Positions 1 to 64,000 of a stretch of 64,000 bases of DNA are shown piece by piece. Source of the stretch: Candidatus Cottocaccamicrobium excrementipullorum (GTDB lineage: Bacteria > Bacillota > Clostridia > Lachnospirales > Lachnospiraceae). Location: NCBI GenBank assembly GCA_018713255.1, contig DVFL01000002.1, positions 1-64,000 on the forward strand. Direction: 5' to 3'. Below the pieces are notes generated by a model that worked only from the letters and a program-made list of their open reading frames with translations, was not told where the DNA came from and did not search any database. The translations under genes were made by a program, and so were the position numbers. Each line of letters begins with the position of its first letter. Position 1 is the stretch's first letter.

Positions 1-94
1 GTTCCTCCGGCAGCTTCAAATCTGGGATATAGTAATCTCCGACAAGGATATAATCAATTCCGTTTTCTGTTATTCTTGGTTTCAATTCGCTCAT
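1..94 (-). CDS. TnpV-like transposon-encoded protein, N-terminal part (runs off the left edge)
   Basis: Minus-strand reading from an ATG at 94 gives MSELKPRITENGIDYILVGD and then YYIPDLKLPEE before the window edge. I recognise this as the start of the small TnpV proteins carried by conjugative and mobilisable elements of Clostridia. A GAGGAG ribosome binding site precedes the ATG. The role of TnpV is not established; it is a marker of mobile DNA. Only 31 residues are visible, so the family call comes from recalled sequence similarity. The ORF track misses it because it is cut by the window edge. Confidence 0.6.
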   Translation of the reverse strand, partial: MSELKPRITENGIDYILVGDYYIPDLKLPEE

Positions 95-442
95 ATTTTT
101 AATCTCCTCATTCTGGCTTATTTTTTGCAAGCCTGACTCTCCAGAAATATTGGTAAATCATTGGTAAAATTGAGAATGAAACATAAGAACTACTATTTAT
201 AGAAGTATTTAAGACGATTTGAGACTTTTTATTCTGAACAGTAAATCCTGCCGTGGCAAATAAATAAAATTTTTATCATTTATCCTAAACTCCTTAATTT
301 TGCTGGTTTTCCTTGATATTTCAAGGTTTTTCAGAGACTTGCACCTTCTTGCTGTCTCGGCATATCGCAGCATAATCTGGCATATCTTTGCCCCCAAAAG
401 TAGTACAAAAAGTAGTAAATTGACCTCTATTTTACGGTTTTA
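95..442. other. AT-rich gap between tnpV and the integrase remnant; no gene seen
   Basis: The two ORFs listed here, on opposite strands over the same bases, look like AT-rich noise. The stretch lies 3' of the leftward recombinase remnant, where integrative elements often keep an attachment site or arm-binding repeats. I could not identify an att core because the partner junction is not visible. Confidence 0.4.
396..417. repeat. Tandem 10-bp direct repeat AAAAGTAGTA (two copies)
   Basis: Two exact copies of AAAAGTAGTA start 12 bp apart just downstream of the recombinase fragment. Short direct repeats beside int genes act as arm-type integrase binding sites in Tn916-like elements. That role here is inference from position only. 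Confidence 0.35.
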
Positions 443-910
443 CTACTCGCCGCTTGCAACCTTTTTCAGCTCGCTTTCGGCATCCTCAAATTTCAAATAG
501 GTGTAGGTGTTCAACGTCACCCCAATATCCGAATGTCCCATGAGGTATTGTAATGTCTTAGGGTTCATGCTGCTTTTTGCCATGTTGGAACAATAAGTGT
601 GCCTGCATACATGGGGCGTTGCCTTTGGCATTTGCACCCGGTAAATACGGTTATCCTTCTGGCAGATATGCTGAAAGTACTTTTCCCAGTGCATAGCGAC
701 CATCAGCCGTCCGTTTTTATCCAGATACAGAAAGCCTCTCCGCCCGCCGATTATCGGCTCAACCTTTGACTTCGACTTGTTCTCCAAAATCTTCTTGAAG
801 CACTCATATACATCATCCGTCATAGGGAGAATCCTGGTGCCGGTCTTTTCCAGTTTCCAACTATAAACAAATTGCACCTGCCCGTTGGTATCGACATTGT
901 TCCTTTTCAT
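443..910 (-). pseudogene. Tyrosine recombinase (integrase), C-terminal catalytic fragment
   Basis: The 155-residue ORF is the C-terminal half of a phage/Tn916-type site-specific integrase. It shows TPHVCRHTYCSNMA (box II H-x-x-R), LMGHSDIGVT (second His) and NTYTY (nucleophile Tyr). Intact relatives are about 380-400 residues, so the arm-binding, core-binding and first-Arg regions are gone. The ORF track begins at an ATG where homology appears to start abruptly, and no RBS is evident. The sequence to its right is unrelated and contains an inverted repeat. With tnpV it looks like the scar of an integrated element. It should be inactive. Confidence 0.8.
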
Positions 911-967
911 GAAAAAGAGCCTCGCACACGATATATTAACATTATATCATGCAGGAAGCTCTTTTTC
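911..967. repeat. Inverted repeat at the integrase truncation point
   Basis: GAAAAAGAGC (911-920) and GCTCTTTTTC (958-967) are perfect inverted 10-bp arms around a 37-nt spacer, starting exactly where the integrase reading frame loses homology. It could be a remnant of an insertion-sequence end or a long-loop terminator. The position at the breakpoint favours a rearrangement scar, but this is inference. Confidence 0.45.
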
Positions 968-1070
968 TATATTTGGTTTCAGAGGCACACATAATCTCCG
1001 GTTTGCACGATGTTACAATATGTCTGATTTTATGTGTTGTGCGCCAGTTACAGATTTAGGATGCTAAGTT

Positions 1071-1621
1071 TTACTGAATCAATTTTCCGAGTTCATACGC
1101 CTGCCGAATTTCAGGCTTATCTTTAATATCTCCCACGTTCATATTTCCGCCGGCAAGAACATGACCGAGATTTTTCCAGCGCAAATGTTCCTTCAGATGG
1201 TCGTAATAGATAAGTACATCCTCAAAACCATGACCTTCTGCGGCCATCAACAGAGCGGAGGCCCGGTCATGCCCTCTGAGGAAGTTGCCGTCGCTTTCCT
1301 CTAAAGCAAATAGACGATCAAAGGCGGTTCTGATCTGACCGCTCATATTCCAGTAGTAAAGCGGGGTCGCCAACACCACCACATCACATTCCTTTACCGC
1401 TGGATAAATTTGAGCCATATCATCCTTCTGTACACATGGACATTCCCGGCTGCTGTGCCCGCCAAAGCAACCTTTACAGCCGTGGATTTCCATGCTGTCA
1501 AGGAAAAACTACGTTACCGTATTCCCGGCGCTTTCTGCTCCTTCGGTAAATGCTTTTACAAGCATGGAGGTATTGCCTTTTTGCGGGGGCTTCCATTCAG
1601 TATCACAATTCTTTTACCCAT
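1071..1621 (-). pseudogene. Flavodoxin-family NAD(P)H-dependent FMN reductase, disrupted
   Basis: Starting at an ATG at 1621 with a GGAG site, the frame reads MGKRIVILNGSPRKK, the FMN-binding P-loop of NADPH-dependent FMN reductases. A missing G after AAAAAG shifts the frame; the expected continuation (GNTSMLVKAFTEGAESAGNTVT) lies in the other frame. That frame then meets TAG before FFLDSMEIHGCKGC. The rest, 1071-1493, is the intact C-terminal two thirds (CxxC, LATPLYYWNMSG, flavodoxin fold). Two independent lesions make it a clear pseudogene. The ORF-track start at 1493 is an internal ATG. Confidence 0.8.
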
Positions 1622-1714
1622 ATCAAACACTCCATTTCTCTCAAATTTTTTCTGCCAGAGCAGCAGCCTGCTGGCAGCCGCCCACATATTTGATGTTTTT
1701 TGTGAACCAGTCTG

Positions 1715-2448
1715 TTATTTTGTACCCGCCAGCAATTCCTTTTTCAGTTTTGGAACTATAACGCTGAAAAACAGCGCTGCGCTGAAAATCGCTCCAACAG
1801 CGTCCGATATTGTTCCAGCCAAAAAGACGAAAGAAACATCGGCTATAAGCGGTATGGTGAAAATGCAGATCACATAAACAAGTTTTCGGGAAACAGAAAG
1901 AGGAAACGCAAACCGCACTTTTCACATAGCAGTTAACCCATCCACAAGGGCATACTGTACAGCTACACCAATCAGCACCATTGTATACATCCGAAGGCTG
2001 GCAGCAGCCTGATGGTTTAAATTACTATCTTGCAAAAATAGCCCTGCAAATAATTGTGGAAATACCTATACGCCAATCCAAAGAAATCCGATATAGATTC
2101 CGTAAAGCAAGAACACCCCTAAAAATGCCTGATGGATTTTTTTATAATGTCTTGCCCCGTAGTGATAACTGTAAACTGTCCCGCACCCGGACGTAATTCC
2201 CTGGGCCGGACATGAAACAATCGTCATAAAGCTCTGCACTACTGTTGCACATGTAATCAATCCATCGCCCCTGCTGATTCCTCCATATTTCCGAAGTATC
2301 ACATTCAGAAAAATAATAATCAGATTATATTGTAAAGCATATTAAAAAATTGCCCAAACATGGCAGGAATCCCCAGACGAAGAATCAAACTTCGTACAGA
2401 ACTTCCGGCAGTAGTCCCGGATAAGGTCGGCGTACAGTGTCCGGGCAT
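1715..2448 (-). pseudogene. MATE-family efflux transporter, internally deleted and with stop codons (copy A)
   Basis: From an ATG at 2448 the frame reads ...SSVRSLILRLGIPAMFGQ and FFNMLYNI, the N-terminus of a MATE drug/Na+ antiporter. At about 2335 the homology jumps, in another frame, to the C-terminal half (VILRKYGGISRGDGLITCAT, TSGCGTVYSYHYGA). That half runs to 1715 but is broken by an in-frame TAG after GIYIGFLWIGV and a TGA after VDGLTAM. Roughly half of a normal ~450-residue MATE protein is missing. The ORF track shows only disconnected pieces (2066-2302 and 1715-1918). Non-functional. Confidence 0.72.
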
Positions 2449-2560
2449 AAAAAGAGCAGGGAACCTTTTTCAAGATTTCCTGCTGGGTGGTGCCGCCGGT
2501 GGGCGGGCGGCTGGTATTCAGTTTTTAAGCGAGATGACCAGCCTGATAAATAAAAATTTG

Positions 2561-3007
2561 TTACTGCATCATCAGTGATAGTTCAATTTCATCTTCGTCC
2601 GCTGCTCCAGTCTCTGTAAAGCCTCTGCTCTTATACAAATTTAGGGCTTGGATATTATCCCTGTTACAGGTTAAGGTTACTCGATTTGAAGAACCAAAAG
2701 GTTTAGTCTTGATATAATCAAGAACACAATCCAGTGCGCTTTTACCATAGCCCCGTCCCTGATTCGATTCGTCAATCATCATATGCCATATATCATATTC
2801 AGGGATATTATAATCGTAAATCACCATAACATAGCCAACCATAATGTCATCTTCATATATTCCCAAAGGCTGACATTGATCCCTATAAACATAAGCTTGT
2901 GCGAGACTGCGAATCGGATGCGAAACAAAGCGTTCTTGTTCTGGTGCAAGTTTCAGATTAAATGCATCAATAAAGTTTTCCTCTGTAATTTTTCTAAGAT
3001 GAATCAT
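2561..3007 (-). CDS. GNAT-family N-acetyltransferase
   Basis: A 148-residue acetyltransferase. The acetyl-CoA loop is QGRGYGKSAL and the following strand-helix is CNRDNIQALNLYKSRGF, both typical of GNAT motifs A and B. The acidic C-terminus (DEDEIELSLMMQ) and overall layout resemble spermine/spermidine-type acetyltransferases, but the substrate cannot be fixed. I start at the ATG at 3007 (MIHLRKITEEN) because GGAGGAATTT lies directly upstream; the longer ORF start at 3094 has no such site. The gene is intact although it sits between pseudogenes. Confidence 0.8.
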   Translation of the reverse strand: MIHLRKITEENFIDAFNLKLAPEQERFVSHPIRSLAQAYVYRDQCQPLGIYEDDIMVGYVMVIYDYNIPEYDIWHMMIDESNQGRGYGKSALDCVLDYIKTKPFGSSNRVTLTCNRDNIQALNLYKSRGFTETGAADEDEIELSLMMQ

Positions 3008-3096
3008 AAATTCCTCCATAAATTGTTCTGATTTAATCAGTAAGTTGATCTTGTATGAACATCTATAAGGAACGGAGGATTGCATCAAAAACAAAT

Positions 3097-3130
3097 AAAA
3101 AGCCGTGGCTAATTAAACCACGGCAAAAAA
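3097..3130 (-). terminator. Hairpin with U-tract, minus strand
   Basis: GCCGTGG/CCACGGC form a 7-bp stem with a 9-nt loop (3102-3124). On the minus strand the stem is followed by TTTTTAT; on the plus strand by A6. It would stop leftward transcription coming from the Schlafen/Doc ruin before the acetyltransferase gene. Confidence 0.6.
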
Positions 3131-3339
3131 ATCTACAAAATACTATTACAATGCAACCGAGGTCCTCAAAAGATATTCAGATTTTATATTAACCTTGTTA
3201 TTTCTCATAATTGAGCACCTCGCTTTCTATCTGATTTTGCGTAATTATAACATTGAGCATCAATAATGTCAATAACAGCTCACTCATTTGGAATATATAT
3301 TTTATCAAAAGTAACGCAGGCTTACGAGGTACTTGCCAA

Positions 3340-3460
3340 ATGATCCGATTATCCAAAACGCAGATACTTCTGCTCCACGCACAACTCATTACAGAGACCG
3401 GAGGTTCATCTGGCCTGCGCGATGAAAGGATGCTGGACTCTGCACTGAACGCTCCTTTTA
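3340..3460 (+). pseudogene. Doc/Fic death-on-curing toxin, N-terminal fragment
   Basis: The plus strand from ATG 3340 reads MIRLSKTQILLLHAQLITET followed by GGSSGLRDERMLDSALNAPF, the characteristic N-terminus of Doc-type Fic proteins. It ends abruptly at about 3460 where it abuts the reversed Schlafen fragment. The Fic catalytic motif (HPFxDGNKR) is absent, and I see no antitoxin upstream. The surrounding ORF (3253-3489) merely runs through the junction. A dead toxin remnant. Confidence 0.72.
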
Positions 3461-3925
3461 TTTGCGATTCCACATCCCATACTCTATGAATCAATGCATT
3501 TGCAATTGCTTCTCTGAATGCAGCTTCCGGTATTTTTTCTGCCTTTTTCCGATGGGCGCCTTGGATTTCTTCGTATTGATAATAATCTTTGAATACCTCC
3601 AGTGCTTTTTCATATACTGCCAAAATCAGTCTTGATAATTCCAGTACGTCAACCTCTATGTTTGCGGTATCATTTCGTTTGTATGCTTTTGATTTGTATA
3701 AATATGGCTTTTGAAGCCCGCTTTTTACAGTCAGTTTTATCGTTCTGTCATTATTCTGCAATTCCAGTGTGTAATCGGGCTGCGGAGTAATGCTGTCATT
3801 GATTTTGTTCTCAATATCCAGGCATGCTTGTTTTACATCTCTCAGTCCTTTAACATTACCATTGTCATCAATACCAAAAAAATTTCTCCGCCATCGTAAT
3901 TCGAAAAGGCACTTACTGTTTTTAA
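3461..3925 (-). pseudogene. Schlafen/AlbA_2-domain ATP-binding regulator, central fragment with frameshift
   Basis: The minus strand reads LKTVSAFSNYDGGEIF and, in the next frame, FGIDDNGNVKGLRDVKQA, the AlbA_2 motif. It continues through IPEAAFREAIANALIHRVWD, the start of the HATPase_c_4 domain, then stops at the Doc junction. The frame break is in a T7 run (3876-3882) where eight Ts would restore FFGIDD. The N-terminus is replaced by MATE sequence and the C-terminus by reversed Doc sequence. This family is usually annotated as RNA-binding or RecG-like transcriptional regulators. Confidence 0.72.
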
Positions 3926-4594
3926 AATAGCAGACAAGATCCTCGCAATTACCGTACTCCACCAAATTATCACCTGCCCGCCGAACAGAGGCGGCAAAAT
4001 CAGCATAAGCAAAAGCATGAGAACCGGCTCGATAAATGTCAGCAAATAGGATAGCGCGCTTTTTTCCGAGGCGTAAAAGCTGGCTGTTGTGATGCGAGTA
4101 ACTGCTACAAACGGGACTGAAATGAGGAAAATCGGAATGATTTTCGCCACTTCTACATTTACATCATTGGATGCACCGAACAAAAGTCCCAGACTTCCTC
4201 TTGTGAGATACATAACAGCGCAGCCGATTACAGTCAAAAGTATAGCAAAGGCATACGCCAGCCTCCGAATACTTTTCAGCCGTGCAAAGTCCCGTTCTCC
4301 GTAACACCGGCTAATGAGAGGCTGGCTGCCATCACCTACGCCTTGAAAGATCAGGTAGATAATACAAATCATATATGCGATGCAAGCGTATACTGCAATC
4401 GCCGATTCCCCTCCGTAAGAAGCAGAAAATCGGTTGATGATAATCAAAGAGATGTTGGGTGACATGGCAAGGCCAAAAGGGGCAATCCCGATTTTCAGGA
4501 CAGACATTGACACCTTGCCGATTTTTGAAAACGGAATTTTTAAGGTAAACTGCTTCTTTTGGATAATCGTTACCGGAAAGTAACTACACCACAA
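3926..4594 (-). pseudogene. MATE-family efflux transporter, C-terminal half only (copy B)
   Basis: The ORF contains the second MATE bundle (SLIIINRFSASYGGESAIAV, GVGDGSQPLISRCYGERD, IPIFLISVPFVAVTRITTAS), about 210 residues with six predicted membrane segments. It lacks the first ~210 residues, and the frame is closed by a stop just upstream at about 4640. Its end fuses in frame with the AlbA_2 fragment (ILSAI|LKTVSAF). It overlaps copy A in homologous region but differs in sequence, so two distinct MATE genes decayed here. Confidence 0.72.
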
Positions 4595-4606
4595 TATTGT
4601 GCGTAC

Positions 4607-4635
4607 TTCACAGCATGAAAAGACGCTGATAAAAT
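4607..4635 (+). promoter_or_regulatory. Promoter of the 4688 PNPOx gene
   Basis: TTCACA (4607-4612), a 17-bp spacer and TAAAAT (4630-4635) lie about 50 bp before the start codon, next to the broken 5' end of MATE copy B. It fits the housekeeping sigma factor. Confidence 0.5.
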
Positions 4636-4687
4636 AGAATCGTCAAAGGGAAACAACCCAACACTGCATTGATAGGAGGTATTCATT

Positions 4688-5089
4688 ATGAACGAAGTTG
4701 TAAAGTTTTTGCAGGAAAATCCTGTACAGTATCTGGCTACCGTAGGCCGTGACGGAAAGGCAAAGTGCCGCCCCTTCATGTTTGCCGGGGAGATGGACGG
4801 CAAGCTGTGGTTCTGCACCAACAACACCAAGGAAGTGTACAAGGATATGCAGGCAAACCCCAATATCGAAGTTTCTGTTTCTAGCCCGGCTTATGCGTGG
4901 ATTCGTCTGAACGGCGAGGCCGTGTTTGAGAACAACATGGCTGCCAAAGAGATGTGCATCCAGAATCCCATCGTCAAGGGGCAGTACGGCGAGGCAGCTA
5001 ATCCCATCTTCCAGGTGTTCTATCTCAAGAACGCCCATGCCGTGATCGCCGACTTCTCCGGCAATCCGCCCAAGGAATACGACCTGTAA
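4688..5089 (+). CDS. Pyridoxamine 5'-phosphate oxidase-fold flavoprotein
   Basis: A 133-residue split-barrel protein (MNEVVKFLQENPVQYLATVG; RPFMFAGEMDGKLWFCTNNT; PAYAWIRLNGEAVFENN). Such small PNPOx-like proteins bind FMN or F420-type flavins and reduce small substrates. The real substrate is unknown. ATAGGAGG sits 7 bp before the ATG. It is clearly related to the 131-residue protein at 9799-10194, and a longer relative with a ferredoxin domain follows at 5292, so the accessory region has collected PNPOx genes. Confidence 0.82.
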   Translation: MNEVVKFLQENPVQYLATVGRDGKAKCRPFMFAGEMDGKLWFCTNNTKEVYKDMQANPNIEVSVSSPAYAWIRLNGEAVFENNMAAKEMCIQNPIVKGQYGEAANPIFQVFYLKNAHAVIADFSGNPPKEYDL

Positions 5090-5176
5090 GCAGAACTTTC
5101 CAAATATCTTCGGGGCAAGGTGGAATTTCTGACCGGCGGATATATAAGATAAAAAAGACAGCGCTTATCGCCTGTC

Positions 5177-5281
5177 TGGCTGCTAGTGTTATTCAACTTA
5201 CTGAAGGGAATCGGCATCAGCATTGTCACGATGCTGCTTGATAAAAGGCTTACCCCAATCTTAAAGGGCAGACAGGAATAG
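5177..5281 (+). pseudogene. Remnant C-terminus of an ECF transporter S component (RibU-like)
   Basis: In one plus frame the gap before 5292 reads WLLVLFNLLKGIGISIVTML and LDKRLTPILKGRQE followed by TAG. This resembles the last transmembrane helix and tail of riboflavin-type ECF S components. Upstream the frame is closed, so only about 34 residues survive. The assignment rests on one helix and is tentative. Confidence 0.4.
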
Positions 5282-5291
5282 GAGGTACATC

Positions 5292-5912
5292 ATGCAGACC
5301 AGAGATTATCTGAAATATATTGTGGAACAAATACACTCTACCGTATTTGCTACTGTAGACAGCGAGGGACGGCCCGTTACCTGTGCCATCGACATTATGG
5401 ATTACGATGAAAGCGGCTTTTATTTTCTGACTGCCAAGGGCAAAAACTTTTATGACCGGCTGAAAGCCAATGAAAACATCGCCTTTACCGCCATGAAAGG
5501 CGATGATACCCTGTCCTGTGTGGCGGTATCGGTACGGGGCAAGGCAAAAGAAATCGGTTCGGACAGGCTGCTCGACTTATTCCGCAAAAATCCCTATATG
5601 GAAAAGATTTATCCCGACGCCTGTTCCCGCAGCGCCCTTACCGTATTCAAAATCTATGAGGGAACTGGAGAATGGTTCGATCTCTCCAAACAACCCATAG
5701 AACGGGCCAGCTTTTCTTTCGGCGGCGCACAGGCAAAGGAGACTGGTTATTTTGTGACAGATCATTGTATTGGGTGCAAATTGTGCTATTCAAAATGCCC
5801 GCAGAAGTGCATTGATATTACGCAGAAGCCCGTCAAGATCGAACAGGAACACTGTCTGCACTGCGGGAACTGTTTTGAAATTTGTCCCGCAGGAGCAATC
5901 GAAAGAAGGTAA
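5292..5912 (+). CDS. PNPOx-fold flavoprotein fused to a 2[4Fe-4S] ferredoxin domain
   Basis: Residues ~1-135 form a PNPOx split barrel (RDYLKYIVEQIHSTVFATVD; GFYFLTAKGKNFYDRLKANE). Residues ~150-206 carry two cluster motifs, CIGCKLCYSKCP and CLHCGNCFEICP. The fusion suggests electron transfer between Fe-S clusters and a bound flavin. An AGGAGG site precedes the ATG. Six bases separate its stop from the macrodomain gene, and SirTM overlaps that, so the three are probably one transcript. A role in the ADP-ribosylation system is suggested only by this linkage. Confidence 0.85.
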   Translation: MQTRDYLKYIVEQIHSTVFATVDSEGRPVTCAIDIMDYDESGFYFLTAKGKNFYDRLKANENIAFTAMKGDDTLSCVAVSVRGKAKEIGSDRLLDLFRKNPYMEKIYPDACSRSALTVFKIYEGTGEWFDLSKQPIERASFSFGGAQAKETGYFVTDHCIGCKLCYSKCPQKCIDITQKPVKIEQEHCLHCGNCFEICPAGAIERR

Positions 5913-5918
5913 CGGCTT

Positions 5919-6704
5919 ATGACGCAGATAACGACTCAGGAACAGCGTCTTGACTTTTTGATCCGCTGTTTGCTGAATGAAAAAGAAGAATATAGAGGCA
6001 TAGTGATTCCTGCTGATAAGCGGGAGAAACAGCGTCTTTTTCGGAGTTTAATGAATGTGCGCCCGCCTGTTTTGGCAAGTGAGGAATTTTTGAAAGTGCA
6101 GGACGCCTATCTGCAAGAGCGCCTTGAGGAACGGGGCGTTACTAAATTGGAAGATTTAACGCCGGTACAGCCTGGACTGTATCTCTGGCAGGGTGACATT
6201 ACCACCCTTGCTGCCGACGCCATCGTAAATGCGGCAAACAGCCAAATGCTGGGATGTTTCGTTCCTTGCCACGGCTGCATTGACAATGCCATTCACACTT
6301 ATGCGGGTATACAGCTCCGGCTTGAATGTGCAGATCTCATGGCAGCACAAAAGAAAGAAGAACCCACAGGTAAGGCAAAAATCACGAAAGCATACAATCT
6401 TCCCTGCCGCTATGTGCTGCACACCGTCGGCCCCATCATTTACGGAGCAGTGACAAAGACAGACCGGGAATTGCTGGTCGGCTGTTATCGCTCCTGCCTG
6501 GATTTGGCGGCAGCCCATCGCTTACAGAGTGTGGCGTTTTGCTGTATCTCCACCGGAGAATTTCATTTCCCGGGCGAGTTGGCGGCAGAAATTGCTGTAC
6601 AGACGGTCAAAACATGGCAGCAGCAGAATCCGAACCAAATCGAGGTGATTTTCAATGTTTTTAAAGACAGCGACGATAAAATCTACAAACGCCTGTTGCA
6701 ATAA
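5919..6704 (+). CDS. Zinc-type macrodomain protein (protein-ADP-ribose hydrolase)
   Basis: 261 residues. After an ~80-residue N-terminal extension comes the macrodomain: LWQGDITTLAADAIVNAANS (adenosine-site Asp and Asn), then GCFVPCHGCIDNAIHTYAG with the Cys/His set of zinc-containing macrodomains, PCRYVLHTVGP, and CISTGEFHFPGELAAEIAV (phosphate loop). Family members paired with SirTM sirtuins remove ADP-ribose that SirTM adds. The SirTM start codon lies inside the last 50 bp of this gene, indicating translational coupling. Activity on serine or aspartate linkage cannot be judged from sequence alone. Confidence 0.88.
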   Translation: MTQITTQEQRLDFLIRCLLNEKEEYRGIVIPADKREKQRLFRSLMNVRPPVLASEEFLKVQDAYLQERLEERGVTKLEDLTPVQPGLYLWQGDITTLAADAIVNAANSQMLGCFVPCHGCIDNAIHTYAGIQLRLECADLMAAQKKEEPTGKAKITKAYNLPCRYVLHTVGPIIYGAVTKTDRELLVGCYRSCLDLAAAHRLQSVAFCCISTGEFHFPGELAAEIAVQTVKTWQQQNPNQIEVIFNVFKDSDDKIYKRLLQ

Positions 6705-7575
6705 AATATCGCGGTTGAAATATGAACTGGAAACTGCGGACGCAGTGATCATCGGTGCCGGGGCGGGGCTTTCTGCCTCAGCCGGACTGGATTATTCTGG
6801 AAAACGGTTTGAACGATATTTTGGAGACTTCCAGAAAAAATATGGCATCCGGGATATGTATTCCGGTGGCTTTTACCCTTTTGCCAGCCTTGAGGAACAC
6901 TGGGCCTGGTGGAGTCGGCAAATCATGCTGAACCGCTACGGACAGGCGCCAAAACCGGTTTACGAGGATCTGCTGGGACTGGTAAATGAAAAAGATTACT
7001 TCGTCCTTACTACCAATGTAGATCACAAATTTCAACTGGCTGGCTTTGACAAGAAGCGATTGTTCTACACCCAGGGGGATTACGGCCTGTGGCAATGCTC
7101 CAAGCCTTGTCATCAGGAAACCTATGACAATCAGGAGACCGTCCGTCAAATGGTGGAGGGCCAGGGCTTCTGTGCAACGGAAGATGGTATGGAACTGCCC
7201 GCGGCTGTCGTTCCCAAAATGACCGTTCCTGCGGAACTGGTTCCTTACTGTCCTAAATGCGGCGAGCCTATGAACATGAATCTCCGGTGTGACGATACCT
7301 TTGTTCAAGATGACGGCTGGTATGCCGCAGCCAATCAGTATGATGATTTTCTCCGCCGTCACAAGGAATCAAAAATTCTATTTCTGGAGTTAGGCGTGGG
7401 CGGCAATACCCCCAGCATCATAAAATATCCGTTTTGGAAAATGACCTGCCAAAACCCGAAGGCAATCTATGCCTGTGTAAACCTTTCAGAAGCATACTGC
7501 CCGAAAGAAATTCAGAGACAAGCCATTTGTATTGAAGGAGATATTGGAAAAATTTTGAGTATGTTACACTTATAA
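6655..7575 (+). CDS. SirTM-type (class M) sirtuin, putative protein ADP-ribosyltransferase
   Basis: 306 residues with the Rossmann signature VIIGAGAGLSASAGLDYSGK, the TTNVDHKFQLAGF motif, a Cys4 zinc module (CSKPC near 150, CPKCG near 208) and LELGVGGNTPSIIKYPFW. The usual catalytic HG of sirtuins is replaced by QG (FYTQGDYGLWQC), as known for SirTM enzymes that transfer ADP-ribose rather than deacetylate. Start ATG 6655 is supported by GAGGTG seven bases upstream, inside the macrodomain gene. The lipoylated GcvH-L carrier and LplA2 ligase found in described SirTM operons are absent nearby. Confidence 0.88.
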   Translation: MFLKTATIKSTNACCNKISRLKYELETADAVIIGAGAGLSASAGLDYSGKRFERYFGDFQKKYGIRDMYSGGFYPFASLEEHWAWWSRQIMLNRYGQAPKPVYEDLLGLVNEKDYFVLTTNVDHKFQLAGFDKKRLFYTQGDYGLWQCSKPCHQETYDNQETVRQMVEGQGFCATEDGMELPAAVVPKMTVPAELVPYCPKCGEPMNMNLRCDDTFVQDDGWYAAANQYDDFLRRHKESKILFLELGVGGNTPSIIKYPFWKMTCQNPKAIYACVNLSEAYCPKEIQRQAICIEGDIGKILSMLHL

Positions 7576-7779
7576 AGCCAGCTTTTGACATTTGCTGTTT
7601 GATAAAATTGTTGCTGGAGCTTAATTCTGTCCATGATTGCCGTTGTGTACCATGCAGAACTTGCAGCCGCTAATCGCCGCGCTATTCAAGTCTCGCTTTG
7701 ACCGTCGGGCGTAGACTTACCCTCGCGGATATGGTAAAATCGCAGCAAAACTATCTTAGGTTTAGGAGGAGGATTTTAC

Positions 7780-8034
7780 ATGAGATGCCCTATCTGTGGA
7801 AACGAAATGGAGGAAGGGGGCCTGATTGTAGATGGCATGGCTCCCGGCTGGGTTCCAATGGAGCAATTTAAGCGAAAAGGGGCGAAACGGCTGCTCTATA
7901 CGGGCTTGCGTACAATCGGAAAAACGAATTATTTTCTGGGACAGACAAGAATTTCCAATGCATATTTTTGTAAAAATTGCAATAAAATAGCGAGTATATT
8001 TGATGTGACAAATAATTTGGACGATAAAACTTAA
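7780..8034 (+). CDS. Small zinc-ribbon protein (PF20097/DUF6487-like)
   Basis: 84 residues with an N-terminal MRCPICGNEMEEGGL and a C-terminal YFCKNCNKIASIF, four cysteines that can form a zinc ribbon around a short beta-rich middle. The family is widespread in gut Bacillota and uncharacterised. TTAGGAGGAGG precedes the ATG. It stands alone with 200 bp of unassigned DNA before it. Confidence 0.75.
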   Translation: MRCPICGNEMEEGGLIVDGMAPGWVPMEQFKRKGAKRLLYTGLRTIGKTNYFLGQTRISNAYFCKNCNKIASIFDVTNNLDDKT

Positions 8035-8424
8035 CCATAAAGAAAAAAGAATATCCGCCGTCACCGGCGGACAGCGAAGCCCCTCTCCGGCGTTATATTG
8101 GAGAAAGAAAAAGACAGCGAACAGCGGGCCGAAAGCCCCGTTCCATTCACTCGAGCCGCGTAGCAGGGTTTAGGGAAGGCACTTCCCAACAAGTTATTCG
8201 CGAGGGGAAAAATCTACAATTTTGCGGTTTTTGGAACCGTGGTAGAAACTTGCGCTGTAACTGCCGCAGACTGCCCCTGTTAGAGTTTTTCCGTACCTTA
8301 CGCCGATTATCTCCGCCGCGCTGGTTCCGTGTGGCTGTCCTGCCCCTTGACGGGGAACTGGCCGTAGCCCTTTTGTACCGAGAAAGTCGGAAACAAAGGC
8401 ATCTTTGTTCTCATTATAAATTGA
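8035..8424. other. GC-richer gap without a convincing gene; probable mobile-element relic
   Basis: The base composition rises compared with the flanking AT-rich genes. It includes a perfect CCGCCG-TCAC-CGGCGG hairpin (8055-8070) and a CCCCTTGACGGGG palindrome (around 8342-8354). The ORF at 8250-8483 is Arg/Leu-rich and resembles no family I know. Phrases such as AACAAGTTATTCGCGAGGGG look like the noncoding DNA near mobilisation regions of Clostridial elements, but I cannot prove it. Confidence 0.35.
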
Positions 8425-8844
8425 TCAAATTGCCTTTACGAAAAACATCTCCATTGGCTGCTCATGTTTTGGAATATCCATAATAATACCTCCACAATCT
8501 TTGTAGCCCAATTTTCTATAAAAATGCTGTGCTTCTTCATCAACTTGTGTAGAAGTCAACACCATATCATATCCTTTTGATTTCATATCTTCTTCCCAAT
8601 ATTCCATAAGTATTTTCCCAAACCCTTTTCCCTGACGCTTCCAATCAATGAACAACATCGTGCAAAATGGTATGTTATCCCAGAAAAGATTAAATCTTAG
8701 TAATCCTATCGGTATATTGTTTTCCAACAAAACATACCCCTGCTGATCACGAACTTTTTTCTTAAATTCATTATCAGGCAAATGTCGATCAAGCCCATAC
8801 CAAAATTTTTTGTCGCCTAACTGTACATATCTAATTTCAATCAT
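8425..8844 (-). CDS. GNAT-family N-acetyltransferase
   Basis: 139 residues (MIEIRYVQLGDKKFWYGLDR). Acetyl-CoA motif A is RQGKGFGKILMEYWEEDM and motif B is DEEAQHFYRKLGYKDCGG. Substrate unknown; the size and layout are those of small resistance-like acetyltransferases. A GGTGAG site lies before ATG 8844. Upstream it carries copy 1 of the 44-bp promoter module shared with two other genes in the window. Confidence 0.82.
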   Translation of the reverse strand: MIEIRYVQLGDKKFWYGLDRHLPDNEFKKKVRDQQGYVLLENNIPIGLLRFNLFWDNIPFCTMLFIDWKRQGKGFGKILMEYWEEDMKSKGYDMVLTSTQVDEEAQHFYRKLGYKDCGGIIMDIPKHEQPMEMFFVKAI

Positions 8845-8870
8845 AATATCTCACCATTAAATTCCAGTTT

Positions 8871-8914
8871 GTCGTTGACCACATTATACTATGAACGGCT
8901 GCTTTTGGAAATAG
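8871..8914 (-). promoter_or_regulatory. Shared 44-bp promoter module, copy 1 (GNAT gene)
   Basis: On the minus strand it contains TTTCCA, 17 bp, then TATAAT (within CATAGTATAAT), followed by a conserved downstream stretch. It aligns without gaps to 9661-9704 and 16093-16136. Each copy sits directly before a different minus-strand accessory gene. Confidence 0.65.
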
Positions 8915-9000
8915 ATGAATTTATCTGCTGCAGATTGCCCCTGTCTGGGGTTGCCCCGAAAGAAGATAATATAGACGATAACGTTTTAAGTATTCATACT

Positions 9001-9636
9001 TTAATCATGCTGAAAAATAAAATTGCCTTGATTGTATTCTAATTTAAAAATAGTGGCGTTTTTAACTTTGTCCATAGTGGATAATTGTTCTGGCGAAAAA
9101 AGATAGAATAAGGTTTTAATCGCAAAAGCATGAGTTACCACTAATATATTGCCGCCATCATCATATAATTCAGCCATATCAAAGAAAACACTTTTCAAAC
9201 GCTTTAAAATGTCTGAAAAAGGTTCTGCCATGCCTGTTGTGTCATGATGATAAATTTCCGAAGCAACATCGGCAAGACGCTTGTTTAATTCTGCAAATGA
9301 TGAAACTCCTCCTAACCATTTAGATACAGTTTGAACAAATATTGAATTATTTTCTCCCTCCATAATACCTAAGCACCATTCACGCAGCCGTCGATCATCT
9401 TGAATTTTAATGTTGTCATTCCCACTCATTGACAAAATCAATTCTGCCGTTTGTATGGCCCTAATTGTGTCACTGGTAAATACTGCTTTAAAAGCAGTAC
9501 CTTTAAGTTTATTTCCCAATTCAATCGCTGTATTATTTCCATTATCAGTAAGGGGTGAGTCACTCCAGCCTTGTGCTCTGTTTAGACTATTCAATAAAGT
9601 TTCGCCATGCCGAACAATATAAAAAGTGACAGCCAT
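9001..9636 (-). CDS. Histidine phosphatase superfamily protein (phosphoglycerate mutase-like)
   Basis: 211 residues with the catalytic FYIVRHGETLLNSLNRAQGW, the SDTIRAIQTAELIL segment and the second catalytic His in ILVVTHAFAIKTL. Such proteins dephosphorylate metabolites or act as cofactor-dependent mutase relatives; the substrate is not predictable. I chose ATG 9636 (MAVTFYIVRHG) because AGGGAGGGAAAG stands before it; the ORF start at 9657 is less well placed. It carries promoter module copy 2. Confidence 0.85.
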   Translation of the reverse strand: MAVTFYIVRHGETLLNSLNRAQGWSDSPLTDNGNNTAIELGNKLKGTAFKAVFTSDTIRAIQTAELILSMSGNDNIKIQDDRRLREWCLGIMEGENNSIFVQTVSKWLGGVSSFAELNKRLADVASEIYHHDTTGMAEPFSDILKRLKSVFFDMAELYDDGGNILVVTHAFAIKTLFYLFSPEQLSTMDKVKNATIFKLEYNQGNFIFQHD

Positions 9637-9660
9637 TCTTTCCCTCCCTATTTCCATTTT

Positions 9661-9704
9661 ATCGCTGGCTCTATTATACTATGAACGGCAGCTTTGGGGA
9701 ATAG
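9661..9704 (-). promoter_or_regulatory. Shared 44-bp promoter module, copy 2 (histidine phosphatase)
   Basis: ATCGCTGGCTCTATTATACT then ATGAACGGCAGCTTTGGGGA on plus. Reversed, it gives TTCCCC, 17 bp, TATAAT. It begins 24 bp before the chosen start codon, so the mRNA leader would be short. Confidence 0.65.
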
Positions 9705-9798
9705 CGAAATAAGCCGGTCTTAATCCTAACGTACTAATTGTCATAAATAGGAAAAGGCAGCGGCAATAGGCTCCGCTGCCCTTCATGTGGATATGTTC

Positions 9799-10194
9799 TT
9801 ACAGCTCAATCACTTCCGGCTCGGCAGTAAATGAATAAATGGCTGCCGTACCACGCTCGAAGTAAAACACGGTCATCAGGTTATCGTCCACTGTGTACAT
9901 GCTGCTCAAAGCTGCTTTGTTGTCGTTCATCATGGCGACGCGGGCTTCCCGGCGGGTGTCCTCTTTGACTTCACCCTCAACGCGGATCCAGGTTCCTTTG
10001 TGCATGCCGCAGATTTCCACCTTGCCATTGGCTTTCATCTGCTGATAAACCTTTTTCTGGTTGTTGGTGACGAGGTACAGTTTCCCTTCAAATTCGCAGA
10101 CAGCACCAAAGGGACGCACATGGGGCTGACCATTCTCATCGGTGGCGAGATAAAACGTACCGCAGGACTTTAAATATTCGGTTGCTTTGTTCAT
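9799..10194 (-). CDS. Pyridoxamine 5'-phosphate oxidase-fold flavoprotein
   Basis: 131 residues (MNKATEYLKSCGTFYLATDE; RPFGAVCEFEGKLYLVTNNQ; GTWIRVEGEVKEDTRREARV). Same family as 4688-5089. ATG 10194 is chosen because AAGGAG lies 8 bp upstream; the ORF start at 10212 is inside that leader. It is divergent from an HxlR regulator with a 122-bp shared promoter region, the typical layout of HxlR-controlled oxidoreductase genes, so the neighbour is its likely repressor or activator. Confidence 0.83.
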   Translation of the reverse strand: MNKATEYLKSCGTFYLATDENGQPHVRPFGAVCEFEGKLYLVTNNQKKVYQQMKANGKVEICGMHKGTWIRVEGEVKEDTRREARVAMMNDNKAALSSMYTVDDNLMTVFYFERGTAAIYSFTAEPEVIEL

Positions 10195-10229
10195 GGTGAA
10201 AACTCCTTTCAAGATTCCTGTTGTGTTTT

Positions 10230-10300
10230 TCCTGTTTGTGAGTATAATTATATCTTACAAGCTTGAAATAGCAAGTACGATATTTATTGATACCAGTATC
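10230..10300. promoter_or_regulatory. Divergent promoter region with HxlR operator candidate
   Basis: For the minus-strand PNPOx gene, TTGCTA, 16 bp and TATAAT can be read. A perfect palindrome GATAC-CA-GTATC (10289-10300) lies 16 bp before the HxlR start codon, overlapping the start of its ribosome binding region. Autoregulation by HxlR through this site is an inference. Confidence 0.5.
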
Positions 10301-10316
10301 AGGAAGGAACGTATCT

Positions 10317-10664
10317 ATGGAGAAAAAGAATCTATTCGGGAAATGCCCCTATGTTACAGCCCAAAAAGTTTTAACAGGCAAATGGTCGATGTACATCATG
10401 TATCTGCTGTCCGAAGGGCCCGTCCGATTTAATGAATTACAGCGGCGGATGCCGGAAGAAATGACACATACTACACTGTCTCGGCAATTAAAAAACCTTG
10501 AAAATGAAGGGTTGATTGTTCGAAAAGAGTATCAGCAGATTCCGCCGAAAGTAGAATATTGTCTGAGTGAAATTGGAGAGAAATTCAAGGACGTGCTGTC
10601 TGTGCTTGAAGTGTGGGGGAACGATTATATTCAGTATCTAAATAAAAAACAGTCAATTCTGTGA
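10317..10664 (+). CDS. HxlR-family winged-helix transcriptional regulator
   Basis: 115 residues: LFGKCPYVTAQKVLTGKWSM, then the winged helix FNELQRRMPEEMTHTTLSRQ and KEYQQIPPKVEYCLSEIGE, the HxlR hallmark. Cys10 (GKCPY) sits where redox-sensing members of the family (YodB, HypR) carry their reactive Cys, so thiol stress sensing is possible. Start ATG 10317 follows AGGAAGGAAC; the ORF start at 10287 has no RBS. It is divergent from a flavoprotein gene that it probably controls. Confidence 0.88.
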   Translation: MEKKNLFGKCPYVTAQKVLTGKWSMYIMYLLSEGPVRFNELQRRMPEEMTHTTLSRQLKNLENEGLIVRKEYQQIPPKVEYCLSEIGEKFKDVLSVLEVWGNDYIQYLNKKQSIL

Positions 10665-10785
10665 AGATTGCGCCGCCCCCCCCTTTGTTAGCCGCATCTC
10701 TTCCGCTTCCGTCCCCCGTCTTTCCTCTGCTATTTGACAGAGGTGGACAGGGAACGGGAAATTTCACCTCCCTTTTTCCCAATGA

Positions 10786-11014
10786 TTAAATAAGCTTAGT
10801 TATTATTTCTACGGTTGACTCTATCCCGTAATATGAGCTGCAGATACAAAAATCGTAATTTTCAGCCATCCCCCACGTCTTGCCAGTTATACTTTTATAA
10901 TAGTTACTCCGATTTCTGTCATTTTTGCCGATCATCTTTACGGCTTCAGCTTCTGTGACGCCATATTTGTCCTTCTGGAATTTGTCTTAAGGTAACGTAG
11001 GTATAGTTCTTCAT
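10786..11014 (-). pseudogene. Cytidylate-kinase-like protein, C-terminal remnant with frameshift
   Basis: The minus strand reads YGVTEAEAVKMIGKNDRNRS, NYYKSITGKTWGMAENYDFC and SYYGIESTVEIITKLI then TAA, matching the C-terminal part of cytidylate-kinase-like proteins (PF13189). An ATG at 11014 with a GAGGAG site gives MKNYTYVTLR in another frame; removing one A near 10989 would join the two. The kinase P-loop is missing. It may be a decayed gene or a very short frameshifted one. The ORF track has nothing here. Confidence 0.5.
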
Positions 11015-11327
11015 GATTTTTCTCCTCTTCAATCTCTTTACCGGTGTTTCTGCCTGCAAGTACTATTTTCCTGGAATCAAGAATAACGAAATGAAAATTT
11101 TAAGTCAAGCCTTATTTTGGTTGTTGTGATTTCTGAAAGTTTGCAATATAATGAATTTTACAAAGGCAAATTTGAACAGCCAGCCGGAACCGGCTGGCTG
11201 AAATAATGTCAGAAACAATTTTAGCACCGATTTACAGAAGAAACGTTCCGACTAATCACAAGAGCTTCTTAACAGCTGATAAACAAAAGATTTCAGAACG
11301 GGCATAGAGCAAGGATGGCGAAAATAA
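11015..11327. other. Unassigned AT-rich spacer before the response regulator
   Basis: No open frame of note and no recognisable RNA. It contains the 24-bp palindrome described separately and the leader of the response-regulator gene. A clear promoter could not be picked. Confidence 0.4.
11177..11200. repeat. Perfect 24-bp palindrome
   Basis: CAGCCAGCCGG-AA-CCGGCTGGCTG has 11-bp perfect arms. There is no U-tract on either side, so it is an unlikely intrinsic terminator. It lies 127 bp before the response regulator and could be a protein binding site or a strong mRNA hairpin. Confidence 0.55.
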
Positions 11328-12020
11328 ATGAAACATATTTTTTTGGTGGAAGACGATTTAAGTTTAATTCATGGCTTGTCCTTTGCAATCAAAAAGCAAG
11401 GCTATGAACTGACAATTGCCCGCACCAGTTTGGAGGCTGAGCAGCTGTGGGCAAACGGCAATTATGATCTGGTGATTTTGGATGTGACATTGCCGGACGG
11501 TTCAGGTTTCGACCTGTGCCAAAAAATCCGATCATCTTCCAAGATACCCATTATGTTTTTGACGGCGGCTGACGAGGAAACCGATATGATTATGGGCCTT
11601 GACATTGGCGGCGATGACTATATGACGAAACCATTTAAGCTGGCAGTGTTTCTTTCCAGAGTCAATGCCCTGCTGCGCCGCAGCGAAAATTTTAATCAAA
11701 GACAGACTGAGCCAGAACTGCAATCCAATGGCATACGAGTTCAGTTTCTCAAACAAAATGTTACCAAAAACGGAGTTCCCCTCAGCCTTACGGCCAATGA
11801 ATATAAACTGCTGTGCCTGTTGATGGAAAATCCCAATATTGTTCTCTCCTCGGAGCAAATTTTGAGTAAGCTCTGGGATTGCGAGGAAAAATATATTGAC
11901 AATAATTCTCTGACCGTTTACATCCGCCGGCTCCGCAAAAAAATTGAAGATAACCCTGCCGATCCGCAAAAGATAGTGACCGTCCGTCGCATGGGATATA
12001 AATGGAACACGGCAAAATGA
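11328..12020 (+). CDS. OmpR-family response regulator
   Basis: 230 residues: receiver domain with the acidic pocket VEDD, phospho-acceptor Asp52 (LVILDVTLPDG), Thr/Lys switch (LTAADEE, MTKPFK), then a PhoB-type winged helix (LTANEYKLLCLLMENPNIVL; NNSLTVYIRRLRKKIED; GYKWNTAK). It is followed after 8 bp by its kinase. The pair precedes an ATPase/permease exporter, the arrangement of Bce-type peptide-stress modules, so it probably activates the exporter operon at 13172. Confidence 0.92.
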   Translation: MKHIFLVEDDLSLIHGLSFAIKKQGYELTIARTSLEAEQLWANGNYDLVILDVTLPDGSGFDLCQKIRSSSKIPIMFLTAADEETDMIMGLDIGGDDYMTKPFKLAVFLSRVNALLRRSENFNQRQTEPELQSNGIRVQFLKQNVTKNGVPLSLTANEYKLLCLLMENPNIVLSSEQILSKLWDCEEKYIDNNSLTVYIRRLRKKIEDNPADPQKIVTVRRMGYKWNTAK

Positions 12021-12028
12021 GGTGAACC

Positions 12029-13066
12029 ATGAAAATACTGGTCAATCGAAAAATCAAACATCTATTTCTATACGTGCTGCTGGCATCAGCGGCTTTCACC
12101 GCAGTCTCTGTTCTCGTGATTTGCCTGGGGCTGAAAAATACAGCCTTTTTTGTGGTATTGGCTGCTCTGTTGATGACGCTTATGGTTTTTGCTGCCCTTT
12201 ATTGGTATTTTCAAGATCAAAGCAAAACCATGAATGAAGCTATATCACAGATCCGAGAATATATTGCCGGAAACCGAGATGCCCGTATCGAATGCGATGA
12301 TGAGGGCGATCTCTGCCGGCTGTTCCATGAGGTCAATTCTTTAGTTACGATTTTAAATGCTCACGCTGAAAACGAAGAACGAGCGAAAATTTTTATGAAG
12401 GAGACAATCTCTGATATTTCTCATCAGTTGAAAACGCCATTGACCGCGCTTAACATTTATAATGGGTTAATACAGCAGGAGTCAAACCATAATCCGGAGC
12501 TGAAAGAATTTGCCGCCCTCTCCGAACAGGAGTTGGAGCGAATTGAAAATCTTGTCCAAAACCTTTTGAAAATTGCCAAACTGGACGCGGGAACTATTAT
12601 CCTGGAAAAGAAGAGCCAAAATGTTGCAGGCATGATGAGATATCTGGAAAAACGCTTCGCCTATCAGGCACAGCAGCAGGAAAAAACGATTATTCTCTCT
12701 GGAAATGAAGAAGCTGCTCTTTTCTGCGATCAGACCTGGCTGATCGAGGCAATCAGCAATATCGTTAAAAATGCTTTTGATCATACAGAGCCTGGCGCCG
12801 TTATCCGCATTACATGGCGTGCTTTCGCTTCTGTTGTCCAGATTGTCATAAGTGATAATGGCTGCGGCATCCACCCGGAGGATCTGCTTCACATTTTCAA
12901 GCGGTTTTACCGCAGCCGTTTTTCAAATGATCCCCATGGAATCGGGCTGGGCCTGCCGCTGGCAAAAGCGATTATAGAGAAACATAACGGAACGATTGAG
13001 GTGAACAGCACGTTAGGTGTGGGAACAACCTTTACCATCAATTTTTTGAATCCTACAAAATTGTAG
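12029..13066 (+). CDS. Membrane sensor histidine kinase
   Basis: 345 residues. Two membrane segments (~12-34 and ~38-60) are joined by an extremely short extracellular loop, so the kinase has almost no external sensor domain. A linker follows, then HisKA with His132 (SDISHQLKTPLTAL) and HATPase (N box NIVKNAFDHTEPG, GCGIHPEDL, GIGLGLPLAKAI). Such intramembrane-sensing kinases often read the flux state of a partner ABC transporter. GAGGTG precedes ATG 12029. The stop codon lies inside a terminator-like hairpin. Confidence 0.9.
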   Translation: MKILVNRKIKHLFLYVLLASAAFTAVSVLVICLGLKNTAFFVVLAALLMTLMVFAALYWYFQDQSKTMNEAISQIREYIAGNRDARIECDDEGDLCRLFHEVNSLVTILNAHAENEERAKIFMKETISDISHQLKTPLTALNIYNGLIQQESNHNPELKEFAALSEQELERIENLVQNLLKIAKLDAGTIILEKKSQNVAGMMRYLEKRFAYQAQQQEKTIILSGNEEAALFCDQTWLIEAISNIVKNAFDHTEPGAVIRITWRAFASVVQIVISDNGCGIHPEDLLHIFKRFYRSRFSNDPHGIGLGLPLAKAIIEKHNGTIEVNSTLGVGTTFTINFLNPTKL

Positions 13067-13073
13067 GATTTTT
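13049..13073 (+). terminator. Hairpin terminator overlapping the kinase stop codon
   Basis: AATCCTACAA-AA-TTGTAGGATT is a perfect 10-bp-arm hairpin followed by TTTG. The TAG stop is within the second arm. It separates the regulator pair from the exporter genes, implying that the latter have their own promoter in 13074-13171. Confidence 0.6.
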
Positions 13074-13171
13074 GTCATCATACAGTAAGATTGACGTGCT
13101 ACTCTTTCTATATCATTGGCATTTCTCCTGCATACTGATATGAACAAAAACAGAAAGAGGGATTACGCAAT

Positions 13172-13855
13172 ATGGATTTGTTAGAGGTTAAGAATATATC
13201 AAAAAATTACGGGACAGGTGAAACTGTGGTTCATGCGTTGAAAAATGCTGACTTTTCCGTTCCCAAGGGTGAGTTTGTTGCGATTGTGGGCGAGTCCGGC
13301 TCCGGAAAAAGCACGCTGCTGAATATGATCGGCGCCTTGGATACTCCCACTTCAGGGAAGGTGTTCATTGACGGCAAAGATATTTTCTCAATGAAAGAAC
13401 ATAGCCTGACCGTATTCCGCCGCCGGAACATTGGTTTCATCTTTCAAAGTTTTAACTTGATTCCAGAATTGACGGTGGAACAGAATATGATCTTCCCGGT
13501 GCTGCTGGACTACCAGAAGCCTGATAAAAAGTATCTGGAGGAACTGCTGACGGTACTTGGATTAACAGAACGGCGCAGTCATCTGCCCAGCCAGCTTTCC
13601 GGCGGCCAACAACAGCGTGCAGCAATAGGCCGTGCACTAATTGCCCGCCCGGCACTGATTCTGGCTGATGAACCGACTGGAAATTTAGACACCCAAAACA
13701 CCAGCGAAGTAATGGCTCTGCTGAAAGAAGCCTCCCGGCTGTATCAACAGACTATTGTGATGATTACCCACAGCCAGAACATCGCTCAGACTGCAGACCG
13801 CATCCTGCAGGTGTCGGACGGCGTAGTAACCGATTTGGGGAGGTGCCGAGGATGA
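13172..13855 (+). CDS. ABC exporter ATP-binding protein (MacB/BceA-type)
   Basis: 227 residues with Walker [11 protein letters not shown]-loop [12 protein letters not shown], signature [15 protein letters not shown] and Walker [15 protein letters not shown], followed by the H-loop ITHSQ. The LDT-QNT segment and length match ATPases that drive FtsX-like permeases. It overlaps the permease gene by ATGA. With the upstream two-component system it likely exports or detoxifies a membrane-active compound, or delivers a mechanochemical signal; substrate unknown. Confidence 0.92.
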
Positions 13856-15669
13856 AAAGCTATTTAAGTTTAATCCCAATCTCTGCAAAAATTCACCGGC
13901 GGCAAAACCGTATGACGCTGCTCTGCATTATTTTCGCTGTGTTCATGGTTACGGCAATTTTCAGTATGGCGGAAATAGGGATTCGAATGGAGCAGCTCCG
14001 GCTGTCAGATAAACATGAGGATTTTTCATTTCTGGAAAGTTTGACAGGCACTGCAATGGGACAAACATTGTTGATGACAGCAATCGCAATGTTTCTTCTG
14101 GTCTTGATTGCTGGGATATTGATGATCTCCAGCAGCATTAACAGCAGTGTATCGCAGCGCACCCAGTTCTTTGGCATGATGCGCTGCATCGGCATGAGCA
14201 GGCAGCAGATCATCCGCTTTGTCTGTTTGGAATCTTTAAATTGGTGCAAAACTGCTATTCCCATTGGTTTGCTCTCGGGAATTTTGATGTCCTGGATACT
14301 ATCCGCCGCTTTGCGTTTTCTTGTAGGGGAAGAATTCTCGAATATTCCGCTGTTTAACATCAGCGGTATTGGAATTGTCAGCGGTATTTTGGTGGGGATA
14401 ATTACCGTCCTGTTAGCGGCAAGGACTCCAGCCAAACATGCGGCAAGCGTTTCTCCTATTGCAGCGGTTTCTGGAAATTCTGAAAAGACAAAAACGTCCT
14501 TCAGCTCTGTTCACACAGGTTTTCTTAAGATTGAAACGGCGCTGGGGATTCATCATGCAGCAGCTGCAAAGAAAAACCTGGTTTTAATGGCGGGATCCTT
14601 TGCATTAAGTATCATTCTGTTTTTGAGCTTTTCTGTCCTGATTGATTTTGTGGATCACCTGATGCCCCAGTCAGCGGCCGCTTCTGATCTCGACATTTCA
14701 AGCAGTGATGGATCCAATTCTATTGACTGCGCTTTAAGGCAGACACTGGCCAATATGGACGGGGTCAAACAGGTCTATGGACGCAGAAGTAGCTTTGATG
14801 TTGCCGCCGGTCTGGATGGGGACACAGCTCTTTCCGGCGCTGTGGATCTGGTTTCCTTTGACGATTTTGACTTGAAAGCTCTCCGCAAGGATGGTACTCT
14901 CTGCAGGGGAAGTAATTTGTCAAAGGTCTTTGGTGACAGCAAGTATGTTCTGGCGACCTGGGATCAAAACAGTTCCTTGGATATAGGCGATTCCGTCATT
15001 GTAGGAAATGAGCAGCTTACGATTGCTGGATTGTTGAACTATGACCCATTCAGCGAAAATGGCCTTGCTGGCGGGAAAATTACCCTGATTACATCGGATG
15101 AGACCTTTGCTCGACTGACTGGTATTTTTGATTATTCACTCATGCTAATTCAGACAGATTCCGATGTGACAGATGAGGATATCGCTGCTATCCGCCGAGT
15201 CGTGGAAGAAAATGGTTATACAATGACTGACAAACGGGATCAACGGACATCCGGCACTTACCTTGCTTTTGTTGTCTGTATTTATGCTTTCCTTGGCATC
15301 ATTACGCTGGTTGCCGTGCTGAATATCTCAAACAGTATCTCCATGAGCGTATCCTCCCGCATCAAACAGTATGGTTCGATGCGGGCAGTGGGCATGGATG
15401 GACGCCAGCTTTTTAAAATGATTCTGGCAGAAGCTTTTACTTATGCTTTTGGGGGCTGCGTCATGGGATGCGCAGTTGGCCTGCCCTTCAGCAAAATCAT
15501 GTACGATTTCCTGATCACGGCTCATTTTCCCTATGCTTCCTGGGCCCTGCCGGTCAAGCCGCTGGCTGTTATTGTTCTGTTTGTCATCGCCACAGCAGTA
15601 TTCGCCGCCTATTTTCCGGCTAAAGGCATACGGACAGTTTCAATAGCGGAAACCATCAATGAATTGTAA
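13852..15669 (+). CDS. FtsX-domain ABC exporter permease
   Basis: About 605 residues with eight predicted membrane segments in two FtsX units: one N-terminal (TLLMTAIAMFLLVLIAGILM, SQRTQFFGMMRCIGMSRQQI) and one C-terminal (LAFVVCIYAFLGIITLVAVL, SSRIKQYGSMRAVGMDGRQL). An external domain of about 190 residues lies between membrane segments 5 and 6. I start at ATG 13852 rather than the GTG at 13843, because GGGGAGG and the ATGA overlap with the ATPase stop support it. It ends 14 bp from a convergent VOC gene. Confidence 0.9.
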   Translation: MKSYLSLIPISAKIHRRQNRMTLLCIIFAVFMVTAIFSMAEIGIRMEQLRLSDKHEDFSFLESLTGTAMGQTLLMTAIAMFLLVLIAGILMISSSINSSVSQRTQFFGMMRCIGMSRQQIIRFVCLESLNWCKTAIPIGLLSGILMSWILSAALRFLVGEEFSNIPLFNISGIGIVSGILVGIITVLLAARTPAKHAASVSPIAAVSGNSEKTKTSFSSVHTGFLKIETALGIHHAAAAKKNLVLMAGSFALSIILFLSFSVLIDFVDHLMPQSAAASDLDISSSDGSNSIDCALRQTLANMDGVKQVYGRRSSFDVAAGLDGDTALSGAVDLVSFDDFDLKALRKDGTLCRGSNLSKVFGDSKYVLATWDQNSSLDIGDSVIVGNEQLTIAGLLNYDPFSENGLAGGKITLITSDETFARLTGIFDYSLMLIQTDSDVTDEDIAAIRRVVEENGYTMTDKRDQRTSGTYLAFVVCIYAFLGIITLVAVLNISNSISMSVSSRIKQYGSMRAVGMDGRQLFKMILAEAFTYAFGGCVMGCAVGLPFSKIMYDFLITAHFPYASWALPVKPLAVIVLFVIATAVFAAYFPAKGIRTVSIAETINEL

Positions 15670-15683
15670 GGGATAGCCAAAGA

Positions 15684-16067
15684 TTATCTCCCTTCATTCT
15701 GCATCGGCGTTCCAACTTCAATTAAATTCCCGTCTAAATCATAAAAACGGATCACTTTCTGACCCCAGTGATGAAGGATAAGCCGATTGACGTATTGAAT
15801 GGAGGGATATAATTTTTCCAATTTTTCAATGAATGCTTCAATGTTTTGTTCTTCAAAATACAGTTCACAAGAATTGCTTTTTGGAATAATCTCTTTTCCT
15901 AAAAAATCTCTCCAAATGCTTTCCTCCTGGAGAACAAGACCTTCCGTTAAGATCATATTTCCCTTTTGATCCAATATTGTATCCAATCCAAACAAATCAT
16001 GATAAAATTTTTTTGATTTTTCAATATCTTTCACAACGATCAAAATATTCCTTAATTTCATTGCCAA
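15684..16067 (-). CDS. VOC-family protein (glyoxalase/bleomycin-resistance fold)
   Basis: 127 residues: KLRNILIVVKDIEKSKKFYH, LFGLDTILDQKGNMILTEGL, and the closing strand KVIRFYDLDGNLIEVGTPM with the metal-binding Glu. This is the standard VOC double beta-alpha-beta-beta-beta layout. Members are dioxygenases, glyoxalases or antibiotic-binding proteins; no substrate can be inferred. GGAGGAATATTGGCA precedes the ATG. It carries promoter module copy 3. Confidence 0.82.
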   Translation of the reverse strand: MAMKLRNILIVVKDIEKSKKFYHDLFGLDTILDQKGNMILTEGLVLQEESIWRDFLGKEIIPKSNSCELYFEEQNIEAFIEKLEKLYPSIQYVNRLILHHWGQKVIRFYDLDGNLIEVGTPMQNEGR

Positions 16068-16092
16068 TATTCCTCCAAAATCTTACACATTT

Positions 16093-16136
16093 ATCGCTGA
16101 GTCTATTATACTATGATTAAGTGCGTTTGAAAATAA
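16093..16136 (-). promoter_or_regulatory. Shared 44-bp promoter module, copy 3 (VOC gene)
   Basis: ATCGCTGAGTCTATTATACT then ATGATTAAGTGCGTTTGAAA on plus. Reversed: TTTTCA, 17 bp, TATAAT. It matches copy 2 at nearly every base from the -10 box through the downstream ATCGCTG element and diverges in the spacer. Confidence 0.65.
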
Positions 16137-16211
16137 AGGAAATAGTAATTGATGCCGTTATGCCTTTATGCCAGAACAGATTTCTGTGCTGTGATAGTGA
16201 TCCTTTCGATT

Positions 16212-17147
16212 TTACTGTTTTAAATACCGGTCAAAAAAATCAATAATTATTTTTTGTGTCATCGGCTGAAAAAACTCTGGAGTACCATGCCCTGCATTTT
16301 TCACAAGGTATAAGTTGACGCGGTTCTCAAGTCCGGCTTTGCACAACGCCTCATAATAAGCGATACTAGATTCAACTGGTACAACCGTATCGGCAGTCCC
16401 GTGCAGAATCGTTAATGGGCACATGTTGCTATTGACTGCACTAATGGGTGATGCAGCCGATGCACGATTCTCCATTTCTTCAACAGACATGTCTGATTTT
16501 AAGTTTAAGAGCAATCCCTCGTGGGTATCTGAAATGGTTTTCCAGCGGTACCCCGGTTGTTTGATTTTAATCATATCTTTTCTTAAAAAATCTTTAATGT
16601 CTTTTAGCCCAAACATATCCACTGCTGCCTGTATCTTGCTGGATTGATCACTCCATTCTCCTAGATCAAAGCCATCAGTATTCATCGCCATCCAGGCGGC
16701 AAGCATCCCCCCCGCCGAGCGGCCAATCACACCTACTCGTTCTGGATTAATAGCATATTTATCTGCATTTGCCCGCAAAAAACGCACTGCTGTTTTACAG
16801 TCGATTAATTGGCTGGGAAATTTGCCCTGACTACTGCTGCGATAATGAATCAAAGCCACAATGTATCCTGCCTCAGCTAAATATTCTAATTCAGCCGCCA
16901 TCATTGTTTTTAAATCTTCCGTTGCCCGCCATCCTACCCCGTTAAACCATACCAGAAGTGGAAGCCGTGGAATTTCTTCTATATCCTCTCCCATTGCCAG
17001 GCGCCGTTCCACATTACCATTTTGCGTCATAAGCGCTAATGTTAAATCTAAAGGGCGTCCATCCAAATCCTTTACATGAGAATATACGATGTTGTCGATA
17101 AAATTAACGGATTTTCTTGCTTTTCCAGGATCAATGTTAAAAATCAT
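16212..17147 (-). CDS. Alpha/beta-hydrolase, BD-FAE/acetyl-esterase-like
   Basis: 311 residues, no signal peptide, so cytosolic. Nucleophile elbow VGVIGRSAGGMLAAW (Ser), acid in HGTADTVVPVES (Asp) and catalytic His in NAGHGTPEF. The open strand LPLLVWFNGVGWRA takes the place of the HGGG oxyanion loop. Start ATG 17147 follows AAAGGAG; the ORF start at 17165 lies in the leader. It is the last gene of a leftward run with a second esterase, a UxuA-like protein and an SLC13 transporter, so it probably removes an ester from an imported acid. Confidence 0.8.
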   Translation of the reverse strand: MIFNIDPGKARKSVNFIDNIVYSHVKDLDGRPLDLTLALMTQNGNVERRLAMGEDIEEIPRLPLLVWFNGVGWRATEDLKTMMAAELEYLAEAGYIVALIHYRSSSQGKFPSQLIDCKTAVRFLRANADKYAINPERVGVIGRSAGGMLAAWMAMNTDGFDLGEWSDQSSKIQAAVDMFGLKDIKDFLRKDMIKIKQPGYRWKTISDTHEGLLLNLKSDMSVEEMENRASAASPISAVNSNMCPLTILHGTADTVVPVESSIAYYEALCKAGLENRVNLYLVKNAGHGTPEFFQPMTQKIIIDFFDRYLKQ

Positions 17148-17171
17148 AGTGTACTCCTTTTTCATTCTGTT

Positions 17172-18068
17172 TTATTTGACATCCATTATTTCTCGAATAA
17201 TTAAATTTTGAGCTTCCCTCCACTCTCCGGACAAGCGAACTGTAAATCCATGGCGGCTGTTTATATATCGTCTCATTTTTACTTCAACTCCCGCTTCAAT
17301 CATTTTCATTCCGTAGGATTCATTAATATGGCAGAATGGACAGTTCTTTGCATTAATGATTAATGCCCGAGGAAGGCCATGCATCATATCTGATGTAGCA
17401 AAAGCTGGAGATACATATGGATTTTTTAATAATTCTGCATCACCATCCGCATATAACATTGATAATGCCCTTGAACGCTCCTGCTTTTCGTCCAAAAGTG
17501 GAGCATAATTATCATTTGCTGCATAGTCCAGAATTTGCAAGCATATTTGGATATCCTTTTCTTTTGCCGCTCTCAGCGAAATTGCAGCCGCAAGGCAGCC
17601 TCCTGCACTATGACCTCCGATTGATATTCTCTGTGGATCTGCCCCCAAATCGCTGCAATGCCTGGATACCCAGCGAACAACTTCGTACGACTGTTCAAAT
17701 GCAACAGGGTATGCATAATTATCAGATGTTGCATAATCAACATCAATAACAATTCCGTGTATCCCAGCAGCTATATGTGCGCAATACCAGTCATCATCTT
17801 GATCTTGCTTAAATATAAATCCGCCGCCATGAAGATTTATATGTACTGGGCAGTTTTCACTTTTATCGTGTGCCCTTGAAATGATGCAGCGGACCGGAAC
17901 ACCTACAGCCGGAACTTCTATTTGAATTTCTTCGCGAGTTACTTGTTCCATGTATTGGCAGTAATCTTTCGGGATCACCCGCTGAGCCAGCTTTGCCTCT
18001 CTCCCTTTACCGGTTTTTTCCAAAATTTCAAACCATTTTTCTCGTTCTTCCATCGTCATCGACATCAT
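17172..18068 (-). CDS. Alpha/beta-hydrolase of the hormone-sensitive-lipase family
   Basis: About 298 residues with the HSL oxyanion motif NLHGGGFIFKQ, nucleophile ISIGGHSAGGCLAAA and a C-terminal SRHGFT catalytic His. No signal peptide. The start is one of three consecutive ATGs preceded by a GTG; GGGAGG six bases from the ATG at 18068 makes that the best choice. It sits between the other esterase (24-bp gap) and the UxuA-like gene (19-bp gap), so it is co-transcribed with a sugar-acid pathway. Confidence 0.82.
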   Translation of the reverse strand: MMSMTMEEREKWFEILEKTGKGREAKLAQRVIPKDYCQYMEQVTREEIQIEVPAVGVPVRCIISRAHDKSENCPVHINLHGGGFIFKQDQDDDWYCAHIAAGIHGIVIDVDYATSDNYAYPVAFEQSYEVVRWVSRHCSDLGADPQRISIGGHSAGGCLAAAISLRAAKEKDIQICLQILDYAANDNYAPLLDEKQERSRALSMLYADGDAELLKNPYVSPAFATSDMMHGLPRALIINAKNCPFCHINESYGMKMIEAGVEVKMRRYINSRHGFTVRLSGEWREAQNLIIREIMDVK

Positions 18069-18087
18069 CATCACCTCCCAATTTGAC

Positions 18088-19059
18088 CTATCTTCCTAAT
18101 TCTCTCTCCGCAGCTTCCATCAATCCCTTCATATATCCGGTGGAATAAGCAAATGCACCTAGAACGCCGCCAAATCCTTCTAACGGTTTAAATGCATGAT
18201 CTATTGAAATAACTGCGTTACAATCACATGCAACAAATTGTTTCATAATTGCATACATATCTGCATATCCATCTTCTGCCAATGTCTCTTGAAAATTTGG
18301 AAGCGGCGAATCCACATTACGAAAATGAATACATAAAATTTTATCTTTTTTACAAAATTCTTGGATATCTGCCATAATGTTTCCAAACGCTTCACCTCCC
18401 TCCAACCAACAGCCAACACAAAGTTTCATTCCCAATGCTGGGCTTTCATGAGCCATTGCGAAGGCTTTTCGATAGCAATCTGTATTGTAAATTAAACTAG
18501 GAATTCCTGCCATGCAGGACAATGGGGGATCGTTAGGATGAAGAGCCAAACGTACCCCAACTTCTTCTGCCACAGGAATAACGCGATCAAGAAAATATTG
18601 AAAATTGTTCCAAATTTCGGTTTCATCATAACTGCGCTCTTCCGCATTATGACGTTTTAATATCTCCTCCTGACACACATAAGAAGATATTCCTCCTCGT
18701 GTATTCTCCCCTGCACGATATCCTGTTCTTAAAATTCCATTGGGCTGCCATGCAATAGAAGTAAATGGCACATGTGCTTTTCCTAAAACTCGAAGCAGAT
18801 GAAGGAATCTTTCAATTTGCTCATCTCGATCAGAATAGCCAAGATGAATACTTTTATTTTTTTGCAACGCCGGGCATAATGCATCCGACACCTGCAAAGA
18901 ATATTCCGCTAACCGCTCTTGCTGCGCTGCTACAGTTTTATCAGTAATCTCTTCCGGTTTCAGCATAAGACTGACATATTCTATTCCCATCTGGCGGATA
19001 AAACGGAGTGCTTCATCGCTTTCCTCGGTGGTGACTGGTATTTGTGGTTTCAATGGCAT
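18088..19059 (-). CDS. Mannonate dehydratase-like TIM-barrel protein (divergent UxuA)
   Basis: 323 residues. UxuA-like segments are VRLALHPNDPPLSCMAGIPS, LGMKLCVGCWLEGG and ILCIHFRNVD. Classical mannonate dehydratases have HPDDPP, a CxGS turn and an FHE motif after HFRNV. Here these read HPNDPP, CVGCW and FQETLAEDG, so key residues differ and the reaction may too. Start ATG 19059 follows AAAGGAAA; the ORF start at 19131 overlaps the transporter stop region. In the pathway context it is expected to dehydrate or isomerise a sugar acid. Confidence 0.7.
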   Translation of the reverse strand: MPLKPQIPVTTEESDEALRFIRQMGIEYVSLMLKPEEITDKTVAAQQERLAEYSLQVSDALCPALQKNKSIHLGYSDRDEQIERFLHLLRVLGKAHVPFTSIAWQPNGILRTGYRAGENTRGGISSYVCQEEILKRHNAEERSYDETEIWNNFQYFLDRVIPVAEEVGVRLALHPNDPPLSCMAGIPSLIYNTDCYRKAFAMAHESPALGMKLCVGCWLEGGEAFGNIMADIQEFCKKDKILCIHFRNVDSPLPNFQETLAEDGYADMYAIMKQFVACDCNAVISIDHAFKPLEGFGGVLGAFAYSTGYMKGLMEAAERELGR

Positions 19060-19087
19060 AATTAATTTTCCTTTCGTTTTCGATTGA

Positions 19088-20377
19088 TTATTTCCCGTAA
19101 ATCGGGAATACAGCATTAGCAGAAATAACAAGTGATACTATTGCAATTACAATAAATGGCAAGGTAAATTTTAATGTTTTGCTGATCTTGTAATTTCCTG
19201 CTGCATAGGCAATGGCGCAAGCTGGTGAGCCACTGGGAAATGCAATTGCAACACCGGCACAGGTTGACACAAGCAGCACTATTCCTCTCGGATCCCAGCC
19301 TGCGGCTAAACAGGTACTTGCTGCAATGGGAATCAAGACATTTCCTACTGCACCATTAGACATAAAGGTCGTCATGATAACGGTTATAATCGCAAATACA
19401 AACATAACGAATAATCCGCTGGGATTGCCACCTAATATTTTCAAAATCCCATTTCCGATTACTTCTCCAGCGCCAGTATCTCCCAATGCGTTTGCCATAA
19501 TCAACACACCAGCTAACATCCACACTGCATTGCTTGTGACTGACTGCTTTAATTCGTTCGGGCTAATTGCTTTGGTGTATACGAGAATCATAGCTCCTAC
19601 AGTGGGAACAATATACATATATCCGCCAAGGACATTACTCATAAATAAAGATACCATTACCAGAACAAAAACTGTATAGATGATATATTCTTTCTGTTTA
19701 GGAATTACTTCTTTTTTCTTTACTTCTTTTAATTTACTAGCATCAATAGTGGATGTAGTGGGCATTAACTTATAAGCAAATAGACAGTATACGGTAAGAA
19801 TCAAGCATGGAACAATACATACTTTAAAGCGATCAAACATTTGCAAAAGCTGATCTGGTGTTGCTCCAAGCCCCTCATAATATACATTCAAATTTGCATA
19901 TCCTGCAGCGCCCATTCCAAGTGGTATTTTTGATGTCCAAATACTATTTAACGCCAAAACAGGAAGAAGCATACGGGAAGGCGTAATATCTCCGGTATCA
20001 TTCAATGACATTAAAAACATCATCATAATTGTTATTACACCGGTAGATGGCAGAAATGTGGAAAAGACAATCACAAGACCATAAAGGCAAATCAAAAGCA
20101 ATGTGTTTTTGGTCCCCTGAAGTTTCACCATAGAAAGTCTGATTTTCTCGATAAGGCTAGTCTTTCCAAATGCATTAGTAACAACAAACATACCGGCTAC
20201 AAGGATTACATTTTGGTTGCATAGCCCGGCAAAAGCCTGGGGAACGCTGTAAATTCCAGTTAAAACTAATAGCACGCAGCATGTCATTGCAGTTAGCCCA
20301 AAAGACCATTTCCCCAAGATGAAACTAACAATCATAAATAACATAATTGCTAAAACAATATAGAGCTGCATATCCAT
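19088..20377 (-). CDS. SLC13/DASS-type anion transporter
   Basis: 429 residues, about 11-12 membrane segments. The two conserved substrate/sodium motifs of the family appear as STFLPSTGVITIMM and TTFMSNGAVGNVLIPIA (an SNT-like motif is SNG here), with FPSGSPACAIAYAAG near the end. Family members take up di-/tricarboxylates, sulfate or aldarates. The company of a UxuA-like enzyme and esterases suggests a sugar acid or its ester. It is the first gene of the leftward operon, with AGGAGG before the ATG and a divergent regulator. Confidence 0.85.
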   Translation of the reverse strand: MDMQLYIVLAIMLFMIVSFILGKWSFGLTAMTCCVLLVLTGIYSVPQAFAGLCNQNVILVAGMFVVTNAFGKTSLIEKIRLSMVKLQGTKNTLLLICLYGLVIVFSTFLPSTGVITIMMMFLMSLNDTGDITPSRMLLPVLALNSIWTSKIPLGMGAAGYANLNVYYEGLGATPDQLLQMFDRFKVCIVPCLILTVYCLFAYKLMPTTSTIDASKLKEVKKKEVIPKQKEYIIYTVFVLVMVSLFMSNVLGGYMYIVPTVGAMILVYTKAISPNELKQSVTSNAVWMLAGVLIMANALGDTGAGEVIGNGILKILGGNPSGLFVMFVFAIITVIMTTFMSNGAVGNVLIPIAASTCLAAGWDPRGIVLLVSTCAGVAIAFPSGSPACAIAYAAGNYKISKTLKFTLPFIVIAIVSLVISANAVFPIYGK

Positions 20378-20525
20378 TTACCTCCTGCTTTTTTATTTCC
20401 TTCAGTTTAGCAGAACTTTTATTAAAAAGTAATGCACATTATTCCTCAAAAAATGCTGCTTTTTTATAGATTATTGATATATGAATTCAATATAGTTTCA
20501 ATATAATACATTTTCGTTTAAAATC

Positions 20526-20540
20526 ATTGCAAAATGCAAT
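20526..20540. promoter_or_regulatory. Candidate operator ATTGCA-AAA-TGCAAT between the transporter and the regulator
   Basis: A perfect 6-bp-arm inverted repeat with 3-bp spacer in the 254-bp divergent region, followed by a partial repeat (TGCATA). No TGGCAC-N5-TTGC sigma-54 site is visible on either strand. It is a plausible site for the 20632 regulator. Confidence 0.5.
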
Positions 20541-20567
20541 GCATAATAGTATGATATGAAGTTGGGG

Positions 20568-20591
20568 GCCAAAGGGTCTTTTGACCCTGGC
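20568..20591 (+). other. Leader hairpin before the regulator gene
   Basis: AGGGTC-TTTT-GACCCT with an outer GCC/GGC pairing and a two-base bulge lies 41 bp before the start codon. No U-run follows, so it is more likely an mRNA structure than a terminator. Confidence 0.4.
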
Positions 20592-20631
20592 ATCATGATA
20601 TTCAAAAAGTACAGAAAGAAGGTCTTTATCG

Positions 20632-22560
20632 ATGGCAGGTATTGCGATTATTCTCCCAAACGAAAAAATGATTGAAGCAGCTCAGGAAGCCGCCTCTCAT
20701 TTTTCGCTGAAACTTGTTAATATAACCACCGCTAATCGTTTTAATCTTGTCCAGGAGGTATCAAAGTCCATTGAAAAAGGGGCAGAGATTATTATCTCCC
20801 GCGGAGTGATTGCAGATGAAATTCAACGCCTTTTTTCCATTCCTGTTGTCCAAATTCGGCTGACAATGCACGAAGTTATTTTACTATTCCAAAACGCAAA
20901 AAACTTTACGTCTAAAGAGGTTCCGCACATAGCATTGATTGGACCGAAGAATATGTTTTGTGATCTTTCTACTATGTTGTTAAATCGCCTTTGCAATGTT
21001 CAGGCTCACATATATCTGTTTGATCGAATTGAAGAAACACAGCCTCTGGTATTAAAAGCAATTTCTGATAAAGCTGATGTAATTATTGGGGGAAGCGCTG
21101 CTTGTCAATGCGCAGTGGATTATGGTGTTCCTTCGGTTCGCACATCGTCCGGATCGGAAAGCTTGGAATACGCCTGCCGAATGGCGGAACAAATGGGAGA
21201 AGCAATAGATCTTGAAAAGAAAAATTCAGCAAATTTTCAGGCTATTATTAACTACGTTTATGCAGGGATCATTCAGATTGATGAATGTGGACGAATTCTC
21301 CATGTTAATCAATTTATTGAAGATCTTTTTCGTAAATCCAATACAGAAATGCATAACCAATATATTTGGGACTTGATCCCAGACATGAAAAAAGAACGGT
21401 TGTCGCCTGTCCTTTGTGACAAAAAGGAAGTTTTGTCTACTCTGGTTACAATTAATCACAGTGAGTTTATGACTAGTATTACGCCGATTCTCATGAATAA
21501 TCAAATCATTACCGGCGCTGTTATCTGTTTTCATGAAGGACGACAAATTGCATTGTTCAGTAAAGAAAAAGAACAATTTCAAACAAGGAAAGGATATTAT
21601 GCTCGTTACCATTTCGATGAAATCATCTCTCGTTCTACACAAATGCAAAAAATTATTCGTTTTGCGAAGCAGCTTTGCAATTATACATCTCCTCTGCTAA
21701 TTTTAGGAGAAGAAGGGAGCGGGCAGCTGGAATTAGCTGAAGCGATTCATAATGAAAGCAGCCGTTCATCCTATGCCTTTATCAGTTTTATTTGTGACGG
21801 TTACTCTCCTATGGAAGCGGAATTGCTTTTATTTGGGCGCCCCGCCAGTAAAAATCATTCTGCTGTTCCGGGATTAGCAGAACAACCTCAAAGTATTCTT
21901 TATTTGCACAACATATCAGCTTTATCATCATCTATTCAATTTAAATTACAGCAGTTGATCACACGGCATACTGTATCTGCATTCGGCGAGGTAACCACTC
22001 ATCGGTGTTTTACTCGAATCATTGCCTCAGACAGCCATGATCTCCGTTTGCTGACAGCAGAAGGGAAATTCCGCCATGATTTATATTATGCACTTTGTGC
22101 AAACCAAATCTATCTGCCTCCGCTCAGGGAACGACGAGAAGACATTGAAGGATATATAATGTCTTTTCTAAAACTATATCAGCAAGAATATGGGCGTTTT
22201 GTCCATATTACTAAAGATGCACTGCAAGTGCTGCATGATTATGACTGGCCTGGCAATATTCCTGAGATTCGCAGCACTTGCAGAAAAATTCTTGCGACTG
22301 CCACTAGTCGTACCGTCGATGCACGTTTTGTATCTTCTCTGCTTGATCCCTTGCCGGTTCATATGCCAACCGCACCGTCATGCAGTCCAAGGCAGGATTA
22401 TTATAGTGTTAGATTATTGGGCAGTCACCAGCGGGCGCTTCAACTGGCCAATGTATTAAAAAAATATAATGGCAATCGTAAAAAAGCAGCCATAGAATTA
22501 GGTATCTCCACTAGTACTTTATGGCGATGGATGAAAAAATATGGACTTTCAGATAATTGA
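20632..22560 (+). CDS. PrpR/NtrC-type Fis-family regulator with a degenerate AAA+ domain
   Basis: 642 residues: PrpR-N-like sensor (~1-190, ADVIIGGSAACQCAVDYGVP), PAS (~200-310), AAA+ core (~330-560) and Fis HTH (NRKKAAIELGISTSTLWRWM). The AAA+ core has lost its chemistry. Walker A reads GEEGSGQLELAEAIH with Gln for Lys, the GAFTGA sigma-54 loop is missing (LLLFGRPASKNHSAVPGLAE), and Walker B reads SILYLHNIS without Asp-Glu. The sensor-II side (FRHDLYYALCANQIYLPPLR) is kept. It therefore probably cannot remodel sigma-54 polymerase and may act as a simple DNA-binding regulator of the divergent sugar-acid operon. Confidence 0.85.
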   Translation: MAGIAIILPNEKMIEAAQEAASHFSLKLVNITTANRFNLVQEVSKSIEKGAEIIISRGVIADEIQRLFSIPVVQIRLTMHEVILLFQNAKNFTSKEVPHIALIGPKNMFCDLSTMLLNRLCNVQAHIYLFDRIEETQPLVLKAISDKADVIIGGSAACQCAVDYGVPSVRTSSGSESLEYACRMAEQMGEAIDLEKKNSANFQAIINYVYAGIIQIDECGRILHVNQFIEDLFRKSNTEMHNQYIWDLIPDMKKERLSPVLCDKKEVLSTLVTINHSEFMTSITPILMNNQIITGAVICFHEGRQIALFSKEKEQFQTRKGYYARYHFDEIISRSTQMQKIIRFAKQLCNYTSPLLILGEEGSGQLELAEAIHNESSRSSYAFISFICDGYSPMEAELLLFGRPASKNHSAVPGLAEQPQSILYLHNISALSSSIQFKLQQLITRHTVSAFGEVTTHRCFTRIIASDSHDLRLLTAEGKFRHDLYYALCANQIYLPPLRERREDIEGYIMSFLKLYQQEYGRFVHITKDALQVLHDYDWPGNIPEIRSTCRKILATATSRTVDARFVSSLLDPLPVHMPTAPSCSPRQDYYSVRLLGSHQRALQLANVLKKYNGNRKKAAIELGISTSTLWRWMKKYGLSDN

Positions 22561-22724
22561 TCCCCTTAAAATTAATTTACAGGAGAGAACTGCAATGCCA
22601 GCAGCAGAATTGCATATCCGTTGACAAAACCGCAGCAAATCCCACAGCCAATACTGGAGCCATTTTACTGCCGGCTGATGGGGAAGGAATAAACCATTAT
22701 TGGACGCCGAAAGGAGAGATAACC

Positions 22725-24104
22725 ATGAACCAACAAGAAATCCAGGATCTGTTAACCAGGCAGAGAAAATATTTTCAAACCGGAGCAACCCTCCCGGTTA
22801 GTACAAGGCTTGCTGCCCTTAAGCGGCTTTATGCAGCGATCACAGCCAATGAAAAGGAAATCCATCTTGCTCTTCAAAAGGATTTGGGAAAAAGCAATTT
22901 TGAAAGCTACATGTGTGAAACCGGCATGGTTTTAGAAGAAATCAGCTATATGCTGAAGAACACCCCGCGGTTTGCCCGGGAAAAAAGAGTGCCTACGCCC
23001 CTGGCCCAGTTCCATTCCAGAAGCTTCCAAAAGCCCTCTCCCTATGGAGTGGTTCTGATCATGAGCCCGTGGAATTATCCCTTTATGCTGACGATATCCC
23101 CCCTGGTGGATGCATTAGCTGCGGGAAATACGGCAATAATCAAGCCAAGCGCTTATTCTCCCTGCACCAGCCAGGTGATTGCCCGTATTATCTCCCAATG
23201 TTTTCCTTCCCGCTATGCGGCCGTTGTTACAGGCGGGCGTGCAGAAAACACCTGCCTTCTTAGCCAGCATTTTGATTATATCTTTTTTACCGGAAGCCAG
23301 GCAGTCGGCAAAGAAGTAATGCGGAATGCAGCGGAGCATTTAACTCCTGTTACTCTGGAACTGGGCGGAAAGAGTCCCTGCATCGTAGATGAGACGGCAA
23401 ACATCTCTCTTGCTGCCAGAAGAATCGTTTTCGGAAAATATTTAAACTGCGGTCAGACCTGCGTAGCACCGGATTATCTTTATTGTCACCGTTCTGTCAA
23501 GGATAAACTGGTAAAGGAACTTAAAAAACAGCTCCAGAAACAGTATGGGAAAGATCCTCTGCATAATCCCAATTACGGAAAAATCATCAATGAAAAACAT
23601 TTTCAGCGAATTTTGGGACTGATATCGGAAAATATGCTGGCGTACGGAGGGAAGTCTGAGAAAAAGTCCCTTCGCATCGAACCCACCATTCTGGATCATG
23701 TCCGCTTTTCCGATCCGGTGATGCAGGAAGAAATCTTTGGTCCTGTTCTTCCGGTGCTGGTCTTTGACCGTCTAGATGAAGTGATTCGTCAAGTGAACGC
23801 CATGCCCCATCCTCTGGCACTTTATCTTTTTACCTCAGACAAGAAAGCGGCGGAGAATGTTCTCTCCCGCTGCGGGTTCGGCGGCGGCTGCATTAATGAT
23901 ACAATTATCCATCTGGCCACCACAGAAATGGGATTCGGCGGATTTGGAGAAAGCGGAATGGGAGCTTACCATGGAAAAACAGGATTTGACACCTTTACCC
24001 ATTACAAAAGTATCGTGGAGAAAAAAACTTGGATTGATCTGCCCATGCGATACCAGCCGTATCGGAAGACGTATGAAAAGATGTTGCGTTTTTTCCTGAA
24101 GTAA
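22725..24104 (+). CDS. Aldehyde dehydrogenase, class-3-like (non-secreted)
   Basis: 459 residues with MSPWNYPFMLTISPLVDALA, FTGSQAVGKEVM, ELGGKSPCIVDETA and the catalytic Cys in NCGQTCVAPDYLYC. The C-terminus ends in a basic-hydrophobic tail (YEKMLRFFLK) as in ALDH3/AldH proteins. It oxidises aldehydes with NAD(P). I use ATG 22725 (MNQQEIQDLL) after AAAGGAGAG; the ORF track extends 56 residues upstream over the spacer. It follows the regulator by 164 bp and could be in the same transcription unit. Confidence 0.9.
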   Translation: MNQQEIQDLLTRQRKYFQTGATLPVSTRLAALKRLYAAITANEKEIHLALQKDLGKSNFESYMCETGMVLEEISYMLKNTPRFAREKRVPTPLAQFHSRSFQKPSPYGVVLIMSPWNYPFMLTISPLVDALAAGNTAIIKPSAYSPCTSQVIARIISQCFPSRYAAVVTGGRAENTCLLSQHFDYIFFTGSQAVGKEVMRNAAEHLTPVTLELGGKSPCIVDETANISLAARRIVFGKYLNCGQTCVAPDYLYCHRSVKDKLVKELKKQLQKQYGKDPLHNPNYGKIINEKHFQRILGLISENMLAYGGKSEKKSLRIEPTILDHVRFSDPVMQEEIFGPVLPVLVFDRLDEVIRQVNAMPHPLALYLFTSDKKAAENVLSRCGFGGGCINDTIIHLATTEMGFGGFGESGMGAYHGKTGFDTFTHYKSIVEKKTWIDLPMRYQPYRKTYEKMLRFFLK

Positions 24105-24186
24105 CCCTATTCTGTGCTCTCTTCTCTTCTTGTGATTCTGCTTCCTTGGGCAGGGAAAAAAGGCATAGATTTCGTCATTTTTAAGC

Positions 24187-24214
24187 TTGTTTTACCCATT
24201 AAATGGACTATAAT
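24187..24214 (+). promoter_or_regulatory. Promoter of glycerol dehydrogenase
   Basis: TTGTTT (24187-24192), 16 bp, TATAAT (24209-24214). The listed ORF 24114-24299 covers this region and is spurious. Confidence 0.6.
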
Positions 24215-24291
24215 AAAAGGCGAAAGGTTGATAAATAATTCACAAACTTTTCAAGTAAAAAGAAACTTAAACGCGAAGGAGGGTAAAGATT

Positions 24292-25386
24292 ATGCTTAGA
24301 CTTAGAATGATGCGTGCACCTCAAAAATACGTGCAGGGAAAGGATTCTCTGCTTCAGTTTCACAAAGAAATGAAAGAATTGGGCAGCAAATGGCTGTTTA
24401 TCTGCTCCAGAAGCGGAGAAAAAGCCTGCCGTGAAAAAATAGAAAAAAGCTTCCAGGATTCTGATGATGTTCGCCGCTATGAGGTATTCGGCGGAGTATC
24501 TAGTACAGGAGAAATTGAACGAATGCGGAAACTGGTAAGAGAGGAAGGCTTTAATGTAGTAGTAGGGGTAGGCGGAGGCTCTGCTATCGATACCGCCAAA
24601 GCTACTGCTTATTACGAGAAACTTCCGGTTGTGATCGTACCTACGGTAGTAGCCACCGATGCGCCTTGTACTGGCCTGTCTGTCATCTACAATGACGACA
24701 AGACGTTTAACAGTTACCTCTTCTATCCGAAGAATCCTGAGGCAGTGATTGTGGACAGCGCAGTTATTGCCAATGCTCCGGTAGACTTTTTAGTAGCGGG
24801 AATGGGCGATGCTCTGGGCACCTACTTTGAGGCAAGGGCCTGCGAAAGAACAGATGCTCCCAGCCTGGAATCCGGCGGCATTACTCGTTCTGCCATGGCT
24901 CTCTGCAGCCTTTGCTATGAAACATTAAAGGAATATGGCGCGGCAGCGAAAAAAGCCTGCGAATGTCATGTTGTCACTCCTGCCCTGGAGGCAATCATTG
25001 AAGCCAATGTTTATCTTTCTGGCGTAGGTGCAGATAACGGCGGACTGGCAGTGGCCCATTCCTTCTATAATGGTCTGACTGCATTAGGAGGACACAGCGC
25101 TCCCCACGGAAACTGTGTTGCTTTCGGAACTTTGGTGCAGCTGGTTCTGGAGCGGGCATCCAAAGAAGAGTTCAAAGAAGTTCAAGATTTCTGTATGGAA
25201 GTAGGCCTTCCTATTACCCTGGAGGAAATCGGGATTACCAAGGATGAGGAAATTCACGTTATCGCAGAAAATGCCTGCGCTCCTGGTGAATCTATTCACA
25301 ATATGGTTGCCGATGTTACCCCTGATCAGCTTTATGCAGCCATTGTTGCGGCAGATGCATTAGGCAAGGTAAGAAAAGCACAATAA
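24292..25386 (+). CDS. gldA: Glycerol dehydrogenase
   Basis: 364 residues of the group III metal-dependent alcohol dehydrogenases: NAD site VVVGVGGGSAIDTAKATAYY, the PTVVATDAPCTGLSVIY segment, and zinc ligands Asp (GMGDALGTYFEARA), His (AVAHSFYNGL) and His (GHSAPHGNCVAFGTL). This is the classical GldA pattern; it oxidises glycerol to dihydroxyacetone or the reverse. It has its own promoter, AAGGAGG before the ATG and a strong terminator after, so it is monocistronic. A second, more distant paralogue is at 34030. Confidence 0.9.
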   Translation: MLRLRMMRAPQKYVQGKDSLLQFHKEMKELGSKWLFICSRSGEKACREKIEKSFQDSDDVRRYEVFGGVSSTGEIERMRKLVREEGFNVVVGVGGGSAIDTAKATAYYEKLPVVIVPTVVATDAPCTGLSVIYNDDKTFNSYLFYPKNPEAVIVDSAVIANAPVDFLVAGMGDALGTYFEARACERTDAPSLESGGITRSAMALCSLCYETLKEYGAAAKKACECHVVTPALEAIIEANVYLSGVGADNGGLAVAHSFYNGLTALGGHSAPHGNCVAFGTLVQLVLERASKEEFKEVQDFCMEVGLPITLEEIGITKDEEIHVIAENACAPGESIHNMVADVTPDQLYAAIVAADALGKVRKAQ

Positions 25387-25409
25387 AAAGAAGAAATTTA
25401 TTTTTAAGA

Positions 25410-25445
25410 GGCCGGACGCTGCAGCGTTCGGCCCTTTCTTTTCTT
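25410..25445. terminator. Terminator between gldA and the convergent GH1 gene
   Basis: GGCCGGACGCTGCAGCGTTCGGCC is a near-perfect 24-bp palindrome followed on plus by CTTTCTTTTCTT. It can serve both converging transcripts. Confidence 0.75.
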
Positions 25446-26857
25446 CAAAGCTCCTCTCCGTTGGTTCGAATCACATTTTGATACCAGTAATAACTGTCCT
25501 TTTTTATTCTTCTTAGATCTTTAAGGTCCAAATCGTCACGATTAACATATACCAAACCATAACGTTTCCGGAATCCTTGATGGGAACTGAGCAGGTCTAT
25601 AACAGACCAGAGAGAATACCCCATCAGCTCTGCCCCATCTTCAATCGCCAGCGCACAGGCGTTTAGATGTTCTCTCAGATAATCAATTCGATAATCATCA
25701 TGGATTTTATCCTCCAAAGTAAGCGTATCTGCGGCGCCCAGACCATTTTCTGTAATCAGCAGCGGCAAGCCATACCGGCGGTAATATTCATTCAGCACAA
25801 TTCTTAAGCCTAAGGGATCGATTTGTGCGCCGTATTCACTGGTCTTAAGATTTACATTTCTCTCATCCCGAAAATATCCATATTGATCGAAATCCACTTC
25901 ATTTCCCCGGAAAACCCGCAGCCCCCGCGGATGCGTTCGGTCAGCTGGAAGATAGCTGGCGCAAAGAGTACGATAGTAATTTAAGGCAATATAATCCATT
26001 CTGCCTTTTTTCAGCACAGCTTCATCTCCAGGTTCTGTTCTGGGCAGAATATTTCGTTCATTCAGATAGCGAAGATAATAACCGGGATACTTCCCATTGT
26101 AATGCATATCTAGACAGTACAATGTTTTCATGGCGTCATTCATCTTCGCTGCCCATACATCTTCCGGCTGATTAGTCAGGGGATAGGTACAGGTGGAAGA
26201 GACTGCAGGACCAACCTTCCCATTTTTTACCATTTCATGGCAAGCCTCCACCGCAAGAGCATGAGCGAGAAACATGTGATAATCCATTTGAGAACGGATT
26301 TGATCCGCCCGCCAGAGATCTGATTCGCATAGATTCATCCGCTCATCTACCCGAATCATCAGATTCTGCTCATTGATCACCTGCCAGCATTTCACTCTAT
26401 CGCCGAAATGCCGGAAACACAATCTGGCATAATGAAGAAAAGCAGAGATGCAGCGCCTGTCCGCCCATCCATTATACCGTTTTACCAGTTCATAAGGAAG
26501 ATCAAAGTGATAAAGGGTCACAACAGGCTGAATGCCATTTTCCAACAGGCAGTCAATTACTTGATGGTAAAAATCAATTCCTTTTTGGTTTACCCTGCCT
26601 TCTCCTTCTGGAATAAGTCTGGCCCAGGAAATGGAAAAACGATACATTTGAAGTCCCAGCTCTTTCATCAGCCCAATATCTTCTTTCCATCGGTGATAAA
26701 AATCACTTGCGATGCTGGTATCCGCCTGTATCGCCGAACGTTGAAAAGAATAATAATCCGCCACCGTCATGCCTTTGCCGTCTTCTTTCCACCCTCCTTC
26801 AATCTGAAAGGCAGAGGAAGAGGCTCCCCACAAAAAATTTTTCGGAAATCTGCTCAT
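25445..26857 (-). CDS. GH1 family 6-phospho-beta-glucosidase
   Basis: 470 residues: N-terminal FLWGASSSAFQIEGGWKEDG, acid/base region CWQVINEQNLM (NEQ instead of the more usual NEP), and nucleophile LLITENGLGAAD. GH1 enzymes next to a beta-glucoside PTS hydrolyse the phosphorylated disaccharide inside the cell to glucose 6-phosphate and aglycone. The gene start overlaps the stop of the PTS gene by ATGA, giving tight translational coupling. Confidence 0.9.
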   Translation of the reverse strand: MSRFPKNFLWGASSSAFQIEGGWKEDGKGMTVADYYSFQRSAIQADTSIASDFYHRWKEDIGLMKELGLQMYRFSISWARLIPEGEGRVNQKGIDFYHQVIDCLLENGIQPVVTLYHFDLPYELVKRYNGWADRRCISAFLHYARLCFRHFGDRVKCWQVINEQNLMIRVDERMNLCESDLWRADQIRSQMDYHMFLAHALAVEACHEMVKNGKVGPAVSSTCTYPLTNQPEDVWAAKMNDAMKTLYCLDMHYNGKYPGYYLRYLNERNILPRTEPGDEAVLKKGRMDYIALNYYRTLCASYLPADRTHPRGLRVFRGNEVDFDQYGYFRDERNVNLKTSEYGAQIDPLGLRIVLNEYYRRYGLPLLITENGLGAADTLTLEDKIHDDYRIDYLREHLNACALAIEDGAELMGYSLWSVIDLLSSHQGFRKRYGLVYVNRDDLDLKDLRRIKKDSYYWYQNVIRTNGEEL

Positions 26858-28263
26858 TGATTTTCTCCTTTTTCTCTAACTCCAGTCAAATAGGCAGAAA
26901 CCGCAGCGCCGAAAAACGCTATGCCGCACCCTGCCAAATAAAACAAAAAAGGCTTCCGCCCAAAAGCGGCGTAAGAAAAAATGGTAAGCACACCATTATT
27001 GGCAAAAGAGTCACCATATACTCCTCCAAGCCCCATTATTCCCCCTCCTATTGCGCCGCAGATCAAGGCGCAGATCATCGGAGTTTTCAGCCTAAGATTG
27101 CACCCATAGATAGCCGGTTCTGTAACTCCCACCAGCACAGCAGAAACCACTGCTGAGGCAGCCACGCTTTTCATCTCTTTGTTCTTTGTTTTCAGCATCA
27201 CGCCCAGCGCCGCTCCTCCCTGAGAAAAATTAGCAGCGCCGGCAAATGCCAGAAGATTCTGCCTGCCGCTTACCGCCACATCATTTAATCCTACTGGGAG
27301 AAGGGCTCGGTGAGCGCCAAAAATAACGAAAACACCCCACAGCCCGCCGATAACAGCACCTCCAAAGGCGGGATTGACGTTCATCATCATGGTATATCCT
27401 GCTTGTATTCCGTTCCCGATCCAAATTCCTGCCGGCCCCAGCAAACAGAGAGACAGCGGAACAAGAATCAATAGGGAAAGTCCGGGGACAAGGATGATCT
27501 GAAGCACTTCCGGAACCACCTTTTTCAGCAGCCGTTCTAAATAAGCCAGGGCAAAAACCGCAAGAAGAATCGGAATAACCGATTCAGTGTAACTGAATAC
27601 CCGGGTAGCATCTCCTATCGTCCAGCTTCCCTTTCCCACTGGAATTCCAAAGATTCGTGTATCTGTTCCTACATCCTGAATTATTTCATTTACCCATGGA
27701 GAACACAAAAATCCGCCAACTGTCATGGCTGCAATTTCGCTGCAGTTCATGGCTTTTGCTGCCGTATAGCCCAGAAAAACCGGCATAAAATAAAAAATCA
27801 CCTGACTGGCCGCATAAAGAAGAATGTAGGTGTCATTGGCGGCAAGGTCTGCGCCATATTCTGCTCCGACAAGCCGTACTGCTGTCAGCAGTCCCTTAAT
27901 TAGGCCTGAGGCGGCAATGGCCGGAATCAACGGCGTGAACATTTTAGAAATGAGCTGAAGCAGAGAATTCACTCCTCTTCTCTCGTTTCCAGGCTTTTGT
28001 TCTTGAACAGATGATTCTTGATTCAACATTGCCAGGAGTTCTTCATACACTTTTGTTACCGATGCCCCCAAAACGACCTGAAATTGGCCTCCGGCAAGAA
28101 CAACCTGCATTACCCCTTCCAGTTCCTGAATCTTCTCCTTGTCCGCTCTTGCCTCATCTGCCAGCACAAACCGCAGTCTGGTAAAACAATGGCTCACCTC
28201 CTTAATGTTTTCTTTTCCTCCCACATAAGCCAAAATACCGCCGGCTGTTTTTTTCACATCCAT
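26854..28263 (-). CDS. Beta-glucoside-type PTS permease, EIIBC
   Basis: 469 residues: an N-terminal EIIB domain with phospho-Cys26 (KEVSHCFTRLRFVLAD) and an EIIC membrane domain (KMFTPLIPAIAASGLIKGLL; FGAHRALLPVGLNDV; VGVTEPAIYGCNLRLKTPM). There is no EIIA domain, so a separate EIIA must donate the phosphate. It imports and phosphorylates a beta-glucoside for the co-transcribed GH1 enzyme. AGGAGG lies 6 bp before the ATG. No BglG/LicT antiterminator gene is adjacent. Confidence 0.92.
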   Translation of the reverse strand: MDVKKTAGGILAYVGGKENIKEVSHCFTRLRFVLADEARADKEKIQELEGVMQVVLAGGQFQVVLGASVTKVYEELLAMLNQESSVQEQKPGNERRGVNSLLQLISKMFTPLIPAIAASGLIKGLLTAVRLVGAEYGADLAANDTYILLYAASQVIFYFMPVFLGYTAAKAMNCSEIAAMTVGGFLCSPWVNEIIQDVGTDTRIFGIPVGKGSWTIGDATRVFSYTESVIPILLAVFALAYLERLLKKVVPEVLQIILVPGLSLLILVPLSLCLLGPAGIWIGNGIQAGYTMMMNVNPAFGGAVIGGLWGVFVIFGAHRALLPVGLNDVAVSGRQNLLAFAGAANFSQGGAALGVMLKTKNKEMKSVAASAVVSAVLVGVTEPAIYGCNLRLKTPMICALICGAIGGGIMGLGGVYGDSFANNGVLTIFSYAAFGRKPFLFYLAGCGIAFFGAAVSAYLTGVREKGENQ

Positions 28264-28293
28264 GCTTTTCCTCCTCTCTGATTCATCGGCTGC

Positions 28294-28309
28294 GGCGGCC
28301 TTCGCCGCC
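28294..28309 (-). other. GC hairpin in the leader of the PTS operon
   Basis: On the minus strand GGCGGC-GAAG-GCCGCC forms a 6-bp stem with a tetraloop about 30 bp before the EIIBC start. No U-tract, so not a terminator; it may affect mRNA stability. Confidence 0.45.
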
Positions 28310-28370
28310 GGATAGACGAAAAACTCTGGGTATAGTATGTTCTCTTCTCCCCTTTTTCATTGACAGTTTC

Positions 28371-28399
28371 TTGACTTACAGATAAAATATCTTTATAAA
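28371..28399 (+). promoter_or_regulatory. Promoter of the 5'-nucleotidase gene
   Basis: TTGACT (28371-28376), 17 bp, TATAAA (28394-28399), close to consensus, about 30 bp before the ATG at 28431. Confidence 0.7.
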
Positions 28400-28430
28400 A
28401 TCTTCCATGTGATTTAAGAAAGGCGACGAA

Positions 28431-30576
28431 ATGAAAAAAAAATGCATTAGCGATGGCCACAATGCTGTGCTTGAGTTTTACTGTCATCTCTCCTGCACAG
28501 ATTATCAATGGCGCAGAATCAAGCTCTGAAGTGGTAATTTACCACACCAATGACACTCATGGGTATCTTGCCGGAGATGGAGAAAGCATTATTGGAATCG
28601 ATCAAGTGGCAGGATTAAAAGAAAGCACGCCAGATTCTATTTTAGTAGATGCCGGCGATGCAACGCAGGGACTTCCTCTGGCCTCTTTGACAAAAGGCGC
28701 CGATATCATTGAATTAATGAACCTGGCAGGTTATGATTTAATGACCGCCGGAAACCATGAATTTGATTTTGGTACAGATCAGTTCTTATCCAATGTGAAA
28801 CTGGCCGACTTCCCTATTCTGGCAGCTAATATTTACCAGGATGGTCAGCCCCTTCTTCAGGACGTTCAGGAGGGAAATAATGGATGCCACACCATCATCG
28901 AGCGAGATGGTCTTCAAATCGGATTTTTCGGCATTACCACGACAGACACTGCCGGCTCAACGAATCCGGCGGGAATTGCCGGTCTAGAATTTAAAGATGA
29001 AATTGAAACGGCAAAGAATGAAATTGATCATCTGGAATCTGAAGGCGCCGATGTGATCATTGCGATCTGCCATATGGGTGATATGGATGCTTCCTGCACC
29101 AGCGTTGATTTAGCAAATGCCTTAACTGGTGAATATCAGGATAAGCTGGACGTTTTAATCGATGGACACAGCCATACGATAGAAAACGAAGAAACCAACG
29201 GCGTCCTGATTGTTCAGACCGGTTCTGGAATGACCGGCGTAGGCAAGCTTACCTTAACGGTCAGCGGCGATGAAGTTTCTGCTGAAGAACAGCTTCTTAC
29301 TCCCCAGGATCTGACGGATATTACTCCTGATGCAGCTGTTGCAGAACAGCTTACTCAGATTCAGGATACTCAGGCGGAACTTCTGAATGAAAGTGTAGGC
29401 ACTTCAGAGACAACCCTTTGGGCTGGTCAGATCGGCGTTGTCGCCGTTACTCGTCTGGTTGAAACTAATTATGGTGATTTCACAGCCGACGCTTTCCGCG
29501 CTGCTGCAGAATCCTACGTGCAGACGCTGGGAACCGACACTGATCTTCCCATCATCGCTGTGGAAAACGGCGGCGGAATCCGTGCCATGTCCCCTAACGG
29601 AAATGTTACCATGGGAGATTTGATTTCCGCATTCCCATTCTCCAATACAATTTATATGAAAAAGGTAACTCCGGCCGTTCTCTATGATGTTATGGAAGTA
29701 TCTGGAACCACCTTAGACGGTCAGGATAAGGAAACGGGTATGCTGCTTCAGCAGACGAACTCCGGAGGATTTCTTCAGATATCTGGTTTCACGGTTGTTT
29801 TCGATCCCGATGGAGAAGCGGGACAGCGTGTAACCTCTATTACCCTGGACGGACAGAGTGAACCGCTGGATCGTGAAGACACTGAAACGCAAATCATCAT
29901 GGCCAGCAACAATTATATCATGAGCGGCGGAAGCGATTATACGATGCTTGGAGAGCTTCCAAAGTACGGTGAAGCCGGCGGAGAGTTAGAGACCGTACAG
30001 GCATATTGGGAAAGCTGCCTGGAAGATGGTACACTGAAGGGATATGCAGGTACGAAAAACCGGATTCAAATGAGAAGTGAAGGTTATGAGCCTAAGGATT
30101 ATACTGCATCTATTTTAATTGCCGATGAAGACGGCAGCGCCCTTGGCGGACAGGAGCTGTCCTACCGGGTAGACGGCGGTGAGCGGATAAACGGTACTGC
30201 AGATGAAAACGGAATTCTGGAGATTACGCTGACCGACGGCGCACACGGAGTTCGTCTGGCTGATGATCAGCAGGAAATTTACATCGACAATTACTCCGGC
30301 TTCGGCATTGTAATTGATGAATTCCGGGAACAGCCGGTTTTAACCTTTTTAGCAGACGGAAGCTGTGATCCTGTGGAATCCGAAAGCAATGAAACAGAAA
30401 GCGAAACCGCTGAGCAGGAGACAACTTCCAGTGCAGAAACCAGTGAAGCCGCAGAAAGCGCGGCAGCGCCTGCTTCTCAGTCAGAAAGCGGCAGCAGCGC
30501 AGCGCCAGTCATTGTGGTAATTCTGATGATCTGCATTGCAGGCGGAGCTGTATGGCGGGTAAAACGCCGCAAATAA
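28431..30576 (+). CDS. Surface-anchored 5'-nucleotidase/metallophosphatase (apparent frameshift at codons 2-4)
   Basis: The main frame begins in the ORF track at 28453, but the natural start is ATG 28431 after GAAAGGCGACGAA. It is out of frame by one base in an A9 run; with eight As it reads MKKNALAMATMLCLSFTVIS, a proper signal peptide. Then come the metallophosphatase motifs YHTNDTHGYLAG, GDATQGLPLASL, TAGNHEFDFG and DGHSHTIEN, the 5'-nucleotidase C-terminal domain (VENGGGIRAMSPNGNVTMGD; NNYIMSGGSDYTMLGEL), a Ser/Glu-rich stalk, one membrane helix and a KRRK tail. It would hydrolyse nucleotides or UDP-sugars outside the cell. The break could be a sequencing error, slippage or phase variation. 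Confidence 0.85.
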
Positions 30577-30597
30577 TCGCAATATAGTAAAAATAAG

Positions 30598-30650
30598 AGC
30601 AGGTCTTCGATGGGAAATTCCCCCCATTGAGGACCTGCTTTTATTTTGCG
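30598..30650. terminator. Bidirectional terminator between nucleotidase and NifX-FKBP genes
   Basis: AGCAGGTC...GACCTGCT arms (30598-30639) with additional inner pairing GATGGG/CCCATT, followed by TTTTATTTT on plus and preceded by AAAAATA (U-rich on minus). Confidence 0.75.
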
Positions 30651-30675
30651 TCAGCCTTTTTCGCCTGACTATCCT

Positions 30676-31551
30676 TTACTTCACTTCCACCAGCTCAATC
30701 TGGAAATTCAGTTCCTTGCCTGCCATTTCATGGTTTGCGTCAAAAGTAATGGTTTTCTCCTCCTTGGCTGTCACCTTAACAGGGAAAGGCTGACCAAACT
30801 GATTGTACAGGTAAACCTGCTGCCCTATCTCCAGATTTTCAGAACCAGGAAGGGTTGCAATATCAACAGTAAAAACAGCATCAGGATTGGGCATGCCATA
30901 AGCTTCTTCAGGCATTAAGTGAATGTTCACCACCTGACCTACCTCCATATTTGCCACAGCAGCGTCAAAGCCTCTGATCATCTGCCCTGCACCGCAAAGG
31001 AATTCCAGAGGCTCTCCGCGGTCGTAAGAAGAATCAAACTGCGTTCCGTCATTGAAGGTGCCGCGATAATGAGTGCGGCAGGTTTTTCCTACATTGGGAC
31101 CGGTGATTCCAGGCTCATGAGATCCGCAGCCGCCGCAGCCATGTCCGCAGGAATGTCCTTCCCCATGAGATCCGCAGCCTTCCCCATCCTGATGATGGCC
31201 ACAGCTGTGTCCTTCTTCATGATGATGGTCACAGTTGGCTCCTGAAGATACCAGCTGACCATTCAGATAATCTTCCACTGCTTTATCTGCATCTCCCTGG
31301 GCACCAGCACAAAGCTGAACACCCGCATCTTCCAGCGCAGCCTGTGCACCGCCGCCAATTCCGCCGCAGATCAGCACATCTATCCCCTGCTCTGCCAAAA
31401 GTCCCGCCAACGCTCCGTGACCAACGCCGTTAGAGCTGATGACCTGGCTGGAAATTACTTTATGATCATCTACTTCATATACCTTAAACGTTTCTGTTCT
31501 GCCAAAATGCTGAAATACTTCTCCGTTATCATAAGCCACAGCAATTTTCAT
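30676..31551 (-). CDS. NifX/NafY-type iron-molybdenum cofactor domain fused through a His/Cys-rich linker to a SlyD-like FKBP
   Basis: 291 residues. 1-100: dinitrogenase iron-molybdenum cofactor-binding fold (MKIAVAYDNGEVFQHFGRTE; GIDVLICGGIGGGAQAALED). 107-146: a linker with ten His and six Cys (e.g. CGHGCGGCGSH). 150-291: FKBP peptidyl-prolyl isomerase with the inserted flap of SlyD types (FNDGTQFDSSYDRGEPLEFL; GAGQMIRGFDAAVANMEVGQ; EEAYGMPNPDAVF). SlyD proteins bind nickel through a His/Cys tail; here the metal-binding stretch is internal and joined to a cofactor-binding domain. This suggests a metal or Fe-S cofactor chaperone; hydE/G/F at 60-64 kb are possible but unproven clients. Confidence 0.85.
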   Translation of the reverse strand: MKIAVAYDNGEVFQHFGRTETFKVYEVDDHKVISSQVISSNGVGHGALAGLLAEQGIDVLICGGIGGGAQAALEDAGVQLCAGAQGDADKAVEDYLNGQLVSSGANCDHHHEEGHSCGHHQDGEGCGSHGEGHSCGHGCGGCGSHEPGITGPNVGKTCRTHYRGTFNDGTQFDSSYDRGEPLEFLCGAGQMIRGFDAAVANMEVGQVVNIHLMPEEAYGMPNPDAVFTVDIATLPGSENLEIGQQVYLYNQFGQPFPVKVTAKEEKTITFDANHEMAGKELNFQIELVEVK

Positions 31552-31612
31552 CGTCTTTTCCTCATCTTTCTTATTATTTCTTTTTATCCCTTATGCTGGG
31601 GAAAGGTTCAGT

Positions 31613-31696
31613 CCGCTGTAAAACCGAATGCTGCCCACAGCGGCTTTTGTGCAGCAAACAGATTCTACCATATTCCTGGCGTAAAGTCTATGTCAA
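31613..31696 (-). promoter_or_regulatory. Promoter and leader hairpin of the NifX-FKBP gene
   Basis: TTGACA (complement of 31691-31696), 18 bp and TATGGT, followed in the leader by CCGCTGT/ACAGCGG arms (31613-31643). The leader is over 100 nt long. I see no known riboswitch consensus. Confidence 0.45.
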
Positions 31697-31874
31697 ACCA
31701 GAAAAACCTGCCAAGGAACAACAGACTGAATCACTAATTCACAATAGCAATTTCTTCTGCCAGCATTTCGTGATATAATAACAGCGGTGTTCACCCTGAA
31801 CATTAGTGCTCGCTGTCGTTGAGAAAGCTTTTGTTATGTACTGCACAAGTTTAAGATAAAGGATGGAAAAAGCG

Positions 31875-32378
31875 ATGTTGAATCAATTATTCATGGAAAT
31901 GATCAATTATTATCAAAGAGACGCCCGGCGAATTCAGCATTTTACAAAAGTACATGCTTTTGCAAAATTAATCGGCCAGCTGGAGAATCTGGATAAAGAA
32001 ACCCTGAATCTGCTGGAAGCTGCAGCCTATGTTCATGATATTGGAATTAAACCGGCAGAAAAGAAATACGGTTCTTCCAATGGCAAACTCCAGGAGCAGG
32101 AAGGACCTGCCCCTGCCAGGAAACTGCTGGAGCGATTGGGGTTCGATGAAAAGCAAATTCAGCGGATCTGCTATTTGGTTGCCCATCATCACACTTACTC
32201 CAATATTGATGGAATGGATTACCAAATTTTGGTGGAGGCTGATTTCTTAGTAAATCTGTTTGAAGACAACGCTTCTCATGAAGCAGTGGTGTCTGCTTAT
32301 CATAAAATTTTCAAAACACACCATGGAAAACAGATCTGTGAAACCATGTTCGGCCTGTCTCCCCAAAAGGACCTTTAA
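31875..32378 (+). CDS. HD-domain phosphohydrolase
   Basis: 167 residues with the metal-binding pattern FTKVHAFAKLIG, AAYVHDIGIKPAEKK and LVAHHHTYSNIDGMDYQILV, then EADFLVN. This is the HD layout of small nucleotide or phospho-substrate hydrolases. I favour ATG 31875 since AAAGGATGG lies eight bases before it; the ORF start at 31863 overlaps the RBS. Substrate unknown. Confidence 0.8.
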   Translation: MLNQLFMEMINYYQRDARRIQHFTKVHAFAKLIGQLENLDKETLNLLEAAAYVHDIGIKPAEKKYGSSNGKLQEQEGPAPARKLLERLGFDEKQIQRICYLVAHHHTYSNIDGMDYQILVEADFLVNLFEDNASHEAVVSAYHKIFKTHHGKQICETMFGLSPQKDL

Positions 32379-32476
32379 CCAGGTTTGAATTCCATCAAAC
32401 TGAAAATTTTCTTGTGAGAGTCGAAATAAAATGATAAAATAAGCTTATCAGAATTCAGAAGCAAGGAGATGATAAG

Positions 32477-32782
32477 ATGCCAGGACCAGGAAGACACCAT
32501 CCGCCAGGACCAGGAATGGGGCCGGGCGGACGACCGCCGGGACCAGGGATGAGAAGACCCGGTCCTATGGGAGGCCCTGGAATGGGAAGGCCTCCCATGG
32601 GAAGACCGCCCATGGGGAGACCTCCCTTTGGAAGACCTCCGATTCCACCTCCGCCGCCAAGGCGAGGCTGGGGAACCGGCCCCTATCACAGAGGCGGATG
32701 TATGGGATGCCTTTTCCCCTTCTTAATGGGAGCTGCCGGCTTAACTGCTTTGCTGGTAATGCTGATTAGTGTTATCATTTAA
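32477..32782 (+). CDS. Pro/Gly/Arg-rich small membrane protein
   Basis: 101 residues. 1-~70 is low complexity, made of Pro, Gly, Arg and Met in short units (three GRPP-plus-residue copies in MGRPPMGRPPFGRPPI). Then GGCMGC (two Cys) and one membrane helix (FPFLMGAAGLTALLVMLISV). AAGGAG before the ATG, a promoter-like AT-rich leader and a good terminator show it is a real gene despite its composition. I do not recognise a family. The basic tail could contact the membrane, wall or nucleic acid. The C-rich DNA also produces an opposite-strand shadow ORF. Confidence 0.65.
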   Translation: MPGPGRHHPPGPGMGPGGRPPGPGMRRPGPMGGPGMGRPPMGRPPMGRPPFGRPPIPPPPPRRGWGTGPYHRGGCMGCLFPFLMGAAGLTALLVMLISVII

Positions 32783-32791
32783 TCGTGAAAT

Positions 32792-32846
32792 GAAAATCTG
32801 GCGTTCCTGAATCAGCATCAGGATCGCCAGATTTTCATTTTCTGCG
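32792..32846. terminator. Bidirectional terminator
   Basis: GAAAATCTGGCG...CGCCAGATTTTC (32792-32836) with inner TCCTGA/TCAGGA pairing, followed by ATTTTC. It separates convergent transcripts. Confidence 0.78.
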
Positions 32847-32859
32847 CTGGTCTCGTCTT

Positions 32860-34037
32860 TCACTGTATCTTTGCCGGCGCAGTCAGCCTTTCCGATTTCC
32901 GGCAGCGGCAGACTGCCGTATACCCCATATGAATCAGATAAGGAACCAGAATAGCTGGAATTGCAAGATAAGCAATTAAGCTGTACGCCTTCTGAATCAG
33001 CGTTAACAATCCAAACTGGGCAATGGCAAAATCCACAAGGCAGCAGATAAGGGCAGCCAGAATCTCCTTCTTTGTAATCCTGATCTTTCTCTTTCCTGTC
33101 CCCTCTTCCTGATCCTTACAAATTCGTTTTACCATAGCCGCCACCATATTTACTGCGGTGGATACTGCACCAAGAATAATCAGCAGAGAAATCAACGGTG
33201 TCATAAAGAAAGCGCCAACTCCATTCTGGACCATAAATAAGGTGGGAATACTCTGGCCGGCAGCTTCTGGATTGGCATAAACGGTCATCAGCCCCAATAC
33301 AACCATAACCATCATCAGCCCATTTACGACAAAGCCTGCCGCCATGCTTTTTGCCGCGTCCTGAGGCTTTTCAAAGGATTTTGCATGCTGAACGAACACA
33401 GCAATGTTAGAAAGCTGAAAGGTTCCATACAAGAAGGCTGAATACAAGGCTTCCCGGAAAGGAAGCCGCTGCCTGGTCATACTTTCTGCTGCATCTTTAA
33501 TCTTGGGCAAACCTGCTGCAATGTTGGGAAGATAAACAACCAGCAGTCCAAGAATAATGCAGACGGATAAAACCGATGCTACCTTCCGCACCAAATCTGT
33601 TCCGAAAATGGCTACAATAAAAATAAATATGCCGATCAGCAAAGTACAGAACAAATAAGGAAGACCAGTAAGGGCATTTAATGTGGCTCCTCCCGTAGCA
33701 AAAGCAACTGCCGGAGCGACGCACATCACACAAAGATACAATAGCTCAAACAAATTCGAAAAAACCGGCGCAAACTTCCCATAAAATACATTATTATAGG
33801 TACGGTAATCATATACCTGGTGTTGTCTTGCAAACCAGAGACTATAAGCAAAAAACACGGCGTTATAGGCCATCGCCAGCACCGGCATCAACAAACACCA
33901 GATACCGTAACGCACGTAGTAGCTGTATATCTGGGCTCCTGAAGCAAAACCGCCTCCAAAATGAGTAGTAAACCATACAAAAGCTACACCGAGAAGAATT
34001 CCTCTTGCTCCATTCTGCTTTCCTGTTTTTTATTCAT
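32860..34037 (-). CDS. YkvI-family membrane transporter (apparent frameshift at its start)
   Basis: The membrane protein has about 10 helices. The ORF track begins at an internal GTG (33915), but upstream the same frame encodes GVAFVWFTTHFGGGFASGAQ and IYSYYV, the conserved first helix with the FASG motif of YkvI/APC-like transporters. The natural start is ATG 34037 (overlapping the dehydrogenase stop) with AGGAG upstream; it is out of frame because of an A6 run (34026-34031 complement) where seven As would give MNKKTGKQNGARGILLGVAF. It shares the Trp-type T-box with the preceding gene, so a tryptophan-linked substrate is the best guess. Confidence 0.75.
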
Positions 34038-35130
34038 CCTGTTTTCTCCTTCTGTTCAGTTTTTCCATCGCTTCATTTAGCATTTCTCTTGTTACGCGGT
34101 ATGGATAATGAGCCACATCCGACATCTGGGGAATCCGCTTTGTACACTCTTCCCACTGCTCGCGGGTGATCCCGATTTCTTCTAGGGAAACAGGAAGGTG
34201 CACTGCCCGATTCAGGGAATAAATCCGTTCAAATTCCTGATCCTGATGATCCACTAAAAGAGCAATCAGCACGCCGAAAGCAACCACTTCTCCATGAAGA
34301 TGTTTTTCTTCGATTACCGGATAAACAGTCATGGCATAAAACACAGCATGTGCCAGGCCGCTGTTGTAATCCGGTGTAAAATCTTTCGTCAAAAAGATGG
34401 ATGCAATTCCCGTGGTAACGATAATTGCCAGTACAGCCTGCTCTACCTCATAGGTACAATGGCCGTTTATATGATCATTCAAAGCTTTTTCTCCATATTC
34501 CAGCAAAGGATCCCGGCACATTCTGCTTACTGCAACGCCCAAAGCGGTAAAATGCTCCAGCCTCTCCCCCTTGGAAGAAATCTCCGCTTCGTAATACTTT
34601 GCGTAAGTGTCCCCAAGACCGGCCCACATATATTGGCTGGGCGCCTTGGCAATAATCTCCGTATCAATAAAAGCATGCATCACCGGGCGGACAAAAAAGC
34701 GGGGTTCGAGAAAGGTCCCGTCTTCATTGTACATAATAGAGACTGCTGTGCAGGCAGAACAGTTAGAAGCGATGGTCGGGAAGGCAAATACTGGCTTGTC
34801 ATCGGTGATGCATAAACATTTTACCGTGTCCAAGGCTTTTCCGCCGCCTACTCCAAACACCATATCTGCCTCTTGATACTGGGGAAGCCGGCGCAGCCTT
34901 TCTACTGTTTCATCGGTGCAGTTTTCTCCGTAAATTTCTTTTCCGATAATCGTCAGCCGCGTCTGATCCGTATAAGCCTTTATCTTGTCATAAGCTGCAT
35001 TCAATGCCTTTCTTCCGCCAATAACCAGAACCTTTCTTCCGTAAGATTCACACACTGGACCAATTTTGTCATAAATCTGATCTCCGATAGAATAATTCGG
35101 CAAATGTACTTCATAATTTTCCAGTTTCAT
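34030..35130 (-). CDS. GldA/YbdH-like iron- or zinc-dependent dehydrogenase under T-box control
   Basis: 366 residues: NAD site MVFGVGGGKALDTVKCL, then FPTIASNCSACTAVSIMYNE, ligands Asp (AGLGDTYAKYYEAEIS), His (NSGLAHAVFYAMT) and His (LHGEVVAFGVL). It is clearly different from the GldA at 24292 and closer in feel to the glycerol-dehydrogenase-like group that includes E. coli YbdH/HcxA, which reduces 2-oxo acids. Start ATG 35130 follows GAGAGGAG. Its mRNA begins with a T-box reading UGG, so a role in tryptophan-derived metabolism (for example an indole 2-oxo/hydroxy acid) is an inference worth testing. Confidence 0.8.
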   Translation of the reverse strand: MKLENYEVHLPNYSIGDQIYDKIGPVCESYGRKVLVIGGRKALNAAYDKIKAYTDQTRLTIIGKEIYGENCTDETVERLRRLPQYQEADMVFGVGGGKALDTVKCLCITDDKPVFAFPTIASNCSACTAVSIMYNEDGTFLEPRFFVRPVMHAFIDTEIIAKAPSQYMWAGLGDTYAKYYEAEISSKGERLEHFTALGVAVSRMCRDPLLEYGEKALNDHINGHCTYEVEQAVLAIIVTTGIASIFLTKDFTPDYNSGLAHAVFYAMTVYPVIEEKHLHGEVVAFGVLIALLVDHQDQEFERIYSLNRAVHLPVSLEEIGITREQWEECTKRIPQMSDVAHYPYRVTREMLNEAMEKLNRRRKQDE

Positions 35131-35161
35131 TTTCCTATTCTCCTCTCTCTTTTGTGCAATC

Positions 35162-35436
35162 AAAAAAGCCCTTGTCCCTGAAAACTGCAGGGACAAGAGC
35201 TGTCTAATTTCAACGCTCCTGCGGTGCCACCCGGCTTGATGCACTGCGCATCCACTCGCTGCATACCATCATATGCATTCTTTGATAACGGAGTCTGTTC
35301 TCCGGCTCGTCTACTTACTGTACAGGTTCAACTCGCCCTCAGAAGCCCATTCGCTTCAGGTCAGCCTGCGGCGTTCCACCCTCTGCCGCTCTCTGGGAGG
35401 CATCTGCTGAAGTTACTTGCTCTTCCTCTTTGGTTT
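35162..35436 (-). ncRNA. T-box leader, specifier UGG (tRNA-Trp)
   Basis: The minus strand carries stem I with the AGAGAG element (CCAGAGAGCGG), the GAA-UGG-GCUUCUGAG specifier segment (UGG at 35349-35347) and the antiterminator T-box GGGUGGCACCGC (35232-35221). Then comes a terminator, CUUGUCCCUG...CAGGGACAAGG-GCUUUUUUG (35200-35162). All hallmarks are in the right order and spacing. Reading the specifier after GAA points to tryptophan; I am less sure of the codon than of the T-box itself. It directly precedes the dehydrogenase/YkvI operon. Confidence 0.9.
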
Positions 35437-35442
35437 GTTAAC

Positions 35443-35471
35443 ACTTTACCATCAAAAAGTATAAATGTCAA
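35443..35471 (-). promoter_or_regulatory. Promoter of the T-box operon
   Basis: TTGACA (complement of 35466-35471), 17 bp, TAAAGT (complement of 35443-35448). It is back-to-back with the ABC operon promoter. Confidence 0.75.
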
Positions 35472-35518
35472 CGGCAAATTTCCGAAGAATCATTCCACAT
35501 TCCCTCAGTCCCCTTCTC

Positions 35519-35547
35519 TTGACACTTCAAAATCACTTAAATATAAT
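35519..35547 (+). promoter_or_regulatory. Promoter of the plus-strand sugar ABC operon
   Basis: TTGACA (35519-35524), 17 bp, TATAAT (35542-35547): a full consensus promoter. A strong promoter on a sugar operon usually implies a repressor, but no operator is obvious. Confidence 0.8.
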
Positions 35548-35608
35548 GTTAGCATCGGTGTGTATTTATTGCAGTGATAAAGAAACCTACATCAGGGAGG
35601 AAACAAAA

Positions 35609-36724
35609 ATGAAAATCATACTGCAGAACCTTACAAAAGAATTCCCTGCCAGGGGAAAGAAAACTTCCGGAAACGTTATGGCTGTGGATCATTTTTCCTG
35701 TCAGATTCCGGATGGAGAGCTGATGGGATTGTTAGGCCCTTCCGGCTGCGGAAAAAGTACTACCTTGAATCTTCTTTGCGGCCTGGAACAGCCTACAGAA
35801 GGAAAAATTTTCTTCGGTGAGGAAGATGTTACCACACTCTCGCCCGAACTCCGGGGAGTAGGAATGGTTTTTCAGAATTATGCCCTTTATCCTCACTTAA
35901 CCGTACGTCAAAATATCCGATTTCCCCTGGAAAATTTGAAAGGAAAGGACCGTCTCTCCAAAGAAGAAATGGAGAAACGGGTAACCGAAACCGCCCGTCT
36001 GGTTCAGATTCAGGAACTGATGGACCGAAAACCCGGCGAGCTTTCTGGAGGCCAGCAGCAGCGTGTGGCGATCGCCCGCGCTCTGGTAAAATTCCCCAAA
36101 TTATTGCTTTTAGATGAGCCGCTCTCCAATCTGGATGCCCGTCTGCGCCTTCAAACCCGGGAGGAAATTCGAAAAATCCAGAAAAAAACCGGGATTACCA
36201 CGGTATTCGTTACCCACGATCAGGACGAAGCAATGAGTATCTGCGACCGGATCGCCGTTATGAAAAACGGAATTCTCATGCAGCAGGGAAAGCCTCAGGA
36301 GGTTTATGATCATCCAGCCAATCTGTTTGTGGCTAAATTCCTGGGCACGCCTCCCATTAATGTATTTTCCGGAACGGTCAGCAAAGAGCGCCTTCTCATC
36401 GGGGGCCAGCCGGTGCTGTCTGTTCCAGGAGTGGCTGACCAGAACGTATGGGTGGGAATCCGGCCTGAGGGCTTTCTGATCCGCCCAGATGGTCCGCTGG
36501 AATGCGAGATGAACCGGATAGAGGTGATGGGAAGAGACATCAGCGTAATCTCCACTCATGCCGCCTGTACAGAAGGAACCCTCCGCTCTATTATCAGCGC
36601 CGAAACCGCCCCGAAGGAAGATGCAAAAACAGTGCGGTTTGCCTTAAAACCAGAAAAAGTTTTTCTGTTCCACGCTGAGACTGAAGCCGTGATTCCAGTA
36701 TCCGGAGAAAGGAAGGAGTCATGA
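35609..36724 (+). CDS. Sugar ABC transporter ATP-binding protein (UgpC/MsmK-type)
   Basis: 371 residues: Walker [11 protein letters not shown]-loop [12 protein letters not shown], signature [15 protein letters not shown], Walker [18 protein letters not shown]-loop [11 protein letters not shown], then a C-terminal TOBE/OB domain ([22 protein letters not shown]) typical of sugar importers. Start ATG 35609 follows GGGAGG; the ORF track extends over the promoter. It overlaps the first permease by ATGA. Unlike many Gram-positive sugar systems, which share one MsmK, this operon brings its own ATPase. Confidence 0.93.
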
Positions 36725-37611
36725 AACGAAATCATTTTAAAGCCTGGCTTTACCTTCTCCCGGCTCTTCTTTTCTTGATTTTTTTTATGGTATATCCATT
36801 AATTGACGTACTGGTATATTCCGTGGAAGAAGGGTATAATTTCGCCTCCCAGACTTATTTCGGCGTAGGCCTTTACAATTTCTCCTATGTGCTTCACGAC
36901 CCTTATTTTCTTCAGGCCCTTCAGAATACCTTTATTCTGGTGGTCATTACTGTACCGCTATCCACTCTGCTGGCCCTGCTGATTTCTGCTGGATTAAGTT
37001 CCATTAAACCTTTGCGTGAACTGTTTCAGACCATTTATTTTCTGCCCTATGTCACCAATACCCTGGCGGTAGGACTGGTATTTATGATCTTATTTCAGAA
37101 AACAGAGTACACTGACGGGCTGATTAATTTGATCATTGAATTTTTCGGCGGCAATTCCGTGGATTTTATCAACGGTCCTTATTGGGCAAAAATGTTCGTG
37201 CTCTGCGTCTATACGATATGGGTGGTGATGCCCTTTAAAATTCTGGTACTCACCAGTGCCCTGGCCTCAGTCAATGAGGATTACTACAAAGCGGCCCGGG
37301 TGGACGGAACGCCCAAACTTCGGATTTTCACCAAAATCACCCTGCCGATGATTTCACCTATGATCTTTTATCTGGTAATCACCGGCTTCATCGGAGCCTT
37401 TAAAGCTTACAGCGATGCCGTTGCCCTTTTTGGAACAGATTTAAATGCAGCCGGCATGAACACGATTGTAGGCTATGTTTACGATATGCTTTACGGGGAA
37501 AGCGGCGGTTATCCGTCTTATGCTTCGGCAGCGGCTATCCTTTTATTTGCCATTGTCCTTACCGTCACCTGCATTAACCTTCTGGTCAGCCGAAAAAAGC
37601 TCTCCTGGTAG
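36721..37611 (+). CDS. Sugar ABC transporter permease (MalF/UgpA-type)
   Basis: 296 residues, six membrane helices, with the EAA loop YYKAARVDGTPKLRIFTKIT LP pattern near 195-215 that docks on the ATPase. The start is by ATGA overlap with the ATPase gene. It pairs with the next permease to form the channel. Confidence 0.92.
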   Translation: MKRNHFKAWLYLLPALLFLIFFMVYPLIDVLVYSVEEGYNFASQTYFGVGLYNFSYVLHDPYFLQALQNTFILVVITVPLSTLLALLISAGLSSIKPLRELFQTIYFLPYVTNTLAVGLVFMILFQKTEYTDGLINLIIEFFGGNSVDFINGPYWAKMFVLCVYTIWVVMPFKILVLTSALASVNEDYYKAARVDGTPKLRIFTKITLPMISPMIFYLVITGFIGAFKAYSDAVALFGTDLNAAGMNTIVGYVYDMLYGESGGYPSYASAAAILLFAIVLTVTCINLLVSRKKLSW

Positions 37612-37676
37612 TCCTGTCAGGGAATGAAACAGACAACTTGCAGCTGACGCAGCGAAAAAGAAAGGCTGAACAAACC

Positions 37677-38552
37677 ATGGAACATTCTATAAATTATGAA
37701 ACCTTACAAAAGAAAGCAAACTTCCGCACCCGCATTCAGAAAATCGTCATTTACTTTTTTCTGACCGTGTGGGCGATTGTGGTGCTTTTTCCCTTTTATT
37801 GGATGGTGCTCACCTCATTAAAAAGCTACAGCGCCTACAACAGCGAATATGTACCTGCTCTTTTCACCTTATCTCCCACCCTCCAAAATTATGCGGATGC
37901 CTTCACTTCAGTGCCCCTTGTGGGATATTTACTAAATACGGTGATTTTCACCGCAGCTACCACCTTTCTCATGGTATTGGTAAGTGTTCTGGCAGCTTAT
38001 GCCTTTGCCAGACTGGAATTTCGCGGAAAAAACCTGGTGTTTACCTTGTTCCTCTCTCTGATGATGATTCCCAGCGAGCTGGTAGTCATCACAAATTTCG
38101 TCACCATTACCAACCTTGGACTGCGCAGCACCTTCACCGGTCTTGTGCTCCCTTCAGTAACATCAGTCTTTTATATTTATCTGTTGAAAGAAAATTATGA
38201 ACAGGTGCCGGATGAATTATACCGGGCAGCCAAGGTGGACGGAACCTCCGATTTAAAATATCTCTGGAAGGTGATGATTCCCATCTGCCGCCCCACCATT
38301 GTAACCATAACCATTTTAAAAGTCATCGAATGTTGGAACTCCTACGTATGGCCAAGACTGATCACCGACGATCCTGCATATTATCTGGTTTCCAACGGCA
38401 TTCAGGAAATCCGGGAAAACGGTTTCGGCCGTGAGAATATTCCTGCCATGATGGCTGCCGTGGTGGTGATCTCTCTTCCTCTGATTCTGCTGTTTTTAGG
38501 ATTCCGGAAAAAGATCATGTCCGGCGTATCAAGAGGAGGACTAAAAGGATGA
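37677..38552 (+). CDS. Sugar ABC transporter permease (MalG/UgpE-type)
   Basis: 291 residues, six helices, EAA loop YRAAKVDGTSDLKYLWKVMI. I use ATG 37677 (MEHSINYETL) with AAAGG upstream; the ORF track starts at a TTG at 37638. It ends in RGGLKG, the common tail of MalG-type permeases, and overlaps the binding-protein gene by ATGA. Confidence 0.9.
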   Translation: MEHSINYETLQKKANFRTRIQKIVIYFFLTVWAIVVLFPFYWMVLTSLKSYSAYNSEYVPALFTLSPTLQNYADAFTSVPLVGYLLNTVIFTAATTFLMVLVSVLAAYAFARLEFRGKNLVFTLFLSLMMIPSELVVITNFVTITNLGLRSTFTGLVLPSVTSVFYIYLLKENYEQVPDELYRAAKVDGTSDLKYLWKVMIPICRPTIVTITILKVIECWNSYVWPRLITDDPAYYLVSNGIQEIRENGFGRENIPAMMAAVVVISLPLILLFLGFRKKIMSGVSRGGLKG

Positions 38553-40153
38553 TGAAACAGAAGAACACAAGAAAACCTAAACTGGCCTTTCTTCTTGTTC
38601 TGGCAGCGGCAGCTACAGTTCTTTCCGGCTGTCACGGCAAGAAGGAACAGGCGGCATTTACCGTTCCCGATCACTTTGATCTGTCCAAAGATTATGAAAT
38701 TACCTTCTGGGCCAAAAACGATACCAATAAAACGCAGACAGACATTTATCGGCAGGCTATTGCGGATTTCCAGGAGCTTTACCCCAATATCACAGTAAAT
38801 CTTCGCCTATATACTGATTATAACGACATTTACAATGATGTCATTACCAATCTCACCACCGGTACCACTCCAAATGTGTGTATTACTTATCCAGACCACA
38901 TTGCCACTTATCTTACTGGAGATGAAGTGGTGGTCCCTCTGGATGACCTGTTTTGCAATGAGGCTTATGGCCTCGGCGGAAGTGAACTTCTTTTTGACGG
39001 GCCAAAGGAGGAAGAAATTGTCCCTCAGTTTCTGGAAGAATGTCAAATCGGAGGACATTACTACGCCCTTCCCTTTATGCGCTCCACAGAAGCCTGCTAC
39101 ATCAACGTGGATTATGTAGAAGCCCTTGGCTATACTCTTCCGGAAACTCTTACCTGGGATTTTATCTGGGAAGTATCTGAGGCGGCTGCTGCAAAAAATC
39201 CTGACGGGACCTTCAAGCTGAATAATCAGGAGGTTATGATTCCTTTTCTTTACAAATCCACGGACAATATGATGATTCAGATGCTAAAACAGCAAAATGC
39301 CGGATATTCTACCAGCACAGGCGAAGTAGAGCTCTTTAATGACACCACCAAGGAGATTCTGTATACCATTGCCGGCCACACTGCAACAGGAGCCTTTTCC
39401 ACCTTTAAAATTTCCGGTTATCCTGCCAATTTCCTGAATGCCGGTCAATGTGTTTTCGCTATTGATTCCACAGCAGGCGCTACCTGGATGGGAAGCGATG
39501 CTCCTCTGGTGGACATTGCGGAAGAATCTGTGGTGGATTTTGAAACAGCGGTGATGCCCATTCCCCAATACGATCCTGCCCATCCTCAGATGATTTCCCA
39601 GGGTCCTTCTCTTTGTATCTTTAACAAGGAAGATCCCCAGGAGGTTTTGGCTTCCTGGCTTTTTGCCCAGTATATGCTAAGCAATCCAGTCCAAACGGCA
39701 TACTCTGAAACGGAAGGATATGTCCCCGTTACCACAGCAGCCCAGAATTCTCCTCAATATCAGGATTATTTGTCTCGGGCAGGCGAGGATGATTCTACCT
39801 ACTATGACGTTAAGATCAAGGCAGCGAAACTTCTTCTGGAACATGAAGCAGATACCTTTGTGACTCCTGTTTTTAACGGCTCTGCCTCCTTACGAAATGC
39901 TGCCGGACAGCTGATTGAAGAAGTCACCAAATCGGTCCGCAGGAAACAGACTGTAGATGATGCTTATTTGGAAGAGCTTCGCAGCAAAATTACCTCTCTT
40001 TACCACCTGGACGAATTTAGTGGAATGAGCGGGGAGCAAACGGACCTGGGCCCTCTTCCTCTGGCTTCAAAGATTCTGTTAGGAACGTTAGCAGGAATAT
40101 GGATTCTCCTGATTCTCTATGGAGCAGGTTCAAAAATTAAGAAAAGGAATTGA
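38549..40153 (+). CDS. Family 1 extracellular solute-binding lipoprotein with a C-terminal membrane helix
   Basis: 534 residues. Signal peptide with lipobox VLSGC, then the family 1 binding-protein fold (ITFWAKNDTNKTQTDIYRQA; NVCITYPDHIATYLTG; FMRSTEACYINVDYVEALGY). The C-terminus adds LASKILLGTLAGIWILLILY plus KIKKRN, a membrane helix and basic anchor. Most binding proteins lack this, so it could be tethered at both ends or localised differently. It is the last gene of the operon, an unusual order. The sugar is unknown; family 1 binds oligosaccharides and glycerol phosphates. Confidence 0.9.
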   Translation: MMKQKNTRKPKLAFLLVLAAAATVLSGCHGKKEQAAFTVPDHFDLSKDYEITFWAKNDTNKTQTDIYRQAIADFQELYPNITVNLRLYTDYNDIYNDVITNLTTGTTPNVCITYPDHIATYLTGDEVVVPLDDLFCNEAYGLGGSELLFDGPKEEEIVPQFLEECQIGGHYYALPFMRSTEACYINVDYVEALGYTLPETLTWDFIWEVSEAAAAKNPDGTFKLNNQEVMIPFLYKSTDNMMIQMLKQQNAGYSTSTGEVELFNDTTKEILYTIAGHTATGAFSTFKISGYPANFLNAGQCVFAIDSTAGATWMGSDAPLVDIAEESVVDFETAVMPIPQYDPAHPQMISQGPSLCIFNKEDPQEVLASWLFAQYMLSNPVQTAYSETEGYVPVTTAAQNSPQYQDYLSRAGEDDSTYYDVKIKAAKLLLEHEADTFVTPVFNGSASLRNAAGQLIEEVTKSVRRKQTVDDAYLEELRSKITSLYHLDEFSGMSGEQTDLGPLPLASKILLGTLAGIWILLILYGAGSKIKKRN

Positions 40154-40177
40154 TTTTCTGGCGATTTCGACTATAAT
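40150..40177 (+). promoter_or_regulatory. Promoter of the 40251 lipoprotein gene
   Basis: TTGATT (40150-40155), 16 bp, TATAAT (40172-40177). It overlaps the stop codon of the binding-protein gene. Confidence 0.65.
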
Positions 40178-40250
40178 TAACTTGTTCCATCGCTTGCAGT
40201 GATGGTGAATAATAGTTACCAAAATTTATTTTGGAAAAAGGAGACGTATT

Positions 40251-41090
40251 ATGAAAAAGACAATTTCTATGTTACTGGTTCTTTCTATGGCCGGTATGCT
40301 CTCAGGATGCGCCGGCAAAAGCACGGAAACCACAGCAGCTGACACAACAGCCGCTGAATCTGCGGCAGCAGCGGAAGAAACTACAGAAGCTGCCGAAAGT
40401 ACAGCAGCAGAAACCACGGAAGCTGATGGGGCGGATGGAGACGTATTAAACTATGAAGAATACATGGCTGCAGATCTGGATACAGAAGTAACCATTCAGG
40501 CTTATGTTCAGGCAAAACAGGCTTGGTGGGAAGATCAGGCTACCGTTTACGCCCAGGACCAGGACGGCGCTTACTTTATCTACAATGCAGCCTGCTCCCA
40601 GGAGGATTATGATCTTTTAGTTCCTGGAACTAAGATTCAGGTAACCGGATATAAGTCCGAATGGTCTGGCGAAGTAGAAATCATGGACGGAACCATTCAG
40701 GTTCTTGAAGGAGAAGATACTTACGTGGCAGAAGCTCTGGATGTGACAGACCTGCTGGGCACCGATGAGCTGATTGATCATCAGAACCAGTTCGTTTCTT
40801 TCACCGGCATGACGGTAGAAGCTGCCGGCCAGGATGAAAATGGCAATGATGTGGCATTCTTATACAACTGGGATGGTTCCGGCACTGAGGGAGATGATCT
40901 GTACTTTAACGCTTCCTATAACGGCGAAACCTATACCTTCACCATTGAGTCTTATCTCTGTGACAGTTCAACGGAGGTTTATTCTGCGGTAAAGAATCTT
41001 CAGATCGGACAGACGATTGATATGGAAGGATTCTTGTACTGGTACGAGGGCGTTAATCCTCACATCACTTCTGTAACGGTAGCAGAATAA
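40251..41090 (+). CDS. Acidic lipoprotein with an OB-like domain, unknown function
   Basis: 279 residues. Signal peptide with lipobox MLSGC, an Ala/Thr/Glu-rich spacer (~20-60), then a domain with DTEVTIQAYVQAKQAWWEDQ, YAQDQDGAYFIYNAACSQED and VPGTKIQVTGYKSEWSGEVE. The lengths and VxVxGyxs pattern suggest an OB-fold-like barrel, seen twice (second half from ~165). It is strongly acidic and would sit on the outer face of the membrane. I do not know a function. AAAAAGGAG precedes the ATG. Confidence 0.75.
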   Translation: MKKTISMLLVLSMAGMLSGCAGKSTETTAADTTAAESAAAAEETTEAAESTAAETTEADGADGDVLNYEEYMAADLDTEVTIQAYVQAKQAWWEDQATVYAQDQDGAYFIYNAACSQEDYDLLVPGTKIQVTGYKSEWSGEVEIMDGTIQVLEGEDTYVAEALDVTDLLGTDELIDHQNQFVSFTGMTVEAAGQDENGNDVAFLYNWDGSGTEGDDLYFNASYNGETYTFTIESYLCDSSTEVYSAVKNLQIGQTIDMEGFLYWYEGVNPHITSVTVAE

Positions 41091-41105
41091 AACAGCTCAT
41101 TGCTG

Positions 41106-41151
41106 AAAAAGTCCTGCCCCCTTTTTAATCAGGGATGGCAGGACTTTTTTT
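41106..41151. terminator. Bidirectional terminator
   Basis: GTCCTGCC (41111-41118) pairs with GGCAGGAC (41137-41144), flanked by AAAAA and TTTTTTT, between the convergent lipoprotein and SGNH genes. Confidence 0.78.
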
Positions 41152-42199
41152 ATGCCAATCTCTCGCTCAGTCTTTGCGCAATCACTTCATGTCCAAGATC
41201 TGAAGGATGGAGGCCGTCAGAAGAAAGACAGGTAAAGCCGTCCTTTTCCCCCATGATCTCCAAACCGTTAAGATATTCCAGCCGGGGATACTGCTCTTTT
41301 AACTGCTCCACACAAGTTTTTATGGCGTCCCGAAAGGCGGAGGCTTTTGGATCATGGTGAAAATCATGATGATTATAGTACATATCCGTCACCCACACCG
41401 GCTTATCTGGCTGTGCTTCCTTTACCTGGCGGATAAAGGAACCGGCGGCTTCATAAAGCATCTGGGGCGACCACACTCCGATCACATTTACTCCCAGTTC
41501 GAAAAGAGCCATATCCCAGTCCTTCCGCCCGGCGATCCAGGCTCCCATGGCAGAATCCATCCAGGCGCTTCCGGCACAGCCTAAATTAATGCAGTCTGCT
41601 CCCAGAGATTCCACCAGGCGAAAAGCATAAGTTTTAGACATCAGCGAAGCGTTTCCTCCATGAGTGATGGAAGAACCATACACAAGAAGGCGTTTCGCCG
41701 GAAGTTCAGAAGGCTTCGGCGGGCGAATTTTTCCCTGAATTTCTCCCAGAAAACATCCCCAATCGTATGGCAGAAGTATTCTGGTTACCTCTGGAGAAAA
41801 TCCTCTGAGGAAACGGCTGTTCTTCCGGCCGCTCTCCCAGAATTGGCGGATATTGGTAAAATCCTGCTTATGGATAACGATCTGACTTCCCTCTGTGGTC
41901 ACTGCCTGGGGCCCAATCTGATAGCTTCCCTGGAAATCTCCTTGGTAAACCTGAACCATTCCCTGGGAAAGGATAGAAGGAGAAACCGGCATCCGCCGAA
42001 GGCCGATGGATACTTGGCTGCTTTCCATCACAAAACGCAGTTCGCAGCCGCTGACGAACCGAATATTTTTCTGTGCCTTGGAATTTAAGGCTAACCGGAG
42101 GCTTTCTGGAACCCGGCTGAGGCGGCAGTCTTTGTACTCCTGATCATAAATCAGCTCCTGCACATTGTGCAGGAGCATTCCTTGATATTCGTATTCCAT
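41150..42199 (-). CDS. SGNH/GDSL-type esterase with an N-terminal jelly-roll domain
   Basis: About 349 residues. The C-terminal domain has block I LLVYGSSITHGG (Ser), the Gly/Asn blocks (NLGCAGSAWMD; ELGVNVIGVWS) and a closing DGLHPSDLGHEV (Asp-His). The N-terminal ~160 residues look like the beta-sandwich of two-domain acetyl-xylan-type esterases. No signal peptide. ATG 42199 is preferred to the GTG at 42208. As last gene of a sugar ABC operon it probably deacylates the imported oligosaccharide. Confidence 0.83.
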   Translation of the reverse strand: MEYEYQGMLLHNVQELIYDQEYKDCRLSRVPESLRLALNSKAQKNIRFVSGCELRFVMESSQVSIGLRRMPVSPSILSQGMVQVYQGDFQGSYQIGPQAVTTEGSQIVIHKQDFTNIRQFWESGRKNSRFLRGFSPEVTRILLPYDWGCFLGEIQGKIRPPKPSELPAKRLLVYGSSITHGGNASLMSKTYAFRLVESLGADCINLGCAGSAWMDSAMGAWIAGRKDWDMALFELGVNVIGVWSPQMLYEAAGSFIRQVKEAQPDKPVWVTDMYYNHHDFHHDPKASAFRDAIKTCVEQLKEQYPRLEYLNGLEIMGEKDGFTCLSSDGLHPSDLGHEVIAQRLSERLA

Positions 42200-42227
42200 C
42201 TTAAACACATCCTCTCTGGAATCGATT

Positions 42228-43067
42228 TTACCCTTTCATTCCAGTTGTTGCAATCCCTTCCACAAAATATTTTTGTGCAGAGAAGAACAGAATAATCAGG
42301 GGGATTACCGATACCAGCGCCATGGCCATTACCTGATTCCACTGAATATTGGAGGTAACATCAATACTCATGCGCAGAGCCAGGGATAATGGATATTTGG
42401 ATACGGAGTTAATGTAAATATTGGTGTTAAAGAAATCATTCCAAGTCCATAAGAACTGGAACAGTCCGGCTGAAAACAGCGCCGGCTTCAACAGCGGAAG
42501 AAGAATCCGAATAAAGCACTGGAAGGGACCACATCCATCCATGTAGGCAGATTCATCCAAGTCTCTGGGAAGCCCCCGAAGGAACTGAACCATCATAAAG
42601 ACGAAGAAGGGATAACAGCCCACCGCCGCCGGAGCAAAAAAGGTCATATAGGAATCCAGCCATCCCAGCTTATTGAACAGTGAATACCGCGGAATAATAA
42701 TAATCGCATTCGGCAGCATCAAAGTAGCAATCAGTACCATGAACAAAAAGTGATTTCCCGGGAAATCAAATCTGGCGAAGCCGTAAGCCACAATGGAACA
42801 GGATGCCAGGGTCAGCAAGGTAGTAGGAATAACCAGAAGGAAGGTATTAATAAAATACTGAGCGTAGGTGTAAGTTCCTGTGGTCTTCCATCCCTGAATA
42901 AAAGCATCGAAGCTCCATCCTTCCGGGAGAAGGGCCAGGCTTCCGAAAATTTCGTTGTTGGTCTTAAAGCAGGCAAAAAACATCCAAATTACCGGAAACA
43001 GCATTACGATTCCAAATAATCCTAAAAGGATATAAGTAATCACCGTTTTAATTTCTCTTTTTTTCAT
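42228..43067 (-). CDS. Sugar ABC transporter permease (MalG-type)
   Basis: 279 residues, six helices. EAA loop region DLDESAYMDGCGPFQCFIRI, ending in the typical FVEGIATTGMKG. AGGAGG before the ATG, nine bases after the preceding permease gene. No ATPase is encoded here; it may use a shared MsmK-type ATPase or that of the 35609 operon. Confidence 0.92.
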   Translation of the reverse strand: MKKREIKTVITYILLGLFGIVMLFPVIWMFFACFKTNNEIFGSLALLPEGWSFDAFIQGWKTTGTYTYAQYFINTFLLVIPTTLLTLASCSIVAYGFARFDFPGNHFLFMVLIATLMLPNAIIIIPRYSLFNKLGWLDSYMTFFAPAAVGCYPFFVFMMVQFLRGLPRDLDESAYMDGCGPFQCFIRILLPLLKPALFSAGLFQFLWTWNDFFNTNIYINSVSKYPLSLALRMSIDVTSNIQWNQVMAMALVSVIPLIILFFSAQKYFVEGIATTGMKG

Positions 43068-43076
43068 ACGCTCCTC

Positions 43077-43988
43077 CTAATTATCATAGTAAACCCATTT
43101 CTTAGATGTGGCAAAGAGCACTAAAGTAATGATCAAAATTACCACAAACATGATCCAGGAAGTTGCACATGCATAGCCCATCTTAAAGTACTTAAAGGCA
43201 TCTGTATACAGCTTCATGCCTAACACATAGGTCGCCTTGTTGGGACCGCCGTTGGTCACAACAAAAGCAGAGGTAAAGTTCTGCAGAGCAGTAATCAGCT
43301 GCATAATAATATTGAAAAACGCAATGGAAGTAATCATTGGCAGCGTAATTTTGAAGAACATCCGAATCTTTGAAGCGCCGTCAATTTTCGCCGCTTCATA
43401 CAACGATTGAGGCACCTGCTTTAATGCAGACAAAAACAATACCATTGAAGATCCAAACTGCCAGATCTCCAGCATACAGATGGTGACAACCGCCATGCTG
43501 GGCTGACCTAACCATTTCACTGCCGGAAGTCCGATTGCCCCCAGAAGGCTGTTAATAAAACCATCATTCATAAACAGCACCTTCCACAGGATGGCTACTG
43601 CTACTGAACCGCTCAGCAGAGACGGAATGTAGTAGACCGTACGGATAAAGTTAATTCCTTTTAAATTACGATTTAAAATTAAGGCCACAATCAGCGCCAG
43701 AATGACCTTTCCAGGAACCGTGATAAAGGTATACTTTAAGGTGACCGCCATGGAATTCCAAAACTCCTGATCCTTAGTGAAAAGGCGGATGTAGTTGTCC
43801 AGGCCTACAAATTCCGGCGTATGAAAAATGTCGTAATTGGTAAATGAATAAATCAGAGAACTGATAAACGGATACAGCTGAAATACCAGAAATCCGAAAA
43901 TCCAGATACAGACGTATCCGAATCCGATTTTATTCCGTTTTGTCCATCCTCCATGCTTCGGTTTTGCTTTTGCTTTCGCGTTTGCCAT
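43077..43988 (-). CDS. Sugar ABC transporter permease (MalF/UgpA-type)
   Basis: 303 residues. A basic N-terminus (ANAKAKAKPKHGGWTKRNK), six helices, EAA loop SLYEAAKIDGASKIRMFFKI. AAAGGAGG precedes the ATG. It is separated from the binding-protein gene by a strong intercistronic hairpin. Confidence 0.92.
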   Translation of the reverse strand: MANAKAKAKPKHGGWTKRNKIGFGYVCIWIFGFLVFQLYPFISSLIYSFTNYDIFHTPEFVGLDNYIRLFTKDQEFWNSMAVTLKYTFITVPGKVILALIVALILNRNLKGINFIRTVYYIPSLLSGSVAVAILWKVLFMNDGFINSLLGAIGLPAVKWLGQPSMAVVTICMLEIWQFGSSMVLFLSALKQVPQSLYEAAKIDGASKIRMFFKITLPMITSIAFFNIIMQLITALQNFTSAFVVTNGGPNKATYVLGMKLYTDAFKYFKMGYACATSWIMFVVILIITLVLFATSKKWVYYDN

Positions 43989-44008
43989 TTTCGTTCCTCC
44001 TTTAAAAC

Positions 44009-44040
44009 GGCCCGGACAGCGAAATCATTCTGTCCGGGCC
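44009..44040 (-). other. Intercistronic hairpin between binding-protein and permease genes
   Basis: GGCCCGGACAG / CTGTCCGGGCC form an 11-bp perfect stem with a 10-nt loop. On minus it is followed by GTTTTAAAGGAGG. Such hairpins often lower downstream expression or protect the upstream mRNA so that binding protein exceeds permease. Confidence 0.7.
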
Positions 44041-44070
44041 GCACTGTCTTACCGTCACGTTTCCGATTTT

Positions 44071-45417
44071 TTACTGTACCGTGCTTAAATAATCGGTGAT
44101 CAGTTCAATGGCATTGTCCGCCGCTTCTTCTGGAGTACTCTGTCCATAAGCGATGCTCTCAACCATATCTTCCTGAATTGCGTAAACTTCTGCACTGGTG
44201 GTATAACCTTTATCGCTCTTGCCATTTAAATTAGCTGCCAGGTTTACTGCTTCAACTACCGTTGAATTTAACAGACCTTCTTCTTCGCACAGATCTCTGG
44301 CAGTAGTGGTAGGCGGAATAGAACGTACATCCTTTAAGGTCAGCTGAGCATCTGAATTATTGTAGAAGTAATCCAGGAATTTAACCGCTTCCTCCACATG
44401 TTCAGAATTCTTGTTAACCGTCATATACTGAGGCGTATCGGCAAAGAATCCGTCATTTACCCGATCCTCAGCCAAAGGCATCTGCACCACGGTGCACTCC
44501 GTGTCTGGAATCGCATCCATTAACAGGTTAATACTGGAACTTGGGCCGTATGCAAATACAAACTTTCCATCTATCCATTTTGGATTGGTGTGAATCTGTC
44601 CTTTGAAGGTAGCGCTGTCTTCTGCTGGTTCAAATACTCCGTTGTCATAGCAGTCTTTAATATACTGCAGCACTTCTACCAGCTGATCTCTCGTAAAGCC
44701 CATGCGCTTTTCACTGTCCACAATAAAGGATTCTCCTGTCAGCTGACGAAGGTACGGTCTTAAAACATACTCGCACAGAATTTTGGTGTCCACGTTCATA
44801 TAATAGTAATCCGGGTGCTCAGCATGGAGTTTTGCTCCGTCCTCCAGCATCGAATCCCAGGTAATCTGCTTGGTCAGGTCTACTCCGCAGCTTTCTGCCG
44901 CTTCCGTATTGGCTACTGTTGCCAGACAGGACATACCCGTAGGCAGAGCCAGGAGTTTTCCGTCAAAAGTGCCAAACTGATCAATAAAGTTTTTCTCAAA
45001 GCCGGAGGTGTCGAAAAGATCCGGATAATCATAGAAGTTTACGAAGAAGTCTCCTCTGGAAACGAAATCTGGAAGAGAATCAACGTTCTGCTGAATAATA
45101 TCTGGGGCCGTTCCATTCGCCAACATAGTAGATACCTTATCCACATAACCCTGGTCAGAGTTCATCTCCGCCTCAATACGGATATTGGGATGAAGCTCCT
45201 GGTATTGGTTAATTACCGCCAGCGTAGCCTCATTCCGCTCATCGCCGCCCCACCACATAAAACGCAGGGTAATCTGATCTTCTGAGCTGGCGCTGTTGTC
45301 TGCCTGGGTGCCGGCAGAATTTTGGCTGGAAACTGGTTCGTTGGTACAGCCGCAGAGAGATGCTGCCGTTACTGCACCAGCCATCAGAACGCTTGCCATT
45401 TTCAATGTTTTTCTCAT
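44071..45417 (-). CDS. Family 1 extracellular solute-binding lipoprotein
   Basis: 448 residues: signal peptide with lipobox AASLCGC, then ITLRFMWWGGDERNEATLAV, PNIRIEAEMNSDQGYVDKVS and PDIIQQNVDSLPDFVSRGDF, a family 1 sugar-binding protein. First gene of a leftward operon with two permeases and an SGNH esterase, divergent from a YesN/YesM pair which very likely controls it. GGGAGG before the ATG. Confidence 0.92.
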   Translation of the reverse strand: MRKTLKMASVLMAGAVTAASLCGCTNEPVSSQNSAGTQADNSASSEDQITLRFMWWGGDERNEATLAVINQYQELHPNIRIEAEMNSDQGYVDKVSTMLANGTAPDIIQQNVDSLPDFVSRGDFFVNFYDYPDLFDTSGFEKNFIDQFGTFDGKLLALPTGMSCLATVANTEAAESCGVDLTKQITWDSMLEDGAKLHAEHPDYYYMNVDTKILCEYVLRPYLRQLTGESFIVDSEKRMGFTRDQLVEVLQYIKDCYDNGVFEPAEDSATFKGQIHTNPKWIDGKFVFAYGPSSSINLLMDAIPDTECTVVQMPLAEDRVNDGFFADTPQYMTVNKNSEHVEEAVKFLDYFYNNSDAQLTLKDVRSIPPTTTARDLCEEEGLLNSTVVEAVNLAANLNGKSDKGYTTSAEVYAIQEDMVESIAYGQSTPEEAADNAIELITDYLSTVQ

Positions 45418-45492
45418 TTTCTTTTCCTCCCGTTCAAATTTGTTACCTGTAGTTTACCAACTTTTCTTCATTATGGTAAGAAGTCCAAGTGA

Positions 45493-45534
45493 CAGAAAGG
45501 TATCTTTGCCTATCCACTTTTTCAAGAAAGTATC
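45493..45534. promoter_or_regulatory. Direct repeats, candidate YesN-type regulator sites
   Basis: CAGAAAGGTATC (45493-45504) and CAAGAAAGTATC (45523-45534) lie 30 bp apart, about three helical turns, in the divergent region between the binding-protein and response-regulator genes. AraC-type regulators commonly use spaced direct repeats. Confidence 0.45.
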
Positions 45535-45690
45535 ATTATCTATGATTTTTCTTCAAAATTAGCCGGAGTTGATTTTTTCAAAGCCAAACCGGATGATTTT
45601 TTTACAATATTTTTATATAATTAGAGCGTATGCTGAAATTAACAGAACAGTTCGGACAATAACTTGCAGGCAGGAAAGGAGCATGGCAAA

Positions 45691-46443
45691 ATGTATCAAG
45701 TAATTATAGCAGATGACGAGGCAAAAATCCGTGGAGGAATTGTCAATCTATTCCCCTGGAAACAGCTGGGATTTGAAATTGCCGGAAGCTTTTCCAACGG
45801 GAAGGAAGCATGGGAATTTACCCTGTCCCATCCTGTGGATTTAATTTTGTCCGATATTCGAATGCCCATTATGGATGGTTTGGAGCTGTCCGAGCAGCTT
45901 CTTCCTCACACTAAAGCAAAAATTGTATTTTTCAGCGGCTACCAGGATTTTGAGTATGCCCGGCGTGCTCTTCGAAACGGCGTATTTGATTATCTGTTAA
46001 AACCGGTAAAATACGAAGATTTGCTGAATTGCCTTACTCGGGTAAGAGATGTTTTGGACAATGAGCATCACATTACCCGAAACACCGAAGTAGAAAATCT
46101 AAGCTATTACGAAAAAATTATCAGTGCTGTCCGCAGCTATCTGGACAAAGAATACCAGACCGCCACGTTAGAGCAGGCAGCCCGGCTGGTAAACCTAAGT
46201 CCAAATTACCTTTCTCGGATTATGAAGGAGCATTCCGACTGCAGTTTTTCAGATTACCTATTAAAAACCCGAATGGAAAACGCAGCACGAATGTTAAAAG
46301 ACATTCGATATAAGCAATATGAAATCGCCTATCGGGTAGGCTACGACAACCCGAAAAATTTTTCCCGGGCTTTTCATCAATATTTTCATATGACTCCGTC
46401 GGAATACCGGGCACATCCGGAAAACATTCATCCCGCGGAATAA
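45691..46443 (+). CDS. YesN-type response regulator (receiver plus AraC HTH)
   Basis: 250 residues: MYQVIIADDEAKIRGGIVNL with phospho-acceptor Asp55 (LILSDIRMPIMDG), KPVKYED, then a C-terminal AraC/XylS domain (LEQAARLVNLSPNYLSRIMK; EIAYRVGYDNPKNFSRAFHQ; TPSEYRAH). ATG 45691 follows AAAGGAG; the ORF start at 45664 is upstream of it. It is in operon with the sensor kinase and divergent from the transporter, so transcription activation of that transporter is the expected role. Confidence 0.93.
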   Translation: MYQVIIADDEAKIRGGIVNLFPWKQLGFEIAGSFSNGKEAWEFTLSHPVDLILSDIRMPIMDGLELSEQLLPHTKAKIVFFSGYQDFEYARRALRNGVFDYLLKPVKYEDLLNCLTRVRDVLDNEHHITRNTEVENLSYYEKIISAVRSYLDKEYQTATLEQAARLVNLSPNYLSRIMKEHSDCSFSDYLLKTRMENAARMLKDIRYKQYEIAYRVGYDNPKNFSRAFHQYFHMTPSEYRAHPENIHPAE

Positions 46444-46459
46444 CGAAAGTGAGTACACC

Positions 46460-48202
46460 ATGAGAAAACGGAATTTTATCCGGCGATTTCTTTACTACGC
46501 CGGCATTATTGCTCTTCCTATTATTTTGGCATTTACCATTTACGGATGCTTTATCGTTCGGGAAAAACAGATTGAAATCGAGGAAAATGCCGCAAAATCC
46601 GCATACGCCCTGAGGGACAATTTTGCTCTGGTTCTAGATAACGCAGAAACTCAATATGATATTCTGTGCAGCAATCCTCGTCTTTCCATTTCCCTGCGCC
46701 ACTATTTATCCCACGGGAAAGCCACTTACCTGGACAGCGTACTGGTCAACAGTATTCTGTCAAATTTTTCTTCCTTGACCAACAATGCTTCTTACGTTGC
46801 CTCTGTTTATTACTATCTGGAAGGCTACGATTCTATCTTGACCTCCAATATGGGCAGCGTCGTAAAGCTTTCCCAGTTTTTCGACCGAAAATGGCTGGAT
46901 TCCTATTATGCCTCTGAGGAAAATCAATGGATTGAAAGCCGAAGCATGCATCAGTATTCATACTCAGCCCCAGTTCAGGTGATTACCGTTTATCGTACGC
47001 TGGATATGTTTAAAGGAGTGGTTGCTGTTAATTTCTATGCAGACAGTCTCCGCCAGGTATTAGGCGCCGGTTCCGGTCTCGACCAGTTTTTCCTAATCGA
47101 CAAAGAAGGAAATCTTCTCTTGAAAGGAAGGGAAGATCATGACTTCTTCGATTATAACCGAAATATCTTAATTGAGGCAATCCAGTCCTCTTCCGATCAG
47201 CCTCTCCAAGCCTGGCTCTCTGACGGCCATTCCACGTATTACACCCGCCTTGTCCCGGCAGGATATGATACTTATCTCTTGGCTTGTATTGACTCCAGAA
47301 GCTATTTTCAGACGATTTATCCCTTGATTGGACAGTTGGTTCTGGTTCTTTTAGCGGTCTGCGGAATTGCTTTATGGATCGCTTACACCATCACCCGGAA
47401 AAACTTTCAGCAGATCGATTATTTTATTGATGTGTTTTCCGATGCAGAAAAGGGAATTTATAATAGTAAAAAACCTGGATTTGTGAAAGATGAGTACGAC
47501 ATCATTCTCAACAATATTGTCCAGCTGTTTGTTAATAAAAGTTTTCTGCAGAATCGTCTTGCTCTTAAAGAGCAGCAGCAAAAGCTTGCGGAAATGACTG
47601 CTCTTCAGCTGCAGATTTCTCCGCACTTTTTGTTCAATACCCTTCAAACTCTGGATTTTAAAGCCTTGGAGTACACAGGAAGCCCCACTGCCGTCAACCG
47701 GATTATTGAAGCGCTGTCGGATCTGCTGAAATATTCCCTGGAAAAACCTACTTCTCTGGTCACCCTGGGAAATGAAATCGACTCTCTGAAAAAATATGAC
47801 TGTATTCAGCGCTACCGCTATGAAGATAAATACATTTTGTATTACGAATATCCAGAAGAAATCCGGGATATTCCCTTTATGCGCCTGATTCTTCAGCCGC
47901 TCATTGAAAACAGCCTGTATCACGGCATTAAGCCTCTGGACGGAACCGGGTTTATCAAGTTAAAAATACTCTCACGGAACAATTTTCTTTATTTCTCTGT
48001 CATTGATACGGGCGTGGGGATGACTAAACAAGAGGTCAATAATCTCCTCGAGCAGATCAATCAGCCGAACAGCAAGCGGATTGGCCTCAGCAACGTCAAC
48101 AACCGCTTGATCATGCAATATGGGAAAGCGTCTCGTCTTAAAATTTTAAGCAAGAAGGGAATGGGAACCTGTATTTCCTTTAAAATTCCCATTTCTCCAT
48201 AA
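46460..48202 (+). CDS. YesM-type sensor histidine kinase
   Basis: 580 residues. Membrane helices near 11-30 and 288-312 flank an external sensor domain of about 255 residues, followed by a linker, the His_kinase motif with His389 (QLQISPHFLFNTLQTLDF) and HATPase (LIENSLYHGIKPLDG; DTGVGMTKQEVNNL; IGLSNVNNRLIMQYG). This class senses sugars or their binding proteins outside the cell. It starts 16 bp after the response regulator. Confidence 0.92.
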   Translation: MRKRNFIRRFLYYAGIIALPIILAFTIYGCFIVREKQIEIEENAAKSAYALRDNFALVLDNAETQYDILCSNPRLSISLRHYLSHGKATYLDSVLVNSILSNFSSLTNNASYVASVYYYLEGYDSILTSNMGSVVKLSQFFDRKWLDSYYASEENQWIESRSMHQYSYSAPVQVITVYRTLDMFKGVVAVNFYADSLRQVLGAGSGLDQFFLIDKEGNLLLKGREDHDFFDYNRNILIEAIQSSSDQPLQAWLSDGHSTYYTRLVPAGYDTYLLACIDSRSYFQTIYPLIGQLVLVLLAVCGIALWIAYTITRKNFQQIDYFIDVFSDAEKGIYNSKKPGFVKDEYDIILNNIVQLFVNKSFLQNRLALKEQQQKLAEMTALQLQISPHFLFNTLQTLDFKALEYTGSPTAVNRIIEALSDLLKYSLEKPTSLVTLGNEIDSLKKYDCIQRYRYEDKYILYYEYPEEIRDIPFMRLILQPLIENSLYHGIKPLDGTGFIKLKILSRNNFLYFSVIDTGVGMTKQEVNNLLEQINQPNSKRIGLSNVNNRLIMQYGKASRLKILSKKGMGTCISFKIPISP

Positions 48203-48253
48203 AATTTGATTCTATGTGATACTAGGTGAGAATGTTTAGAAAGGATGAAAAAC

Positions 48254-48530
48254 ATGGATTATCAGAAAGCTGCTTCCTACTGGATGAATCAGAAAAAGAC
48301 TTCCGCCGACATGGAAAAAGAACAGTTAAAGACAGGCAGAAATCATTGAACCCTGGTCTGATGAATATCTGATGATTCTGGACTACCGCCATCTTCCCGC
48401 CGAACAGATGAAGAAGCTTCCATCGCCCATGAATCTTATTCGGATTGCTCCTCGGTCCTACGATTTTCTGCTGTCCCAACTTAAGGCAGAAGGATTTAAT
48501 GTGCGGCAGCACCTGGAACTTCAAGAATAA
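48254..48530 (+). pseudogene. PNPOx-family protein with an internal deletion
   Basis: ATG 48254 opens MDYQKAASYWMNQKKTSADM EKEQL, the N-terminus of a PNPOx-type family, but the frame ends at TGA after GRNH. In another frame the sequence resumes with IIEPWSDEYLMILDYRHLPA, MKKLPSPMNLIRIAPRSYDF and NVRQHLELQE then TAA, its C-terminus. About 80-100 central residues with the flavin site are missing. Not in the ORF track. Confidence 0.65.
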
Positions 48531-48541
48531 GGAATTCTGTT

Positions 48542-48575
48542 GAGGGCTGGTCAGACCAGCCCTCTTCTCTTCTGT
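48542..48575 (+). terminator. Intrinsic terminator
   Basis: GAGGGCTGGT-CAG-ACCAGCCCTC, a perfect 10-bp stem, followed by TTCTCTTCTGTTTT. It ends the kinase/pseudogene transcript. Confidence 0.78.
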
Positions 48576-48576
48576 T

Positions 48577-49359
48577 TTAATGCTTCTCAGGATACTCTCC
48601 GTCCAGTTTATCTAATTCCTCTTTCAGTTCCGGCGGAACATGTCTTGCGCTCCGAACAGCTGATACGCCGAGTTTTTTCATCCGGCTTAAGGGCATCAGT
48701 TCCTTTGGAAAACGGCGGACCAGTTTTAATCTCATATTTCTGCGCAACGTCCCGTTTGAATCAGTTTTTTCCAGAATATCTGTTTCCTCCACTCTGCATT
48801 GATAAAGAATGGCTGAAACAGGAGCAGCCATATAAAGATAAACCGTGTCTCCCTGAAGCATGGTGCGATTCTGTTTCCATAAGATTGTGCCGGAAGCGCC
48901 GAAATCCTGTTCTACGTCGTAGTAAAAAGGATTAGCCGGAACAAGCCAAGCCTGATTCGGAAGCATTTTTCTTGTCTTTAAAGTAGTGCGGCTTGCTGTA
49001 ATAGAAAAACTCATTTCCAGAAGGGAATATACATTTTCCATTGCAATAGAACCGTCCAAAAGAACCGTAATCCATTTTTCTTTATTCATATGATAAGCGG
49101 GAAGAATCCCCTTCTGGGAGCGCAGGAATCCAACTGCCTGAGGATCACATTTAAGATTCAAAATATCAATCTCTTCAGCCCCTGACAAGCCAATGGTTTC
49201 TGGCATAACATTCATGATCAGGCCATACCATTTTTGATTATCCTGATGACGAAGGACAGCATACCGCGGCGAACGCTTCCATAAATATTCTGGTCTTGTC
49301 CCATACGTTTCCGCTGCAAAACGCAGCACCAGATCCCGCCCGTCATCGCAATTATTCAT
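48577..49359 (-). CDS. MmcQ/YjbR domain fused to an EVE-like domain
   Basis: 260 residues. ~1-115: MmcQ/YjbR fold (YGTRPEYLWKRSPRYAVLRH; ILPAYHMNKEKWITVLLDGS). ~130-230: an EVE/PUA-like barrel (NQAWLVPANPFYYDVEQDFG; TMLQGDTVYLYMAAPVSAIL; VEETDI). EVE domains bind modified bases in DNA or RNA, YjbR folds are CyaY-like with suspected DNA binding. Start ATG 49359 follows GGAGGG. Probably a stand-alone nucleic-acid-related protein; function unproven. Confidence 0.75.
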   Translation of the reverse strand: MNNCDDGRDLVLRFAAETYGTRPEYLWKRSPRYAVLRHQDNQKWYGLIMNVMPETIGLSGAEEIDILNLKCDPQAVGFLRSQKGILPAYHMNKEKWITVLLDGSIAMENVYSLLEMSFSITASRTTLKTRKMLPNQAWLVPANPFYYDVEQDFGASGTILWKQNRTMLQGDTVYLYMAAPVSAILYQCRVEETDILEKTDSNGTLRRNMRLKLVRRFPKELMPLSRMKKLGVSAVRSARHVPPELKEELDKLDGEYPEKH

Positions 49360-49488
49360 CCGTTTTCCCTCCATCACCCAGTTTTGTAAATATCTTACCT
49401 TCTTTCTGATTTACTGTCAATCCGCCGAAAAGCTTCCCTCTGCACTGCTGTAAATCCCAGGGAAATAAGTCAATACTCCAGTTGCCCC

Positions 49489-49535
49489 AAAAAGCGCCCC
49501 CGGCAGAGTCGGAGTGATCTGCCAGGGGCGCTTTT
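49489..49535 (-). terminator. Terminator of carB
   Basis: On minus, AAAAGCGCCCC-TGGCAG...CTGCC-GGGGGCGCTTTTT: a long stem followed by T5, 17 bp after the carB stop. Confidence 0.8.
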
Positions 49536-49551
49536 GATGAATACAAACAGT

Positions 49552-52500
49552 TTAATAAGTAATCTCACTGTGAAGCTGCTGCAGAGATTTTACTTCTCCT
49601 TGGCCGTGCTGCTGCACATAGCGGATACCCTTAAAGGTAGCTCTTGCTGCCGCAACTGTGGTCATATAGGGAATTTTAGCCTTAATCGCTGCCTTCCGCA
49701 GGTAGCTGTCATCATGTACGCTTTCTTTCCCTGCCGGGGAATTAATGATCAAATCAATCTGACCGTTGGTAATCATATCCAGAATGTTAGGCCGCCCTTC
49801 GTAGAGCTTATTTACCCTCTCCGCCGGGATTCCCGCTTCCTGAATCAGCCTGCAGGTTTCTCCTGTGGCAACAATCCGGAAGCCGCAGCCGGCAAAGCCT
49901 TTAGCGATCTCCACTACTTCTGCTTTGTCTCTGCGGTTTACGGAGATCAGCACCGTACCCTTAAGAGGCAGTTTAGTCTGAGTCGCCTCCTGGGCCTTAA
50001 AGAATGCTTCTCCATAATAGGTGGATAAGCCCAGCACTTCTCCAGTAGAACGCATCTCCGGCCCTAATAATGGATCAACCTCCGGGAACATATTGAAGGG
50101 GAACACTGCTTCCTTGACGCCGTAATAAGGAATCTTCGGTTCCTTCAGCGAAGGCACCGGTGAAGGTCTTCCCGTCAGTTCTGAAGTAATAATGTCTACT
50201 GCCAGAGGAACCATACGAATATTGCATACCTTGGAAACTAAAGGTACAGTCCGTGACGCTCTTGGGTTTGCCTCCAGCACATATACCTTTCCGTTTTCAA
50301 TGGCATACTGCATGTTCATCAGACCCTTTACATGCATCTCTTCTGCGATTTTACGGGTATATTCTTTAATGGTTTCTACATTTTCCCTGGAAATATGCAC
50401 AGAAGGAATGATGCAGGCGGAATCTCCGGAATGAATTCCTGCCAGCTCAATATGTTCCATTACCGCCGGGACAAAAGCATGAGCGCCGTCACTAATGGCA
50501 TCTGCCTCACATTCCATGGCATGATTCAGAAAACGGTCAATGAGAATCGGTCGATCCGGCGTCACTCCAACCGCCGCTTTCATATATTCAGCCATGCTGT
50601 CATCATCATAAACCACTTCCATGCCGCGGCCGCCAAGTACGTAGGAAGGACGAACCATCACAGGATAACCGATTTTTCCTGCAATTGCCAATGCTTCTTC
50701 TACTGTGGCAGCCATTCCAGACTCCGGCATGGGGATATTCAACTTCTCCATCATTTCCCGGAAAAGATCTCTATCCTCAGCCAGATCAATGACAGAAGGC
50801 GGCGTGCCCAGGATCTTTACGCCGTTTTTCTCCAATTCAGAAGCCAGATTTAAAGGCGTCTGCCCTCCAAACTGCGCGATTACGCCAACTGGGTTTTCTT
50901 TCCGGTAAATGCTCAGCACGTCCTCAAGCGTCAAGGGTTCAAAATACAGCTTATCCGAAGTATCATAGTCCGTGGATACTGTTTCCGGGTTGCAGTTGAC
51001 GATAATGGTCTCGAAGCCTAGTTTCTTTAAGGATAAAGCTGCATGAACACAGCAGTAATCAAATTCAATGCCCTGACCAATACGGTTTGGACCGCCTCCC
51101 AGGATCATTACCTTAGGCTTATCGCTGCGGATGGGATTTTTGTCCTCCCCATTATAAGTAGAATAGTAATAAGCGCTGTCTTTCGTGCCGCTTACATGAA
51201 CCCCTTCCCAGTTCTCCTCTACACCGATTTCCATCCGGCGCTGACGCACCTGGTCTTCAGGAATTTCCAGGATCTGGCTTAAATACTTGTCAGAGAATCC
51301 ATCCTTCTTCGCTGCAGTCAACAATTCATCAGAGGGAAGCCCTCCTTTATACTGCATCAGGTTTTCTTCCTCATCTACTAATTCTTTCATCTGCTGAATG
51401 AACCACGCTTTTACCTTAGTTAACTGATGGATTTCCTCCACACTGGCGCCTTTCCGCAGCGCCTCATACATAATAAAATGCCGGTCGCTGGAAGGAGTAA
51501 TTAACCGTCTGAGCAGATCTTCCTTTGTCATTTCGTGGTAATTCTTCCCATAGCCCAGTCCATACCGCCCAGTTTCCAAACTGCGGACAGCTTTTTGGAA
51601 AGCCTCTTTATAAGTTTTGCCGATGCTCATTACCTCGCCCACGGCCCGCATCTGGGTACCCAGCTTGTCTTCCACACCTTTAAACTTTTCAAAAGCCCAG
51701 CGGGCAAATTTGATTACCACATAATCGCCGTCCGGCACATATTTGTCCAGAGTGCCGTATTTTCCGCAGGGAATTTCCTTCAGAGTCAGCCCTGCTGCCA
51801 GCATAGCCGAGACTAAAGCGATGGGGAAGCCTGTCGCCTTGGATGCCAGCGCAGAAGAACGGGAGGTTCGAGGATTAATCTCAATCACTACAATCCGGTC
51901 GCTGACCGGATCATGAGCAAACTGCACATTTGTTCCGCCAATTACCTGCACGGATTCCACGATCTTGTAAGCCTGCTCCTGCAGACGTTTCTGACACTCT
52001 TTAGAAATTGTCAGCATCGGGGCAGAGCAGAAGGAATCTCCTGTATGAACGCCCATGGGATCAATATTTTCGATAAAGCAGACGGTAATCATGTTGTTGT
52101 CTGCATCGCGGACAATCTCCAGCTCCAGCTCTTCCCAGCCGAGAATGGACTCTTCTACCAGCACCTGTCCCACCAGACTGGCCTGAAGGCCTCTGGCGCA
52201 TACGGTTTTTAATTCTTCCCGGTTATATACCAGGCCTCCTCCGGCTCCTCCCATGGTGTAGGCAGGACGAAGTACCACAGGATAGCCCAGTTCATCAGCA
52301 ATCCCCAGAGCTTCTTCCACGCTGTAAGCCACCTGACTTCTGGCCATCTCAATTCCCAGGGCATTCATGGAATTCTTAAATTCAATTCGGTCTTCTCCCC
52401 GCTCAATGGCGTCAACCTGAACACCGATTACTTGTACATGGTACTTCTCCAAAATCCCCGCTTTCGCTAACTCTGCACAGAGATTCAGGCCAGACTGTCC

Positions 52501-52773
52501 TCCCAGATTAGGAAGCAATGCATCAGGACGTTCCTTGGCAATAATCTGTTCCAGCCGTTCTACATTCAACGGCTCGATGTACGTCACATCTGCTGTCTCC
52601 GGATCTGTCATAATGGTGGCCGGATTAGAATTAACCAGCACAATTTCATATCCCAGCTTTCGCAGAGCCTTGCAGGCCTGGGTACCGGAATAATCAAATT
52701 CACAGGCCTGCCCGATAATAATGGGTCCAGAACCTATGATCAGTACTTTGTGAATATCTGTTCTCTTTGGCAT
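49552..52773 (-). CDS. carB: Carbamoyl-phosphate synthase large subunit
   Basis: 1073 residues, the usual length. Two ATP-grasp halves (KVLIIGSGPIIIGQACEFDY and KVMILGGGPNRIGQGIEFDY each open one), the oligomerisation segment in the middle and a C-terminal MGS-like allosteric domain (KGTVLISVNRRDKAEVVEIA; RPNILDMITNGQIDLIINSP). It makes carbamoyl phosphate for pyrimidines and arginine from bicarbonate, ATP and ammonia supplied by CarA. carA is not next to it: the flanks are an MmcQ-EVE gene and an FG-GAP gene. AGGAGG precedes the ATG. Confidence 0.97.
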   Translation of the reverse strand: MPKRTDIHKVLIIGSGPIIIGQACEFDYSGTQACKALRKLGYEIVLVNSNPATIMTDPETADVTYIEPLNVERLEQIIAKERPDALLPNLGGQSGLNLCAELAKAGILEKYHVQVIGVQVDAIERGEDRIEFKNSMNALGIEMARSQVAYSVEEALGIADELGYPVVLRPAYTMGGAGGGLVYNREELKTVCARGLQASLVGQVLVEESILGWEELELEIVRDADNNMITVCFIENIDPMGVHTGDSFCSAPMLTISKECQKRLQEQAYKIVESVQVIGGTNVQFAHDPVSDRIVVIEINPRTSRSSALASKATGFPIALVSAMLAAGLTLKEIPCGKYGTLDKYVPDGDYVVIKFARWAFEKFKGVEDKLGTQMRAVGEVMSIGKTYKEAFQKAVRSLETGRYGLGYGKNYHEMTKEDLLRRLITPSSDRHFIMYEALRKGASVEEIHQLTKVKAWFIQQMKELVDEEENLMQYKGGLPSDELLTAAKKDGFSDKYLSQILEIPEDQVRQRRMEIGVEENWEGVHVSGTKDSAYYYSTYNGEDKNPIRSDKPKVMILGGGPNRIGQGIEFDYCCVHAALSLKKLGFETIIVNCNPETVSTDYDTSDKLYFEPLTLEDVLSIYRKENPVGVIAQFGGQTPLNLASELEKNGVKILGTPPSVIDLAEDRDLFREMMEKLNIPMPESGMAATVEEALAIAGKIGYPVMVRPSYVLGGRGMEVVYDDDSMAEYMKAAVGVTPDRPILIDRFLNHAMECEADAISDGAHAFVPAVMEHIELAGIHSGDSACIIPSVHISRENVETIKEYTRKIAEEMHVKGLMNMQYAIENGKVYVLEANPRASRTVPLVSKVCNIRMVPLAVDIITSELTGRPSPVPSLKEPKIPYYGVKEAVFPFNMFPEVDPLLGPEMRSTGEVLGLSTYYGEAFFKAQEATQTKLPLKGTVLISVNRRDKAEVVEIAKGFAGCGFRIVATGETCRLIQEAGIPAERVNKLYEGRPNILDMITNGQIDLIINSPAGKESVHDDSYLRKAAIKAKIPYMTTVAAARATFKGIRYVQQHGQGEVKSLQQLHSEITY

Positions 52774-52939
52774 AAACCCCTCCTGATATCGTATATAGTA
52801 ACTCCATTATAATCGAGAATCAGGAAAAGGGGAAGGACATTTTCTTGCTGAATTCCAACGCCAATGTTCTTTATATTAAATAATATTAAGACTGGTCTGT
52901 AACTCAATATGCTCTATTCATTATCAGCAGACATTGATT

Positions 52940-55015
52940 TCACAAATTTTCTGCGTGAAACTCCAGGTAAGAGGAATCTGGATAAGCGTACTCTCCTCGG
53001 TAATTCGAGGCATTGTAAGGCGGAAACTTTACCGGATGGTAGGTTTGAGGCTTCGGGTTATCCTCCTGGGTATAAATATACATAGAATGATAATCCCAGA
53101 GAATCAGCTCGTCCCGCTCATCTCCCGTCAAATCCATGGCCTCGCAGCAAAGGAGAGGATGGCCGTCGTCTGGGAAGGCTACCGCCCGGATTCCGTCTCC
53201 ATTTAGCAGCCCTCCTTTGTGAGGATCTCCGTTAGTGAGAATCAATTCTGTTCCATTCCCATCCCAGTTTACAGGAGCCAGGATGTTTCCGTTCATCTCA
53301 TTTTCCATTTCCCAAATCGGATTGCCATAGCAGTCATAAAGGAAAATCACCCCTTGGTGCCCCCAGAAATTTACCACGGCAATCTCCATGCCTTCCCGCT
53401 CCGGGCAGTAATTCGCTACAGACACCCGCTGAGCATGACCAATTCCGTCTCTGGCCACAATGTTTCCATAAAAGTCACCGATAAAAAATCCTTGTGAACC
53501 AGAAACACAGGCAAAATATCCTTCATCCTTCCCCGGCATCCATTTCCCCGCAACAATCTCATCGGTGTGATCTTTTTCAATGGGATAAGTCCAAAGGAAA
53601 CTTCCATCGCTGTCCAGCATAGTATAGCCCACTAACACCTCATCTTTGCCGTCTCCGTCAATATCCACAGGAAGAGGACAATGTCCCGTGTTCTTAGGAC
53701 TTACGTATTTCCACATCAAATTCAGGTTCTCGTCCAGAGCGTAAACCCGGCAGTACCGGTCTTTTATCAAAATATCTCCCGGCCGGTCCTTCCCCCGAAA
53801 ATTACAGATCCGGATGCCATCAGGATTAATCCGCTCAAAGGCATAAATATGGTAAGGAATTCCAATAATTGAAGCATCCTCTTCCTGGGAAAATGGGGTC
53901 CTGGCAGATTTTTTTACCTTGCCGGTATCGCCTTCCAGAATCTGAATCTGGAAATCCCAGCCTACAATCACTTCATCCTTTCCATCGCCGTCAATATCGT
54001 AAAGCTGCAGAGGCACATCCGCCGACACCTTCCCCAGCACATCTGCCTCCTCCGAAGGCTCTCCCAGCTGCCATAATATCTGACCATCTAAATCCATCGC
54101 CGTCAGGCAGCTGATAAATCCATAGGCGTCCCGGCTGACGCGCTTCTGCATCTGGGCAAACACTACCTGCCAGGAAGAATCTCCCTTCAAATGGCCGAAC
54201 CGGATCTGACGGCTGGTGCCAAAAATCTTTAAGTCCAATTTTCTCCACAGCTTCATCTTTGGATGCTGAGCCATTTCGGCTTCCTGGCGTTTTTCCTCCT
54301 TCCGGCGTGCAGCAGCAATTTCTTTTTCCGTTTCCTCACTTACCTGGACCAGAAAATCCATAAACCGGGTAGGACAGTCCGCGGTAATTCCCGCCTTTCC
54401 TCCCCGGGAAACGAGAGGACTGGATAAACGGAACAGTTCTGCATCGTCTACATAAAATACCGCCTCTTCTCCCATACACTCTGCAGTCAAACGGTAATTG
54501 TCATCGCAGCCATGAGGAAATTCTTTCTCCTTCAAGCAGGTAATCTCTTCCTTATGGCGGTACAGCACTGCAGCCCGATTCTGATTCTCCAGGACAAAAG
54601 CCAAAGTATCGATGCTGTGATTCATACAAAAAACAATTCCTGCGCAGCCTTTTTGAGATAGCCGGCGCATCGTAACGGAAACTGTGTAATCCTTCCAGCA
54701 TGTTTCCCCCGTTTCCAGGGTAGGAAACATGGTATGCGGACGATTTTTTTCAATCCGCATGGACTCCATAGCATGCTTTCCATTTACATTCGTAATCAGC
54801 CAGGAAGGACCGGTGCCGTTGTAAGTATGATTGCACACCGGATCATACCAGCGGCCCAGCCTGCCTGTATTAGGAATATACTGGTACTCTCCCATTGCCG
54901 AATGATCTTTGTCATAAGGGAACTCTCCAATGGGAAATTCTTGAAAATCCTCTCTGATCAGATCCACCTTCCGGTTATGTTTAATAAATCCTTCTGTCTG
55001 CTGTGTCTGTGACAT
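52940..55015 (-). CDS. Large FG-GAP/VCBS beta-propeller protein without a signal peptide
   Basis: 691 residues. ~1-230: a beta-sandwich of the concanavalin/LamG kind (RPHTMFPTLETGETCWKDYT; GIVFCMNHSIDTLAFVLENQ). ~235-260: a charged Glu/Lys/Arg linker. ~270-680: repeated blades with calcium loops DIDGDGKDEVIVG and DIDGDGKDEVLVG, like PL11 rhamnogalacturonan lyases or FG-GAP proteins. No export signal is seen at the N-terminus (MSQTQQTEGFIKHNRK). It may be a polysaccharide lyase acting inside the cell, or a lectin-like protein; I cannot name the activity. Confidence 0.65.
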   Translation of the reverse strand: MSQTQQTEGFIKHNRKVDLIREDFQEFPIGEFPYDKDHSAMGEYQYIPNTGRLGRWYDPVCNHTYNGTGPSWLITNVNGKHAMESMRIEKNRPHTMFPTLETGETCWKDYTVSVTMRRLSQKGCAGIVFCMNHSIDTLAFVLENQNRAAVLYRHKEEITCLKEKEFPHGCDDNYRLTAECMGEEAVFYVDDAELFRLSSPLVSRGGKAGITADCPTRFMDFLVQVSEETEKEIAAARRKEEKRQEAEMAQHPKMKLWRKLDLKIFGTSRQIRFGHLKGDSSWQVVFAQMQKRVSRDAYGFISCLTAMDLDGQILWQLGEPSEEADVLGKVSADVPLQLYDIDGDGKDEVIVGWDFQIQILEGDTGKVKKSARTPFSQEEDASIIGIPYHIYAFERINPDGIRICNFRGKDRPGDILIKDRYCRVYALDENLNLMWKYVSPKNTGHCPLPVDIDGDGKDEVLVGYTMLDSDGSFLWTYPIEKDHTDEIVAGKWMPGKDEGYFACVSGSQGFFIGDFYGNIVARDGIGHAQRVSVANYCPEREGMEIAVVNFWGHQGVIFLYDCYGNPIWEMENEMNGNILAPVNWDGNGTELILTNGDPHKGGLLNGDGIRAVAFPDDGHPLLCCEAMDLTGDERDELILWDYHSMYIYTQEDNPKPQTYHPVKFPPYNASNYRGEYAYPDSSYLEFHAENL

Positions 55016-55209
55016 AAGCTCGCCCCTCTTCTATTTCTATGATAAAAACAGTATAGCTCATTTTTCGGAAAGAGTTAAGAAAAAGTTCAGGCCTGTTGTC
55101 TTGCTGTCAGAGAATGGTGATTTTGTCACAGAATTCCTCCCAAAGGTATGGTAAGATTAACCCATCAACAAAAGAAATTGAAAAAAAGAATAGTCAGGAG
55201 GAATGAAAT

Positions 55210-55518
55210 ATGTCCGTTTTAACCATTACCCAAACCAATTATGAAGAAGAAGTGCTCCGCAGCGATAAACCGGTTCTCCTTGATTTCTGGGCGGCCTGGT
55301 GCGGCCCCTGCCGGATGGTAAGCCCGGTTGTCGATGAAATTGCCAACGAGCATCCAGAAATTAAAGTAGGAAAAATCAACGTAGATGAACAGCCTGAACT
55401 GGCTTCCGCCTTTCAGGTCATGAGCATTCCCACTCTGGTGGTGATGAAGGAAGGAAAAGCCGTTAACCGGATGGTGGGCGCCCAGCCAAAAGCAAGAATT
55501 TTATCGATGCTGAACTAG
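55210..55518 (+). CDS. trxA: Thioredoxin
   Basis: 102 residues, FWAAWCGPCRMVSPVVDEIA with redox Cys31/Cys34, KINVDEQPELA and the cis-Pro in SIPTLVVMKEGK. Standard cytosolic thioredoxin length. AGGAGG eight bases before the ATG. It is monocistronic, ending in a hairpin shared with the convergent Crp/Fnr gene; the reductase is not nearby. Confidence 0.95.
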   Translation: MSVLTITQTNYEEEVLRSDKPVLLDFWAAWCGPCRMVSPVVDEIANEHPEIKVGKINVDEQPELASAFQVMSIPTLVVMKEGKAVNRMVGAQPKARILSMLN

Positions 55519-55524
55519 CAAAAA

Positions 55525-55560
55525 AAGGACTGCAGTCAAATATTCTGCAGTCCTTCTTTA
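55525..55560. terminator. Bidirectional terminator
   Basis: AAGGACTGCAG / CTGCAGTCCTT (11-bp perfect stem, 9-nt loop) with A-run before and CTTTATTT after. Confidence 0.8.
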
Positions 55561-56192
55561 TTTACAATCTGAATTTCACCTCTTGACAGATGAACCAGAC
55601 CTTCTCTCTGGAAATAACGGAGCATTCTGGTAACCACTTCTCTTGCGCTTCCTAGATGATTGGCAATCCGCTCATGAGTGATTTTCAGGGAATCGCTTCC
55701 TTCCAGAACACCTTCCTCCAGCAGGAAATCTGCCAGCCGCCGATCAAAACTGTTCCACATTATCTGTTCCATCACCCACATCACTTCGGAAAAATTTTGA
55801 CTCATCAGTTCATTGGTATAATTGGCCGCTGCTGCCGACTGCTCCATAATTCCCCGATAGATTTCCGGCGGAATGATCCATACCAAAGAATCCTTTTCTG
55901 CCTCTACAATCACGTCAAATTGAATATTCCGCATCATACAGGAGGCAGACAGAAGACAAATATCTCTCTCGAACAGCCGATACAAGGTAATCTCCCTTCC
56001 CTCTGGAGATACTAAGTAAACTCTAAGCTGCCCCCCACAGACTAAAATCAGTCCAAGACAATCGGCAGATCCATTGTGAAGCACAGCACCTTCTGGCACT
56101 TTTCTCTGTACTGCAGCCTGAATCATCCTGTCCTGCTGATCTTTCGTCAGCTTGTCCCAAAAAGGAAAAAATTCCTTTACTTCCATTTCCAT
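55536..56192 (-). CDS. Crp/Fnr-family transcriptional regulator
   Basis: 218 residues: a cyclic-nucleotide-binding-type barrel (PEGAVLHNGSADCLGLILVC; LRVYLVSPEGREITLYRLFE), the dimer helix, and a Crp HTH (SLKITHERIANHLGSAREVV TRMLRYF). The first ~20 residues have no Cys cluster of FNR type. The target effector is unknown. Starts MEMEVKEF after GGGAGG. It is convergent with trxA. Confidence 0.9.
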   Translation of the reverse strand: MEMEVKEFFPFWDKLTKDQQDRMIQAAVQRKVPEGAVLHNGSADCLGLILVCGGQLRVYLVSPEGREITLYRLFERDICLLSASCMMRNIQFDVIVEAEKDSLVWIIPPEIYRGIMEQSAAAANYTNELMSQNFSEVMWVMEQIMWNSFDRRLADFLLEEGVLEGSDSLKITHERIANHLGSAREVVTRMLRYFQREGLVHLSRGEIQIVNKEGLQNI

Positions 56193-56286
56193 ATCCTCCC
56201 TGCTATACGCCGCCAGTATTGATCTTGCCGCTGAGCGGCTTGACTGGTTTTTCGGTCTCCCCGATCAATGGGAATGTTTAATCCTG

Positions 56287-56622
56287 TCAGGGCAAACGGT
56301 TTTTGTCTCCCCATTCGCACATTCCATCCAAAATAGGGATTAAGGACTTTCCTCGTTCTGTCAGGCTATATTCCACTTTCGGCGGAATCTGAGGATATTC
56401 TTTCCGGTGAATCAGCTGATCGGCCTCCAACTCTTTTAACGTGGAACTAAGGGTCTTATAGGAGATTTCACCGATATACTTTTTCATCTCATTAAATCGG
56501 ACCACCCCAAATTCCATCAAGGTATAAAGGATAGTCATTTTATATTTTCCGTTAATCAGCGACAGCGTATAGCTGAACCCGGTGGAACTAAGGCATTCAT
56601 TGGCGATGCAGCGTTTATTCAT
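56287..56622 (-). CDS. HxlR-family winged-helix regulator
   Basis: 111 residues, MNKRCIANECLSSTGFSYTL, LINGKYKMTILYTLMEFGVV, and the KEYPQIPPKVEYSLTERGKS hallmark. Two N-terminal Cys (5 and 10) could form a redox switch. Start ATG 56622 follows AAAGGAG; the ORF begins earlier at 56643. It has no divergent oxidoreductase partner in the usual place, so it may regulate itself or a distant gene. Confidence 0.88.
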   Translation of the reverse strand: MNKRCIANECLSSTGFSYTLSLINGKYKMTILYTLMEFGVVRFNEMKKYIGEISYKTLSSTLKELEADQLIHRKEYPQIPPKVEYSLTERGKSLIPILDGMCEWGDKNRLP

Positions 56623-56641
56623 TTCGCACTCTCCTTTAAGC

Positions 56642-56668
56642 AAGTATTATACAGTAATGTATGTACTT
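56642..56668. promoter_or_regulatory. HxlR promoter with overlapping palindrome
   Basis: On minus TATAAT (complement of 56646-56651) is flanked by AAGTA...TACTT and the inner TACA-GTAA-TGTA inverted repeat. AGTA-N7-TACT resembles the sites of YodB/HxlR proteins in reversed order. Autorepression is inferred. Confidence 0.5.
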
Positions 56669-56839
56669 GTCGATCACATTATGTTAGCTATCATTATAAT
56701 ATCAGTAACATTGAAAGTCAATTTGATCTGCAAAAGGAGGTGCCGTACATAGATTTTGTTATATTCCTGCCCGTAGGTCAGGCACAGCGAAGGTTGTTCC
56801 GCTGCTGAAACAGCCGGCCGCCGACCCAAAGAAAAACGC

Positions 56840-57511
56840 TTACTGGAAAAACAGCTGAACCCAGTAATGAATCCCGGAAGCATCCTGGTAATGTCCGATT
56901 CCCATGGAAGTATATTGACTTCCCAGAATATTCGCCCGGTGTCCAGAGCTGTTCATCCATCCCTTCATTACCGAAGAAGCATCTTTTTGACCATAGGCAA
57001 TGTTTTCTCCAGAAGTTCTGAAAGAAATTCCCGCGGCCTTAAGGGCAGTGGAAAAGCTGGTTCCGTCCGGCCTGGTATGAGAAAAAAGGGAGGAAATCTC
57101 TTTTGCCCGTACGTTAGCGGCTGCCACAGCACGTTCATCCAGAGAAAGAGCCTTTAATCCAGCCTTTGCTCGTTCTTCATTGACCAGCTGCGCCACCTGC
57201 ATAATCAGAGAATTGTCCGTCTGGTTATTATCAGGACTCTCCGGAAGCTCCTCTTCCGCCCCTCCGTTCTCTGGGAATTCAGGTAACGGAAAATCAGGGA
57301 AAATGTCCTCTGGCAGCTGCCCCTCAGGGAAAATTCCTTCAGGAAAGCCTGGAAGACAATCTGTTCCAGAACCAGTAATCACCACCATCTTTCCTGCTCC
57401 TCCCGGAAGATTATATGTATTTACCGCAGCATAAGCCGTATGCGTTGCTGCGCCCGCGGCAGTTGCTGTCAAAAGGGCGGCTAATGTGTACTTTAACATT
57501 TTTCTCTTCAT
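56840..57511 (-). CDS. Secreted CAP-domain (SCP/PR1, YkwD-like) protein
   Basis: 223 residues: signal peptide (MLKYTLAALLTATAAGAATH, AYA cleavage), a Pro/Glu/Phe-rich spacer with short repeats (EGIFPEG, EDIFPDF), then the CAP domain (VAQLVNEERAKAGLKALSLD; SHTRPDGTSF; SGENIAYGQKD; WMNSSGHRANILG; GIHYWVQLFFQ) with its conserved His and Glu residues. Exported proteins of this type are common in Clostridia; the function is unresolved. AAAGGAG before the ATG. Confidence 0.9.
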   Translation of the reverse strand: MKRKMLKYTLAALLTATAAGAATHTAYAAVNTYNLPGGAGKMVVITGSGTDCLPGFPEGIFPEGQLPEDIFPDFPLPEFPENGGAEEELPESPDNNQTDNSLIMQVAQLVNEERAKAGLKALSLDERAVAAANVRAKEISSLFSHTRPDGTSFSTALKAAGISFRTSGENIAYGQKDASSVMKGWMNSSGHRANILGSQYTSMGIGHYQDASGIHYWVQLFFQ

Positions 57512-57665
57512 GGTATGTTCTCCTTTGTTACATAATTGTTACGTTTTTGTTACAGAAGAATCATATCACAGTTCATTCAATGGTTCATTAGGAAAGTAAT
57601 GGAAGACCTCCGCATGAAATCGCCAAAAACATAAACTCCTCTTCCGACGCCAAATTGGCTTATGG

Positions 57666-57728
57666 TTGAACTTTCCTGCGTGGTGTGTTATATTTCCAAA
57701 AGAGAGCAAAACGTTTGCACAATTTCAC
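57666..57728 (+). promoter_or_regulatory. Promoter with LacI-type operator, esterase/ATP-grasp operon
   Basis: TTGAAC (57666-57671), 17 bp, TATATT (57689-57694), then a perfect palindrome GCAAA-ACG-TTTGC (57716-57728) downstream of the start site. The palindrome is LacI-family-like and positioned to block elongation. It fails the CcpA cre consensus at the TG/CA ends. Confidence 0.6.
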
Positions 57729-57754
57729 CACACAAATGATCAGGAGGATACTCT

Positions 57755-58516
57755 ATGGTAGAAAAATGGAAGATCACTATTCCGGAGCTTACCGGCGATG
57801 AAGAACGGGGAGTGTATGTTTATCTTCCGGAATCTTATGGATATCATGACGGCAGACGCTATCCCGTCCTCTATATGTTTGACGGACACAATGTGTTTTT
57901 CGATTCAGATGCTACCTACGGCAAATGCTGGGGAATGAAAGAATACATGGACTTTACACAAAGCCAAGTGATCATTGCTGCAGTAGAATGCAATCACAGC
58001 CCGGATCACGGCCGGCTGAAAGAATACTCTCCCTATGATTTCCAGGAAAAAGGAGTAGGGAAAATTTCCGGAAAAGGGAACATCACCATGGATTGGATGA
58101 GCCAAACATTTAAGCCCCTGATTGACAGCCGTTACCGGACGATTCCCGACCGTGCACATACCTGGATCGGAGGCAGTTCCATGGGCGGCTTAATGAGCCT
58201 TTATGGAGTTTTGGCCTATTCTCATGTATATTCTAGGGCCGCCGCCCTCTCACCTTCCCTCTGGACTAATCCGCGGGAAATCGAAGCGCTGATCCGCCGC
58301 TCCCCAGCAGGCAAGGATACTGTAATCTATATGGACTACGGTCAAAATGAGCTGGCCTCCGGCAGACAGATGGAAAAGCTTTTCAGCCGGATAAACAGCC
58401 TGCTTCTTGAAAAAAAGATCTGCCTGACCAGCCGGATTGTTCCTGGCGGAACTCACTGTGAAGCAAGCTGGGAAAAGCAGCTTCCCTTCATGATGCATAC
58501 CCTGACCTATCACTAA
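57755..58516 (+). CDS. Alpha/beta-hydrolase, esterase-D-like (PF00756 type)
   Basis: 253 residues, no signal peptide: RRYPVLYMFDGHNVFFDSDA (conserved aspartate strand), nucleophile TWIGGSSMGGLMSLY (Ser), YMDYGQNE (acid region) and GGTHCEASW (His). Family members include trehalose mycolyltransferase-like and siderophore or feruloyl esterases. It is the first gene of a three-gene unit with a second esterase and an ATP-grasp ligase. AGGAGG seven bases before the ATG. Confidence 0.85.
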   Translation: MVEKWKITIPELTGDEERGVYVYLPESYGYHDGRRYPVLYMFDGHNVFFDSDATYGKCWGMKEYMDFTQSQVIIAAVECNHSPDHGRLKEYSPYDFQEKGVGKISGKGNITMDWMSQTFKPLIDSRYRTIPDRAHTWIGGSSMGGLMSLYGVLAYSHVYSRAAALSPSLWTNPREIEALIRRSPAGKDTVIYMDYGQNELASGRQMEKLFSRINSLLLEKKICLTSRIVPGGTHCEASWEKQLPFMMHTLTYH

Positions 58517-58617
58517 TAACTGATGTCAGAATCAGTGTTCAGGGGGAACATCAATGCTGATGATTATGGAGCATCGTGATTAGGGATGAAGCTTTCAATG
58601 AATCGAGGAGGGATTTT

Positions 58618-59382
58618 ATGGAAGTGGTTTATTACAAGGAGTACAGCCAGTCTCTTGGGCGGGAGATGGAATGGAAACGGTATGGAAGCAAAGGCCGGCC
58701 AGTTCTCTTCATTCCCTGCCAGAATGGCCGGTTTTATGATTTTGAAAATTATCAGATGGCCGATGTATGGGCCCCATGGATCAATTCCGGACAGGTAATG
58801 GTTTTCTCCGCAGATACCATTGATCAGGAAACCTGGTCCAAAACAGACGGTGATCCACGCAGCCGGATTCTCCGCCATGAAAGCTGGGTGTTTTATCTCA
58901 CCAGAGAACTGGCTCCCCGAATCCGGGAAATTGCCAACCAGCTCAATGGATGGGAAGGCTATCCGTTTATTCTCATTACCGGATTAAGTCTTGGGGCTTT
59001 CCATGCAGCAAACCTGTATTTCCGATTCCCTGATATTTTCGACGGCCTTATGGCCTTAAGCGGCATTTATTCTGCCAGCTTCAGCTTCGGCACTTATCAT
59101 GATGATCTGGTTGATGCCAACTCTCCTGTTGACTACCTGGCCCGCATGCCTAAGGACCATCCTTTTATCAACTGGTACAACCAGAAAAAGACCATTATCT
59201 GCACGGGACAGGGACCTTGGGAAATTCCAGACTGTACCCGGCAGCTGGACCGGGTCCTGGCGGAAAAAGGAATCCATGCCTGGGTAGATTATTGGGGATA
59301 CGACTGTTCCCACGACTGGCCCTGGTGGTATAAGCAGACCGCTTATTTTGTCCCTTACCTTTTAGGCCAGAGGAGTGATTAA
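58618..59382 (+). CDS. Second esterase of the ATP-grasp operon (alpha/beta-hydrolase)
   Basis: 254 residues: EWKRYGSKGRPVLFIPCQNG, nucleophile LITGLSLGAFHAANL (Ser), LMALSGIYSASFSFG, and a C-terminal GYDCSHDWPWWYKQ with the catalytic His. Trp-rich C-terminus. ATG 58618 (MEVVYYKEYSQ) has GAGGAGG; the ORF start at 58576 lies upstream of it. It is not a close copy of the first esterase, suggesting different substrates or acyl transfer roles. Confidence 0.82.
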   Translation: MEVVYYKEYSQSLGREMEWKRYGSKGRPVLFIPCQNGRFYDFENYQMADVWAPWINSGQVMVFSADTIDQETWSKTDGDPRSRILRHESWVFYLTRELAPRIREIANQLNGWEGYPFILITGLSLGAFHAANLYFRFPDIFDGLMALSGIYSASFSFGTYHDDLVDANSPVDYLARMPKDHPFINWYNQKKTIICTGQGPWEIPDCTRQLDRVLAEKGIHAWVDYWGYDCSHDWPWWYKQTAYFVPYLLGQRSD

Positions 59383-59406
59383 TAATTTACAAAGGAGTGG
59401 CAGTGT

Positions 59407-60630
59407 ATGATGAAAAATTTTGTATTTATTTCTCCTAATTTTCCTACGAATTACTGGCTGTTCTGCAGGGAATTAAAGAAAAATGGAATCAATGTTCTGG
59501 GAATCGGCGATCAGCCTTATGAAGAGCTGACCCAGGATTTAAAAGACAGCCTTTGCGAATACTACAAAGTCAGCAATCTGGAAAATGATGATGAAGTCTA
59601 TCGGGGAATCGCTTTCCTGATTTTTAAGCACGGTCCCATCCAGTGGCTGGAATCGAATAATGAATACTGGCTGGAAAGGGATGCCAGGCTGCGCACAGCC
59701 TTTCATATTACTACCGGTTTTCAGGAAGAAGATATTCCTGGAATTAAATATAAATCTAAAATGAAAACGTTTTATCAGAGAGTCGGCATCCCTACCGCCC
59801 GATATCATCTTACCGATACGTTAGAAAATTGTCTGGCCTTCACTGCTCAAGTAGGTTATCCCGTGGTTGTAAAACCAGATAACGGCGTAGGAGCTTCCCA
59901 CACTTATAAAATCGAAAATGACCAGCAGCTGGAGGAATTTTTCACCCATAAAGAAGACGGTGTTTCCTACATCATGGAAGAATATATTATGGGAGAAGTT
60001 AATTCTTATGACGCGATTATCGACTCCAACGGAAATCCCCTTTTTGAAACGGGGAACGTTACTCCCTGGTCTATTATGGATATTGTGAACAATCAAGACA
60101 ATTCTATTTTTTATATCCTTAAGGATCTGGCAGAGGACACCCGGATTGCGGGAAGAGCCACCGCAAAAAGCTTCGGCGTAAAAAGCCGTTTCGTTCATTT
60201 TGAATTTTTCCGCCTGGGAAAAGATCATGAAGGTTTAGGAAAGAAGGGGCAGCTGGTGGCTTTGGAAGTCAATATGCGTCCCTGCGGCGGATTTACACCG
60301 GACATGATTGATTATGCTCATGGAACTGATGTGTATAAGATCTGGGCAGATATGATCGCCTTTGACCGGACAGAATTAAAGCCGGGCAAAGATGCATTTT
60401 GTGCTTTTGCCGGAAGAAGAGACGGCAAGGCCTTTATTCTGAATCATCAGGCTATCATAGACAAATACGGTTCTCACATAAAAATGTCCGGCCGCCTCCC
60501 GGATGTTCTGGCGGAAGCCATGGGAAATCAGATTTACCTGGCCGTTTTTGATACGAAAGAAGAAATGGATGAGTTTTTTGCAGATATTCTGAAATGTCAG
60601 GAAGAAGAAGCTCCTGAAATCTCCTGCTGA
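59407..60630 (+). CDS. ATP-grasp carboxylate-amine ligase-like protein
   Basis: 407 residues: N-terminal Rossmann-like domain (NFVFISPNFPTNYWLFCREL), then ATP-grasp (KSKMKTFYQRVGIPTARYHL; GYPVVVKPDNGVGASHTYKI; SYIMEEYIMGEVNSYDAIID; ALEVNMRPCGGFTPDMIDYA with the metal-binding Glu and Asn). Such ligases form amide or thioester bonds from a carboxylate using ATP. Together with two esterases in one transcript it looks like a small biosynthetic or salvage module of unknown product. AAGGAG before the ATG; a strong terminator follows. Confidence 0.82.
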   Translation: MMKNFVFISPNFPTNYWLFCRELKKNGINVLGIGDQPYEELTQDLKDSLCEYYKVSNLENDDEVYRGIAFLIFKHGPIQWLESNNEYWLERDARLRTAFHITTGFQEEDIPGIKYKSKMKTFYQRVGIPTARYHLTDTLENCLAFTAQVGYPVVVKPDNGVGASHTYKIENDQQLEEFFTHKEDGVSYIMEEYIMGEVNSYDAIIDSNGNPLFETGNVTPWSIMDIVNNQDNSIFYILKDLAEDTRIAGRATAKSFGVKSRFVHFEFFRLGKDHEGLGKKGQLVALEVNMRPCGGFTPDMIDYAHGTDVYKIWADMIAFDRTELKPGKDAFCAFAGRRDGKAFILNHQAIIDKYGSHIKMSGRLPDVLAEAMGNQIYLAVFDTKEEMDEFFADILKCQEEEAPEISC

Positions 60631-60641
60631 TCTCCCAGTTT

Positions 60642-60690
60642 AAAGGGCTGCGGCATCGACTCATTGCTGAGGATGCCGCAGCCCTTTTTT
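60642..60690. terminator. Bidirectional terminator
   Basis: AAAGGGCTGCGGCATC ... GATGCCGCAGCCCTTTTTT, a 16-bp perfect stem, between the convergent ATP-grasp and hydF genes. Confidence 0.85.
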
Positions 60691-60693
60691 GAC

Positions 60694-61950
60694 TTATTCT
60701 GCGGAAAATAGACGGTAAATCTCAGGGAATGGCTTTACACTTCGCTTTAGTATTCCGTTTACATAGGCAATCAGAATTCCATAATTCGTCATCGGTACCT
60801 GCTGATCCGCAGCACAGCTGAGACGATACTTCATTTCTCTTTCATTTAACATACAGCCGCCGCAGTGGACAATAAGGCTAAAGGCTTCCAGCTGATCCGG
60901 GAATTCCGTACCTGAGGTAAAAGAAAACTCCAGATTTTTTCCTGTATACTGCCGAATCCATGCCGGAAGCTTCACGGTACCAATATCGCCGCACTGGCGG
61001 TGATGAGTACAGCCTTCACTGATCAGCACCCTGTCCCCATCCTTCAAATTGTCCAGAGCCATCACTCCCTTTACTGCAGACTCCAGATTGCCCTTGTATC
61101 GGGCAAACAAAATAGAAAAAGAGGTGAGGAGAATATCCTCCGGCGTCTTCGCTGACACAAGTTTAAAGGCCTGACTGTCTGTAATAACCAATTTGGGCTT
61201 CCGGGCCAGGCTGCCAAGGGCTTCTGTCAGTTCTGTGTCCTTTACAGCCATGGCAGCAGCTCCTCCTTCAAGAATATCCCGGATAGTCTGCTGCTGAGGA
61301 AGAATCAGGCGTCCCTTAGGCGCTGCTTCATCAATGGGAATCACCAGCACTGCCGTATCTCCAGGAGACAGAAGATCCCGCACCAGCGGGCGGGAATTTT
61401 CTTGTTTCGCCCCTGCCTTTGCCATCCGTTCCTTCAGTTCATGGATTCCTTCTCCGGTTTTTGCGCTGACCCACAAAATCTCCTCTGGACGAAGTCCGGC
61501 ATCCAATGCCGCCTTTTCCTTTTGTCTGCGGCCTTCTCCCTCCTGATCTTTCTCTAAATCCGTCTTATTAAAGGCCAAAAGAACGGGAATTTTCTTTTTT
61601 CCTATCCGATGGATAATTTCCAAATCTTCCGGATAAAGACCTGCTGAGGCATCAGCCACCAACACAGCCACATCCGTCTTATTTAAAGTCTGAAGGCTTT
61701 TTTTTACGCGGAGATCTCCCAGTTCTCCCTCGTCATCCAGCCCCGGCGTATCCATCATCACTACCGGCCCTAACGGCAGCAGCTCCATAGATTTCACCAC
61801 CGGATCAGTGGTGGTGCCGCCTATGGGAGACACTACCGCCAGATCCTGTCCGCAGACAGCATTCATCACACTTGATTTTCCTGCATTTCTCCTGCCAAAA
61901 AAACCGATATGGATCCGGTCGGCAGAAGGCGTTTGATTTAATCCAGCCAT
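60694..61950 (-). CDS. hydF: FeFe-hydrogenase maturation GTPase HydF
   Basis: 418 residues: GTPase domain (G1 GRRNAGKSSVMNAVCG, G3 MDTPGLDDEGELG, G4 LLAFNKTDLEKD, G5 SAKTGEGI), dimerisation domain, and the C-terminal [4Fe-4S] domain with SEGCTHHRQCGDIG and IVHCGGCML. HydF is the scaffold on which the diiron subcluster is built and passed to apo-hydrogenase. It is downstream of hydG by 18 bp. Confidence 0.95.
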   Translation of the reverse strand: MAGLNQTPSADRIHIGFFGRRNAGKSSVMNAVCGQDLAVVSPIGGTTTDPVVKSMELLPLGPVVMMDTPGLDDEGELGDLRVKKSLQTLNKTDVAVLVADASAGLYPEDLEIIHRIGKKKIPVLLAFNKTDLEKDQEGEGRRQKEKAALDAGLRPEEILWVSAKTGEGIHELKERMAKAGAKQENSRPLVRDLLSPGDTAVLVIPIDEAAPKGRLILPQQQTIRDILEGGAAAMAVKDTELTEALGSLARKPKLVITDSQAFKLVSAKTPEDILLTSFSILFARYKGNLESAVKGVMALDNLKDGDRVLISEGCTHHRQCGDIGTVKLPAWIRQYTGKNLEFSFTSGTEFPDQLEAFSLIVHCGGCMLNEREMKYRLSCAADQQVPMTNYGILIAYVNGILKRSVKPFPEIYRLFSAE

Positions 61951-61968
61951 GCTTCTTCCTCCTGTCTG

Positions 61969-63387
61969 TCAGAATCGGAAATCTCGGTTGCCCTTTTCAA
62001 TTTCTTCCAGATGATGCCGCACAAGCTGCCGCACATTTTCCTTAGGAATATTTAAAATCTCCTGATCAATCAATGCAAGCCCCTTCCTGCGGGTATCTTC
62101 TGAAGCGTAATCCATCAAATATTCCTTCAGCGTCATCAATGCATTGGGCAGACAGCAGTTTTGGATCTGTCCGGATTTACATAAGGACATAAACCGGTCT
62201 CCCGTTCGTCCCTCCCGGTAACATGCGGTGCAGAAACTGGGAATATATCCCATTCCCATCAGCCAATTTACCACCTCATCCAAGGTACGCTGGTCGCTGA
62301 CCTCAAACTGCTCTGATTTCTCATCTTCTGGCTCTTCTTCTACATAGCCTCCTATGCTGGTTCTTGACCCGCCGGAAATCTGAGAAATGCCAAGATGAAG
62401 CACTCTCTCCCGGCATGTTTTGCTCTCTCTGGTGGAAAGAATCATGCCGGTATAAGGAACCGCGATGCGAATGCAGGCCACAATTTTGGCAAAGGTATCG
62501 TCATCGATTCCATTATCAAAAGCATCTGGATCAATATCATCCGCTTTTTTAATTCTGGGAACGCTGATCGTATGAGGACCTACGCCGTATACCGCTTCCA
62601 AATGTTCGGCATGCATCAGCAATCCGGCAAACTCATACCGGTAAAGCTCCAGGCCGAACAGCACACCGCAGCCCACATCATCGATTCCTCCCTCCATGGC
62701 TCTGTCCATAGCCTCCGTGTGGTAATTATAATCATGCTTAGGACCTGTGGGATGAAGCTTTAAGTAGCTTTCCTTATGGTAGGTTTCTTGGAACAGAATG
62801 TAGGTGCCAATTCCTGCTTCTTTCAGCTTCCGGTAATTTTCCACGGTAGTGGCAGCAATGTTAACGTTCACCCGGCGGATGGCTCCGTTCTTATGTTTAA
62901 TGCTGTAAATTGTCTTAATGCTTTCCAGCACATACTCAATCGGATTGTTCACCGGATCCTCTCCCGTCTCCAGCGCCAGACGTTTATGCCCCATATCCTG
63001 AAGAGCGATTACCTCCTGCCGGATCTCATCCTGGGTCAGCTTCTTCCTGGGAATGTGTTTATTTTTTGCATGATAAGGACAGTATACGCAGCCGTTGACA
63101 CAGTAATTTGACAGATAAAGAGGGGCAAACATCACGATGCGGTTGCCGTAAAAATCCTTCTTAATCTGCTCAGCCAGAGCGTAGATTTCCTGGTTTTTAT
63201 CTTCCAGATCACAGTCCAGAAGAACGGCGGCCTCTCTGTGGCTCAGCCCCTTCCGCAGCCTGGCCTTATTAAGGATTTCATCAATGAGCTGGCGATTATG
63301 CTTATTTTGTTCTGCATAAGCAAGAGTTTCCATGATCTCTTCATGGTTGATAAAGTCATCTGCACATTTTGATTTTGGATCGTACAT
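61969..63387 (-). CDS. hydG: FeFe-hydrogenase maturase HydG (radical SAM tyrosine lyase)
   Basis: 472 residues: the radical SAM CxxxCxxC in NYCVNGCVYCPYHAKN, the TIM-barrel core (ALETGEDPVNNPIEYVLESI), and the C-terminal auxiliary cluster CTACYREGRTGDRFMSLC. HydG cleaves tyrosine to supply CO and cyanide for the H-cluster. ATG 63387 has GGAGAAAGG upstream; the hydE stop lies 56 bp upstream. Confidence 0.96.
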   Translation of the reverse strand: MYDPKSKCADDFINHEEIMETLAYAEQNKHNRQLIDEILNKARLRKGLSHREAAVLLDCDLEDKNQEIYALAEQIKKDFYGNRIVMFAPLYLSNYCVNGCVYCPYHAKNKHIPRKKLTQDEIRQEVIALQDMGHKRLALETGEDPVNNPIEYVLESIKTIYSIKHKNGAIRRVNVNIAATTVENYRKLKEAGIGTYILFQETYHKESYLKLHPTGPKHDYNYHTEAMDRAMEGGIDDVGCGVLFGLELYRYEFAGLLMHAEHLEAVYGVGPHTISVPRIKKADDIDPDAFDNGIDDDTFAKIVACIRIAVPYTGMILSTRESKTCRERVLHLGISQISGGSRTSIGGYVEEEPEDEKSEQFEVSDQRTLDEVVNWLMGMGYIPSFCTACYREGRTGDRFMSLCKSGQIQNCCLPNALMTLKEYLMDYASEDTRRKGLALIDQEILNIPKENVRQLVRHHLEEIEKGNRDFRF

Positions 63388-63443
63388 TTTCTTTCCTTTC
63401 TCCCTTGGGTCAGTACCTTCTTCCCCTTCAGGTTTAACTGCCT

Positions 63444-64000
63444 TTAGGCAGTGTTCTTTTTATAGTCTCCACGGTCAACAACCACCTGATACCCAATGGA
63501 TGCCATGGACGCTTTCAGCTCTTCCAGGCCCTGGGCGGCTTCTTTTCCCGTGCAGATTTTATTGTCATAGAGCAGGTATTTTCCCCGCACATTTTCCGGT
63601 GAAAGATTCGGCATTACCACATTTGCACCAGAAAGAATCCCGGCTTCTCTCCCATCCTCAGAAGCAGTTCCCAGGGCTGTGGTAGCGGGAAGGAGCACCT
63701 TCGGCAGCATAATTCTCACCAGACTTAACAAATATAAAGTCAAGCCCACATCCCCCGCCGGCTGATGGCGAAAGGGCGTATCATGATGAGGAAGGAAAGG
63801 ACCGATCCCCACCATTTCCGGCTTTAATTCCTGTAAAAATTCCATGTCTGCAGCTAAGGTATCCGGCGTTTGGCCAGGAGTGCCCACCATAAATCCGGCT
63901 CCAGTCTGGTAACCCAGCTCTTTTAAGGTGCGCAGACAATCTTTTCGATGCTTGGGAGAAAGCTCTGGCGGATGGAGAAGCCGATAATGGTCATCATCCG
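63444..64000 (-). CDS. hydE: FeFe-hydrogenase maturase HydE, C-terminal part (runs off the right edge)
   Basis: The minus-strand frame continues from the window edge as DDDHYRLLHPPELSPKHRKD and GYQTGAGFMVGTPGQTPDTL, then PHHDTPFRHQPAGDVG and ANVVMPNLSPENVRGKYLLY, ending KKNTA before TAA. This is the C-terminal half of HydE, a radical SAM maturase. The ORF track starts at an internal ATG (63890), which is not the gene start. The order hydE-hydG-hydF indicates one operon; no hydrogenase structural gene lies within the window. Confidence 0.92.
   Translation of the reverse strand, partial: DDDHYRLLHPPELSPKHRKDCLRTLKELGYQTGAGFMVGTPGQTPDTLAADMEFLQELKPEMVGIGPFLPHHDTPFRHQPAGDVGLTLYLLSLVRIMLPKVLLPATTALGTASEDGREAGILSGANVVMPNLSPENVRGKYLLYDNKICTGKEAAQGLEELKASMASIGYQVVVDRGDYKKNTA

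Follow-up and report, generated by a model that had tools for sequence, protein, structure and literature searches.

A putative tryptophan-responsive T-box operon pairing a GldA/HcxA-like dehydrogenase with a YkvI-type transporter in Lachnospiraceae and other Clostridia

Introduction

What signal governs a dehydrogenase gene and a transporter gene of two poorly described families, and what could the pair be doing under its control? The question is raised by an operon in the window, by which we mean the whole 64,000-nucleotide stretch analyzed here from the Lachnospiraceae genome of Candidatus Cottocaccamicrobium excrementipullorum, where an earlier note, made from the sequence alone, had read a tryptophan-type T-box ahead of both genes. 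In T-box leaders, charged tRNA leaves a transcription terminator formed and uncharged tRNA stabilizes an antiterminator. The literature that we searched contained no paper joining T-boxes, tryptophan, and glycerol dehydrogenase, and it mentioned YkvI only incidentally; what is new here is the consistent link of both protein families to tryptophan, not the RNA class.

Results

Comparison of the folded leader with Rfam gave a match to the full-length RF00230 model (1-219/219) at positions 35186-35439 of the minus strand, the strand of all window features given below, with 77.8 bits and an E value of 3.8e-17 (Infernal). A gathering-threshold Rfam scan of the window returned nothing, because this score lies under the 93-bit gathering cut-off for RF00230; this genome has 14 T-boxes, and 8 of them score below that value. 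The leader comprises stems I-III and an antiterminator of the tryptophan class, and it displays AGAGAG, GAA-UGG, and GGGUGGCACCGC. Its intrinsic terminator, a strong hairpin placed by fold and sequence at 35162-35199 with a run of six U residues, is mutually exclusive with the antiterminator, and the dehydrogenase gene starts 3' of it, at 35130. Directly upstream of the T-box, we read from the sequence a sigma-70-type promoter, TTGACA-N17-TAAAGT (35443-35471; -35 element at 35471-35466, 17-base spacer, -10 element at 35448-35443), and in the leader alignment the relatives have TTGAC and ATAAAGT in corresponding positions. At the level of sequence, these features confirm that the T-box is real and its RNA a typical example of an established class, so that the complete T-box and the consensus promoter described in the earlier note both stand. 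T-boxes of the tryptophan class in front of trpE or trpXYZ share the architecture of the window leader, including its UGG specifier, UGGC bulge, and terminator/antiterminator pair, but the genes behind the window T-box are those of a GldA/HcxA-like dehydrogenase and a YkvI-type transporter, not genes for biosynthesis, a synthetase, or ABC uptake.

The tRNA specificity of the leader was read from two sites. The specifier loop runs GAA-UGG-G ahead of the CUUC strand of stem I, and the TBDB rule (PMC7778990), which puts the specifier 2-4 bases ahead of the bulge end, identifies it as UGG (35347-35349), followed by the purine G at 35346 and then by CUUC, which pairs with GAAG. When we aligned the window leader with those of homologous loci, UGG was found in 59 of 59 leaders, the next base being G in 45 and A in 14, and the flanking stem varied compatibly (among other pairs, GAAG/CUUC and AAAG/CUUU). 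In the T-box bulge, the sequence is UGGC (35226-35229), which can base-pair with the G-CCA end of tRNA-Trp, and the base after UGG in the bulge is C in 54 of the 59 leaders, the window included. In this genome, tRNA-Trp(CCA) has the matching discriminator G, and among the 13 leaders with a readable base the UGGC bulge occurs only in those of a trpX-like gene, trpE, and the window operon, the same three that carry a UGG specifier; the contig of the window operon also carries this trpX-like gene at another site, behind a UGG T-box of its own. Together, these matches strongly support tryptophan specificity, and hence a leader that would be controlled by uncharged tRNA-Trp, in keeping with the specifier first proposed, and no other codon fits better than UGG. 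A shifted frame is scarcely credible: GAAUGGG does hold both AUG (Met) and GGG (Gly), and T-box specifier frames can be ambiguous (PMC7778990), but GGG is rejected by the A that follows UGG in 14 of 59 leaders, AUG by a bulge C that pairs with the tRNA-Trp discriminator G and not with the A of tRNA-Met (the metG leader of this genome has a UGGU bulge), and either by the association of these leaders with TrpXYZ. Another T-box of this genome, at 1501-1764 (+) of locus L004, precedes a CstA-like transporter gene and has a specifier loop without the usual GAA.

The first gene (34030-35130) encodes a 366-residue metal- and NAD-dependent dehydrogenase, assigned by Pfam PF00465 (Fe-ADH; 69.9 bits against a cut-off of 31.3, E 2.5e-19), by glycerol dehydrogenases in the PDB, and by alignment, which agrees with its earlier description as GldA/YbdH-like. 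The metal ligands and NAD motif (D174, H261, H279, and GGGK) are invariant within the family and, like the fold, are shared with GldA. The best NCBIfam subfamily score, however, is 207.9 bits for glycerol dehydrogenase PRK09423, under the cut-off of 336, and the GldA equivalog NF047954 reaches 156.5 of 700 bits; with the substrate Asp of the GldA active site (ASTDAPCSAL) replaced by Cys (SNCSAC), we rejected an identity with GldA itself. E. coli HcxA (YbdH, hydroxycarboxylate dehydrogenase A) also has Cys at this position, is 32% identical over 338 residues, and shares the motifs ATCAA/SNCSA and GDT-AK--YEA, but the HcxA equivalog PRK10586 gave 161 bits against a cut-off of 429 and was rejected as well. 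Both HcxA and the window operon appear to be turned on when the regulating amino acid is scarce, HcxA as a member of the methionine regulon, where hcxA is tightly repressed by the MetJ protein (PMC3228920), and the window enzyme putatively through tRNA-Trp. We found no HcxA enzymology in the literature searched.

The second gene (32860-34037) encodes a membrane protein that we take to be of the YkvI type (COG3949). No Pfam model (above cut-off) or NCBIfam model matches it, and the YkvI profile found nothing among PDB sequences. An intact homologue from locus L045 was modeled with a LeuT/APC fold (pLDDT 86.7), and Foldseek matched this model to LAT1, BasC, ApcT, and LeuT with query TM-scores of about 0.5-0.67, the first three ranking among the best matches, predicting that YkvI-type proteins are APC/LeuT-fold transporters. 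In the relatives inspected, the transporter frame is uninterrupted (74-81% identical) and its start overlaps the dehydrogenase stop codon; for them, the translational coupling that the earlier note had proposed holds. In the window, the ATG at 34037 likewise overlaps the dehydrogenase stop, but coupling fails because a run of six A residues (34031-34026) carries a one-base shift between the start codon and the body of the gene: reading from the ATG meets a stop after 17 codons, and the body frame offers its first ATG, GTG, or TTG at 33915, some 33 residues past the beginning of the conserved protein. The dehydrogenase is therefore the one gene of the pair whose integrity is certain in this genome.

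This shift raises a real, though minor, possibility that the operon is decaying here, the transporter being a pseudogene and the leader regulating the dehydrogenase only. The dehydrogenase was not found at E < 1e-40 in ten same-genus genomes examined, a pattern that suggests a cassette passing between lineages and makes the operon look recently acquired and possibly dispensable. The remaining 384 transporter codons are, however, open and 81% identical to the L045 homologue, so the shift is either a recent mutation or a homopolymer assembly error. At one related locus (L073), the T-box itself is decayed, lying some 170 bases ahead of the dehydrogenase with only the GCCGGGTG core and the terminator left.

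Scanning 85,462 species genomes for the dehydrogenase, we found 80 loci with enzymes 63-86% identical, the L045 enzyme at 86%, mostly in Lachnospiraceae and other Clostridia; many of the genomes come from chicken gut, and the set takes in Coprococcus comes, Roseburia faecis, and Mediterraneibacter strains. The pairing noted in the window recurs widely: YkvI adjoins the dehydrogenase in 70 of the 80 loci, a TrpXYZ-type importer in 4 (L105, L111, L116, and L122), and neither in 6, and dehydrogenase relatives at 48-55% identity adjoin TrpXYZ in all 8 cases. TrpXYZ, a tryptophan ABC importer (Streptococcus suis TrpX, PMC9382623), is of a class unrelated to YkvI, is likewise under tryptophan T-box control, and has no member in the window operon. 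It takes the place of YkvI beside the dehydrogenase in other species. Our TrpX assignments for these alternative partners are by similarity and below the curated cut-off (for locus L036, NF041285 is the best and only family match, at 260.5 bits against an equivalog cut-off of 390), and we call the proteins TrpX-like. On a tree of the dehydrogenases, the TrpXYZ-paired group branches beside the YkvI-paired group, and three TrpXYZ-paired tips fall inside the latter, so the transporter partner has probably been exchanged more than once, with moderate internal support at these nodes (0.69-0.74).

The T-box accompanies these rearrangements. UGG T-boxes precede TrpXYZ-dehydrogenase operons (L105, L111, and L122), a dehydrogenase-TrpXYZ operon (L037), YkvI-dehydrogenase operons of reversed gene order (L113-L115 and L119), YkvI alone in one genome (L201), and the dehydrogenase alone (L052, L055, L063, and L123), and at L155 and L157 a T-box lies between the dehydrogenase and TrpX; these varied arrangements link each element separately to tryptophan. 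No T-box was detected at the closely related loci L083, L088, and L094. We found no T-box for another amino acid on close homologues; the one exception in the wider family is a Leu-type (CUC) T-box at L211 (1096-1349, +; 130.9 bits), directly before a YkvI relative of 28% identity, and because of it the wider YkvI family need not be tryptophan specific. T-boxes at L208 and L210 were assigned to a neighboring pheS-like gene and not to YkvI.

More distant relatives bear on the substrate class. Class I aminotransferase genes lie next to dehydrogenases of 35-42% identity at L038, L039, and L174, and the L039 aminotransferase is 33% identical to E. coli YbdL, the methionine transaminase whose gene adjoins hcxA; other dehydrogenases in this identity range adjoin branched-chain aminotransferases (L172, L173, and L180) or EtfA (L175). 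On the transporter side, YkvI relatives 39-48% identical (L202-L207) consistently adjoin GlcD-type FAD-dependent 2-hydroxy-acid dehydrogenases, and a relative at 26% identity adjoins EtfA. One transporter family thus lies beside two unrelated dehydrogenase types and one dehydrogenase family beside transaminases, which fits a scheme of 2-hydroxy-acid salvage. These neighbors, which belong to paralogues 35-48% identical, point to 2-hydroxy/2-oxo acids as the substrate class. As a class, the 2-oxo or 2-hydroxy acid substrate proposed in the earlier note gains indirect support from HcxA and from the aminotransferase, GlcD, and Etf neighbors, and indole-3-lactate would be the natural candidate for the tryptophan-controlled branch. 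Dehydrogenase relatives of 35-38% identity stand beside branched-chain aminotransferase or EtfBA genes at six loci (L172, L173, L180, L190, L175, and L177).

Discussion

Since TrpXYZ replaces YkvI beside the same dehydrogenase family and a tryptophan T-box stands before YkvI alone at L201, we infer with good support that the operon belongs to a tryptophan-acquisition regulon and that its transporter imports tryptophan or a tryptophan-related compound, as the earlier note had supposed. In the mechanism that we propose, transcription from the sigma-70-type promoter would enter the tRNA-Trp-specific T-box, and charged tRNA-Trp would leave the terminator formed. Uncharged tRNA-Trp would pair through its CCA anticodon with UGG and through its G-CCA end with the UGGC bulge, stabilizing the antiterminator, and RNA polymerase would then read into the dehydrogenase and YkvI genes. 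The transporter would bring in tryptophan or a related compound, the dehydrogenase would oxidize a tryptophan-related 2-hydroxy acid, with indole-3-lactate as the obvious candidate, to the 2-oxo acid, and a housekeeping aminotransferase would turn this into tryptophan, so that the module would form a salvage route parallel to biosynthesis (trpE and trpA are present) and to TrpXYZ uptake.

Tryptophan salvage by uptake and oxidation of a related 2-hydroxy acid, followed by transamination, is the best-supported hypothesis for the pair, and we give it an even chance. Its enzymatic half, in which the dehydrogenase may oxidize such an acid ahead of transamination, is drawn more tentatively. Counting against salvage, the window operon contains no aminotransferase, its transporter is frameshifted, some relatives (L083, L088, and L094) have no detectable T-box, and in other organisms TrpXYZ importers do their work with no dehydrogenase of this kind.

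A simpler arrangement, which we think rather unlikely, would make YkvI a plain tryptophan permease and have the dehydrogenase act outside the tryptophan skeleton, in redox balance or on a glycerol- or diol-type substrate, the two sharing an operon for historical reasons. The modeled YkvI fold does resemble amino-acid permeases, the top NCBIfam subfamily score of the enzyme is for glycerol dehydrogenase (208 bits of the 336 required), and TrpXYZ alone suffices for tryptophan uptake in other bacteria (PMC9382623). A permease reading, however, sits poorly with a dehydrogenase that is the constant member while the transporter swaps, that stands alone behind the T-box at four loci (L052, L055, L063, and L123), and whose active site has Cys in place of the GldA Asp, as in HcxA.

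Fe-ADH-type enzymes are reversible, and the pair could in principle run backward, reducing indole-pyruvate to indole-lactate for export. Gut bacteria are known to make indole-3-lactate (PMC9330295). Even so, we consider this direction improbable: genes behind a tryptophan T-box come on in response to a shortage of charged tRNA-Trp, a state in which throwing away tryptophan carbon would be counterproductive, and TrpXYZ, the alternative partner, is an importer.

If salvage is the function, the module appears to supplement biosynthesis, because trpA is present in most genomes that carry the dehydrogenase (15 of 17, versus 64 of 98 relatives); with no correlation with tryptophan auxotrophy, we rejected the module as a stand-in for the biosynthetic pathway. 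Tryptophan limitation would provide a defined signal for a dehydrogenase subfamily that is currently grouped, loosely, with the glycerol dehydrogenases, and the same signal would attach to a transporter family for which we found no Pfam or NCBIfam model. The species that share this link number over 50 and include many gut bacteria, Mediterraneibacter strains among them, and the link yields a short list of testable substrates. Were the substrate indole-3-lactate, bacterial amino-acid economy would be tied to a host-active indole. More speculatively, the operon may be a mobile, tRNA-Trp-controlled cassette that lets gut Lachnospiraceae take up the indole-3-lactate of their neighbors and regenerate tryptophan, making its carriers consumers of an aryl-hydrocarbon-receptor ligand and the pair a new class of 2-hydroxy-acid salvage module (dehydrogenase plus YkvI) wired to the amino acid that it regenerates, a tentative picture that we hold possible but doubtful.

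Two further gene arrangements were seen around the dehydrogenase. At L155, the dehydrogenase beside TrpXYZ is immediately preceded by a gene of the L-lactate-dehydrogenase family (2598-3536, +). At L055, L063, and L123, the T-box and dehydrogenase, with no transporter, are followed by a gene for a secreted amidase-like protein of 458-470 residues.

Follow-up and report, generated by a model that had tools for sequence, protein, structure and literature searches.

L-amino-acid ligases of the RizA and BacD type serve the rhizocticin and bacilysin pathways, and we know of none that is paired with PF00756 esterases. In the NRPS-independent E-64 pathway a stand-alone ATP-grasp enzyme makes a pseudodipeptide (PMC12568646), and graspetide loci contain an ATP-grasp gene that is sometimes accompanied by an alpha/beta hydrolase gene (PMC8939145). 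The operon described here, from the gut bacterium Candidatus Cottocaccamicrobium excrementipullorum, encodes two esterases, E1 and E2, and an ATP-grasp ligase, AG. AG, like the E-64 enzyme, is a stand-alone ATP-grasp protein, but two esterases stand where that pathway has an oxygenase and an amide synthetase partner; likewise, the operon shares with graspetide loci an ATP-grasp gene beside a hydrolase gene, but no precursor peptide is seen and AG is nearest to dipeptide ligases. The pairing of an ATP-grasp ligase with a neighbouring hydrolase is therefore already known (e.g., PMC8939145); what is new is a conserved trio in which E2 depends on AG. The original prediction knew of no described pathway with this set of genes, and our search of the open-access literature agrees, finding no published pathway with it; the set may still appear in surveys of ATP-grasp gene neighbourhoods published in subscription journals. 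PADLOC models of anti-phage defence match none of the three proteins.

The operon lies at 57666–60630 of the window, the 64,000-nt stretch of contig DVFL01000002.1 that was analysed. Three genes on the plus strand encode E1 (57755–58516; 253 amino acids), E2 (58618–59382; 254 amino acids), and AG (59407–60630; 407 amino acids), with one promoter on their 5′ side and one strong intrinsic terminator on their 3′ side, the latter a long GC-rich hairpin (−34.7 kcal/mol) followed by T6 at about 60642–60690 of the same strand. A GTG at 58576 was considered as the start of E2 and set aside, as homologues and a GAGGAGGG site favour the ATG at 58618. The predicted three-gene operon with its shared promoter and strong terminator is thus upheld, and the only element of that description to fall is an operator of the LacI type, which is taken up below with the promoter.

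Against several general ATP-grasp domain models AG scores narrowly above the cut-off, and it reaches none of the curated NCBIfam cut-offs. By both profile and fold its best matches are L-amino-acid ligases: RizA (4wd3) leads the profile search with 68.6 bits, and a Foldseek search with the AG model (pLDDT 88.6) places RizA, BL00235 (3vot; two chains), and BacD/YwfE (3vmm, 3wnz) at ranks 1–4, with E-values from 3.5e-23 for RizA to 1.7e-17. In the structural alignment AG and RizA share only about 20% identity, but the alignment spans the conserved ATP-grasp residues, and AG and the L-amino-acid ligases both have an H-x-E motif and an E-x-x-M-R region. K156, E191, H264, E266, E287, N289, and R291 are each conserved in 93–94 of 94 AG sequences; from the RizA alignment and general knowledge of the fold, we take these residues to serve in the handling of ATP, magnesium, or substrate. 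RizA carries an A at the position of N289. The predicted structure thus places the expected ATP-grasp residues in register with RizA, and this modelling, which had been proposed as a check on the ligase active site, indicates that AG is similar to RizA and BacD in its sequence, its fold, and its catalytic residues. Fold proximity and conserved ATP/Mg and substrate residues are both as expected of a member of the L-amino-acid ligases.

This assignment bears on whether AG instead cross-links a ribosomal precursor peptide in the manner of a graspetide ligase. Alpha/beta hydrolases can occur in graspetide loci (PMC8939145), but AG is nearest to dipeptide ligases, the gaps within the operon are too small for a precursor gene, and short ORFs downstream of AG are conserved in at most 4 loci; no widely conserved short ORF, and hence no candidate precursor gene, was found within 600 nt 3′ of AG or in the operon gaps. 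We regard a graspetide-like function as scarcely credible.

The original prediction would have been weakened had the three genes not stayed together in relatives, and we therefore scanned genome contigs for them; this gave 80 close relatives, most of which are Lachnospiraceae and some Oscillospiraceae. The order E1-E2-AG on one strand is kept in 59 of the 66 relatives in which AG was parsed, the two gaps having medians of 31 and 45 bp. The distance matrices for E1, E2, and AG correlate with one another (Mantel r 0.56–0.65, with 0 of 999 permutations as high), an outcome that common ancestry of the genomes might also produce. When all ORFs of at least 90 amino acids in flanks of up to 8 kb were clustered, no other neighbour recurred in more than 12 loci except for one 26-locus cluster, the sampled members of which lie antisense over the triad itself. 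No conserved transporter or tailoring gene was found near the triad, nor did any conserved neighbour in these flanks hint at a substrate. E2 is missing beside AG, or damaged, in some members of the triad clade (L013, L082, L083, L041, and L012). In the last of these (L012:7250–7951) E1 and AG remain, and E2 is in frame but has lost the segment surrounding the catalytic His232; this copy is probably inactive. The same truncated E2 match is found in genome G019.

To follow the distribution of the genes across genomes, we sampled 200 family genomes, drawn from 199 genera, and 399 genomes of the phylum, with the window's own genome in both sets. In the family sample AG is present in 24 genomes, E1 in 23, and E2 in 22, and all 22 of the E2 genomes carry AG (nominal Fisher p 2e-27, the genomes not being independent); in the phylum sample AG is present in 12 and E2 in 10, again always with AG. 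Because the window's genome is counted twice, E2 occurs in 31 distinct genomes of about 600, and AG is present in all 31. Physical linkage alone fails to explain this pattern, because in G025 and G183 E2 and AG are carried by separate contigs. The converse does not hold: AG occurs without E2 in five genomes (G034, G049, G877, G898, and G390), the first two of which also lack E1, and it stands alone in 7 of the 27 divergent loci discussed below, so AG must have some role without the esterases. E1 is less strict than E2, with E1-like genes in G033 and G109 in the absence of AG. E2-like genes of 29–31% identity also occur on rhizobial plasmids that yielded no AG match, and the rule that E2 accompanies AG therefore applies, at our thresholds, only to close orthologues of E2.

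The simplest inference from these data is that E2 requires the product of AG, and the absence of E2 without AG from about 600 genomes points to an undescribed small-molecule pathway. Co-occurrence is no proof of the order in which the two enzymes act. An arrangement in which AG decorates a cell component with an amino-acid-like group that E2 and E1 take off, setting its level, would also make E2 dependent on AG, and it fits the retention of the ligase-hydrolase pairing while gene order and side vary. However, PF00756 is a family of esterases and acyl transferases, not of amidases, and no linked target gene was found among the neighbours; we consider such a write-and-erase system quite unlikely.

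Both esterases belong to PF00756, with 80.0 bits for E1, an esterase-D/feruloyl-esterase-like protein, and 28.6 bits for E2 against a curated cut-off of 22. They had been called dissimilar, correctly, because BLAST finds no significant similarity between them (E 0.71). S142, E199, and H234 of E1 are invariant across 85 sequences, and the catalytic acid would be D194 or E199. In E2, S124 and E202 are invariant across 93 sequences and H232 is present in 92, the exception being a gap; we predict a Ser-Glu-His set of catalytic residues (S124, E202, H232) in which E202 is the putative acid. Both proteins thus keep the catalytic Ser and His of PF00756 esterases along with a candidate acid. A single-sequence search of the PDB with E2 gave no significant match. 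The E2 model (pLDDT 93.4) has the fold of feruloyl esterases (5vol, 7xrt), S-formylglutathione hydrolases (7yvt), and antigen 85, proteins that are also of E1's family. E2 differs from the known PF00756 esterases in being tied to an ATP-grasp ligase and in its N-terminus, which is not signal-peptide-like; a crude hydrophobicity test found no such N-terminus in E1, E2, or AG.

These structural neighbours raise the alternative of salvage or detoxification, in which E1 and E2 cleave dietary or host esters (e.g., hydroxycinnamoyl esters) and AG conjugates the freed acid to an amino acid. The structures nearest to E1 and to E2 include feruloyl esterases in both cases, and the host organisms are mostly gut bacteria. 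However, the N-termini give no sign of export in the crude test, the flanks lack a conserved transporter, E2 is seen only with AG, unlike a general feruloyl esterase, and the AG-E2 pair is also found in soil and algal-associated rhizobia. We think this alternative unlikely.

Instead, we lean, with modest confidence, toward a self-contained cytosolic small-molecule module in which the amide synthesized by AG is the substrate of E2, and E1 trims an ester. AG would use ATP to activate a carboxylic acid as an acyl phosphate and then join it to an amine, yielding a small amide or dipeptide-like compound as the L-amino-acid ligases do. E2, as a Ser-Glu-His hydrolase, would act on this compound by hydrolysis or acyl transfer, and E1 may hydrolyse, within the same pathway, a precursor or product that carries an ester or thioester. 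By analogy with antigen 85, E2 might even be an acyl transferase and obligate partner of AG, so that gut Clostridia, other Bacillota, and rhizobia would make a new class of small amide-ester metabolites; we offer this as a tentative and somewhat doubtful extension. The amide or ester chemistry foreseen by the original prediction is consistent with the L-amino-acid ligases nearest AG and with both esterase folds, and its esterase-esterase-ligase interpretation gains from this and from the conservation of the block, with E2 never seen without AG in our samples, while losing the proposed operator of its own. Common among gut Lachnospiraceae and Oscillospiraceae, which are largely uncultured, the trio is a plausible source of gut metabolites, and because E2 depends on AG the question of its function is directly testable.

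To place the trio in an evolutionary context, 27 divergent loci were compared: 10 have AG with E2 only, six have AG with both esterases, four have AG with E1 only, and seven have AG with neither. In the tree a supported clade of 25 rows holds every triad except the long-branched L154, and all but one of the sampled E1-only loci. E2-only pairs fall outside this clade, and AG-E2 pairs are found in Pararhizobium and Sinorhizobium (on rhizobial replicons) and in Peptoclostridium; on these grounds the AG-E2 pair probably forms the older core, E1 having joined it later in Clostridia. For reconstitution, the natural two-gene versions from rhizobia and other Bacillota provide a minimal system. Two genomes, G510 and G358, each have an E1-AG pair plus a separate AG-E2 pair. 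Genome G053 carries three diverged AG copies (L132, L133, and L134), one with E2 and two alone.

The identities of AG and RpoB disagree in both directions: AG is 66–71% identical between distant families whose RpoB proteins are about 63–64% identical, whereas within the genus AG is only 71.5% identical and RpoB 92% (the RpoB values for G358 and G777, which come from a wrong reading frame, were left out of this comparison). This disagreement at the sequence level suggests horizontal transfer of AG between families. Such transfer, together with a patchy presence (24 of 200 genomes), is what would be seen if three unrelated enzymes were merely co-travelling as a mobile block. However, E2 and AG co-occur even when they lie on separate contigs, as in G025 and G183, and the AG-E2 pair spans phyla with differing gene orders, and we judge mere co-travelling highly improbable. 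On a plasmid of Massilia litorea (L167:3875–7176), a distant AG homologue (28%) follows an aminotransferase and a methyltransferase in what looks like a small biosynthetic cluster; as a clue to substrate this is suggestive, yet the homologue is too remote.

The promoter of the operon (TTGAACTTTCCTGCGTGGTGTGTTATATT; 57666–57694, plus strand) is of the sigma-A type, TTGAAC-17-TATATT with an extended −10 TG, and is an instance of an unusual promoter conserved in relatives, TTGnnATTT-N9-TGTGCTATA(T/G)T. Among 39 distinct triad promoters, the three bases after the −35 hexamer are T in 92, 92, and 76%, the two bases just before the extended TG are T in 84% and G in 76%, and A never occurs at position 5 of the −10 hexamer. 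In triad promoters from L005 to L084 these conserved bases (the TTT, the TG, and the non-A) fall outside the sigma-A consensus. The pattern is absent from a comparison set of 27 other sites, which is small and may include chance matches. In a genome search with the derived pattern the sole perfect match is the operon's own promoter, and three sites have one mismatch (G000:C30:26931, C33:94339, and C41:100807). The conserved bases could be the footprint of a regulator or merely a favoured form of promoter.

The palindrome that had been taken for a LacI-type operator in the early transcribed region is present in the window (GCAAA-ACG-TTTGC, 57706–57718). Its spaced form, GCAAANNNTTTGC, has 5 copies in the genome against 6 for a reversed-pattern control, and no counterpart with fewer than three mismatches, nor any better than shuffles, was found in 76 orthologous upstream regions. 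We therefore reject the operator; the palindrome GCAAAACGTTTGC, neither enriched nor conserved, is probably incidental. A structured RNA element in the 5′ region was also considered and rejected: the window's own 5′ region has no notable hairpin (z −0.14) and an Rfam search gave no match, though stable hairpins (z below −2) are present in 13 of 39 relatives tested. Those between promoter and E1 in L075, L054, L069, L049, and others are mutually unrelated in sequence.

Other genes flank the operon on both sides. Upstream lies a divergent CAP-domain gene (56840–57511), part of a minus-strand stretch (55536–57511) that also encodes a Crp-family regulator and an HxlR-type regulator. A convergent gene (60694–61950) adjoins the 3′ end of the operon and is one of three on the minus strand (60694–63890) whose products are, by eye, HydF-, HydG-, and HydE-like (hydrogenase maturation).
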